Source: Saccharicrinis aurantiacus (GTDB lineage: Bacteria > Bacteroidota > Bacteroidia > Bacteroidales > Marinilabiliaceae). From it: a DNA stretch of 37,818 nucleotides. The position numbers were made by a program, and so were the translations under genes. Shown here in pieces: positions 1-37,818 of the stretch. Within the stretch, counting starts at the first letter, position 1. Every line of letters begins with the position of its first letter. The stretch is from assembly GCF_001660705.2 (NCBI RefSeq), contig NZ_LYBV02000024.1, positions 1-37,818 of the forward strand, written 5' to 3'. The notes below the pieces were generated by a model, which was not told where the DNA came from, searched no databases, and saw nothing but the letters and a program-made list of their open reading frames with translations.

Positions 1-1347
1 GCATACGATATAGCTTGGTCGTTACAACCCTATTTAGAAAGCGACAGTTATATTAACGAGAGGATTGATCTTAACCTTAAAATGATTACTCTTTATCTAA
101 TTTATGAGCAATACAATAAGGCCGATACTTTAATAAAAAACACACATTCAATTGTAGCAAACGGCATTGCTGACACTGCGAAACAGCAAATTTTACAAGC
201 TCAGATTAAATCGCAAAAGGCATGGAGTATTAGCGAAAACACCAAACAATTTATAGAGGCTGAAAATTTAATACTGGATTGTATAAAAACCTTTACCGAG
301 CACAAATTAGGAAGGCATAAAATAGATTATACCAATTTACATTTGGCACAACTTTACATTACTATGGATAAGTTGGATGAAGCCTATAAAATACTCAGCT
401 CCATTGAAAACATACATCTGAATAAAAACAGTGCCATAAAATGCTTGCTCTACGAATACCTTGGCCGATACCATCAGAAATTAAATAATGATACATTAGC
501 TATGTCGTACTATAAAAAGGCCATAAATGCAATTGATAAACACAATGCCCATATTTCAAACAAGGTTAAGATTCTACAAAACTTATCTGACTTATACCAA
601 CAAAATGGGAACTTTAGTGAGGCATACGATTACCTGAAAGCTGCTAAGAATCTAAACGAATTGGTATTTAGCAGCACAAGCGAACAGAACAAAAAGTTGT
701 TTGAGATTAAGGATGCTTATAAAACTAAATTAAAAGAGAATGAGGCTTCTTTGGATAAACAACAACTAAAGATACTACAACAAGAGAAACAATACTGGCT
801 GCTACAAATGCTGAGTGCTTCTGGTTTATTTATATTCCTACTGATAATAGCAATCGTGTTTTTTAGGAGAAGAAACAAACAACAAAAAATTAGCCGAGCA
901 TTTGAAGCTCAGAAACAGACCGAAATACTTGAAATTAAAAACAAGGAGCTTTTATCCTCAGCACTACAATTATTAGAACGCGATACGCAACAAGAGGAAA
1001 TAAAGAAAAAATTAGAATCGATTAGTGTTAAAGATGAGAATGCGCAAATAATAAAGCAAATAGTAAAAACACTAGGCACAAATAAAAGCCAAAAGTGGGA
1101 AGAGTTTAATACTCACTTTACAGCCGTTAATACATCGTATTATGCCAAATTAAAGCTGCAGTTTCCTAACTTGACTGCAACCGATTTAAAAATATGTGCC
1201 TTTATTAAACTTGGGTTCTCAAGTAAAGAAATGGCCCAAATTATGGGTGTAGGGGTTGAAGGTTTAAACACGAGTCGAAGTAGATTACGGAAAAAAATGG
1301 ACTTACGTAGAGAGGTAGTTTTAGTAGAATATTTGCAAAACTTTTAG
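1..1347 (+). CDS. TPR-containing membrane regulator with C-terminal LuxR-like helix-turn-helix, 5' partial
   Basis: The frame is open from base 1, so the gene starts upstream of the window; the ATG at 82 is only the first internal Met. About 448 residues are visible. Tetratricopeptide-like helical pairs fill roughly residues 30-235. A coiled coil follows, then one membrane segment near residues 264-288 (SGLFIFLLIIAIVFFRRR), a second coiled coil, and a C-terminal helix-turn-helix that includes ICAFIKLGFSSKEMAQIMG and a basic end. This layout (periplasmic TPR, membrane helix, cytoplasmic LuxR/GerE-like HTH) is common among Bacteroidota regulators of unknown ligand. It probably senses something in the periplasm and acts on transcription directly, but no target can be named. 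It converges on the acyl-CoA synthetase gene, with a strong hairpin between them. Confidence 0.8.
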   Translation, partial: AYDIAWSLQPYLESDSYINERIDLNLKMITLYLIYEQYNKADTLIKNTHSIVANGIADTAKQQILQAQIKSQKAWSISENTKQFIEAENLILDCIKTFTEHKLGRHKIDYTNLHLAQLYITMDKLDEAYKILSSIENIHLNKNSAIKCLLYEYLGRYHQKLNNDTLAMSYYKKAINAIDKHNAHISNKVKILQNLSDLYQQNGNFSEAYDYLKAAKNLNELVFSSTSEQNKKLFEIKDAYKTKLKENEASLDKQQLKILQQEKQYWLLQMLSASGLFIFLLIIAIVFFRRRNKQQKISRAFEAQKQTEILEIKNKELLSSALQLLERDTQQEEIKKKLESISVKDENAQIIKQIVKTLGTNKSQKWEEFNTHFTAVNTSYYAKLKLQFPNLTATDLKICAFIKLGFSSKEMAQIMGVGVEGLNTSRSRLRKKMDLRREVVLVEYLQNF

Positions 1348-1350
1348 ATA

Positions 1351-1392
1351 CTATTGTGGCTGTTTCTCTGTTTGAATAAACAGCCACAATAG
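1351..1392. terminator. 15-bp perfect hairpin between convergent genes
   Basis: CTATTGTGGCTGTTT (1351-1365) pairs perfectly with AAACAGCCACAATAG (1378-1392) across a 12-base loop, starting 3 bases after the upstream stop codon. No clear T-run follows on either strand, so it may be a bidirectional or RNA-stabilising hairpin and not a classical intrinsic terminator. Confidence 0.6.
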
Positions 1393-1467
1393 GATATACC
1401 ATCAGACATTATGAAGGAAGTATTGCCACTTACAGTAGGGGCAAAGCACCAACTATCTATATCCCTT

Positions 1468-3282
1468 TTAATTAAAACTGATTGAACCTTTATTCTCCTC
1501 ATCAGATTCATAAGCATATATTTTACGGAGTAAATCAGCGTACTTATTATACAAAACTCTTCGCTTCAACTTTAATGTAGCTGATAACTCACCACTAGCT
1601 GAGGTCCATGGTTCATATACCACTCTAAAACGCTTTATTTGCTCGTGCTGCCCTATCTGCTTATTGGTTTTGGCAACTTCCTTTTGAAACACTTTTAAGA
1701 GTTCCTTATTTTTTATCAATTCTTTATTATCGCGATAGTGTATTTTATGATCGTGCGCCCACTTATGCAAATAATCAAAGTTGGGAGACAATAGGGCACT
1801 CGCAAACTTTTCGCTCTCGCCCACTACCATGGCTTGTTCAATATAATCTGATTCCTTCAGTAAATTTTCTATTGGCTGAGGTGCCACATACTTGCCACTT
1901 GATGTTTTAAACATCTCCTTTTTACGATCTGTAATCTTCAGGAATTTATTATCTACCAAAGTCCCAATATCTCCAGTATGAAACCATCCTTTGTTATCAA
2001 TTACTTCCTTTGTTAACTCAGGCTCCTTGTAATAGCCCTTCATTATATTCGGACCTTTAACAAGGATCTCTCCATCCTTATCTATTTTAACTTCAACATT
2101 ATTAATAACTGGCCCAACACTACCTATTAAAAGATTATCCGGTTCCGAAAGATGATTAGCAGCAATAACAGGTGCCGTTTCGGTTAAACCATAGCCTTCC
2201 ATTAAATCAATACCTGCAGCTATAAACAATCTGCTCAATCGAGGCTGTAAAGCTGCCCCACCTGAAATTACAAAATCAAGTTCTCCTCCGAAGCTTTTTT
2301 GCCATTGACTAAAAACTAACTTACGTGCTAACTTTAACCTTAATTTATATATAAATCCGTTATCGTTACGACTATTATACTTCTCACCTAGTTTCATCGA
2401 CCAAAAGAATATAGTTTTTTTTATTCCTGATAAATCTTCTCCTTTAGATACAATTCTATCATAAATACGCTCAATTACACGCGGAACAGTAACAAATGCA
2501 TTGGCTTTAACTGAAGCCAAATCTGCAGCGATGGTTCCCAAATTCTCAGCATAATAAATACTACAAGCTTTTACCTGCATTAAGTAATTTACCATGCGTT
2601 CAAAAACATGGCACAATGGCAAAAAGCTAAGTGTACGAGAATTCTCACTCAAGGGATATAAATCATATACTCCCTGTACATTACTCATGAAATTATCATG
2701 CGTAAGCATCACCCCTTTAGGCATTCCTGTGGTTCCCGATGTATAAATAATAGAGGCAACATCATCAGAAACTATCGAATCCCTTCTTTCAACAAGTTTG
2801 TTCTGAAACTCCGATTTATTAGCTTTTCCTAAATCCATGATTTTATGCCAATGATTCGCCCCATTTATAGTATTAAAGGTATATACATCTTCAACAGAAT
2901 CAATTGGTTTTGCTAAGGGTTCAAGCTTTTTATGTAAGGCTGCATCTGATACAATAACTAAACGAACCTCGGAATGGGTAAATATATGCGTAAATTCCTC
3001 TTCGCTAATAGTTGGATATACGGGTACATGAATAACTCCAATCATACTCATACCCATATCTACGAAATTCCATTCTGGTCGATTGTTGGATACGGTTGCA
3101 ATCTTATCTCCCTTTTTAAAGCCTAATGCCAATAAACCTAGCGCAAAAAACTCCGCATTCTGCCGATAATCTGAGACACTATAAGCATTCCATTTTCCAT
3201 TATGTTTTGAGCAAAGTATATCGAGTTTATTATGATTTTTTTCTAGGTGGCTTAGGATATCGAATGTCCTCTTTATATTCAT
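1468..3282 (-). CDS. Long-chain fatty acid--CoA ligase (AMP-forming)
   Basis: This is a 604-residue ANL-superfamily adenylating enzyme, the usual length for bacterial long-chain acyl-CoA synthetases. It activates fatty acids to acyl-CoA through an acyl-AMP. Visible motifs are the AMP-binding P-loop (IIYTSGTTGMPKGVMLTHDN, near residues 175-195), GYGLTET, GWFHTGDIG and the C-terminal hinge DRKKEMFKTSSGKYV. The open frame extends five codons upstream to a TTG at 3297, but I chose the ATG at 3282 (MNIKRTFDIL) because it starts the conserved part and needs no rare start codon. It stands alone, convergent with the preceding TPR regulator and divergent from the secreted protein at 3469. Chain-length specificity cannot be read from the sequence. 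Confidence 0.92.
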   Translation of the reverse strand: MNIKRTFDILSHLEKNHNKLDILCSKHNGKWNAYSVSDYRQNAEFFALGLLALGFKKGDKIATVSNNRPEWNFVDMGMSMIGVIHVPVYPTISEEEFTHIFTHSEVRLVIVSDAALHKKLEPLAKPIDSVEDVYTFNTINGANHWHKIMDLGKANKSEFQNKLVERRDSIVSDDVASIIYTSGTTGMPKGVMLTHDNFMSNVQGVYDLYPLSENSRTLSFLPLCHVFERMVNYLMQVKACSIYYAENLGTIAADLASVKANAFVTVPRVIERIYDRIVSKGEDLSGIKKTIFFWSMKLGEKYNSRNDNGFIYKLRLKLARKLVFSQWQKSFGGELDFVISGGAALQPRLSRLFIAAGIDLMEGYGLTETAPVIAANHLSEPDNLLIGSVGPVINNVEVKIDKDGEILVKGPNIMKGYYKEPELTKEVIDNKGWFHTGDIGTLVDNKFLKITDRKKEMFKTSSGKYVAPQPIENLLKESDYIEQAMVVGESEKFASALLSPNFDYLHKWAHDHKIHYRDNKELIKNKELLKVFQKEVAKTNKQIGQHEQIKRFRVVYEPWTSASGELSATLKLKRRVLYNKYADLLRKIYAYESDEENKGSISFN

Positions 3283-3408
3283 AGCACTAATTATCAACCT
3301 TAATTAATTGTTAAGCATTGTAAATAAAGAAATCTATACGCACATGTACAATTATTGTTGCAAAAAAAATGTAACTCTAATAAACCGAAATATTTTCACT
3401 CCTCCAAT

Positions 3409-3440
3409 ATTGTGCAGCATTACAATACAATGTATATTTG
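3409..3440 (+). promoter_or_regulatory. Bacteroidota-type promoter candidate
   Basis: The -7 element TATATTTG (3433-3440) fits TAnnTTTG. ATTG at 3409-3412 lies 20 bases upstream, one base off the usual 19 and with one mismatch to TTTG. A start site near 3447 would give a leader of about 22 bases before the ATG at 3469. The -7 box overlaps the dyad ATACAATGTAT (3425-3435). Confidence 0.45.
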
Positions 3441-3468
3441 CGTTATGTAACATCAAATAACTTCCTAT

Positions 3469-4281
3469 ATGAAATTAAACTTACTGGCTCTGTCAGTTAT
3501 TCTATCAAGTATTAATGCCTTTTCACAAGAATCAAATCATACTAAAGAACCTCTCAAACTAGAACACGCAGAACCTCTATACATTGATTTAATAAGAGAT
3601 TTGGGGGCACATAAAGGCGAAAAGGAATGGAATGTTGGGGTAGGTACCTTTGATAACAAAACCTTTGATAGTCATGAATTTTTAGTTGAATACGAATGGG
3701 CGGCAATTGACCGCTTAGGTTTTGAAGTTGAGCTTCCGTTTACCTTTTACAGTCCGATAACCGGGATATCCAACGATTCGTTACCTAGCAATAAACTAGA
3801 AAGTTTAAAACTGGCCACACAATATACATTTTTAGTATCTGAGAAGTACCACACCTCAATGGCCATAGGATATATGCACGAGTTTGAGTTTAGTTCGTTC
3901 AGAGATTGGGGTAACCCTACCGTACCGGGCATGGTATACAACCCGTTTTTTGTAGCTGCCAAAAAGTTTGCGAATAGCTTGCATACACTGCTTTATACAG
4001 GACCTATAATTACACAGCATTTTAATAGCAGTCATTGGGATTTTGACTACGAGTTTCATGCCAATTTCCATTATATGATACCGAATACCTCTAATTTTGT
4101 TGGAGTTGAAGTAAATAATTATGCAAATAGTGAGGGAATAGATTGTACTATTCGGCCTCAAATGCGCGTATCCTTAAACGAAGAACTGATGGTTGGTATT
4201 GTCACAGGGATACCTGTTGAAAGAAAGGAACAAGGATTTAGTATGTTTTTAAGGCTTATATGGGAGCCTCCTCATAAATAA
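3469..4281 (+). CDS. Secreted, probable outer-membrane beta-barrel protein of unknown function
   Basis: The 270-residue protein has an N-terminal signal peptide (KLNLLALSVILSSINAFSQ, cleavage near residue 20). The rest is rich in alternating aromatic and hydrophobic strands, such as EFLVEYEWAAIDRLGFEVEL and LFLRLIWEPP near the end, as expected of a small outer-membrane beta-barrel. The segment HAEPLYIDLIRDLGAHKGEKEW after the signal peptide looks like a conserved family signature; I recall relatives in Bacteroidota carrying unrelated enzyme names, which this sequence does not support. It is transcribed alone and ends in a strong hairpin shared with the convergent hydrogenase gene. Substrate and role are unknown. 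Confidence 0.7.
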   Translation: MKLNLLALSVILSSINAFSQESNHTKEPLKLEHAEPLYIDLIRDLGAHKGEKEWNVGVGTFDNKTFDSHEFLVEYEWAAIDRLGFEVELPFTFYSPITGISNDSLPSNKLESLKLATQYTFLVSEKYHTSMAIGYMHEFEFSSFRDWGNPTVPGMVYNPFFVAAKKFANSLHTLLYTGPIITQHFNSSHWDFDYEFHANFHYMIPNTSNFVGVEVNNYANSEGIDCTIRPQMRVSLNEELMVGIVTGIPVERKEQGFSMFLRLIWEPPHK

Positions 4282-4297
4282 TAGAAGAGCTACAAAT

Positions 4298-4332
4298 ATA
4301 AAATGGGGTATCGATGATACCCCATTTTATTT
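4298..4332. terminator. Bidirectional intrinsic terminator
   Basis: ATAAAATGGGGTATC (4298-4312) pairs perfectly over 15 bp with GATACCCCATTTTAT (4316-4330) around a 3-base loop. A-rich and T-rich flanks on both sides suit termination of both the secreted-protein gene (plus) and the hydrogenase gene (minus). Confidence 0.85.
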
Positions 4333-4394
4333 ACCGTTATTTATTAAGTATGGTTTGGTAAAAATCTATTATATCTTGAATAGTTACATAATAT

Positions 4395-5843
4395 CTAAAT
4401 AGAAGCTTTTAGGGCTTCTTGATCTGCAATCATTTTCTTAAGCGTGGCAGCTCCAGCTTTAAACGGGGTAATATTACCCGGACCATTCATACAGCCCCCT
4501 TCACATCCCATTACTTCAACAAAATTATAATCAGGCGTTTTTTTAGTAAAAGCTTTCATAAGCTTGATACTCTTCTTATTTAAACCATCTACTAAATACT
4601 CTTTGAAAGCATAACCGTTTGGAATGGAACTACGAATTGCCTCTGCAACTCCTCCACTTAGAGCAAAACCACGAGCTTCAGCAGAAATGCTAGTTGCTAA
4701 TAACTCATCGCTTGTTTGTTCAAGATTGATATCATAGGCCATAAAAAATGAGTTTAACTCTTCAAAGGTTAACACAAACTCAACGATGCCTGAATTTTCT
4801 GCCTCTTGCCTTTTAGCTAAACATGGTCCAATAAAAACACGTTTCGCATTAGGATACCTTTGAGCTGCAATTTCGGCGGTATAATACATAGGCGTTTGCG
4901 TGTGTGAAACCATAGGTTTAATCTCAGGCAAATGTTTATCTGTTAATAAAAAATATGAAGGACAACAAGATGATGTTAAGAACGGCTCGTTTCTTTGCAC
5001 AAAATCAATCCACTCAGCAGTTTCATTCTTTGCTGTTACATCAGCACCTTCAGCAACCTCCATTACATGAGTAAACCCAATAGCCTTCAGGGCTCCCATT
5101 AATTGCTCTGGTGCCGTTTTAAACTGACCGAAAATTGCCGGAGCAACCATTGCAACCATTTCTTGCTTATCCTTTAAACCGTGAGCAATTTGTAAAACCT
5201 GTGAACGCTCCATAATAGCACCAAATGGGCATGAAGTCATACACTTACCACAATAAATACATTTTGATGCATCAATAACTTCAATACCTTCCTCATTCTT
5301 CTTAATTGCCTTTACGGGGCAAGCTTCTTCACACGGAACAGGCAAGTATGCAATGGCATGAAAAGGACAAGCCTTTTGGCATAAACCGCAGTTTACGCAT
5401 GTTTGATGATCAATAATTGCTTTCCCATTTAAAACTCTAATTGAATCTTTTGGGCAGTTTACCTGACATGCTCGAGCCTCACAACCTTGGCACAAATTAC
5501 TAACTGTATAATTTACCTGAACACATGAACTACATGCCTCATCCACTACCGTTAAGTGGTCGGATGGAAAGGAAGTCTTTTTTATGGCAGCTTTTGCATA
5601 ATCTTTTAGAGGAGTTAATTCATCTACTTCATCATCTACACAAAACCCCATCATTGCCATGGTTTTGTATTTAATTACTGCCCTATCTTTATGTACACAA
5701 CAACGTATGGGTGATTTTGATTTAGGACGCATTTCTAAAGGAATGCGATCTATCTTCTGATCTAATTCGTCGTCTTTTAATAACTTAATAATTCGCGTTA
5801 ATAATTCACGTTTGGTCTGAATTGCGTTATTAAAGTAAGTCAT
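4395..5843 (-). CDS. Monomeric [FeFe] hydrogenase, group-B-like
   Basis: This 482-residue protein is a cytoplasmic [FeFe] hydrogenase, expected to interconvert protons and H2 with ferredoxin as partner. The N-terminal third holds Cys-rich Fe-S segments: CSSC...CQGC...C near residues 104-131, CVNCGLCQKACP near 146-157 and CIYCGKCMTSCP near 194-205. The C-terminal H-cluster domain has L1 SSCCPSY (near 290), L2 GPCLAKRQE (near 340) and L3 GCEGGCMNGPGN (near 445-455). GPC in place of the MPC of group A enzymes, together with the N-terminal Fe-S layout, suggests group B. No HydEFG maturases are in the window. It lies alone downstream of a sigma-54 activator, with a -24/-12-like promoter about 67-82 bases upstream of the start. 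The likely role is disposal of fermentation electrons, possibly sensing or H2 uptake instead. Confidence 0.88.
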   Translation of the reverse strand: MTYFNNAIQTKRELLTRIIKLLKDDELDQKIDRIPLEMRPKSKSPIRCCVHKDRAVIKYKTMAMMGFCVDDEVDELTPLKDYAKAAIKKTSFPSDHLTVVDEACSSCVQVNYTVSNLCQGCEARACQVNCPKDSIRVLNGKAIIDHQTCVNCGLCQKACPFHAIAYLPVPCEEACPVKAIKKNEEGIEVIDASKCIYCGKCMTSCPFGAIMERSQVLQIAHGLKDKQEMVAMVAPAIFGQFKTAPEQLMGALKAIGFTHVMEVAEGADVTAKNETAEWIDFVQRNEPFLTSSCCPSYFLLTDKHLPEIKPMVSHTQTPMYYTAEIAAQRYPNAKRVFIGPCLAKRQEAENSGIVEFVLTFEELNSFFMAYDINLEQTSDELLATSISAEARGFALSGGVAEAIRSSIPNGYAFKEYLVDGLNKKSIKLMKAFTKKTPDYNFVEVMGCEGGCMNGPGNITPFKAGAATLKKMIADQEALKASI

Positions 5844-5909
5844 ATCTGCTTTTTAGTTTATTTCTAGGATTTGAGATAAACAACTACCCCATTTTATGCG
5901 ATTTCCTTA

Positions 5910-5925
5910 ATCAAACCACATGCCA
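5910..5925 (-). promoter_or_regulatory. Sigma-54 (-24/-12) promoter candidate for the hydrogenase gene
   Basis: On the minus strand the sequence is TGGCATGTGGTTTGAT, against the consensus TGGCAYRNNNNTTGCW. The GG and the downstream dinucleotide are 10 bases apart as required, but the -12 pair is GA where GC is expected. It lies 67-82 bases upstream of the hydrogenase ATG, and the gene just upstream encodes a sigma-54 activator, which raises its credibility. Confidence 0.5.
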
Positions 5926-5990
5926 ATTCAGCCAAATAACTAACTAGCAACACATTGATAAATTCAGAATTTAAATACCTTTTTAAAATA

Positions 5991-6060
5991 TGTACTATTT
6001 AGATACAATGTATCAATTTTATATTGAACTAAATTAGTACACTGAACTATATTAGTACAC
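5991..6060. promoter_or_regulatory. Dyad and direct-repeat cluster, candidate activator binding region
   Basis: The cluster holds a perfect 13-base dyad GATACA-A-TGTATC (6002-6014), two adjacent 18-base direct repeats TGAACTAWATTAGTACAC (6025-6042 and 6043-6060, one difference), and an inverted TGTACTA (5991-5997). Its centre is about 80-150 bases upstream of the predicted hydrogenase transcription start, the usual range for sigma-54 enhancer sites. The binding protein is inferred, not known. Confidence 0.5.
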
Positions 6061-6096
6061 AATAAAAGTATTATTTATTGAAGTAATTAAACACAA

Positions 6097-7791
6097 TTAG
6101 GCTTTTGTATACTTTTTTACTTTTAAATACAAGGTATTCCTACTTATATTTAATATCGTAGCCGTTTTAGACATATTATTATTATTCGCTTTTAATACAC
6201 TCAAAATATAGTGCTTCTCCATTTCAGCTAAAGGCAAATTAAGTTGAGTTTGTTGAGTAACAAGGTCTTCAGTATGCGGCTGGCTTTTAGCTTTTATATT
6301 CTTAAAGCTATCTAAAGAAATATCACCCCCGAAGTTCACCAACTGCTCTACGTAATTCTCAAGCTCACGAACATTGCCGGGCCAATCATAATCTAAAAGC
6401 TTTTGAAGGGCATCATATTCTAACATTGGCATATCCTTATGCAACATTGCACTTTTCTGATTTAAGAATAGACGTATGAGAACAGGAATATCATCTTTCC
6501 TTTCACGTAAGGACGGAATACGCAAAGGAATTACGCTAAGGCGATAAAATAAATCCATACGGAAATTACCTTTTCCAACCTCTTCTAATAAATTTTTATT
6601 CGTAGCCGCTATAATACGTACATCAATAGGAATATTTTTATCCCCGCCAATTCGGGTAACACTACTTTCTTGAATGGCCCTTAATAGCTTAACTTGCATA
6701 TTCAGCTCCATATCCCCAATTTCGTCAAGAAAAATGGTACCATGATTGGCTAACTCAAACTTTCCAGGGTGTCCTCCTTTTTTCGCCCCTGTATACGCGC
6801 CATCATCATACCCAAACAATTCACTCTCAATAAGATTCTCTGGCAAGGCAGCACAGTTAATTGCTACAAAAGAATTATGCTTTCGGTTAGATGCATTATG
6901 AATACTCTGAGCAAAAACTTCTTTACCCGTTCCACTTTCCCCTTCAATTAATATGGTTGATGGACTATTTGATATTGTTTTTGCATAAGCCACGGTTTGC
7001 ATTAACATTTTACTCTTTCCTATGATATCATCAAAAGAATAACGTGCTTGCATACCCGTATATTTATTTACCAACTGATATACCTTTTCAATTAGTCTAA
7101 AGGTAATTACATAGCCAATTTGATTTTGTTTGGCATTATTAATGGCAGAAATACTAACATTAAATCTGATAGAATCCTCGGGAGTAGTAAATACCCAATC
7201 ATCATTATGAATTATTTCTCCATCTTGAATTGCTTGTACCGCATAATCCCAACGCGTAACCAAATCTTGAACTGGAATTTTGAGCAAGTCTCTCCTTCTT
7301 ATATTTACAGTTCTACAGGCATGATCGTTTGCATATATAATTTCTCCCTTTGAATTAACTGCCATTACTCCAAAATGAGTAGAATTCATTATGGCGAAGG
7401 TAAACTGTTCATTATTATTAATGATTAACCTATTAATATTCGCATCTACAGCCTCCTTAGCAAGCAATTGCAGTAAATCGCAAAAAGATTTTGCAATAGG
7501 ATATGGTTCTTTAATACAGAGTGCCATATAATATTTACGACGCGTAATTACCTCAAAACGCTGAACACATAAAGTCCACCCACCTACTGATTTTGGAATA
7601 TGCTCTGTAGCAACAGCTTTTTCGAAACTATTAAAATCAAAGGTGCTTTCAGAATTGTCAAATTTATAAAACAACTTCTTATGCTCATCGAGCAAAACCA
7701 TAACATGGTTACTTGGAATCAATTGTTTTAATTCCTTATTAAAGTAGGTTTTAATAAAAGGGAGTTTCTTTGGGGTGCTAATTATCTTCAT
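6097..7791 (-). CDS. Sigma-54-dependent transcriptional activator with PAS domain
   Basis: The 564-residue protein has an N-terminal sensory region (residues 1-125, GAF-like but weak) and a PAS-type domain near 130-240 (FAIMNSTHFGVMAVNSKGEI and onward). The AAA+ sigma-54 interaction domain follows, with Walker A GESGTGKE (about 283-290), the sigma-54 contact loop GAYTGA (about 331-336, a Tyr variant of GAFTGA) and Walker B-like LDEIGD (about 354-359). A Fis-type helix-turn-helix ends the protein (MSKTATILNISRNTLYLKVKKY). Such proteins bind upstream sites and remodel the sigma-54 holoenzyme. No phosphoacceptor receiver domain is seen, so it likely senses a small molecule or redox state. The gene directly upstream of the hydrogenase gene plus the promoter and repeat cluster between them suggest that it controls the hydrogenase; this is inference. 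Confidence 0.9.
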   Translation of the reverse strand: MKIISTPKKLPFIKTYFNKELKQLIPSNHVMVLLDEHKKLFYKFDNSESTFDFNSFEKAVATEHIPKSVGGWTLCVQRFEVITRRKYYMALCIKEPYPIAKSFCDLLQLLAKEAVDANINRLIINNNEQFTFAIMNSTHFGVMAVNSKGEIIYANDHACRTVNIRRRDLLKIPVQDLVTRWDYAVQAIQDGEIIHNDDWVFTTPEDSIRFNVSISAINNAKQNQIGYVITFRLIEKVYQLVNKYTGMQARYSFDDIIGKSKMLMQTVAYAKTISNSPSTILIEGESGTGKEVFAQSIHNASNRKHNSFVAINCAALPENLIESELFGYDDGAYTGAKKGGHPGKFELANHGTIFLDEIGDMELNMQVKLLRAIQESSVTRIGGDKNIPIDVRIIAATNKNLLEEVGKGNFRMDLFYRLSVIPLRIPSLRERKDDIPVLIRLFLNQKSAMLHKDMPMLEYDALQKLLDYDWPGNVRELENYVEQLVNFGGDISLDSFKNIKAKSQPHTEDLVTQQTQLNLPLAEMEKHYILSVLKANNNNMSKTATILNISRNTLYLKVKKYTKA

Positions 7792-7954
7792 CCAAGCAAA
7801 TATTTAGTCTACAAAACTATGCTTTTTTATAATAAATAAGCGACAATGGTTCGATAGTTTTTAGAGCAACTAGATGATTAAAGACAAGCGAAGTCCTCTC
7901 TATAATAATCAACAATAAAGCTCACTGAAGATTGTAAAAGCAATTCGAGAATAT

Positions 7955-9076
7955 TTATATGATTCTTTCCTTTTTACGAAATTCGCTTGGCGTATAGCCC
8001 GTAAGCTTTTTAAAAGTAGTATTAAATGCTGTTTTAGAATTAAAGCCCGAATCAAATGCAATAGAAAGCATTGTATTAACATCTTTACTTGGATCAACTA
8101 GAAGTTGCTTTGCATTATCGACCCTATACTTATTAATGAAACTAAAGAAATTTTCATTAAAGCCTTCGTTTATTATATAAGATAGCTGATGTGGAGAAAC
8201 CAACAAACTATCAGCCAATTTTACCAAATTTAAATCATTATCGAGATAAACCTTATCCTCTAGCATGAGTTGATTCAATTTTTGTTTATATACATTTAAG
8301 TCCGCATCTGCGATAAGCTTTCTTTTTTCAATATTTCCAGAAACGTCCTCTTCTATAATAAATTCAATATCATCCTTTTGTTTTTCACTAATAGGGAAAA
8401 GCTCTTTTTGTTTTAAAGAATGGTATCCAATAAAATATACTGTAAACAACAAAAAACTATTGGCAAATAAATTAAGCTGTTCAGAATTAACAACGATACT
8501 ATAAACCGCTATTAAAACACTTATAATGATAACCTGAATAATTATATTCTCGAGCCACTTAAGGTTAAAATCGTTATTATCAGAAGCAAACTCTAAAATA
8601 TTCTTTTGATGCTTGCGCAGTAATACAAAAGAAGCAAAGGAATAATATAACGCTTGAAGTAAAATAATGCTTAAAAGTACGAACTTCAACCATACTGAAT
8701 CTGACAGAAAATAAGTACGCAAGAATACTAATGCTATGAACAGACATGGCAAAAACAAATGAATCAACTGTTGTTTCTTAAAAACAAATTTGATGTTGGT
8801 GAAATGCCATACACACAAATAAAAACTAAACGGCGTAGATCCCTGTATGCCATGCACTAATGACATAACGAATATATTAGGCTCATTAATACCCGCAAAT
8901 TGGAAGATTTCTTCGAGCCAAAAAGATGAGAATAAGATAAGAAATAGCGCAAACCATCTATTTGCTCGCCCGTTTATACTTTGAGGATTTGTTAGTTTGA
9001 TAAAAGCCAGCAACAGTAATCCTCCGAAAATTAATATGACAGCAATATGATTTAAGGTATCTGCAATTATGCCCAT
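7955..9076 (-). CDS. Membrane-anchored AraC-family transcriptional regulator
   Basis: The product is 373 residues from the ATG at 9076; a TTG two codons upstream is also open. Roughly residues 1-230 contain about seven hydrophobic helices (first ADTLNHIAVILIFGGLLLLA). The C-terminal ~100 residues form an AraC/XylS DNA-binding domain with two helix-turn-helix units, LADSLLVSPHQLSYIINEGF and AFDSGFNSKTAFNTTFKKLT, ending TGYTPSEFRKK. Such seven-helix AraC proteins are frequent in Bacteroidota and presumably transmit a membrane or extracellular signal. The protease gene is 53 bases upstream on the same strand, so the two may be co-transcribed. The target genes are unknown. Confidence 0.85.
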   Translation of the reverse strand: MGIIADTLNHIAVILIFGGLLLLAFIKLTNPQSINGRANRWFALFLILFSSFWLEEIFQFAGINEPNIFVMSLVHGIQGSTPFSFYLCVWHFTNIKFVFKKQQLIHLFLPCLFIALVFLRTYFLSDSVWLKFVLLSIILLQALYYSFASFVLLRKHQKNILEFASDNNDFNLKWLENIIIQVIIISVLIAVYSIVVNSEQLNLFANSFLLFTVYFIGYHSLKQKELFPISEKQKDDIEFIIEEDVSGNIEKRKLIADADLNVYKQKLNQLMLEDKVYLDNDLNLVKLADSLLVSPHQLSYIINEGFNENFFSFINKYRVDNAKQLLVDPSKDVNTMLSIAFDSGFNSKTAFNTTFKKLTGYTPSEFRKKERII

Positions 9077-9129
9077 TCTCAAACAATTCTTAACAATTAC
9101 TAATGCAACAAAACCCTATTTAAAACCAA

Positions 9130-11319
9130 CTAATTAGGTTTAGTTTGTTTTACAATTTTTAATGAAAATGTTTTAGAGTCAGTATATAACTTAAGAATAT
9201 AAAGTCCTGAAGGTAAAGCTGGGAAATCAAGTTTTATATCACAGCCCATTAAACCAACTTCGCCGAAATCAAGTTTTTGGCCATTTACACTATACAATTC
9301 ATATCGCTTCACAAAATAATCATTGCTACATACGTGAACTGAATTTGTTGTAAACGGATTGGGTTTAACTACAATACCATCTCCGTCGGGAGTTGGAGTA
9401 ATTGACGTATCACCTGACTCGATAATATCTACTAATGCATCAATCCACAAAGATGTGTTACCAATACCATAATAATCTGAAGCTAACTTCCACTCGCCAT
9501 TATCCTCTAGCATCATTGTATTTGACACCTTTGTTTGCCTATCTTCAACAGTGTGATATACGCTAAAGGTATCAACAACTGATGAAGCATACTCTAACTC
9601 ATACGACACAAAAAAATTACCCTCGATATATATATCTGAATCAAAATCAATATATAATTCCTTATTAGATTTAAGATTACCTACCATAAATTCCTTTTCA
9701 TATTTCAGATTTAATGGAGTTTCATTACCAGTGTATACACTAATCCTAACACTCTGACTTGAGCCAGACACATACTTAGATGGCATAATATAACATCCTC
9801 TCAAATTTGCTTTCTTAATTTGCCCAAACTTCTCTGCATATTTTTTTATTTGAGTAGCATTATGCCCTGTAATATATCCAAAGCCATCTGAAGGTCGTGT
9901 ATTTCCATGCAGATTACCAAATTCAACATTTGATATCCTATCATAAGCATCATTACCATATGGATCAATACCTACAACACTTTGCGCTCCTGTATTATCA
10001 GGATCTAAATATGCCTTCAGTTTATTAGATTGTGTAGAACTCGAATCCCAAGCTCTATTGAAACGCACAAAATAATCGTTTACAGAATTTGCACAACTAG
10101 CCGCACCTCCAGATAAAATACCCACTAAAAGCTTGTTGGCATCAAATAAGCCACAGCCCGATGAACCTCCTTCCGTAGTTCCTGAGTCCCACTCCTCAAC
10201 ATGCCAATGCATATCGTCATCCCATGGTGGTGAATTAAATGTTATTTTATTCAATTCATTAAGTGCTGTACATATTTTTTTAACATCTCCCTTTGGATGA
10301 TGGATTGCCGCAAATGGGGCAATTGGTTGATCTACTAAAGACCATCCTACAAAATAAGGACGGTATGATTTGGGTGGCATCTCAGATAATTCCAGTAGGG
10401 CATAATCTTTATTTGTAACAATACATTTCATTTCTGCACCAGAGACTGACAAACTACCAACTACCATAGATTTATCGCCTTCAATTATAGAACTACAATG
10501 TGGTGTTTCGTAATTAAATAAAAAGACTGTTTTATCGTTAAATGGATCTCCTGTAAAACAATGACCTGCTGTAATTACATAAGGTAATACAGAATCTGAA
10601 GTATTATTAATTAAGGTGGCAGTACAATATTCAGTACCATTTACGATCATTCGCATTACCCCACGCTTAATGTCTTCTACCCCTTCAATATCACTGCAAC
10701 TTACGTTTACATTACAACTTTGCGAATCACCGAACCATCCAACTTTCTCATCATATTTTAAAATACCCACATAATCGTGATTTACAGATCCAATTAGCAA
10801 TTCGCCTTCAAAATCTGCATCTAGTGGTTCTTGATATTCAATAATAATAGTATCACCAACGATAGGACTAGTAGCTAAAACACCATTCTCTTTATTATTA
10901 GCACTAGTAAATGCCCCTTTTATATCCGACCTATCGTTGTTATATAAAAACAATTTCGCTCCATTAGGTAAAACATACCTATCAAAAATAAGGTTTATTG
11001 AGTATGCCCCAGGGGATGTGATCTCTAACTGCCATACCCTATAATTTCCATCAATATGCCAACTCCCTGAATTTTGGGGCGTATAATCAACCTCAAACCC
11101 ATGCGCAAATGTGATAGATTCTTGTTTCTCCATTGAAGATAGAGCTTGCTGCTTTAGGTTCGAATTTGTTACATAATTCAAAACCTTTAAATTATCACTA
11201 GAGTTAAACTTTAATGATCCATTCCTCAAAGGTGTACCTCCACTAGAGATTTGAGCTATGGTGCTCACAGGAAAAAAAATGATGTACAAAAGAAATACAG
11301 CAGAATATATGATTCTCAT
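9130..11319 (-). CDS. Secreted trypsin-like serine endopeptidase with type IX secretion signal
   Basis: The 729-residue protein starts with a Sec signal peptide (MRIIYSAVFLLYIIFFPVSTIAQ). A chymotrypsin-fold region holds the likely triad: His in YVITAGHCF (about 252), Asp in TNKDYALLEL (about 305) and Ser in TTEGGSSGCGLFD (about 387). The region resembles lysyl/glutamyl endopeptidases, including a Cys-rich SQSCNVNVSCSD segment before it. Residues near 460-640 form an accessory beta domain. The last ~75 residues (KPNPFTTNSVHV ... PSGLYILKLYTDSKTFSLKIV) match a type A T9SS sorting domain, so it should be exported across the outer membrane and the tail removed. Probable role: extracellular protein breakdown for amino-acid fermentation. 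Cleavage specificity is uncertain. Confidence 0.88.
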   Translation of the reverse strand: MRIIYSAVFLLYIIFFPVSTIAQISSGGTPLRNGSLKFNSSDNLKVLNYVTNSNLKQQALSSMEKQESITFAHGFEVDYTPQNSGSWHIDGNYRVWQLEITSPGAYSINLIFDRYVLPNGAKLFLYNNDRSDIKGAFTSANNKENGVLATSPIVGDTIIIEYQEPLDADFEGELLIGSVNHDYVGILKYDEKVGWFGDSQSCNVNVSCSDIEGVEDIKRGVMRMIVNGTEYCTATLINNTSDSVLPYVITAGHCFTGDPFNDKTVFLFNYETPHCSSIIEGDKSMVVGSLSVSGAEMKCIVTNKDYALLELSEMPPKSYRPYFVGWSLVDQPIAPFAAIHHPKGDVKKICTALNELNKITFNSPPWDDDMHWHVEEWDSGTTEGGSSGCGLFDANKLLVGILSGGAASCANSVNDYFVRFNRAWDSSSTQSNKLKAYLDPDNTGAQSVVGIDPYGNDAYDRISNVEFGNLHGNTRPSDGFGYITGHNATQIKKYAEKFGQIKKANLRGCYIMPSKYVSGSSQSVRISVYTGNETPLNLKYEKEFMVGNLKSNKELYIDFDSDIYIEGNFFVSYELEYASSVVDTFSVYHTVEDRQTKVSNTMMLEDNGEWKLASDYYGIGNTSLWIDALVDIIESGDTSITPTPDGDGIVVKPNPFTTNSVHVCSNDYFVKRYELYSVNGQKLDFGEVGLMGCDIKLDFPALPSGLYILKLYTDSKTFSLKIVKQTKPN

Positions 11320-11512
11320 CCTTATTTATTATCAATACTTGATTAGAATTTTACTTATTGAGCAATAGGTATAAATTAAGCATAAAACACAACAGCGATA
11401 ACACTTATATAAACTGAATACTCAATTGCAAGGCTTAAATATACAATAGATTATTAAAATTTTTCTCAAAAATATGATATACAAATCAAAAATTACAACT
11501 GAGTCTGTACAA

Positions 11513-11542
11513 CAAAGCCAATGAAACAATCCATTGGCTTTG
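11513..11542 (-). terminator. Terminator of the pta-ackA-ptb-buk operon
   Basis: CAAAGCCAATG (11513-11523) pairs perfectly over 11 bp with CATTGGCTTTG (11532-11542) around an 8-base loop, 20 bases after the buk stop. The following T-run on the minus strand is weak (TTTGTTGT). Confidence 0.7.
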
Positions 11543-11561
11543 ACTAAAATTAATAATTTGA

Positions 11562-12638
11562 TTACTTATATATCTTCGTCTCCACTTTATTTTGAAGAAC
11601 CATAAGTGCATTCTGCATTAAAGCAGTCATTTCATCCTCCCCAGGGTAAACAGCAACTGGAGCAATAAAATCGACCATATCTTTAATATAATTAACTACG
11701 TATTCAGAATGCGCAATACCACCAGTAAGAATAATCCCGTTTATTTTTCCTTTTAGAACTGTAGCACATCCTCCGATAGTTTTACCAATTTGATAACACA
11801 TGGCACTCAAAACAAGCTCAGCTTGCTTATCTCCTTTTTCAATACGCTGAACTACATCATAAGCTTGATTCGTTCCTAAGTGAGCCACCAAACCACCTTT
11901 ACCATTCACCATTTTTTTCATTTCCTCATACGTATAGTCGCCACTATAACAGGCCTTAATAATAGCGCCTGTTGGTAGTGTTCCGGCACGTTCTGGTGAA
12001 AATGGGCCATAACCCTCCAAAGCATTATTTACATCAATTACCTTTCCTTGTTTATGTGCTCCTACAGAAACTCCACCACCCATGTGAGCAACAATCAGGT
12101 TTAATTCTTCGTAAACAAAACCTCTTGTTTTAGCAAATACTCTAGCTACTGCTTTTTGATTAAGGGCGTGAAAAATAGAACGTCGTGGCATATCTGGATT
12201 ACCTGTAATACGAGCTACATCTTCTAACTCATCTACCACTACAGGGTCGGTAATGAAAGCTCTAGCTCCGGGTAAACTTTTGGCAATATCATCGGCAATT
12301 AAACCTCCAAGATTACTTGCATGCTCACCCATAACCCCTTTGATCAAATCGTGCTTTAAAGCCTCATTAACCTCATAAACACCCGATTCAATAGGCTTAA
12401 CAAGACCACCTCTACCTACAACTGCATTAATTTTTTCAATATCAATGTCCGCCTGAATTAATTCATTTAAAATTACTTCCTTCCTAAATTCAAATTGATC
12501 TGTTATTGATGCAAATTGATCAAGATCAGTATTTGAATGATTAATACTTTTAAGAAAAATTGATCTTTCATTATCAAACACAGCAATTTTGGTAGATGTT
12601 GATCCGGGATTAATTGCTAAAATTCTAAAATTATCCAT
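11562..12638 (-). CDS. buk: Butyrate kinase (or branched-chain carboxylate kinase)
   Basis: This is a 358-residue member of the acetokinase family with butyrate-kinase length. It makes ATP and butyrate (or isobutyrate/isovalerate) from the acyl phosphate. Sequence marks are the N-terminal phosphate loop INPGSTSTKIAVF, the central AHMGGGVSVGAHKQGKVIDV, and the C-terminal GKINGIILTGGIAHSEYV. It is the last gene of the operon, 51 bases downstream of ptb and followed by a hairpin. Pairing with Ptb fixes the pathway; the true substrate chain cannot be told from sequence, and in amino-acid fermenters branched acids are equally likely. Confidence 0.93.
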   Translation of the reverse strand: MDNFRILAINPGSTSTKIAVFDNERSIFLKSINHSNTDLDQFASITDQFEFRKEVILNELIQADIDIEKINAVVGRGGLVKPIESGVYEVNEALKHDLIKGVMGEHASNLGGLIADDIAKSLPGARAFITDPVVVDELEDVARITGNPDMPRRSIFHALNQKAVARVFAKTRGFVYEELNLIVAHMGGGVSVGAHKQGKVIDVNNALEGYGPFSPERAGTLPTGAIIKACYSGDYTYEEMKKMVNGKGGLVAHLGTNQAYDVVQRIEKGDKQAELVLSAMCYQIGKTIGGCATVLKGKINGIILTGGIAHSEYVVNYIKDMVDFIAPVAVYPGEDEMTALMQNALMVLQNKVETKIYK

Positions 12639-12689
12639 TTATCGAGTTTATTTATCTGAGTTTTTGTCTTAATAATCTGTTAGAACTAT

Positions 12690-13586
12690 CTATGCTAAAG
12701 CTGCCAACAAAATACTATAGTATTTTGATTCATCTGAATCGCTACGAGAGGTTAATACGATTGGTGCTGATGCCCCTAAAACTATTGATGCTACCTTCGC
12801 TTTTGCAAAAAACACCAAAGATTTATATAGCACATTTCCCACCTCAATATCGGGCATTAGCAAAATATCGGTATCTCCTGCCACAGCACTTTTAATATTC
12901 TTATGCTTGGCACTCTCAAAACTTACAGCGTTATCAAAAGCTAAAGGTCCGTCAATTATACAGTTCTTAATTTGATCGCGCTGTTGCATTTTTGATAATA
13001 ATGCAGCATCTAATGTTGCTTGCATATTTTCATTAACCATCTCTATTGCTCCCAAAATAGCAACTTTTGGTTTTGGAATACCCATCTTATTTAAATAGGC
13101 TACTGAATTATTAACGATATGAATTTTATCTTTCAAGTTTGGTGCAATATTCATTGCCACATCCGTAACTCCAATAAGTTTATGGTAAGTACCTACCTCG
13201 AATAAAGCAAAATGTGATAACAAACTACTCTTTCTCAAACCCCACTCTCGGTTTAAAACCCCTTTTAATAATACTGGAGTTGCCACCTTCCCTTTCATTA
13301 GTGTATGCGCCTCTCCATCATGAACTAATGACACGGCAATTTTAACACACTTCTCATGATCTGACTCATCGATAAAACGAGCTCCTGTAAAATCATAATT
13401 ATTAGCTTCTATAATTTCCTTTGTCAATTTCTCATCTCCAATTAAAATTGGTTTAATTATTCCCAATTGATAAGCTCGATGGACTGCATCTAAAGAATTG
13501 GAATCTTGCGAAACTGCTAACGCAAGAGTTCTACAAAGGCTATTTTTTATAATAAGCTGCTCTAAATCTGATAATTTCTTAAACAT
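12690..13586 (-). CDS. ptb: Phosphate butyryltransferase
   Basis: The 298-residue protein belongs to the PTA/PTB family and exchanges CoA for phosphate on butyryl-CoA or branched acyl-CoA, making the acyl phosphate that Buk uses. Recognisable parts are GKVATPVLLKGVLNREWGLR, LIGVTDVAMNIAPNL and the end with MPDIEVGNVLYKSLVFFA followed by GASAPIVLTSRSDSDESKY, matching Ptb more than Pta. The frame is open to a GTG at 13592, but the ATG at 13586 (MFKKLSDLEQL) gives the conventional start. A long hairpin with a T-run ends about a dozen bases before this start, so expression may be uncoupled from ackA upstream. Confidence 0.92.
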   Translation of the reverse strand: MFKKLSDLEQLIIKNSLCRTLALAVSQDSNSLDAVHRAYQLGIIKPILIGDEKLTKEIIEANNYDFTGARFIDESDHEKCVKIAVSLVHDGEAHTLMKGKVATPVLLKGVLNREWGLRKSSLLSHFALFEVGTYHKLIGVTDVAMNIAPNLKDKIHIVNNSVAYLNKMGIPKPKVAILGAIEMVNENMQATLDAALLSKMQQRDQIKNCIIDGPLAFDNAVSFESAKHKNIKSAVAGDTDILLMPDIEVGNVLYKSLVFFAKAKVASIVLGASAPIVLTSRSDSDESKYYSILLAALA

Positions 13587-13597
13587 AGGCACAAATA

Positions 13598-13714
13598 AAA
13601 AAGACTACTAAATTTTACGATTTTGCTGTGATTCTAATTGTTAAAAGTACTAATGAATAGTATAATAACAACTAATATTTATCACGTAAAAATGTAAAAC
13701 CTAGTAGTCTTTTT
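13598..13714 (-). terminator. Long terminator-like hairpin between ackA and ptb
   Basis: AAAAAGACTACTA (13598-13610) is fully complementary to TAGTAGTCTTTTT (13702-13714). After a 2-base mismatch, TTTTAC (13613-13618) pairs with GTAAAA (13694-13699), and GTGAT/ATCAC and TTGTTA/TAACAA pairs extend it inward. Read on the minus strand, the stem ends in TCTTTTTTATTT just before the ptb start. It could be an internal terminator or attenuator. Confidence 0.6.
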
Positions 13715-13733
13715 GTAAAACTTGAGCCTTAGC

Positions 13734-14951
13734 TTACCTGTTTGCTAATTCTTCAACGATTTGCTTCGTATCTTTAGCTATAACCATCTCTTCATCAGTA
13801 GGAACAACCATAACGGTTACTTTACTATCTGGTTTACTTATAGTAGTCTCTTCACTAAATAGCTTGTCGTTCTTCTCAACATCAAATTCTAATCCCATAT
13901 ATTCGAGATCAGCACAAACATCACGACGCACATAAAACGCATTTTCGCCTATACCTCCTGTAAAGATAATGATATCAATACCGCCCATAGCAGCGGCATA
14001 AGAACCAATAAATTTCTTAATTCGGTAAGTATACATATCCAAACCTAATTTGGCACGATCGTTACCCGCCTCTATAGCAGCAGTAATTTCACGCATATCA
14101 GAAGATACACCTGTTACGCCAAGCATACCACTCTGCTTATTAAATAGGATACTTGCCGATTTAGTACCAATTACTTCCTTATCCATAATGAATGTAGCAG
14201 CACCGATATCTAAATCACCAGCTCTTGTACCCATCATTAAACCTTCTAACGGAGTAAAACCCATTGAAGTATCAACAGATTCTCCATCTTTAATGGCTGC
14301 AATAGATGCGCCATTACCTAGGTGACAAGAAATAATTTTTTGAGACTTATAATCAACACCCAATAGTTCACAAGCGCGAGCCGAAACATATTTATGACTT
14401 GTACCATGAAAACCATAACGACGAACGCCATATTTCTGATATAATGAATTAGGAATGGCATACATATAAGCATGCTTTGGCATTGTTTGGTGGAATGCTG
14501 TATCAAATACACCAACCTGAGGTACATGAGGTAATAATTGCTCGATAGCCTCAATACCTTTTAAGTTTGGTGGATTATGAAGAGGTGCTAACTCTATACA
14601 CTCATTCATTTTCTCTATTACCTCGTTGGTAATAAACACACTAGAGTTGAAAGTCTCTCCCCCGTGTACAACCCTGTGACCTACAGCATCAATTTCTTCT
14701 AATTTAGAAATACAACCATGCTTATCACTTGACAATACACCTAGTATATAATCAATTCCCGTTTGGTGATCTAAGATCTCACCTTCTAATAAAACTTTTT
14801 CTCCATTTTCTTTTTCGTGCTTTAAAAAAGAACCTTTTAGTGCAATTTTTTCAATTGCTCCTTTGGCCATCACTTCATGACCATTGTCATTCATATCGAA
14901 CAACTGATATTTAATAGATGAACTACCGCAGTTTAAAACTAATATTTTCAT
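13734..14951 (-). CDS. ackA: Acetate kinase
   Basis: The 405-residue protein has the normal AckA length and motifs: VLNCGSSSIKYQLFD at the N-terminus, VGHRVVHGG, VFDTAFHQTMP, the ISCHLGNGASIAAI nucleotide/phosphate region, GFTPLEGLMMGTRAGDLD and FTGGIGENA near the C-terminus. It converts acetyl phosphate and ADP to acetate and ATP, partnering with Pta encoded two genes upstream. It lies 53 bases downstream of the 3-hydroxyacyl-CoA dehydrogenase-like gene. A long hairpin separates it from ptb. Function assignment is firm. Confidence 0.97.
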   Translation of the reverse strand: MKILVLNCGSSSIKYQLFDMNDNGHEVMAKGAIEKIALKGSFLKHEKENGEKVLLEGEILDHQTGIDYILGVLSSDKHGCISKLEEIDAVGHRVVHGGETFNSSVFITNEVIEKMNECIELAPLHNPPNLKGIEAIEQLLPHVPQVGVFDTAFHQTMPKHAYMYAIPNSLYQKYGVRRYGFHGTSHKYVSARACELLGVDYKSQKIISCHLGNGASIAAIKDGESVDTSMGFTPLEGLMMGTRAGDLDIGAATFIMDKEVIGTKSASILFNKQSGMLGVTGVSSDMREITAAIEAGNDRAKLGLDMYTYRIKKFIGSYAAAMGGIDIIIFTGGIGENAFYVRRDVCADLEYMGLEFDVEKNDKLFSEETTISKPDSKVTVMVVPTDEEMVIAKDTKQIVEELANR

Positions 14952-15004
14952 TGTAACAAATTCTTTGTGAGTATAAATGGGATAATGATTTCGGATAAAT
15001 AATA

Positions 15005-15967
15005 TTATTCTCCTATTATTTTTCCTTGTTCATCGTACTTATAAAAACCTTCACCCGTGAGTTTGCCTAAATGCTTAGCACGAACTAAACGCTTTATAAG
15101 TGGTGATGGCTTATACTTACTATTTCCAAATTCCTCATAAAGATTATCCATCCATTTCGAAATCTTACTTAAACCAATGATATCTGCTGTTTCAAATGGT
15201 CCGAAACGCATTCCTAAACCAACCTGCATTGTTTTATCGATATTAGCCTTAGTTGCTACACCTTCCATAAAGGTTTGGCAAGCCTCGTTTAACAATGTTA
15301 CGTACAAACGAACACTTACTAAGCCAGCTGATTCCTCTACCGGAATTACATCTCTATTAATGAGCTTAACAAAAGTACATACCTTAGAGTACACCTCTTC
15401 AGAAGTGTATAATCCTTTTACTACCTCAATAATTTTTGCCTCAGGAGATGTTACAAAGAAGTGTAAACTAATACAGCGCTCAGGCTTCTTCATTTCAGAA
15501 GCTAATTCTGTAATAATAATTGTTGTAGAGTTGGTTGCTATTATTGTATCTTCTCTAACAATCTCTTCAACCTTTGTAAACACCTCTTTGCGAGCATCTA
15601 TACTTCTCGAACCTGTTTGATCGTCAGATCTAATGGCCTCAATTACAAAATCACAATCTGCCAAATCTTTATAATCCATCGTACCTTTAATACGACTCAT
15701 GATAGCTTTTTTCTCGCTAGAAGTTAAACCCCAGCCTTCAATTCTATCATCTAATTCAGTACTTATATTGGTAATTGCAGTTGTTATTTTTTCTTCAGAA
15801 AGTTCAAGAAAAACCACTTCCATGCCGTGCCAACTTGCAATGCGCGCAATAGATTGTCCTTCTTTGCCACAACCAATTACTCCAACCTTAGAAAAAAGAG
15901 TTGTGCTTTTCTTCTTTTTAGAACTTAGTGCATACCTTTCAATAGGTTCTACTAATATTTCAGCCAT
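15005..15967 (-). CDS. 3-hydroxyacyl-CoA dehydrogenase family protein, divergent active site
   Basis: The 320-residue protein has an N-terminal NAD-binding Rossmann fold (VGVIGCGKEGQSIARIASWHG, about residues 28-48) after a ~25-residue lysine-rich lead (SSKKKKS). The C-terminal half has the HCDH-type helical domain (MRFGPFETADIIGLSKI, LGKLTGEGFYKYDEQ). This is the layout of 3-hydroxybutyryl-CoA dehydrogenase, which would make it the reducing step towards butyryl-CoA. His of LHFF (about 168) and the following Glu (IIEV) remain. However, the usual HFFNP reads HFFVT and the usual VNR reads SVR, losing both conserved Asn residues. It sits between pta and ackA. It could be an enzyme with a changed substrate, or a weak one; I do not assign a symbol. 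Confidence 0.8.
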   Translation of the reverse strand: MAEILVEPIERYALSSKKKKSTTLFSKVGVIGCGKEGQSIARIASWHGMEVVFLELSEEKITTAITNISTELDDRIEGWGLTSSEKKAIMSRIKGTMDYKDLADCDFVIEAIRSDDQTGSRSIDARKEVFTKVEEIVREDTIIATNSTTIIITELASEMKKPERCISLHFFVTSPEAKIIEVVKGLYTSEEVYSKVCTFVKLINRDVIPVEESAGLVSVRLYVTLLNEACQTFMEGVATKANIDKTMQVGLGMRFGPFETADIIGLSKISKWMDNLYEEFGNSKYKPSPLIKRLVRAKHLGKLTGEGFYKYDEQGKIIGE

Positions 15968-15998
15968 TATATATAGTATTTATTGATTCAAACTTAAA

Positions 15999-17003
15999 TT
16001 ATACAAGCCCTGCAGCTTGCGTTGCTGTGATGGCAACCAAATTTACAATATCACTTACAGAACATCCTCTTGATAAATCATTAATTGGCGCTGCCATCCC
16101 TTGCAAAACAGGACCAATTGCTTCAGCTCCAGCCATACGCTGTACTAATTTGTAAGAAATATTACCTGTTTCTAAAGTTGGAAATACTAATACATTAGCC
16201 TTACCAGCAATTTCACTATCCGGAGCCTTAGATTTACCAATGGCTGGGATAATTGCAGCATCAGCTTGCATTTCACCATCAATTTTCATTTCAGGAGCCA
16301 TTTTCTGAGCCAACTCAGTAGCTTCTCTTACTTTATCAACCATCTCGTGTTTAGCACTACCTTTAGTAGAAAAGCTTAACATGGCAATTCTAGGCTCTAT
16401 TCCTGCAATTGACTTGGTTGTTTTTCCTGTAGTAACTGCAATCTCTGCCAATTCACTTGCTGTTGGATTTGGATGAACCGCACAATCTGCAAAAACCATC
16501 ATGCCGTTATCACCAAACTCTTTATCTTTCATTATCATGATAAAAGCTCCTGATACAACACTGATACCAGGCAATGTTTTAACAATCTGAAATGCAGGAC
16601 GCAAAACATCTCCTGTTGCATTTAATGCGCCTGCCACTTCTCCATCAGCATCACCATTTTTTATCATTAGTGTTGCCAAATAAAGTGGATCTTCAACTAA
16701 GGTAGCCGCCTTCTCCTCTGTTAAACCCTTACTTCTTCTGAGTTCTAGCAAAAGATTTATGTAATCTTCTTTTTTATCATGAGATAAAGGATTAACCACT
16801 GTTGCTTTTTCTATATTATCCAATCCATATTTAGCTTTACTCTCTGCAATTACTTCTGGATTACCTATCAAGATAATATTTGCAAAACCTTCACCAATTA
16901 TGATATCTGCAGCCTTTAACGTTCTTTCTTCTTCCCCTTCTGGAAGAACAATTGTTTTTTTATTTGCTTTCGCCTTTGCCTTTAGTTGATTAATAAATTC
17001 CAT
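15999..17003 (-). CDS. pta: Phosphate acetyltransferase
   Basis: This 334-residue enzyme is the short Pta form with only the catalytic PTA/PTB domain and no N-terminal DRTGG/BioD-like extension. It interconverts acetyl-CoA and acetyl phosphate. Typical stretches are IVLPEGEEERTLKAADII near the start, VAGALNATGDVLRPAFQIVK, the MLSFSTKGSAKHEMVDKV segment and the C-terminal GMAAPINDLSRGCSVSDIVN. It is the first gene of the pta-hcdh-ackA-ptb-buk run, with 31 bases to the next gene. The promoter must lie in the 381-base gap upstream. Confidence 0.96.
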   Translation of the reverse strand: MEFINQLKAKAKANKKTIVLPEGEEERTLKAADIIIGEGFANIILIGNPEVIAESKAKYGLDNIEKATVVNPLSHDKKEDYINLLLELRRSKGLTEEKAATLVEDPLYLATLMIKNGDADGEVAGALNATGDVLRPAFQIVKTLPGISVVSGAFIMIMKDKEFGDNGMMVFADCAVHPNPTASELAEIAVTTGKTTKSIAGIEPRIAMLSFSTKGSAKHEMVDKVREATELAQKMAPEMKIDGEMQADAAIIPAIGKSKAPDSEIAGKANVLVFPTLETGNISYKLVQRMAGAEAIGPVLQGMAAPINDLSRGCSVSDIVNLVAITATQAAGLV

Positions 17004-17384
17004 TATGGAGCGAGTATTTTGTTATATAATTATAAAAATAAATGCGAGTGATTGTACAACCAATAATTGATTGTATAAAAAAGATGTATTTTTCTATTAT
17101 GAGAATGCAAGTCTTCATTTAAGCTTTTATCGAAGTATTTGAATAAAAACCTGATTTGAAATTTGATAAACAATACATACTGCGTGTAATTGTTCCTAAA
17201 AAACTCATCTTTCAATAATTATTATTGTGCTTGCTTTGAAGTGTGATGCAAAGTAAATGTAAAATATCGATATAATGAAACAAAGTTCAGTAAATCGTGG
17301 TTAAAATGTATTAAAACAATAGCTCTTTATCCAAAACTTAGAACAACCGAAAAAGAATCTCTAATAATAGAGTAAGCATCAAAT
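17004..17384. other. Intergenic region upstream of the pta operon
   Basis: This 381-base AT-rich gap between pta and the tonB-like gene has no supported gene. A 61-codon open frame on the minus strand (17030-17215) has no family-like features. The minus strand carries TTACTTTG (17249-17256), one base off the TAnnTTTG -7 box, with only a poor -33 partner. I see no riboswitch or clear operator. Confidence 0.4.
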
Positions 17385-18098
17385 TTATCTCAACACAAAA
17401 TTAATCGGTACATTATATTGCACCCTGACAGGCTTACCCCTTTGCTTACCCGAAGAAAACTTTGGCAATGACTCAATTACTCGTAATGCTTCTTTATCAA
17501 GTGCAGGATGAACACCTCTAACCACCTCAACATTGGTAACAATACCTTGTTCTGAAACAACAAAACTCACATAAACTCTACCCGTTATTCCGGTTTCTGC
17601 AGCTACAACAGGGTATCTTACCTCATTTGCCACATACTTCATTAATTCCAATTTTCCTTCATCAGGTGTATCACAAATATCTGGTCGAAAAATGGGCATC
17701 TCTTCTACTACAATAAAGATTGGAGCTTCTACTACTTCCTCTTCTTCCTCAATTTCCCAATTAGCTGTATATTCAACATCATCATCTTCATTAATCTCTG
17801 AATCAACAATTTCCAATTCAACATCTATCTCAACATCATCGGCCACAATATTTAGAATATCAGAAGTGTTTATTACTTTAGGAATTTCAGGTGGCTTTGG
17901 AGTTAATTGCTTTGTTATGGGAATCATCTCTTCTTCTAAATAGATGACCTCATTTACAATTTGGAGATTTTTTGACTTTGGAGAGATGTTTAGCTCTAAA
18001 GAAAACAGGACTATAGCTAAACTTATAATAAAACCTAGTTCAACAAAAGCAATTTTCTTATGCTCTAAATTCGCGTGCTCATACTTTTTAGGTAACAT
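17385..18098 (-). CDS. TonB-like energy transducer
   Basis: This 237-residue inner-membrane protein should transmit proton-motive force to outer-membrane receptors. It has one N-terminal membrane helix (KKIAFVELGFIISLAIVLFSLEL, about 14-36), a periplasmic linker and a C-terminal TonB domain (about 150-237) with GITGRVYVSFVVSEQGIV, VHPALDKEALRVIESLP and the final VPINFVLR. The linker is strongly acidic (about 75-125, including EDDDVEY and EIEEEEEVVEAP), with little of the Pro-Lys richness of proteobacterial TonB. No ExbB/ExbD genes are nearby. A short gap separates it from a second TonB_C gene upstream on the same strand. Confidence 0.85.
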   Translation of the reverse strand: MLPKKYEHANLEHKKIAFVELGFIISLAIVLFSLELNISPKSKNLQIVNEVIYLEEEMIPITKQLTPKPPEIPKVINTSDILNIVADDVEIDVELEIVDSEINEDDDVEYTANWEIEEEEEVVEAPIFIVVEEMPIFRPDICDTPDEGKLELMKYVANEVRYPVVAAETGITGRVYVSFVVSEQGIVTNVEVVRGVHPALDKEALRVIESLPKFSSGKQRGKPVRVQYNVPINFVLR

Positions 18099-18306
18099 GA
18101 CTCTGCCTTTATTAGGTTATAGACAACCCTAAAATTGAATCACTCAAAAAATATATCAATGACCAAAATTAGGTATTCACATATTTCTTATTGTATTGAG
18201 CACTTCGTAATAACCATCTGCGAAAAGCCCAATAACAAGAATTATTAGACTCATAAAGAAGTTCACTAACTATACTTTTATACGCTTAAATTTCAGAAAA
18301 GTTACA

Positions 18307-18924
18307 CTAATACATTTGATATTGAGGATAGGTTCCTCGCTTTGTTTCAATTACAACAACCCCATCCCTAGCATCCGAACCAAAGAGTAAAGTGGCCTTT
18401 TCTCCTTTTATAACACGTATTGATCTCACATTAAAATATTCAATTTCACTCAAGCCATTTACTTTTTTGTTATCAAGCACAAATAGCGGATTTTTTCCAT
18501 TGCTGTACATAGGCTTTAATTTATTTGCTAGATCATGTTGTTCGGCAGATAATTTAAAATGTACTGGTATAGTTAACCGAGTATTCACTAACTCTCCATC
18601 CAATTTCCCAGGCTTCCATTTTTTTAGCAATAGGACTGCTCTTAAAGCTTCTTTATTTAAAGTTTCTGTTAACCCTTCTACAACCTCAATATCTGACATA
18701 ATTCCTTCTGAGGTTATTACAAAACTCACTAACACTTCTCCCTCAATTTGAGCTATCATATCAGCAAAAGGATATTGCAGGGCCTTATTAATTGCTTTTT
18801 GAACTTTCCCGTTATTCTGTTTCAAAACAGGCACCTTATCAACAATTATATAAGCAGAGTCTGCTTGTGCATAGGCCAAACTGCTGTAAGCAAGAAAATA
18901 AATAAATAGAAGAAAATTTTTCAT
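18307..18924 (-). CDS. Exported TonB C-terminal domain / receptor-plug-tail fusion protein
   Basis: The 205-residue protein has a cleavable-looking signal peptide (NFLLFIYFLAYSSLAYAQ) in place of a TonB membrane anchor. Residues about 45-125 form a TonB_C domain (IEGEVLVSFVITSEGIMSDI, LNKEALRAVLLLKKWKPGK, TRLTIPVHFKL). Residues about 145-200 (PLFVLDNKKVNG ... IRVIKGEKATLLFGSDARDGVVVIETKRG) match the end of a SusC-type TonB-receptor plug, where IEVLKD...YGS.GANGVVLITTK is usual. The two parts are the two partners of TonB coupling joined in one soluble periplasmic chain. Similar plug tails occur on some Bacteroidota M56/BlaR1 proteins. Its job is unknown; it may modulate TonB or dock on it. Confidence 0.75.
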   Translation of the reverse strand: MKNFLLFIYFLAYSSLAYAQADSAYIIVDKVPVLKQNNGKVQKAINKALQYPFADMIAQIEGEVLVSFVITSEGIMSDIEVVEGLTETLNKEALRAVLLLKKWKPGKLDGELVNTRLTIPVHFKLSAEQHDLANKLKPMYSNGKNPLFVLDNKKVNGLSEIEYFNVRSIRVIKGEKATLLFGSDARDGVVVIETKRGTYPQYQMY

Positions 18925-18984
18925 AGCACAATAATTTTTAAGAGGTACGAATGATTAAATAATACAACAAAAACCATACCGACT

Positions 18985-19020
18985 AAAATAAAAAAAGGCA
19001 AGATCTTAATTGACCTTGCC
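18985..19020 (-). terminator. Intrinsic terminator after the DUF3078 gene
   Basis: On the minus strand GGCAAGGTC pairs with GATCTTGCC (one G-U pair; 18997-19005 with 19012-19020) around a 6-base loop, followed by TTTTTTTATTTT. It lies 24 bases after the stop codon. Confidence 0.85.
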
Positions 19021-19043
19021 ATATAATTTATTTTACTATTAAT

Positions 19044-19925
19044 TTAGAAACTGTATGTTAAACCTGCTCCAAATAGTTGTTTTACTTGCAGACGTGCACC
19101 TTGTTCAATACCTTCGTCGCTTACATACTTAATATCATCATCATAAACTAAGTTACAAGTAAATAATGCACTTAAGTAATCATTAACTTTCATACTTATT
19201 CCAAATTCCCAATCCACATCAATATTTTGTGGGTTGTTGGTATAACTTGAAAATAAATCAAGACGTGTATAAACACCAACATTTTTAATTACATCGGCTT
19301 TCTTTGCCAATAATTTAGCACTAGCACCATACTCTTCCCTTACTTTTTCTCCAGGATCTACACCAAAAGCGCCCGCAGTTGATAGACTATCATTCAAAAC
19401 AAAAGTAGTTTTTGATGTTATTGGAGACAGAAATACAGTGAAATTCTCTGATGGTTTATAATCCATACCCAAAGATAATTGCAGGTAACCAGGAGCCATA
19501 AAGTCAGAAATAGTGATATCCTGCTTAATGGGATCCTTATAACCTATGGCAAACTGAGTTTTAAAATCTGCCATTACTGTATAATACCAATTTTTACCTG
19601 CTTCATATCCAAATTTAGAAACCAATTGAATACGGTCTTCTGATTTTGCTAGGTTTTCAGATCCTTGTTTTGTTAAACCATAACCAAAGTCGAGTGTATT
19701 ATCCCAAGCAATATTATCTTTTTTATGATTTACAAAACCTTTAAATAAGAATGTTCCTGCTACAGAATTATTTCCTCCACCAGCCCAATTGGTAAGTGAA
19801 ACTTGTGAAAAATTAAGAGACGTAACTGCTCCTGCAGTCCAAGCTTTAATTGTATCTGCTTCTTCTTGTGCAGATACACTCATCAGTACAAAAAGAAGAA
19901 TACTTGATAATAGGGTCTTTTTCAT
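19044..19925 (-). CDS. DUF3078 family outer-membrane protein
   Basis: The 293-residue protein has a signal peptide (KKTLLSSILLFVLMSVSAQ) followed by the DUF3078-like opening KAWTAGAVTSLNFSQVSLTNWAGGGNNSVAG. The remainder is a run of amphipathic strands ending in an aromatic residue (FGAGLTYSF), typical of Bacteroidota outer-membrane barrels. The family has no established function. The MscS gene is 50 bases upstream on the same strand, so the two may be co-transcribed and share the terminator. Assignment to the family is by the tryptophan-glycine signature, which I recognise by eye. Confidence 0.8.
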   Translation of the reverse strand: MKKTLLSSILLFVLMSVSAQEEADTIKAWTAGAVTSLNFSQVSLTNWAGGGNNSVAGTFLFKGFVNHKKDNIAWDNTLDFGYGLTKQGSENLAKSEDRIQLVSKFGYEAGKNWYYTVMADFKTQFAIGYKDPIKQDITISDFMAPGYLQLSLGMDYKPSENFTVFLSPITSKTTFVLNDSLSTAGAFGVDPGEKVREEYGASAKLLAKKADVIKNVGVYTRLDLFSSYTNNPQNIDVDWEFGISMKVNDYLSALFTCNLVYDDDIKYVSDEGIEQGARLQVKQLFGAGLTYSF

Positions 19926-19975
19926 TTGTTTTTGTTTTTAATCAAAATCTCAAACTGAGATCCAATTTCGGGTTA

Positions 19976-20800
19976 TTAATCGTTTTTTTCTTTAAAAAGA
20001 TGTACGTCTCTTTGTGGGAATGGAATAGAAACTCCGTTTTGATCAAATTCTTTTTTCACCATTTCATTCATATAAAAGAAAACATCCCAATAATCTGGTC
20101 CGTTACACCATACTCTTGTAGTTAAGTTTACAGAACTATCAGCGAGTTCTCCAACTGCAATAAATGGCTCTGGCGAGGTATGTATTTTGTCATTGCGTTT
20201 TACAACATCTAAAATCAGATTTCTAGCTTTATCAATATCATCTCCATAACCAATACCAAATGAGAAATCAACTCTACGCGTTGGTTCTGCAGAGTAATTA
20301 ATCAAACTTGAGGTTGATAAACCTCCATTGGGTATAATTACAATTTTATTATCGACAGTCTTTAATTTGGTATTGAAAATATGAATTTCTTCAACCACAC
20401 CCATATAACCTTGAGCCTCTATAAAATCACTTTTCTTAAAAGGCTTTAGTACTAACAACATTACACCACCAGCGAAATTTTGAAGCGTACCAGATAGTGC
20501 CATACCAACAGCTAAACCTGCAGCACCTAGAACAGCAATGAAAGAAGTCATTTGAACACCTACCATGCCCATTACACTGATTACTAACAACACCTTTAAG
20601 GTATATCCGAGAATACCGATTAAAAAAGGCTGCAATGTTTCATCAATATGCTTGCTAGCAAATATTGACTTAAAGGCTTTTATTATTTTTCCAATAATCC
20701 AAAACCCAATAATTAAAGTGAGAATGGCTAATAAAACCTTACCACCATAGGTAACTATATATTCCCTAGATGATTCAAATAAGTGATTTAACTGTTCCAT
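19976..20800 (-). CDS. Small-conductance mechanosensitive channel (MscS family)
   Basis: This 274-residue protein has the minimal MscS size. Three membrane helices are visible: YGGKVLLAILTLIIGFWIIG, a second near LQPFLIGILGYTLKVLLVIS, and the Gly/Ala-rich pore helix FIAVLGAAGLAVGMALSGTL. The pore is followed by the beta domain signature NFAGGVMLLVLKPFKKSDFI and the C-terminal vestibule. It opens under membrane tension to release solutes during osmotic downshock. It has no extra N-terminal domain or regulatory extension. It lies immediately upstream of the DUF3078 gene. Confidence 0.93.
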   Translation of the reverse strand: MEQLNHLFESSREYIVTYGGKVLLAILTLIIGFWIIGKIIKAFKSIFASKHIDETLQPFLIGILGYTLKVLLVISVMGMVGVQMTSFIAVLGAAGLAVGMALSGTLQNFAGGVMLLVLKPFKKSDFIEAQGYMGVVEEIHIFNTKLKTVDNKIVIIPNGGLSTSSLINYSAEPTRRVDFSFGIGYGDDIDKARNLILDVVKRNDKIHTSPEPFIAVGELADSSVNLTTRVWCNGPDYWDVFFYMNEMVKKEFDQNGVSIPFPQRDVHLFKEKND

Positions 20801-21016
20801 AAGAAAGAATTTAAGATAAGTCTAAAATTTAGATACATACGACGAGCAATTTTGTTCAAATTAATCAATAAACTAACATAATGCAAGTCTGGATATATTA
20901 AGCAGATTACTCTAAATTATTAAACAAATTTAAATGCAAGTTCAGTTATAAAACAAATATATATTCACAATAGAATAAATATTTTGACAAAAGGAACATA
21001 CGATTTGATAATCTAA

Positions 21017-22012
21017 TTATATAGATGCCCTATCGATGAACTTAGTTGGAATAAACTCATCAATCTTAATACCACTTGAAACAAACGTCGCAATTTTCAT
21101 TCCCATCGTTTCAAAATCGGTAGAAATAACACTAATACCATCTTTTATGTACTTCTTAGTAGGTGTTTCGTTATATGATATTATGCCTAAATCAGTACCT
21201 AAAATAAAATGATTATCATGGATGAAATCTAATAATTTTGCCAGAATTCGGTCACTAACCGTGAAGTATAACTCCCCTTTTTGTGGATCTAGCTTACTCT
21301 CATCATATAATACTTCGTAATTGAACCCCTTATTCTTACAGAAGTTTTCGAAATAAAGGATACTTTCTTTTGGGTGATATGTTGTTGTTGGATAAACGAA
21401 TATTAATTTCTGATAGTTACGCAGTTTTGACTCAGCAATCAATAAATTATCATAAACCGATTGACCGAAATCTTGCCCCACAAAGGAACTTTCACTAGGT
21501 AAATTCACTTTCCAATCAATACATAATAACTTTGATGCATCAATTTTATTAATACTTGATGCTACCTTCGGATGATCAAAATTCATTACAATGTAATGAC
21601 TATACTTACCTATAGCATTATTAATTGTATCTCGAAAAACAACAGCGTTATAATGGTGGAAATGAATATCAACCTTATAGCTCATTGGTAAGGCATCTCG
21701 AAAAGCACCAAAAAGAACTTCTTTATAGGCTTTAAAAGTATCAAGCAATAAAAATATACGATGTGAGTTATCGCAAATATAATAACCTTTATTTCTCACA
21801 GATTCTATTACCTTACGGGCTTTCAGCTCACTATACGCCTTAAAAACAGTATCTCTAGAGAGAGAACACTCTTTCACCATATCATTAACCGATGGCAAAG
21901 CATCCCCTACCTCCAAGTCTCCATTTTGAACCGCATTTTCAATACTTTCAACTAACTGAAGAAATTTTGGTGTACTTAAATTTTCATTTATTTTAGGATA
22001 GAAATTATTCAT
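21017..22012 (-). CDS. GntR-type transcriptional regulator with LacI-like ligand domain
   Basis: The product is 331 residues from the ATG at 22012 (MNNFYPKINENLSTPKF); the frame is open ten codons further to a TTG at 22042. Residues about 15-85 form a winged helix of the GntR type (GDLEVGDALPSVNDMVKECS, LSRDTVFKAYSELKARKVIE). About 100-331 resembles a periplasmic-binding/LacI-type sensor (PTTTYHPKESILYFENFCKN, LGTDLGIISYNETPTKKYI). This fusion is seen in Bacteroidota regulators of carbohydrate use. The ligand and target are unknown; no carbohydrate genes lie next to it. Confidence 0.85.
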   Translation of the reverse strand: MNNFYPKINENLSTPKFLQLVESIENAVQNGDLEVGDALPSVNDMVKECSLSRDTVFKAYSELKARKVIESVRNKGYYICDNSHRIFLLLDTFKAYKEVLFGAFRDALPMSYKVDIHFHHYNAVVFRDTINNAIGKYSHYIVMNFDHPKVASSINKIDASKLLCIDWKVNLPSESSFVGQDFGQSVYDNLLIAESKLRNYQKLIFVYPTTTYHPKESILYFENFCKNKGFNYEVLYDESKLDPQKGELYFTVSDRILAKLLDFIHDNHFILGTDLGIISYNETPTKKYIKDGISVISTDFETMGMKIATFVSSGIKIDEFIPTKFIDRASI

Positions 22013-22103
22013 GGTAATACTTTTAAATTTTAAATGGCCCAATCAAAAACTTACCCCTAAATTTTTGACAATGCTTTAAAAAGTTGCTTTTTACCACTCA
22101 ATA

Positions 22104-23195
22104 TTATTCTATGGTTTGCTTTCTTGCTTCTGTCAAAGATATCTTTTTATTACTTTTAAAAGCAACAATAAAACAATCTTTCACATCCTTTTTGGCTTCT
22201 ACCAACAACTTACTAATTTCATCATAATCAGAAGAACTCCCAATAGTATACTTATAATATTTACCCTCAGTATATTCAAACACATCGGTGTATTTTTTAT
22301 AGATTGATGTTCCTTCCTTTATTTGTTTCTTTGAACTCGTAATCTGAATTCGATATGTAATGGAATCTTCTTTGACACTTTCTTTCTTCTCTACTAAATC
22401 TAAACTATTATTTGCTTCATACTCATTTTTATAATCGCGAAAAGCTCTAAAAATACCTGACGCCAAAAGCGATTGTCCCTCTTCAGAACCCAAATATCTT
22501 TCCTCGTTAGGGTTACTTAAAAAACCCAGCTCAACAAGAATTCCGGGCATTGCCGTTTCTCGTAAAACCAAAAAGCCGGCTTGTTTCACTCCTCTACTCC
22601 TTCGTCCAACCCTGGCTTTAAACTGTCCTTCTGCTAACTGAGCCATCCTGATACTCTGATCAAGGTAAATGTTTTGCATCAATTCAAATATGATGTACGA
22701 TTCTGGTACTTCTGGATCAAATCCCTCATATGTTGTTGAGTAATCATCTTCTAATCTAATTACTGAATTTTCCTTTTTTGCAACCTCTAAATTATCCTCC
22801 GTCCGATGCAATCCTAGAGCAAAGGTTTCCGTACCTGTAACTTTAGAATTAGATATATAATTGGCATGAATCGAAATAAACAAATCTGCATTGGCCTTAT
22901 TCGCAATTTCTGCACGTTCATTAAGTGGTACAAAAACATCCTTTTTTCTTGTATAAATAACTTTTACATCAGGCAAATACTGATTAATATAACTTCCGAG
23001 TTTTAATGCAACATTAAGCACAACATCTTTCTCCCTAACCTTATGCCCGTGAGCACCAGGATCTTTACCCCCATGCCCAGCATCAATCACAACACATTTT
23101 AACTTACCTGTTGTTTGAGCAGATAATTTTGAGGCACCCAAAAGCTCAATTACTAATATAATAACAAAAAAGAGACGAATAAACTTGAAATTCAT
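22104..23195 (-). CDS. N-acetylmuramoyl-L-alanine amidase (AmiC-like, Amidase_3)
   Basis: The 363-residue exported protein has a signal peptide (FIRLFFVIILVIELLGASKLSAQ) and a zinc amidase domain from about 32 to 250. Zinc and catalytic motifs are VVIDAGHGGKDPGAHG (His), a following REKDVVL Glu, DLFISIHANY (His) and GILVELGFLSNPNEERYL (Glu). It cuts the MurNAc-L-Ala bond of peptidoglycan, usually in daughter-cell separation. The C-terminal ~85 residues (YRIQITSSKKQIK ... KDCFIVAFKSNKKIS) look like a SPOR-type fold, which would bind denuded glycan at the septum. It is divergent from lptD, with 164 bases between the starts. Confidence 0.92.
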   Translation of the reverse strand: MNFKFIRLFFVIILVIELLGASKLSAQTTGKLKCVVIDAGHGGKDPGAHGHKVREKDVVLNVALKLGSYINQYLPDVKVIYTRKKDVFVPLNERAEIANKANADLFISIHANYISNSKVTGTETFALGLHRTEDNLEVAKKENSVIRLEDDYSTTYEGFDPEVPESYIIFELMQNIYLDQSIRMAQLAEGQFKARVGRRSRGVKQAGFLVLRETAMPGILVELGFLSNPNEERYLGSEEGQSLLASGIFRAFRDYKNEYEANNSLDLVEKKESVKEDSITYRIQITSSKKQIKEGTSIYKKYTDVFEYTEGKYYKYTIGSSSDYDEISKLLVEAKKDVKDCFIVAFKSNKKISLTEARKQTIE

Positions 23196-23359
23196 TGAGG
23201 TCAGTATTTTACAGGAATTTAAATATTACGTTAATGATGCAAATATATAAATGGCGGAATAATAAATTGAAACATTTTACTTATTTTCTTCTATAAAAAG
23301 ATGGCTTAGCCAATTTTTGTATACTTTTGTGCTGCGCAAGGCAGTCTTTACATATATAA

Positions 23360-26158
23360 ATGGATTATACTATTAAATTGAAAAAAAACACAATACATTC
23401 AATTATATTTATAGCTTCATATCTACTATGTTGTTTTCCACACAACCTTGTAGCTCAAGAACTACCTCCTGATAGTTTAAGTACGGTCATTAATGAAATC
23501 GACTCTACTGTTATCAGCCAAATTGATAGCTTAAATACACCAGTTGATACAACAGGTATTGATACACCCCAAGAATCAAATGGATTGGGAATTGATGCGG
23601 AAGTTGAATACACTGCAAAGGATTCCATCATCATGACAATGGATGGCTCAAAAAAAGTGTACTTATATGGCGATGCCGAAGTTAAATATCTAGATATTAC
23701 TCTTACCGCAGCTTTTATTGAGTTAGATTTGGATAGCAGCCTTACCTATGCCAAAGGAATAGAAAACGACAGTACAGGTATTGCTGAAGGCTTACCCGTG
23801 TTTACCGATAAAAGTGGTTCTTACGAAATGAGAACCATTAAATACAATTTTAATACTGAAAAGGCCATTATTGAACATGTTGTTACTGAACAAGGAGAAG
23901 GCTATATAGTAAGTGACGTAGCTAAAAAAGCTCCTGATAATTCATTTTGCATAAAAGATGGCCACTATAGTACCTGTGACAATCACGATCATCCACACTT
24001 CTACCTTAACCTTACTAAAGCAAAGGTAATACCTGGAAAGAAGACAATAACCGGTCCGGCCTATATAGTAATTGAAGATGTCCCTTTATATCCTATAGGT
24101 ATACCTTTTGGTTTTGTTCCAACCACAAGTTCATATAGCTCTGGGGTTATATTCCCATCCTACGGAGAAGAAAGCACAAGAGGAATATTTTTAAGAGATG
24201 GAGGATACTATTGGGCCGCCAATGATTATTTTGACTTAGCAGTAACCGGAGATATTTACGCCAACACATCATGGGCAGTACGTGCAGCATCTAAATACAA
24301 AAACAGATACAAATACGGAGGAAACTTTAACCTTCAGTATATTGAGAATGTTACAGGTGAAAAAGACATTCCTGAAACCTATTTAAAAACGAAAGATTTT
24401 TCCATAACATGGTCGCATAGGCAAGATGCAAAGGCAAATCCATATCAAACCTTTTCAGCAAGTGTAAATTATAGTACAAGCTCTTTTGATCAGAACAATG
24501 TAAACAGTATTGTAGACCCGAATAGAGTAGCCACAAACACAAAAAGATCAAGTATCTCTTACAGCAGAAGATTTCCGAGTACACCATTTAATTTCTCTGC
24601 CAACCTTTTAGCCTCTCAAAACTCCAGAGATACTACAGTAAACTTTACAGCTCCTGATTTAACTCTAACTATGAACCGAGTTTTCCCCTTTAAAAACAAA
24701 AACAAGGTTGGTAGTAAAGAAGCCTGGTATGAGAAGCTTAGCTTATCGTACACTGGAAACACGAAAAACTATATTAATACAAAGGAATACGAACTAAGTG
24801 ACAAAAACTTCCCTCAGGATTGGGAAAATGGGGTGAAGCACACAATACCAGTTTCACTTAACCTAAAATTATTAAAATACTTTACTGTAACTCCTAGCTT
24901 TAATTACACGGAACGATGGTATTCTAAATCTACCACTCAACAATATGATGAAGAATCGAATACCGTAGTTTTATCCGATACAACTAATGGCTTTAATAGA
25001 GTATGGGATTATAATTTTGGAGCAAGTACATCAACAAAAGTATATTCGTTTTATAGACCCTGGAGAAAGGTTTTTGGTGATAAAGTAGACGCTATTAGAC
25101 ACGTAATGACGCCATCTGCCTCGGTAACATTCAGACCCGACTTCGCAGATCCTAAATACGGCTATTATGATTATTTTGAATACTACGATAGAGATCGTGA
25201 TGAAATAGTAGCACACGAATACTCAAGATATGAAGGATCATTGTACGGTACACCCGGAAAAGGAAAGTCAGGTAGTTTAGGGCTAAGCCTGGGCAATACA
25301 CTTGAAATGAAAGTTAAAAGTGATCGAGACAGTACAGGATTTAAGAAAATAAAGATTCTTGAAGGATTAAACTTTTCTACCTCTCATAACTTTTTGGCAG
25401 ATTCATTAAAGTGGGGTGCTATTAATATGAATGGTCGTACCAAAATTGCGGGAACTAATATTAATTTCGGTGCTGTGTTTGATGGTTATGCGCTTGAAGA
25501 AACTTATGAAGGTTCTGGACAAGCCGTACGAGTTAATAAATCTTACTTTGCAGAAACCGGAAAACCTCTTCGATTAGAAAGTGCCAACCTTAATTTTGGT
25601 GTTTCAATTGGTTCTGATAAAATAAAAAAATGGCGTGAAAAACGACAAGGAAGAGGTAGCAGTGAAGATGACAACGAAGATGAGCTAGAAGATGATTTCC
25701 TTGATCCTCTTGATCGCATCGATCGTATTGAGGACGAATTTGCCAACACAAGAGGCACACAGGAAACTAGTTTGGATGATGATGGCTATACTCAATTTCA
25801 AATACCTTGGAACCTCTCACTTAGCTATAGTTTTAGGCTGGTAAACGACACGTTTGACCCCGTTGCAAAAACCTTTAGCCACAAAGTAACTTCAGATATT
25901 AATGTTAATGGAGATTTTTCGTTAACACCAAAATGGAAATTTTCTTTCACCACTGGTTATAATTTTGATTTAAAAGAAATAGCACACACTAACCTTAGAA
26001 TCTCTCGCGATTTACACTGTTGGGGTATGAGCTTCAATGTTGTGCCAGTAGGTAGATATAAATCTTATTTCTTTTCAATCAGAGTTAACTCATCACTACT
26101 ACAAGATTTAAAACTTGAGAAACGCAGTAGTCCGAGAGACAACCCAGGTTACTATTAA
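23360..26158 (+). CDS. lptD: LptD-like outer-membrane LPS assembly protein
   Basis: This 932-residue protein should insert lipopolysaccharide into the outer leaflet with LptE. It has an N-terminal signal or membrane segment (residues 10-32) and a Ser/Asp-rich linker. An OstA-type beta-jellyroll follows (about 78-215, e.g. KDSIIMTMDGSKKVYLYGDAEVKY in pieces), then PLYPIGIPFGFVPTTSSYSSG and a long beta-barrel to the C-terminus. Between about residues 762 and 795 the barrel is interrupted by a highly charged, acidic stretch (SSEDDNEDELEDDF and DPLDRIDRIEDEF), likely an exposed loop. TACTTTTG (23322-23329) upstream fits the -7 box but lacks a good -33 partner. ridA follows 18 bases downstream. 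Confidence 0.85.
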   Translation: MDYTIKLKKNTIHSIIFIASYLLCCFPHNLVAQELPPDSLSTVINEIDSTVISQIDSLNTPVDTTGIDTPQESNGLGIDAEVEYTAKDSIIMTMDGSKKVYLYGDAEVKYLDITLTAAFIELDLDSSLTYAKGIENDSTGIAEGLPVFTDKSGSYEMRTIKYNFNTEKAIIEHVVTEQGEGYIVSDVAKKAPDNSFCIKDGHYSTCDNHDHPHFYLNLTKAKVIPGKKTITGPAYIVIEDVPLYPIGIPFGFVPTTSSYSSGVIFPSYGEESTRGIFLRDGGYYWAANDYFDLAVTGDIYANTSWAVRAASKYKNRYKYGGNFNLQYIENVTGEKDIPETYLKTKDFSITWSHRQDAKANPYQTFSASVNYSTSSFDQNNVNSIVDPNRVATNTKRSSISYSRRFPSTPFNFSANLLASQNSRDTTVNFTAPDLTLTMNRVFPFKNKNKVGSKEAWYEKLSLSYTGNTKNYINTKEYELSDKNFPQDWENGVKHTIPVSLNLKLLKYFTVTPSFNYTERWYSKSTTQQYDEESNTVVLSDTTNGFNRVWDYNFGASTSTKVYSFYRPWRKVFGDKVDAIRHVMTPSASVTFRPDFADPKYGYYDYFEYYDRDRDEIVAHEYSRYEGSLYGTPGKGKSGSLGLSLGNTLEMKVKSDRDSTGFKKIKILEGLNFSTSHNFLADSLKWGAINMNGRTKIAGTNINFGAVFDGYALEETYEGSGQAVRVNKSYFAETGKPLRLESANLNFGVSIGSDKIKKWREKRQGRGSSEDDNEDELEDDFLDPLDRIDRIEDEFANTRGTQETSLDDDGYTQFQIPWNLSLSYSFRLVNDTFDPVAKTFSHKVTSDINVNGDFSLTPKWKFSFTTGYNFDLKEIAHTNLRISRDLHCWGMSFNVVPVGRYKSYFFSIRVNSSLLQDLKLEKRSSPRDNPGYY

Positions 26159-26176
26159 TCAATAAATACTATAACG

Positions 26177-26557
26177 ATGTCGAAAAAGATAATTAACACA
26201 ACTAATGCTCCTGCAGCAATTGGCCCATACAGCCAAGCTATCGAAGTAAATGGCACTTTATATATTTCAGGTCAAGTACCTATTGTACCAGCCACAGGAA
26301 AGGTTATTGAAGGCGATATTACAGCTCAAACAGAGCAGGTAATGAAAAACATTGAAGCCATTCTAAGCGAAGCAGGATATTCTTTTAAGGATGTTATAAA
26401 ATCAACTTGCCTACTAAGTGACATGGCAAACTTTAAAGCCATGAATGAGGTATATGGGAAATACTATAACGAAAATCCTCCTGCTCGAGCAGCTTTTGCA
26501 GTAAAAGAACTACCACTAGGAGTTATGGTTGAAATAGAGACCATCGCCATAAAATAA
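26177..26557 (+). CDS. ridA: RidA family enamine/imine deaminase
   Basis: The 126-residue protein has the standard RidA length. It hydrolyses reactive 2-aminoacrylate-type enamines formed by PLP enzymes. Recognisable motifs are NAPAAIGPYSQAIEVNGTLY, ISGQVPIVPATG and the C-terminal PARAAFAVKELPLGVMVEIE, whose Arg binds the substrate carboxylate. It begins 18 bases after lptD on the same strand, so it is probably co-transcribed, though no functional tie is known. A terminator follows. Confidence 0.95.
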   Translation: MSKKIINTTNAPAAIGPYSQAIEVNGTLYISGQVPIVPATGKVIEGDITAQTEQVMKNIEAILSEAGYSFKDVIKSTCLLSDMANFKAMNEVYGKYYNENPPARAAFAVKELPLGVMVEIETIAIK

Positions 26558-26587
26558 AACTCATTGAGCTTTATATAACGAGATCAC

Positions 26588-26617
26588 AAAGGCTATTAGA
26601 AGAATAGTCTTTTTTTT
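26588..26617 (+). terminator. Intrinsic terminator after ridA
   Basis: AAAGGCTATT (26588-26597) pairs with AATAGTCTTT (26603-26612, one G-U pair) around a 5-base loop and runs into a stretch of T on the plus strand, 30 bases after the ridA stop. Confidence 0.8.
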
Positions 26618-26629
26618 ATGCAAAAAAAT

Positions 26630-26666
26630 AGAAATCAAAAAAGCCATCACTAAAAGTGATGGCTTT
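26630..26666 (-). terminator. Intrinsic terminator of the rpsF-rpsR-rplI operon
   Basis: AAAGCCATCAC (26640-26650) pairs perfectly with GTGATGGCTTT (26656-26666) around TAAAA. On the minus strand the stem is followed by a T-run (TTTTTTG), 45 bases after the rplI stop. Confidence 0.88.
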
Positions 26667-26710
26667 AATCTGTTTGTTTGAAAATGTATCTCGTATAAGT
26701 TTATACTGTT

Positions 26711-27157
26711 TTATTCAGCAACTACTTCGAAGTTAACTTCTACTTTAACTTCTCTATGAAGTTTTACTGTTGCTACGTATTTACCAATTTCTTTCACTTG
26801 GTCTTCTTTGATAGAAATGTTTTTACGCTCAATAGTATAACCTTGCTTTTCTAACTGCTCTGCAATCTGAATTGTATTTACAGAACCGAAAATCTTACCA
26901 GTTGTACTTGTTTTAGCTCCAATAGAAAGAGATAAACCTTCCATTTTTTTAGCTGTTTCAAGCGCATCATTCTTAATCTTTTCTTCTTTATGAGCTCTTT
27001 GGCGCATATTCTCTTCATGTACTTTGATAGCAGAAGGAGTAGCCAAAATTGCAAGCCCTTGAGGAATAAGATAGTTTCTACCGTATCCAGCCTTTACCTT
27101 TACAACATCATTTTTGTGTCCTAGGCTGGCTAAATCATCTTTTAAAATTACTTCCAT
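26711..27157 (-). CDS. rplI: 50S ribosomal protein L9
   Basis: The 148-residue protein has the L9 N-terminal signature MEVILKDDLASLGHKNDVVKVKAGYGRNYLIPQGLA (in pieces), the long central helix rich in Lys/Glu, and a C-terminal globular domain. It binds 23S rRNA near the L1 stalk. It is the last gene of rpsF-rpsR-rplI. A strong AGGAGG Shine-Dalgarno lies about 8 bases before the ATG, unusual for Bacteroidota, where such sites are often absent. Confidence 0.97.
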   Translation of the reverse strand: MEVILKDDLASLGHKNDVVKVKAGYGRNYLIPQGLAILATPSAIKVHEENMRQRAHKEEKIKNDALETAKKMEGLSLSIGAKTSTTGKIFGSVNTIQIAEQLEKQGYTIERKNISIKEDQVKEIGKYVATVKLHREVKVEVNFEVVAE

Positions 27158-27175
27158 TTTTTAATCCTCCTGTTT

Positions 27176-27445
27176 TTATTTCATCAAATCAGTAACATAA
27201 GGCAACAATGCAAGGTGACGCGCACGCTTAACTGCAGTTGCAACTTTTCTTTGATACTTTAATGAAGTACCAGTTAGACGACGAGGAAGAATTTTACCTT
27301 GCTCGTTTAAAAACTTCTTAAGAAATTCAGGATCTTTGTAATCGATATACTTGATCTTTGATTTCTTAAAACGACAGTATTTTTTCTTTTTGATCTCTAC
27401 TGACGGAGGAGTTAAATATCTGATTTCACTTTGATTTTGTGCCAT
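27176..27445 (-). CDS. rpsR: 30S ribosomal protein S18
   Basis: The 89-residue protein carries the S18 core [21 protein letters not shown] (within one run), [20 protein letters not shown] and the basic [10 protein letters not shown] end. It binds the 30S platform together with S6, whose gene lies just 3 bases upstream. AGGAGA about 8 bases before the ATG is a good ribosome site inside the end of rpsF. A short N-terminal extension ([17 protein letters not shown]) is normal in Bacteroidota. Confidence 0.97.
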
Positions 27446-27448
27446 GTC

Positions 27449-27796
27449 CTATTTCTCCTTTTTTTCTTTGATGTTTTTTCTTCTCTTCTCACTGTAAGCC
27501 TCTGCATACTTATCCATTCTAAAACTTAGAAAACGAATAACACGCTCGTCGCGACGAAAAGCAAGCTCAAGCTTAGCAATAACATCTGGTTCTACTTTAA
27601 AATCAAATAGGTTATAAAAACCTGTAGATTTTTTTTGAATTGGATACGCAAGTTTACGTAATCCCCAATTTTCTGCGTTTACAATTTCTCCTCCGTTCTC
27701 GGTGATAACACCTCGGAACTTTTCAACTGCTTCTTTCATCTGAACATCAGACAAAACAGGAGTCAAAATGAAAACGGCTTCATAATGATTCAACAT
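27449..27796 (-). CDS. rpsF: 30S ribosomal protein S6
   Basis: The 115-residue protein shows the S6 pattern: [20 protein letters not shown], the [20 protein letters not shown] segment, and [16 protein letters not shown], followed by a Lys/Glu-rich tail. It pairs with S18 on the 30S platform. It is the first gene of the rpsF-rpsR-rplI operon and has a well-formed Bacteroidota promoter upstream. Confidence 0.97.
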
Positions 27797-27824
27797 AATT
27801 ATTGTAAATTAAATTAATGTGGCG

Positions 27825-27855
27825 CAAAAGTAAATAATAAAAACTTAATATCAAA
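27825..27855 (-). promoter_or_regulatory. Near-consensus Bacteroidota promoter of the rpsF operon
   Basis: On the minus strand TTTG (27852-27855) is followed after exactly 19 bases by TACTTTTG (27825-27832), matching the TTTG-N19-TAnnTTTG consensus of the primary sigma factor of Bacteroidota. It leaves a leader of about 20-25 bases before the rpsF ATG. Confidence 0.85.
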
Positions 27856-27863
27856 ACAACTCA

Positions 27864-27898
27864 AACCACAAATACATATTCATCAGTTTTTTGTGGTT
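27864..27898. repeat. 9-bp inverted repeat upstream of the rpsF promoter
   Basis: AACCACAAA (27864-27872) pairs with TTTGTGGTT (27890-27898) around a 17-base spacer. It lies just upstream of the -33 box of the rpsF promoter. It may be an operator or a hairpin; nothing identifies its role. Confidence 0.4.
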
Positions 27899-28024
27899 CA
27901 GCACAGCAAACTTGCATTGCAAAAGAAATAAGTAATGCCATAAGGGATTTAATTAAACACATTAGGTAAACATTGAAGCTATGTTCCAAACATTAACTTC
28001 GCTGAACTATACCCTCCATATATA

Positions 28025-28060
28025 AACAAAGGGCAGAATCGAAAAATGATCCTGCCCTTG
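28025..28060 (-). terminator. Intrinsic terminator after the DHOD-like gene
   Basis: AAGGGCAGAATC (28029-28040) pairs with GATCCTGCCCTT (28048-28059). The single A/C mismatch becomes a G-U pair in the minus-strand transcript. A moderate T-rich tail (TTTGTTTATAT) follows, about 26 bases after the stop. Confidence 0.75.
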
Positions 28061-28085
28061 GCAATATTTTGTATGTTATAAATTA

Positions 28086-29078
28086 CTAAATCGTATGCTC
28101 ACCAAAATATCTCATAAACTGAACTCGCTCAAAGCGCTCTGAGTTTTGATCAGGATCATGATGTACAGAACCTCTAAACTCATCAATACTTACATATCCT
28201 CTTTTTTCCATCCACTCTTTTATACCTTCAAGTATGGAAGAAATTACTTCAGGACCATCCATGTATATTTTAGATACTATTTGCACTGTTGTAGCACCTG
28301 CCATTAACATTTTTATAGCTGTTTCAGCATTGTGCACACCTGTACTTGCTGATAAATCGGTATTCACTTTACCTGACATAATAGAAATCCATCGCAAGGC
28401 ATTGTAATACTCCTCATTAGTTGAATATGGACTACCTGCGATTACCTCATCAGTATATATATCAAAATCTACATTATAGAACCTATTAAACATAGTGATA
28501 CCATCTACACCAATATCATCCATCTTTTTAATGCTTGCAGCCAAATTAGATGAATAAGGAGCTATTTTAACTGAAACAGGTATAGATACGTGTGATTTAA
28601 CGGCAGAAACTATTGACTGATAAAATTGCTCTTGTTCATCTGCTTTCTGATTTACATCAGATGGCAACTTAAATAAGTTTAATTCTAAGGCATCAGCACC
28701 AGCATCGGCTAATATTTTAGCATACGAAACCCACTCGCCAGAAGATGCACAGTTAATACTACCAATGATTGGAATGTCAACTTCCTTTTTTGCATCTTGA
28801 ATTAAAGCGGCTGTTTTTTTAAGAACATCGCTCTTAATTTGGTAATCGAAATAATCTAAAAACTCAAGATTATTATCTTGATCGCCCAATTTATTCTTTA
28901 ACACATCTTGGTGCTCCTGAATAATTTCTTCTTCGAATACTGATTTTACAATTACAGCTGCTGCGCCGTTTTCTGCTAGTTTTTTTATACTCTCTACTGA
29001 GTTTGTTAATCCACAACTCCCTACTATAATAGGGTTTTTGAGTCTCAATCCTAGGTACTTCGATTCTAATATCTTCAT
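28086..29078 (-). CDS. Dihydroorotate dehydrogenase-like flavoprotein, catalytic Cys/Ser absent
   Basis: The 330-residue protein has a TIM-barrel flavin domain similar to class 1 dihydroorotate dehydrogenases (KNPIIVGSCGLTNSVESIKK, IPIIGSINCAS, VSIPVSVKIAPYSSNL, MLMAGATTVQIVSKIYMDG). The active-site loop that in true DHODs reads NLSCPN is NLFKLPSD here (about residues 134-141), so the base Cys or Ser is missing. It lies 75 bases downstream of the nfnB gene on the same strand and may be co-transcribed with nfnAB. A redox role with ferredoxin-linked enzymes is more likely than pyrimidine synthesis, but the substrate is unknown. Confidence 0.8.
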   Translation of the reverse strand: MKILESKYLGLRLKNPIIVGSCGLTNSVESIKKLAENGAAAVIVKSVFEEEIIQEHQDVLKNKLGDQDNNLEFLDYFDYQIKSDVLKKTAALIQDAKKEVDIPIIGSINCASSGEWVSYAKILADAGADALELNLFKLPSDVNQKADEQEQFYQSIVSAVKSHVSIPVSVKIAPYSSNLAASIKKMDDIGVDGITMFNRFYNVDFDIYTDEVIAGSPYSTNEEYYNALRWISIMSGKVNTDLSASTGVHNAETAIKMLMAGATTVQIVSKIYMDGPEVISSILEGIKEWMEKRGYVSIDEFRGSVHHDPDQNSERFERVQFMRYFGEHTI

Positions 29079-29153
29079 ATAATGAGAATTCGAATTTATT
29101 ATGTTTAATTTATTTTGTCAAGTATGAAACAATAATACGGCATTTTTGTTTAA

Positions 29154-30635
29154 TTATTGTTCATTTTTCTTCAAAAAATTATCCATCGACTGTGCAGCTC
29201 TTCGTCCATCGCCCATTGCCAAGATGACAGTTGCACCTCCTCTTACGATATCTCCACCTGCAAAAACAGTATTAATTGAAGACTGTAAAGTATCCTCATT
29301 AACCTCAATAGTTCCCCACTTAGTTGTGGTTAACTCAGGCAAAGAATCCGGAATTAATGGATTTGGCGACACCCCAACACTTACAACAACGGTGCTTACC
29401 TCAATTAAGTATTCAGAACCCTCAATGGCAACAGGTCTTCTACGACCACTTGCATCAGGCTCACCTAATTCCATTTTTTGAATTTTCACTTTATTAACTC
29501 GGCCCTTTTCATCGGCAAAGTACTCAATTGGGTTAGCTAAAGTAATAAACTCAACACCTTCCTCAATTGCGTGATGAATTTCTTCCTTACGTGCTGGCAT
29601 TTCATCCATACCTCTTCTGTATACAATCATGGCCCTATCAGCACCTAGCCTTTTAGCTGTACGAACTGAATCCATGGCTGTATTACCTCCACCAATAACC
29701 ATTACATTTTTACCACTAACCACCGGAGTATCCGTATCTTGCTCAGCAGCATGCATTAGGTTAATTCGTGTGAGGTATTCGTTTGAACTTTGAATGCCAA
29801 TATAGTTTTCGCCAGGTATACCCATAAAACGAGGCAAACCAGCACCACTACCAGCAAAAAAGGCTTTGTAGCCTTCTTCTTTTAAATCATCAAAGCTTAC
29901 TGTTTTACCCACAACAAAGTTTGTTTCGAACTGAACCCCCATTTTTCTAAGGTTATCAATCTCAACATCAACAATATCATTCGGTAATCTAAACTCTGGG
30001 ATACCGTATTTAAGCACTCCACCTATTTCGTGCAATGCCTCAAAAACAGTAATGGAGTATCCTTTTTTGGCCATTTCTCCTGCAAAGGTTAAACCTGCGG
30101 GCCCTGATCCAATAACTCCAATTTTTATATTATTACTCGTTGCTGTTTCGGGAACAGACATCTGACCTGATTCGCGCTCATAATCGGCAGCAAATCGCTC
30201 TAAATATCCAATCGCAACGGGTTCTTTCTTCAATTTTTGTGTATAAAAGCAATTGGCCTCACATTGCTTCTCTTGCGGACAAACACGGCCACAAACAGCA
30301 GGCAAAGTACTTGTTTCTTTCAACACCCTGGCAGCCTCTAAAAATTCACCCTGCTCAATTCGCTTCACAAATTTAGGGATGTTTATTTCAACCGGACAAC
30401 CATTTATACAAGTTGGATTCGCACAATCAATACATCTTGCTGCCTCTTGTTGTGCTTGCTCAACCGTTAAGCCACTATTTACCTCAACATATGATTTGAT
30501 ACGAACATTCGCATCAACTTCATTCATTTTAGCTCTAATTAAGGAAGTACGGTCTTTGGCTTTTATATTTTTTCTCAAATCTGAACGCCACGCTTCGTTT
30601 CGTTCAGTTTTTAACGATTCTGATCTATTTTCCAT
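29154..30635 (-). CDS. nfnB: NADPH-dependent glutamate synthase-like subunit / NfnB-type transhydrogenase large subunit
   Basis: The 493-residue protein starts with a GltD-type Fe-S region (CIDCANPTCINGCPVEINIP, about 70-89, and CGRVCPQEKQCEANCF). Two dinucleotide folds follow: FAD (GVIGSGPAGLTFAGEMAKKG) and NADPH (VMVIGGGNTAMDSVRTAKRL with YRRGMDEMPARKEE). With the NfnA-like protein encoded just upstream, it fits the electron-bifurcating NADH-dependent ferredoxin:NADP+ oxidoreductase. No glutamate synthase large subunit is present, which argues against a gltD role. The two genes are 9 bases apart. The symbol rests on the pairing. Confidence 0.85.
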   Translation of the reverse strand: MENRSESLKTERNEAWRSDLRKNIKAKDRTSLIRAKMNEVDANVRIKSYVEVNSGLTVEQAQQEAARCIDCANPTCINGCPVEINIPKFVKRIEQGEFLEAARVLKETSTLPAVCGRVCPQEKQCEANCFYTQKLKKEPVAIGYLERFAADYERESGQMSVPETATSNNIKIGVIGSGPAGLTFAGEMAKKGYSITVFEALHEIGGVLKYGIPEFRLPNDIVDVEIDNLRKMGVQFETNFVVGKTVSFDDLKEEGYKAFFAGSGAGLPRFMGIPGENYIGIQSSNEYLTRINLMHAAEQDTDTPVVSGKNVMVIGGGNTAMDSVRTAKRLGADRAMIVYRRGMDEMPARKEEIHHAIEEGVEFITLANPIEYFADEKGRVNKVKIQKMELGEPDASGRRRPVAIEGSEYLIEVSTVVVSVGVSPNPLIPDSLPELTTTKWGTIEVNEDTLQSSINTVFAGGDIVRGGATVILAMGDGRRAAQSMDNFLKKNEQ

Positions 30636-30644
30636 CGGAATAAT

Positions 30645-31472
30645 CTATTCACACTGTTTTAGGTAATCTGTTTCTGCTTCCTTCTCAATTTCTTTGTATC
30701 CACCTAAGCGCAATAACATCTCATCAAAATCAACATCATGTGCATTAAATTCAGGACCATCGACACAAACAAATTTTGTTTTACCTGCCACTGTAATGCG
30801 GCAAGCACCACACATACCCGTACCGTCAACCATTATAGTATTTAAACTAGCTAAAGTTGGTATGTTATGTTTTTTTGTGGTTAAGGATGCAAATTTCATC
30901 ATAACGGCAGGGCCAATAATCATTGCTTCAGCAATATCCTCATCTTTAATAATCTGCTCCATGCCATCAGTAATAAGTCCTTTTTGACCGTATGAACCAT
31001 CATCAGTCATAATCACAAGCTTATCTGAGTATTCTCTAATCTGATCTTCAAGAATGATTAAATCTTTGTTGCGAGCAGCAATTACAGTAACCACTCTATT
31101 ACCCGCTTTTTTATAAGCCTCAACAATTGGTAAAAGAGGTGCAACCCCAACTCCACCGCCACAGGCTAAAACAGTACCTTTGTTGTCGATATGCGTAGCT
31201 TGTCCTAGTGGGCCAACTAAATCAGTTATATGATCTCCAACATTAAGTGCAGTAAGCTTTCGAGACGAAACACCAACCTTTTGAACCACAAGGGTAATTG
31301 TGCCTTTAACTCTATCAGCACCAGCTATAGTTAAGGGAAATCGCTCCCCCTTTTTTCCTATTTTTACAATTACAAAGTGCCCTGCCCTTCTAGCTTTAGC
31401 TATACGTGGCGCTTCAATTTCAAATTTCACAACGTTTTCTGAGAAAAACGTTTTCTCTATAATCTTATACAT
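30645..31472 (-). CDS. nfnA: NfnA-type ferredoxin-NADP reductase subunit (sulfide/DHOD-like FAD/NAD-binding protein)
   Basis: This 275-residue protein combines a ferredoxin-reductase-type FAD domain (about 1-95, FPLTIAGADRVKGTITLVVQ), an NAD(P) domain (ACGGGVGVAPLLPIVEAYKK) and a C-terminal [2Fe-2S] site (DGTGMCGACRITVAGKTKFV, then CVDGPEFNAHDVDF). This is the PyrK/NfnA/SudB layout. It is the first gene of the nfnA-nfnB pair and likely bifurcates or confurcates electrons between NADH, ferredoxin and NADPH, linking to the hydrogenase through ferredoxin. A sulfide dehydrogenase role cannot be excluded. Confidence 0.87.
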   Translation of the reverse strand: MYKIIEKTFFSENVVKFEIEAPRIAKARRAGHFVIVKIGKKGERFPLTIAGADRVKGTITLVVQKVGVSSRKLTALNVGDHITDLVGPLGQATHIDNKGTVLACGGGVGVAPLLPIVEAYKKAGNRVVTVIAARNKDLIILEDQIREYSDKLVIMTDDGSYGQKGLITDGMEQIIKDEDIAEAMIIGPAVMMKFASLTTKKHNIPTLASLNTIMVDGTGMCGACRITVAGKTKFVCVDGPEFNAHDVDFDEMLLRLGGYKEIEKEAETDYLKQCE

Positions 31473-31682
31473 TTAGAACTCTGCTCCTTTTTCTTTTTTA
31501 AGATTCAAAATAAGGTGGTGATTTTTCCGAATCGCAAAAGTATGATAAAATTCATAGTTACCACAACGTGAAAGCTAAAAATATACATCTTTTACAACAT
31601 AAAACGCCATATTTTGAACCCTCGTTCATTAAAATTATACGAATATTGATATGAAAGAAAAATACTTCAGTATTGAGCTACA

Positions 31683-32849
31683 CTAAAATGCTTCAAGAAC
31701 TGTGAAGTATAATGCACTCTCGCCTTTGGGCCCAAACCCTAAATCGGCCCGGAAATGTATTTTTTTATCCGGAACAAGTTGAAAACGAAAGCCCGCACCA
31801 TAACTATACTTTACATTTTCAAACATATGATTTCCTTCCGCTCCAAAATTATTGCCTAACTCAGTAAAAAGCGTACCCGATACGCGCCACCACAAATACT
31901 TACGATACTCTGCACGGGCAAGCCAAGCATGATCATCGATAAACATATGAGGATGGTTGATTCCGCGCATTAATATTTTATTTGCAATCATTGGAAGTTG
32001 ATAAAAAGGCGCTTCGCCAAAAGTAAAGCTTGCGTATCCCTGAAATGCAAGCACATTATTTGAATTGCCAATTGAGCAGTATTTACGTAAATCAACTGTT
32101 GCTTGGGTAAAAGAATTCTCATTTCCGAAAAATTTTGGATAAAATACCGCGTAAGCCTGATGATAGGAACCTTTCTCTGGAAAGAATACATTATTGCGAC
32201 TATCATATTTATAAATGGGACCTAAACCCAATGTTACACCACCATCATATCCATTTATCGATGGATTTAAAACATCGCCATAGGTATCGCTTATTTTAGC
32301 AACATTAAGATCATACCTTAGTCCTAAAAAACTTTCGTTACTTAATTGCTTGGCTAATTCTCCATTAAAAACCAAGTTCTTCATCTTATAAGGAGAAAAA
32401 GCGCCATCAGTAGCATTATTTCCTATTCCGTAAAAAGCCGTTTGGTAATCAGAATACCAGAGGAAAGATGAAACATTCCAACCATTTTGAGTAAACATAA
32501 CGAATGTAAAATCAAGATCGAGTTGCCCCTTGGTTGAGTAACTAAGACGAGGAATTAAAGCTGTAGGTCTTTTTTGATCAGAAAGCAAAGTTGTATCTCT
32601 TGACTTAAACTGAATTACAGGCATAATACCTATTGCAACACCAGATAACTCCTCGTAGGTGCACGTGGGGTAAATTGAAATAGTTGCTCTAGGCTTCTCA
32701 AATGTAAACATATCTGCAATTCTATCTAAAGACGATACTTCTGAAATATCTTCTTTTGGAATAGTATCGTTTAATGTTTGTGCATCTGAAAATACGCAGC
32801 TTATTGCAAATATAGAGATAAGAAAAAATCTTCGGATTATTTTAATCAT
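31683..32849 (-). CDS. BamA/TamA-family outer-membrane barrel protein
   Basis: The 388-residue protein has a signal peptide (RRFFLISIFAISCVFSDAQ) and a C-terminal surface-antigen-like barrel (YDSRNNVFFPEKGSYHQAYA, GSYHQ-type turn; FGEAPFYQLPMIANKILMRG; YGAGFRFQLVPDKKIHFRAD; final FTVLEAF). No POTRA domains fit in this length, so it is not a full BamA or TamA. Short barrels of this type are common in Bacteroidota, sometimes near phospholipase or secretion genes. Its substrate is unknown. It is divergent from the SUI1 gene and stands alone. Confidence 0.8.
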   Translation of the reverse strand: MIKIIRRFFLISIFAISCVFSDAQTLNDTIPKEDISEVSSLDRIADMFTFEKPRATISIYPTCTYEELSGVAIGIMPVIQFKSRDTTLLSDQKRPTALIPRLSYSTKGQLDLDFTFVMFTQNGWNVSSFLWYSDYQTAFYGIGNNATDGAFSPYKMKNLVFNGELAKQLSNESFLGLRYDLNVAKISDTYGDVLNPSINGYDGGVTLGLGPIYKYDSRNNVFFPEKGSYHQAYAVFYPKFFGNENSFTQATVDLRKYCSIGNSNNVLAFQGYASFTFGEAPFYQLPMIANKILMRGINHPHMFIDDHAWLARAEYRKYLWWRVSGTLFTELGNNFGAEGNHMFENVKYSYGAGFRFQLVPDKKIHFRADLGFGPKGESALYFTVLEAF

Positions 32850-33270
32850 TGCCGATTGTATTATGTTATATCAAAGGGCTCGAATTTATCTTATTATTTC
32901 TATTATGAACATTATAAATATTTCGAAACATCCATAAATGAATTTGAATCGACTTTAAACTGAATCTAAGTTGATAAAGCTTATTTCTGATCGCTGTTCT
33001 TTTTGCAAAACTTAATTTATGCTGTTGATTTATTTAAGAAGTAGCTTAAAGTTATACCGAAAATCTACACGCAACATCTTAATTCCATTAACTACTACTA
33101 ATTATTCCGCACTTATGGCTATGCAATAAAAGCCTGAGATTTTACACTGATAATCAATCCATAAATCTCGAAATAACTCTAAAACTAAAAACTACTTCGA
33201 AGCTCAATTTTGATTGATCAAATTGATATCAAAAAAATCTTAGTATTTTCGTGCCAAAGAATGATAAACA
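32850..33270. other. Intergenic region between divergent BamA-like and SUI1 genes
   Basis: This 421-base AT-rich gap shows no supported gene. A weak hairpin, GAGATTT (33136-33142) with AAATCTC (33163-33169), is the only clear secondary-structure signal. No promoter with both boxes was found for either flanking gene. Confidence 0.4.
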
Positions 33271-33615
33271 ATGGCAAAGAATAGAAAAGACAGAGAAGGT
33301 ATTGTATTTTCAACAGGTAGTAACTTTGATTACGACTATAACGAAGAAGCTAGCGAGGAAACTTTACCCCCACAGCAGCAAAACCTACGTATAATGCTTG
33401 ATAAAAAAGCCCGCAAAGGAAAAGCAGTTACTTTGGTTACTGGCTTTATTGGTGAAGAAAGCGACTTAAAAGACTTGGGAAAAGAGCTTAAATCGAAATG
33501 TGGTGTTGGTGGATCAGTAAAAAATGGTGAAATTATTATACAAGGCGATTTTAGAGACAAAGTGCTCGAGCTTGTGATTAAAGCGGGGTATAAAGCCAAA
33601 AAATCAGGCGGTTAA
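33271..33615 (+). CDS. SUI1/eIF1-like translation factor (YciH family)
   Basis: The 114-residue protein has a disordered, charged N-terminus (1-38) and a C-terminal SUI1 fold: [60 protein letters not shown]. This is the YciH family, related to eukaryotic eIF1; the function in bacteria is thought to be in initiation fidelity but is not settled. It is monocistronic as far as can be seen; the next gene starts 122 bases later with a different role. Confidence 0.93.
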
Positions 33616-33737
33616 GCCCAATACAACTGCAATTATCAGTATTTATAAGAATTAAATTTTCTTCATAAATATTTAAAAACCCCAACATATAGGGATAGTA
33701 TCGTACCAATAATGTTTGCATTTTTGCATCAGCAATT

Positions 33738-34106
33738 ATGAAAAGAACCCGAAAAATATTATCCCTATTATTAACAGCTCTTCTGTTATTCCTAAACGTT
33801 GGCTTGGCCGTCGGTTTCGGAAGTAAGTTGCATGCTCACATATTGGGGAATAATGAAATTTTAATTCACTTTCATAATTTAGGCGCAAATGGCGAACATG
33901 GCCAAGGCCACTCATCTGATGCCTCTCGCTGCTCCTTTGGAGACTTTAGCACTACCCTAACATTTCTGGACTCAAGCATTAGCTTAAATTTAAAAGAACT
34001 AACACTTAGTTGTTCTTATAAATACACTACAAATATACTTGAGTTACACATTGGTAACTTATACCACACATCACCACTCAGAGCTCCTCCTTTCGTTTTA
34101 GCATAA
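33738..34106 (+). CDS. Small exported His-rich protein upstream of a TonB-dependent receptor
   Basis: The 122-residue product has a signal peptide (residues 6-28, ILSLLLTALLLFLNVGLAVG) and an unusually His-rich mature start: His at 32, 34, 44, 46, 54 and 58, then Cys65, with a second Cys at 92. The end reads SPLRAPPFVLA, an RAPP tail that I associate with small Bacteroidota proteins encoded just before TonB-dependent receptors. It may bind a metal (Cu, Zn, Ni or haem are all possible) for the receptor downstream, 408 bases away. No known domain can be named with certainty. Confidence 0.65.
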   Translation: MKRTRKILSLLLTALLLFLNVGLAVGFGSKLHAHILGNNEILIHFHNLGANGEHGQGHSSDASRCSFGDFSTTLTFLDSSISLNLKELTLSCSYKYTTNILELHIGNLYHTSPLRAPPFVLA

Positions 34107-34514
34107 ACAGTATAGTTTTTACGTGTAAAGACTAAAATCCTGAATGTTTTAAGCTCAGCTAAAGAACAATTTAATTACAAAACCGACATTGTATTGTGCG
34201 GCCTACCATGCTGGTAAGCTCATAATTTCTGTAATACATTATGTTATTGCATAAAATATGTATGCATCATGTTATACCAAAAACATCATCAAATAATTGA
34301 TATAAATTATTTCTATAAAGCTTCTACTTCTTTATAAAATATCAATGTAGCTATGGCTATATCTCTATTTTATTAATTGTAGAACCTTTAAATAATTCAA
34401 TTTCTTATCAATCATTCAATAATGCATTTGGTATTATAGCGCTAGCTCTAACCGATTTTAGCACTATAGCATACCGTATTTTATAGCACTAACAACAAAA
34501 AGTTATAAGAACAA
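34107..34514. promoter_or_regulatory. Receptor upstream region with TATAGC repeats
   Basis: This 408-base gap has no supported gene. TATAGC occurs at 34435, 34465 and 34482, extended to TATAGCGCTA (34435-34444) and TATAGCACTA (34482-34491), with TAGCACTA also at 34459-34466. A hairpin TATAAAG/CTTTATA is at 34314-34336. TGCATTTG near 34424 is one base off the TAnnTTTG -7 box. Any regulator is unknown. Confidence 0.4.
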
Positions 34515-36884
34515 ATGAATAATTTACTAAGAAATCTCTCTATTTTTGCGCTATTGTTAACAGCAACTACACTGTTTGCTGCGGATAAACTACCTCCTGT
34601 TAAAGGAATGGTATCAACCAACGGCGAACCAATTCCGTTTGCCACAATAGCCATAGCCTCAACAACCCTGGGAACCGCTTCAGATGACAAAGGTGTATAT
34701 ACTTTTAGTAGTTTACCCGAAGGCCATTACACAATTATAGCGCAAGCAGTTGGTTACAAAGCCAAAGAAGTTGAGATTGACTATGAAATTGGAAAAAACT
34801 TGGTGATTAACTTCGACTTAGCTGAAGATGTACTAGGCCTAGAGCAAGTGGTTGTTACAGCCGATAAACATCAAAAGAAAAGAATTAACGCTTCGATGGT
34901 AGTAAATACCATGACTCCTAAAACTTTTAGCCAAACACAATCGGTTACTTTAAGTGAGGGATTAAGCTTTACACCAGGTATCAGAACCGAAAACAATTGC
35001 CAAAACTGTGGTGCCAATAGTGTTAGAATGAATGGTATGGAAGGTTCATACTCTCAGGTATTGATTAACGGAAAACAAATTTTCTCTGGCTTAGCCAGCG
35101 TTTATGGTTTAGAAATGATACCGGCTAATATGATTGAGCAGGTTGAGGTTGTAAAAGGTGGCGGTTCTGCACTTTACGGAAGTAATGCAATTGCCGGAAC
35201 TATTAACTTAATAACAAAAGAGCCTACAACAAATACTTTTGAAGCAGGTATCAACAACGGTATTATAGGTGTTGGTAAAGATGGTGCTGCTAACGATTTA
35301 AACATCAACTTAAATACCTCAATTGTTACTGAAGACAAAAACACAGGTATGAGTTTATATGGATCGCACCGAAACAGAGAAGGTTTTGATTATAATGGTG
35401 ATGGCTTTACTGAGCTTGCTGAATTGAACAATGTTACTTTAGGAACCAGTGTTTATCACCGAATGGGATATAGAGATAAAATTACTTTTGATTATTTCCA
35501 TATTCAAGAAGACAGAAGAGGTGGCGATCAATTAGACTTACCAAAACATGAGGCTGAAATTGCAGAAGCCGTAGAACACAAAATAAACACCGGAGCCATA
35601 AACTACACACGTTTTGTGGGTGAAAATAATGGTCAATTATCTGTATATGCATCGGCACAGCACATTGATAGAGGTTCGTATTATGGTGCAGAGAAGGATC
35701 CTAGTGGTTACGGGCACACTACTGATTTATCGTATGCAATAGGTACACAATACAAGGCCGACTACGGAAAATCGAACTTAGTAGCAGGTATTGAGAATAA
35801 TGGTAGTAAGCTTAATGATAAAAAATTGGCTTATACTTACTTTGATGAAGAAAGTGGTACAATGCTTACCGAGGATACACGCCAAGTATCTAAACAAAAC
35901 AGTAACATTTGGGGTGCATTCGGACAATATGAATATGCTTTTAATAAGTTAACTCTATCGGGAGGTTTAAGAGTAGATTATTACGATATAAACAATGAAG
36001 TGGATTCAAAAAACGATTTAGATAACGTTGTAGTTAGTCCGCGCTTAAATGCATTGTATTCTCCTAGTGATAAAATTAGAATTAGAGGTAGTTACTCGCA
36101 AGGATATAGAGCACCTCAAATTTTTGACGAGGATTTACACATTGAATCTTCTGCAGCCCGTAAAGTGGTACATGTAAATGGCGATAACCTAGAGCAAGAA
36201 ACTAGTCACAGCATGATGGCCTCGTTCGATTACCACTCACAAATTGGTAGTGGGGAGTTTGAATTTTTAGTAGAAGGCTTTTATACATATTTAGAAAATG
36301 CATTTGTATTAGATCATGGTGCACCAGATGAAGATGGCGTTGCCTTGTATACTCGTTTTAATTCAGATGTTCCTGCTCGTGTTAAAGGTATCAATTTTGA
36401 GTTACGCTATGCTCCTTCTATTAAATTCGATTTTAACGGTGGCTATACCTTCCAATCAAGTCAGTTTGATGAGGAACAAGAGTATAATGACGCAGGAACA
36501 CTTACTACAAAAGAGTTTTTAAGAACTCCGAATAACTACGGATTCTTTACGCTTAACTATAAACCAACACGCAAGCTTACTTTATCTGCTAACGCCACCC
36601 ATACAGGATCTATGAATATTGCCTATTTTGGGCCAGAATTAGAAAACCCTGAAGAAGGTGAGTTAAGAACTACCGATCAGTTTTTTGATTTAGGTTTAAA
36701 AGCAGAATATACCCTTAAATCGAAAAGTGGTGTTGATGTGGCATTCTCAGCAGGTATTAAAAACATATTTAACAGTTATCAAAGTGACTTAGATACCGGT
36801 GTTAATAGAGACCCAGCTTATATGTATGGTCCGCAAATGCCAAGAACGGTTTATTTTGGTATTAAAATAGGAAACCTATTATAA
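34515..36884 (+). CDS. TonB-dependent outer-membrane receptor (CirA-like)
   Basis: The 789-residue protein has a signal peptide (LRNLSIFALLLTATTLFA) and a carboxypeptidase-regulatory-like domain (about 27-105, VKGMVSTNGEPIPFATIAIA). The plug follows (about 120-225, with VLINGKQIFSGLASVYGLEM, GGGSALYGSNAIAGTINLIT), then a 22-strand-type barrel to the final VYFGIKIGNLL. It imports a scarce ligand using TonB energy. The plug carries a CxxC pair (C162 and C165, in NNCQNCGANSVRMNG) seen in one subgroup of Bacteroidota receptors. The His-rich protein upstream favours a metal or metal-complex ligand; no siderophore or SusD partner is nearby. A strong terminator follows. Confidence 0.92.
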   Translation: MNNLLRNLSIFALLLTATTLFAADKLPPVKGMVSTNGEPIPFATIAIASTTLGTASDDKGVYTFSSLPEGHYTIIAQAVGYKAKEVEIDYEIGKNLVINFDLAEDVLGLEQVVVTADKHQKKRINASMVVNTMTPKTFSQTQSVTLSEGLSFTPGIRTENNCQNCGANSVRMNGMEGSYSQVLINGKQIFSGLASVYGLEMIPANMIEQVEVVKGGGSALYGSNAIAGTINLITKEPTTNTFEAGINNGIIGVGKDGAANDLNINLNTSIVTEDKNTGMSLYGSHRNREGFDYNGDGFTELAELNNVTLGTSVYHRMGYRDKITFDYFHIQEDRRGGDQLDLPKHEAEIAEAVEHKINTGAINYTRFVGENNGQLSVYASAQHIDRGSYYGAEKDPSGYGHTTDLSYAIGTQYKADYGKSNLVAGIENNGSKLNDKKLAYTYFDEESGTMLTEDTRQVSKQNSNIWGAFGQYEYAFNKLTLSGGLRVDYYDINNEVDSKNDLDNVVVSPRLNALYSPSDKIRIRGSYSQGYRAPQIFDEDLHIESSAARKVVHVNGDNLEQETSHSMMASFDYHSQIGSGEFEFLVEGFYTYLENAFVLDHGAPDEDGVALYTRFNSDVPARVKGINFELRYAPSIKFDFNGGYTFQSSQFDEEQEYNDAGTLTTKEFLRTPNNYGFFTLNYKPTRKLTLSANATHTGSMNIAYFGPELENPEEGELRTTDQFFDLGLKAEYTLKSKSGVDVAFSAGIKNIFNSYQSDLDTGVNRDPAYMYGPQMPRTVYFGIKIGNLL

Positions 36885-36941
36885 AACAAGCAATTACCTT
36901 CAGCTAAGCTGAGTGATAATATAACAATTAGTATTTAGATT

Positions 36942-36979
36942 AAAATCCCGAATGTAAGCCACATTCGGGATTTTTTTTT
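36942..36979 (+). terminator. Intrinsic terminator after the TonB-dependent receptor
   Basis: AAAATCCCGAATGT (36942-36955) pairs with ACATTCGGGATTTT (36961-36974) around AAGCC, followed by a T-run to 36979. It lies 57 bases after the stop codon. Confidence 0.93.
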
Positions 36980-37243
36980 GCTTTAACCCTTGACATTGTA
37001 CATAATTGTTATATTTTTACATACTCATTCTTAATACTTTATCCAAAACCCTAATGAAATGAACACCCATACTACTATCCATATCACTAAGCCATACTAC
37101 ATTTCTGCATCACATAATACTTCCAAAAAGGCAACACTTAGATTAGTGCCATTAGGTATCAATACCTAAATCTTTGTTGATACGAAAAAATACTCTTGGT
37201 AAACACTCAAAAGTTATTGCAATTGGTTTTATACAGTTTTAGC
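36980..37243. other. Intergenic region before the tandem array
   Basis: No gene is visible in this stretch. It contains the perfect inverted repeat TTAGGTAT-CA-ATACCTAA (37152-37169), whose 2-base centre suits an operator more than an RNA hairpin. Just before it is an imperfect stem GGCAACACT/AGTGCC (near 37133-37150). No promoter with both boxes was found. Confidence 0.45.
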
Positions 37244-37455
37244 GTGGCAAAGTGCCAAAGCTCATTTAAAACTTAAACAAGCAATGGCAAAGTGCCAAAA
37301 CTCGTTTAAAACTTAAACAAGCAATGGCAAAGTGCCAAAGCTCATTTAAAACTTAAACAGACAATGGCAAAGTGCCAAAGCTCATTTAAAACTTAAACAG
37401 GCAATGGCAAAGTGCCAAAGCTCGTTTAAAACTTAAGCAAGCAATGGCAAGATGA
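37244..37455 (+). repeat. 40-bp tandem repeat array, five copies plus a stub
   Basis: Copies begin at 37244, 37284, 37324, 37364 and 37404, each exactly 40 bases, with a truncated sixth at 37444. Each unit contains the dyad TGGCA-AAG-TGCCA, then AA, then a second dyad with arms GCTCGTTTAA and TTAAACAAGC (one mismatch) around AAC, then AA. Each unit also reads as ATG (GTG in the first copy) plus nine codons and TAA, encoding MAKCQSSFKT (N for the first S in copy 2), with 7 bases to the next start. It ends 56 bases before the DUF6261-like gene. It is not a CRISPR array, as there are no unique spacers. Confidence 0.9.
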
Positions 37456-37510
37456 ACCACAACAATAAATAAAAATCGAATAACTTAAAATAATAACCTT
37501 TAAAACAGAA

Positions 37511-37818
37511 ATGATGATTAGCAAATTAAGAAGTACTAGTAAAGTAACTGAGGTTGATGCTGCTTGCAAACTTATTATTGAAGCTTATAACAAAAAGGAT
37601 TTAAGTGCCGACACTTATATTACCTCTGTTTTCGATCAATTAAAAACCCTGAGTAGTGCTTTATCAACTGCCATTAGGAAAGATGCTGTTGAGTCGGAAT
37701 TAGACACTCTGGATTCGATGCGCGACGATTTGATAAAGTCTGCTCACTATCTCCTCCTTGGTTATATACATAGCCCTAACGAAATATACAATACTGCTGC
37801 AACAGCCGTTAAGAAAGT
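37511..37818 (+). CDS. DUF6261-like protein, 3' partial
   Basis: The ATG at 37511 opens a frame that runs off the end of the window; 102 codons are visible. The product is helical and soluble (MMISKLRSTSKVTEVDAACK ... LDSMRDDLIKSAHYLLLGYI). The pattern of an acidic helix, then DxxRD, a hydrophobic helix and GYIHSPN, followed by an Ala-rich helix, recalls the DUF6261 family of Bacteroidota, whose function is not known. It has no signal peptide or membrane segment. The preceding 40-bp tandem array is its only visible upstream control region. Family assignment is by eye and moderate. Confidence 0.6.
   Translation, partial: MMISKLRSTSKVTEVDAACKLIIEAYNKKDLSADTYITSVFDQLKTLSSALSTAIRKDAVESELDTLDSMRDDLIKSAHYLLLGYIHSPNEIYNTAATAVKK

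What the first reader, a model, noticed from the sequence alone, without database searches (positions are those of the whole stretch)
37244..37455. 40-bp tandem array whose unit is two abutting dyads
Five exact-length 40-base units each decompose completely as dyad I (TGGCA-AAG-TGCCA, 13 bases), AA, dyad II (arms GCTCGTTTAA/TTAAACAAGC around AAC, 23 bases, one mismatch), AA. Ordinary replication-slippage repeats do not need such internal symmetry. Regular 40-bp spacing (about four helix turns) suits cooperative protein binding or a chain of RNA hairpins ahead of the DUF6261-like gene. The function is unknown.
Basis: partly seen in the sequence, partly recalled or inferred. Interest (0 to 1): 0.85.

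Follow-up and report, generated by a model that had tools for sequence, protein, structure and literature searches.

The report
Private palindromic arrays beside DUF6261 genes
The repeat is one of many tandem arrays, each with its own sequence but nearly the same 40-43-letter spacing and often the same mirror symmetry, that sit beside members of an uncharacterised bacterial gene family, which suggests that each gene keeps its own DNA landing strip.

Summary
The array is real (window 37245-37450, 40 bp x 5.2). Dyad I is perfect in all 5 units; dyad II carries 2-4 mismatches, not one. It is not a one-off. The gene 3' of it belongs to DUF6261, judged by a 57% identical paralogue. Of 122 DUF6261 loci with non-identical proteins, 87 have an array of period 40-43 bp upstream, 9 downstream, none both by this criterion, and 26 none. 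Controls: 0 of 36 flanks of other genes and 0 of 130 DUF6261 coding sequences. Unit sequence is private and turns over fast, but geometry is kept. In 65 arrays with proteins under 60% identical, the second two-fold axis lies exactly half a period from the first (z = 7.5). So arrays are rows of ~20.5-bp half-sites in alternating orientation, two helical turns apart. RNA signatures are absent. Best reading: a cis-acting DNA site array serving the adjacent DUF6261 protein. Binding is inferred, not shown; the acidic, all-helical protein speaks against it. Type III toxin-antitoxin and REP-RAYT membership tests fail. Arrays without an intact gene also occur in the genome.

The parts
37245..37450 (.). 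Tandem array, 40-bp unit x 5.2, made of alternating inverted ~20-bp half-sites
37245..37284 (.). Unit 1: dyad I 37245-37257 perfect; dyad II 37260-37282 with 2 mismatches
37285..37324 (.). Unit 2: dyad I perfect; dyad II 2 mismatches
37325..37364 (.). Unit 3: dyad I perfect; dyad II 4 mismatches
37365..37404 (.). Unit 4: dyad I perfect; dyad II 3 mismatches
37405..37444 (.). Unit 5: dyad I perfect; dyad II 2 mismatches
37197..37244 (+). 5' flank shared with the array without a DUF6261 gene at G000:C26:45532 (function unknown)
37451..37473 (+). Short 3' flank partly shared with that array
37511..37818 (+). DUF6261-family gene, N-terminal part only; cut by the contig end. The 102 aa seen are 57% identical to the own-genome paralogue that matches PF19775 at 1.1e-15; the fragment itself has no Pfam match at E 0.001 (the match in the paralogue starts at residue 62)

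Best explanation
The array is a cis-acting DNA site cluster that serves the adjacent DUF6261 gene. Shown: most surveyed DUF6261 genes have one such array, mostly upstream; the period is 40-43 bp; two-fold axes recur every half period; sequences are private. Inferred: the DUF6261 protein itself, as a dimer or a chain of dimers, binds its own array cooperatively, one protomer per ~20.5-bp half-site in alternating orientation. All sites face the same side of the helix, and the resulting complex near the promoter controls the gene's own expression, or marks that stretch of chromosome. Arrays without a gene elsewhere in the genome would be extra sites or remnants.
For: Recurrence and specificity: with periods 30-60 allowed, upstream score >=20 in 66 of 104 loci, all at period 40-43, against 9 of 104 downstream with mixed periods; 87 up, 9 down, 0 both, 26 none of 122 loci with non-identical proteins; controls 0 of 36 and 0 of 130. 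Named genomes: 21 up, 3 down, 3 none of 27 (10 of the 27 repeat anonymous loci); 5 of 8 loci from other families score >=16 upstream at period 41-42; a Parabacteroides distasonis plasmid copy has a 42-bp array. DNA geometry: 41 and 42 bp equally common (39 and 39 of 82), i.e. about 4 turns; second axis exactly at half period (z = 7.5, 65 arrays). Not RNA-like: GT 163 vs AC 149, sense vs antisense folding P = 0.64. Array mostly outside the leader: promoter-like hits with the -33 box 61-80 nt before ATG 41, block-shuffled mean 16.9, maximum 31 of 60; array end to ATG median 158 nt in 84 loci; two downstream arrays (L043, L130) lie beyond an intrinsic terminator.
Against: No binding data. The protein is acidic (median pI 5.5; 9 of 99 above 8), all-helical and without a recognisable DNA-binding domain or fold match. 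Unit sequence changes even between proteins 60-80% identical (recognisable in 4 of 12 pairs), faster than usual for a sequence-specific site. 26 of 122 loci have no detectable array. Only 31 of 67 arrays are individually significant for full symmetry. Promoter-like hits are enriched in one 20-nt bin only, not in total (131 vs 128.6 shuffled); on the reverse strand the total is 114, with 28 in the -60 bin; a strict promoter pattern found nothing; the consensus is recalled. Three downstream arrays (L149, L152, L153) start 4-5 nt after the stop codon, so they may well be transcribed.
Confidence: 0.43

Rival explanations
1. The array is a mobile or self-copying palindromic element (BIME/REPIN-like) that spreads with or alongside DUF6261, which may help it to move; arrays without a gene are its non-autonomous copies.
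For: Copies without an intact gene but with shared flanks; no array within 700 bp 3' of the orthologous neighbour gene in 8 of 8 sister species for the window-type copy; array and gene are absent after the two closest orthologues of the upstream TonB gene; alternating orientation is the BIME geometry (PMC2817692, passages); Y1 transposase-like ORFs lie within the fetched flanks of 4 of 132 loci.
Against: No transposase domain found in DUF6261; no clear common end sequence or target duplication in the boundaries inspected; one copy (L188) is array plus promoter region plus 14 codons, i.e. a decayed locus.
Confidence: 0.23
2. The array is transcribed and acts as tandem structured RNA bound by DUF6261 (type III toxin-antitoxin-like).
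For: Same layout at first sight (private tandem repeats just upstream of a small gene); the sense strand folds better than shuffles (median z -3.6 over 67 arrays); both-sides-changed-still-paired cells 24 vs 8.8 expected in 26 non-independent array pairs; three downstream arrays begin 4-5 nt after the stop codon.
Against: Terminator-like structure between array and gene in 1 of 84 loci (4 of 84 on the antisense strand), while the same scan finds one within 90 nt after the stop in 47 of 132; no strand asymmetry; 9 arrays 3' of the gene; no related solved structure.
Confidence: 0.14
3. The array binds a general host factor (gyrase, HU/IHF-like or a global regulator) and DUF6261 is only the regulated gene.
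For: DUF6261 is acidic and lacks a recognisable DNA-binding fold; unit sequences are free, as if only bendability or symmetry counted.
Against: A general factor would favour a shared motif and arrays beside other genes; in sampled own-genome DNA the 30-60-bp arrays seen are of this class only (26 of 488 overlapping tiles, all period 40-42; the tiles are the window plus stretches chosen around these loci); 0 of 36 flanks of two other gene families.
Confidence: 0.13
4. Neutral replication slippage plus template-switch repair of quasi-palindromes.
For: Such repair can create compensatory changes without selection (recalled).
Against: Does not explain the 40-43 bp limit across unrelated sequences or the tie to one gene family.
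Confidence: 0.05

Closest known systems
F-plasmid centromere parS_F/sopC with SopB (ParB_F)
   Same: Twelve 43-bp tandem repeats containing ten 16-bp inverted repeats, bound by one protein (PMC6238139, passages; that its gene lies alongside is recalled)
   Different: No ParA/ParB relative recognised; many genomic copies, up to 20 matches per genome; private unit sequence for each gene; two alternating axes per unit
REP/BIME elements with RAYT transposases; REPINs
   Same: Palindromes in alternating orientation, dispersed copies, compensatory changes (PMC2817692 and PMC3116915, passages)
   Different: Partner is not a Y1 transposase; array is single-sided; period nearly fixed at 40-43 bp; unit sequence differs for nearly every gene
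Type III toxin-antitoxin (ToxIN, CptIN, TenpIN)
   Same: Private tandem repeats directly upstream of a small protein gene
   Different: No terminator between array and gene in 83 of 84 loci; no RNA strand signature; array may be 3' of the gene; no ToxN relative found
CRISPR arrays
   Same: Regular repeats; some DUF6261 genes lie inside cas operons
   Different: No spacers: units abut head to tail

Membership tests
DUF6261 (PF19775) for the adjacent gene | Profile match over the curated cut-off | tested here: inconclusive
   Window fragment (102 aa) has no match, but its 57% identical own-genome paralogue matches at 1.1e-15, 58.3 bits vs cut-off 27
Type III toxin-antitoxin | Rho-independent terminator between repeat array and toxin gene (PMC5086642, passages) | tested here: not met
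   1 of 84 loci sense, 4 of 84 antisense
Type III toxin-antitoxin | Toxin of the ToxN endoribonuclease family | tested here: not met
   No PDB relative by profile (best E 0.87); AF2 model all-helical, no PDB fold match at E <= 0.001
Type III toxin-antitoxin | Array transcribed as antitoxin RNA | tested here: inconclusive
   Indirect only: no strand asymmetry; no expression data
REP/BIME-RAYT | Y1 tyrosine transposase gene flanked by two inverted REPs | tested here: not met
   Scanned DUF6261 proteins match no transposase family (2 full proteins); 0 of 122 loci have 40-43-bp arrays on both sides
REP/BIME-RAYT | Palindromic units in alternating orientation | tested here: met
sopC-like centromere (ParABS) | Tandem repeats with inverted-repeat sites next to the gene of the binding protein | tested here: inconclusive
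   Geometry met; binding not testable here
sopC-like centromere (ParABS) | ParA ATPase and ParB partner genes | tested here: inconclusive
   No neighbour family in more than 5 of 132 loci with 1.5-2.5 kb flanks; recurring families only partly annotated
CRISPR | Repeats separated by unique spacers | tested here: not met
   Units abut at 40-bp steps
Known Rfam RNA | Covariance-model match over gathering score | tested here: not met
   None over the gathering score in window 36880-37818, the only stretch searched

The most novel reading that the evidence does not exclude
A geometry-coded addressing system: DUF6261 paralogues read spacing and two-fold symmetry (possibly extruded hairpins) rather than a fixed sequence. 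Each polymerises on its own array of alternating half-sites two helical turns apart, so that ten or more mutually orthogonal protein-array pairs coexist and diversify in one genome.
Probability: 0.25. Interest if true: 0.88.

Novelty: categorically new. Interest (0 to 1): 0.72.

Why it matters
A protein family of unknown function, with up to 20 matches per genome in the window's family, is tied to DNA arrays whose spacing and symmetry are conserved while their sequence is not. If the protein reads its array, this is a large natural set of orthogonal protein-DNA pairs and a way to ask how a recognition system can change sequence quickly without losing function. It also gives DUF6261 a testable role. 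The occurrence of DUF6261 between cas9 and cas1 in five CRISPR-Cas loci, four of them with a short array, makes it relevant beyond one bacterial family.

Tried and rejected
RNA leader or antitoxin reading: tested by mismatch types, strand-specific folding, terminator scan and promoter position; disfavoured, not excluded. Strict promoter pattern: no hits in any of the three zones. Rfam: nothing over the gathering score. Fold and sequence search of the protein: no informative relative. Viral contigs: 53 pattern stretches, none encoding a relative; phages: no match with one query. PHROGs: only weak matches. Heritability of the period: seen only at 50% protein identity or more; below that 41 and 42 mix as by chance, so the idea that each distant protein clade dictates its own period is not supported. 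A neighbouring DRT9 reverse transcriptase as the source of one array (L189): dropped as a single coincidence. Reading L056/L079 as a compensatory pair was by eye; the script did not count it.

Literature: searches for DUF6261 (one paper, unrelated by title and abstract), and for word sets on Bacteroidetes tandem palindromes, intergenic tandem repeats, type II-C cas9 with DUF/RAYT, and 42-bp arrays in Bacteroidales showed no description in the listings; the library holds open-licence papers only.

Full report
What is in the window. TRF reports one strong tandem array at 37245-37450, period 40, 5.2 copies. Its self-match score is 146 against a maximum of 18 in 300 shuffles. Dyad I (TGGCA-AAG-TGCCA) is perfect in 5 of 5 units. 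The two dyads obey one reflection: their centres are 20 bp apart in a 40-bp period, and the unit read as a circle pairs with itself at 26 of 40 positions (14 of 5000 shuffles reach this). The gene after it starts at 37511 and runs off the contig; the window is the whole contig. The visible 102 aa are 57% identical to another protein of the same genome, which matches Pfam DUF6261 (PF19775) at 1.1e-15.

The array class. The own genome holds 15 PF19775 matches besides the window's truncated gene. With the thresholds (score >= 16, period 40-43, 800 bp), 9 of these 15 have an adjacent array: L032, L037, L038, L040, L041, L042, L044 and L046 upstream, L043 downstream; L034, L036, L039, L045, L047 and L048 have none. 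The window gene makes 10 of 16. These arrays differ in sequence. I fetched further loci from the window's family, where 37 of 71 genomes carry the domain: 28 came with that search and 60 by place, the first 60 matches, by E-value, of a capped list that had no locus yet. With periods 30-60 allowed, an upstream score of 20 or more was found in 66 of 104 loci with enough upstream sequence, with periods 40 (3), 41 (32), 42 (30) and 43 (1). Downstream it was 9 of 104, with periods 32, 35, 41 (3), 42 (3) and 52. 84 upstream and 17 downstream regions beat all 20 of their own shuffles.

Wider sample. A scan of named genomes gave 27 loci (Marinilabiliaceae, Kordia, Aquimarina, Flammeovirgaceae and others): 21 with an upstream array, 3 downstream, 3 none. 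Ten of the 27 have proteins identical to loci of the anonymous survey. An even sample of 296 genomes of the phylum had the domain in 6, the own genome among them; 5 of the 8 loci from the others score 16 or more upstream at period 41-42. A Parabacteroides distasonis plasmid copy has a 42-bp array of 3.5 units upstream, though its full two-fold symmetry is not significant (516 of 2000 shuffles reach it). Joint tally over L032-L163: 97 up only, 9 down only, 0 both, 26 none of 132; without the ten duplicates 87, 9, 0 and 26 of 122. 'Both' is judged at period 40-43; five loci have an upstream array and some other 30-60-bp repeat downstream (L053, L078 with its duplicate L142, L104, L156). Controls: 0 of 36 flanks of two other gene families in sister genomes and 0 of 130 DUF6261 coding sequences.

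Geometry without sequence. Unit sequences are recognisably alike mostly between close proteins: 6 of 6 pairs at 80% identity or more, 4 of 12 at 60-80%, 1 of 12 at 50-60%, 5 of 31 at 40-50%, 2 of 51 at 35-40%, and 8 of 1968 below 35%. Yet 31 of 67 arrays, the window's included, are individually self-complementary at P < 0.05; 36 are not. In 65 arrays left from 83 after dropping relatives at 60% protein identity or more, local two-fold pairing measured away from the best dyad peaks only at exactly half a period (z = 7.5; other offsets within 8 bp have |z| of 1.7 or less). The simplest description is a row of ~20.5-bp half-sites in alternating orientation, i.e. two helical turns per half-site and four per unit; an exact half-period follows from that arrangement. 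Periods 41 and 42 are equally common (39 and 39 of 82), and the period is inherited only among proteins at least 50% identical.

DNA or RNA. Mismatches inside dyads are G-T 163 and A-C 149 over 62 dyads, so there is no wobble bias. Both strands fold equally well (67 arrays, P = 0.64); in the window the antisense strand folds better (-0.43 vs -0.31 per nt). Promoter-like boxes (recalled Bacteroidota consensus, loose match) are enriched in one place only: with the -33 box 61-80 nt before ATG there are 41 hits against 16.9 in block shuffles (maximum 31 of 60), while the total is 131 against 128.6 (104 loci). On the reverse strand the same bin has 9, its neighbour 28, and the total is 114. A strict pattern found none. 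So the promoter position is suggestive, not settled. Array ends lie a median of 158 nt before ATG (84 loci). A terminator-like hairpin between array and gene occurs in 1 of 84 loci, while the same scan finds one within 90 nt after the stop codon in 47 of 132. Of the nine downstream arrays, L043 and L130 start after an intrinsic terminator by the scan, but L149, L152 and L153 start 4-5 nt after the stop codon and may be transcribed. Changes on both sides that keep a pair number 24 against 8.8 expected, in 26 array pairs that share members and so are not independent; template-switch repair could also cause this.

Arrays without a gene, and turnover. The own genome has arrays alike to gene-adjacent ones but without an intact gene: at C26:45532 (window type), C40:86873, C30:85091, C26:2402 and C26:64831 inside contigs, and C11:24, C50:27237 and C32:158938 at contig ends where one side is not seen; one more turned up at C26:7530, neighbours not inspected. 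The C32 copy carries the array, the region before the gene and the first 14 codons of its DUF6261 gene and then breaks off, so at least one is a decayed locus. Three (C11, C50, C40) share their own 3' flank. No array lies within 700 bp 3' of the orthologous neighbour gene of the C26:45532 array in 8 of 8 sister species, and two of these show the purM-like gene next to it. The window array and gene are absent after the two closest orthologues (70-71% identical) of the upstream TonB gene.

The protein. 99 full-length proteins fall into 80 clusters at 60% identity; a D..RD motif is kept in 91-96% of the 80 representatives. An AlphaFold2 model of one of them is all-helical (pLDDT 84, pTM 0.50) without a PDB match at E of 0.001 or better. 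Proteins are acidic (median pI 5.5), which counts against simple DNA binding.

Judgement. The association, the narrow period and the alternating two-fold geometry are shown. That the array is a DNA element is supported by the geometry and the lack of RNA signs, less firmly by promoter position. That DUF6261 binds it is inferred from adjacency, the one-array-per-gene pattern and the geometry, by analogy with sopC/SopB (PMC6238139, passages). I put this at 0.43. It is not a type III toxin-antitoxin or a REP-RAYT unit by the tests made. I call it categorically new because it fails the defining tests of the systems it resembles, or these could not be tested, and no description was found in the searches listed; if the binding reading is right, it would still work like a known kind of site array.

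Noticed in passing
L155, L156, L157, L158, L161: DUF6261 lies between cas9 and cas1-cas2 of CRISPR-Cas loci in five named genomes; four of the five (not L157) have a short 41-42-bp array between cas9 and DUF6261 (PADLOC was run on proteins of L156, L157 and L161 only).
   Followed up: partly
L155 3330-3926, L156 3388-3978, L158 2212-2874, and an ORF about 1.1 kb 3' of DUF6261 in L090: Y1 (IS200-like/RAYT-like) transposase ORFs 3' of DUF6261; Pfam match for L156, none for L158, the others by similarity.
   Followed up: partly
L189 2875-4374: DRT9 defence reverse transcriptase (PADLOC 2.4e-209) directly 5' of an array without a DUF6261 gene.
   Followed up: no
window 33035-33198 and 34276-34436: Dispersed repeats (~165 and ~155 bp) shared at 70-91% with several other places in the same genome.
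   Followed up: no
L032 2524-3465: 222-bp tandem repeat (4.3 copies, running to the end of the stretch) 3' of a DUF6261 gene; sequence between the gene and it recurs near three arrays without a gene.
   Followed up: no
L078 and L142, about 130 nt after the DUF6261 stop: Run of 7-base CTCAACC-like repeats beside an Anaerophaga DUF6261 gene.
   Followed up: no
window 36942-36974: Terminator-like inverted repeat (14-base perfect stem, then T run) after the TonB receptor gene.
   Followed up: no
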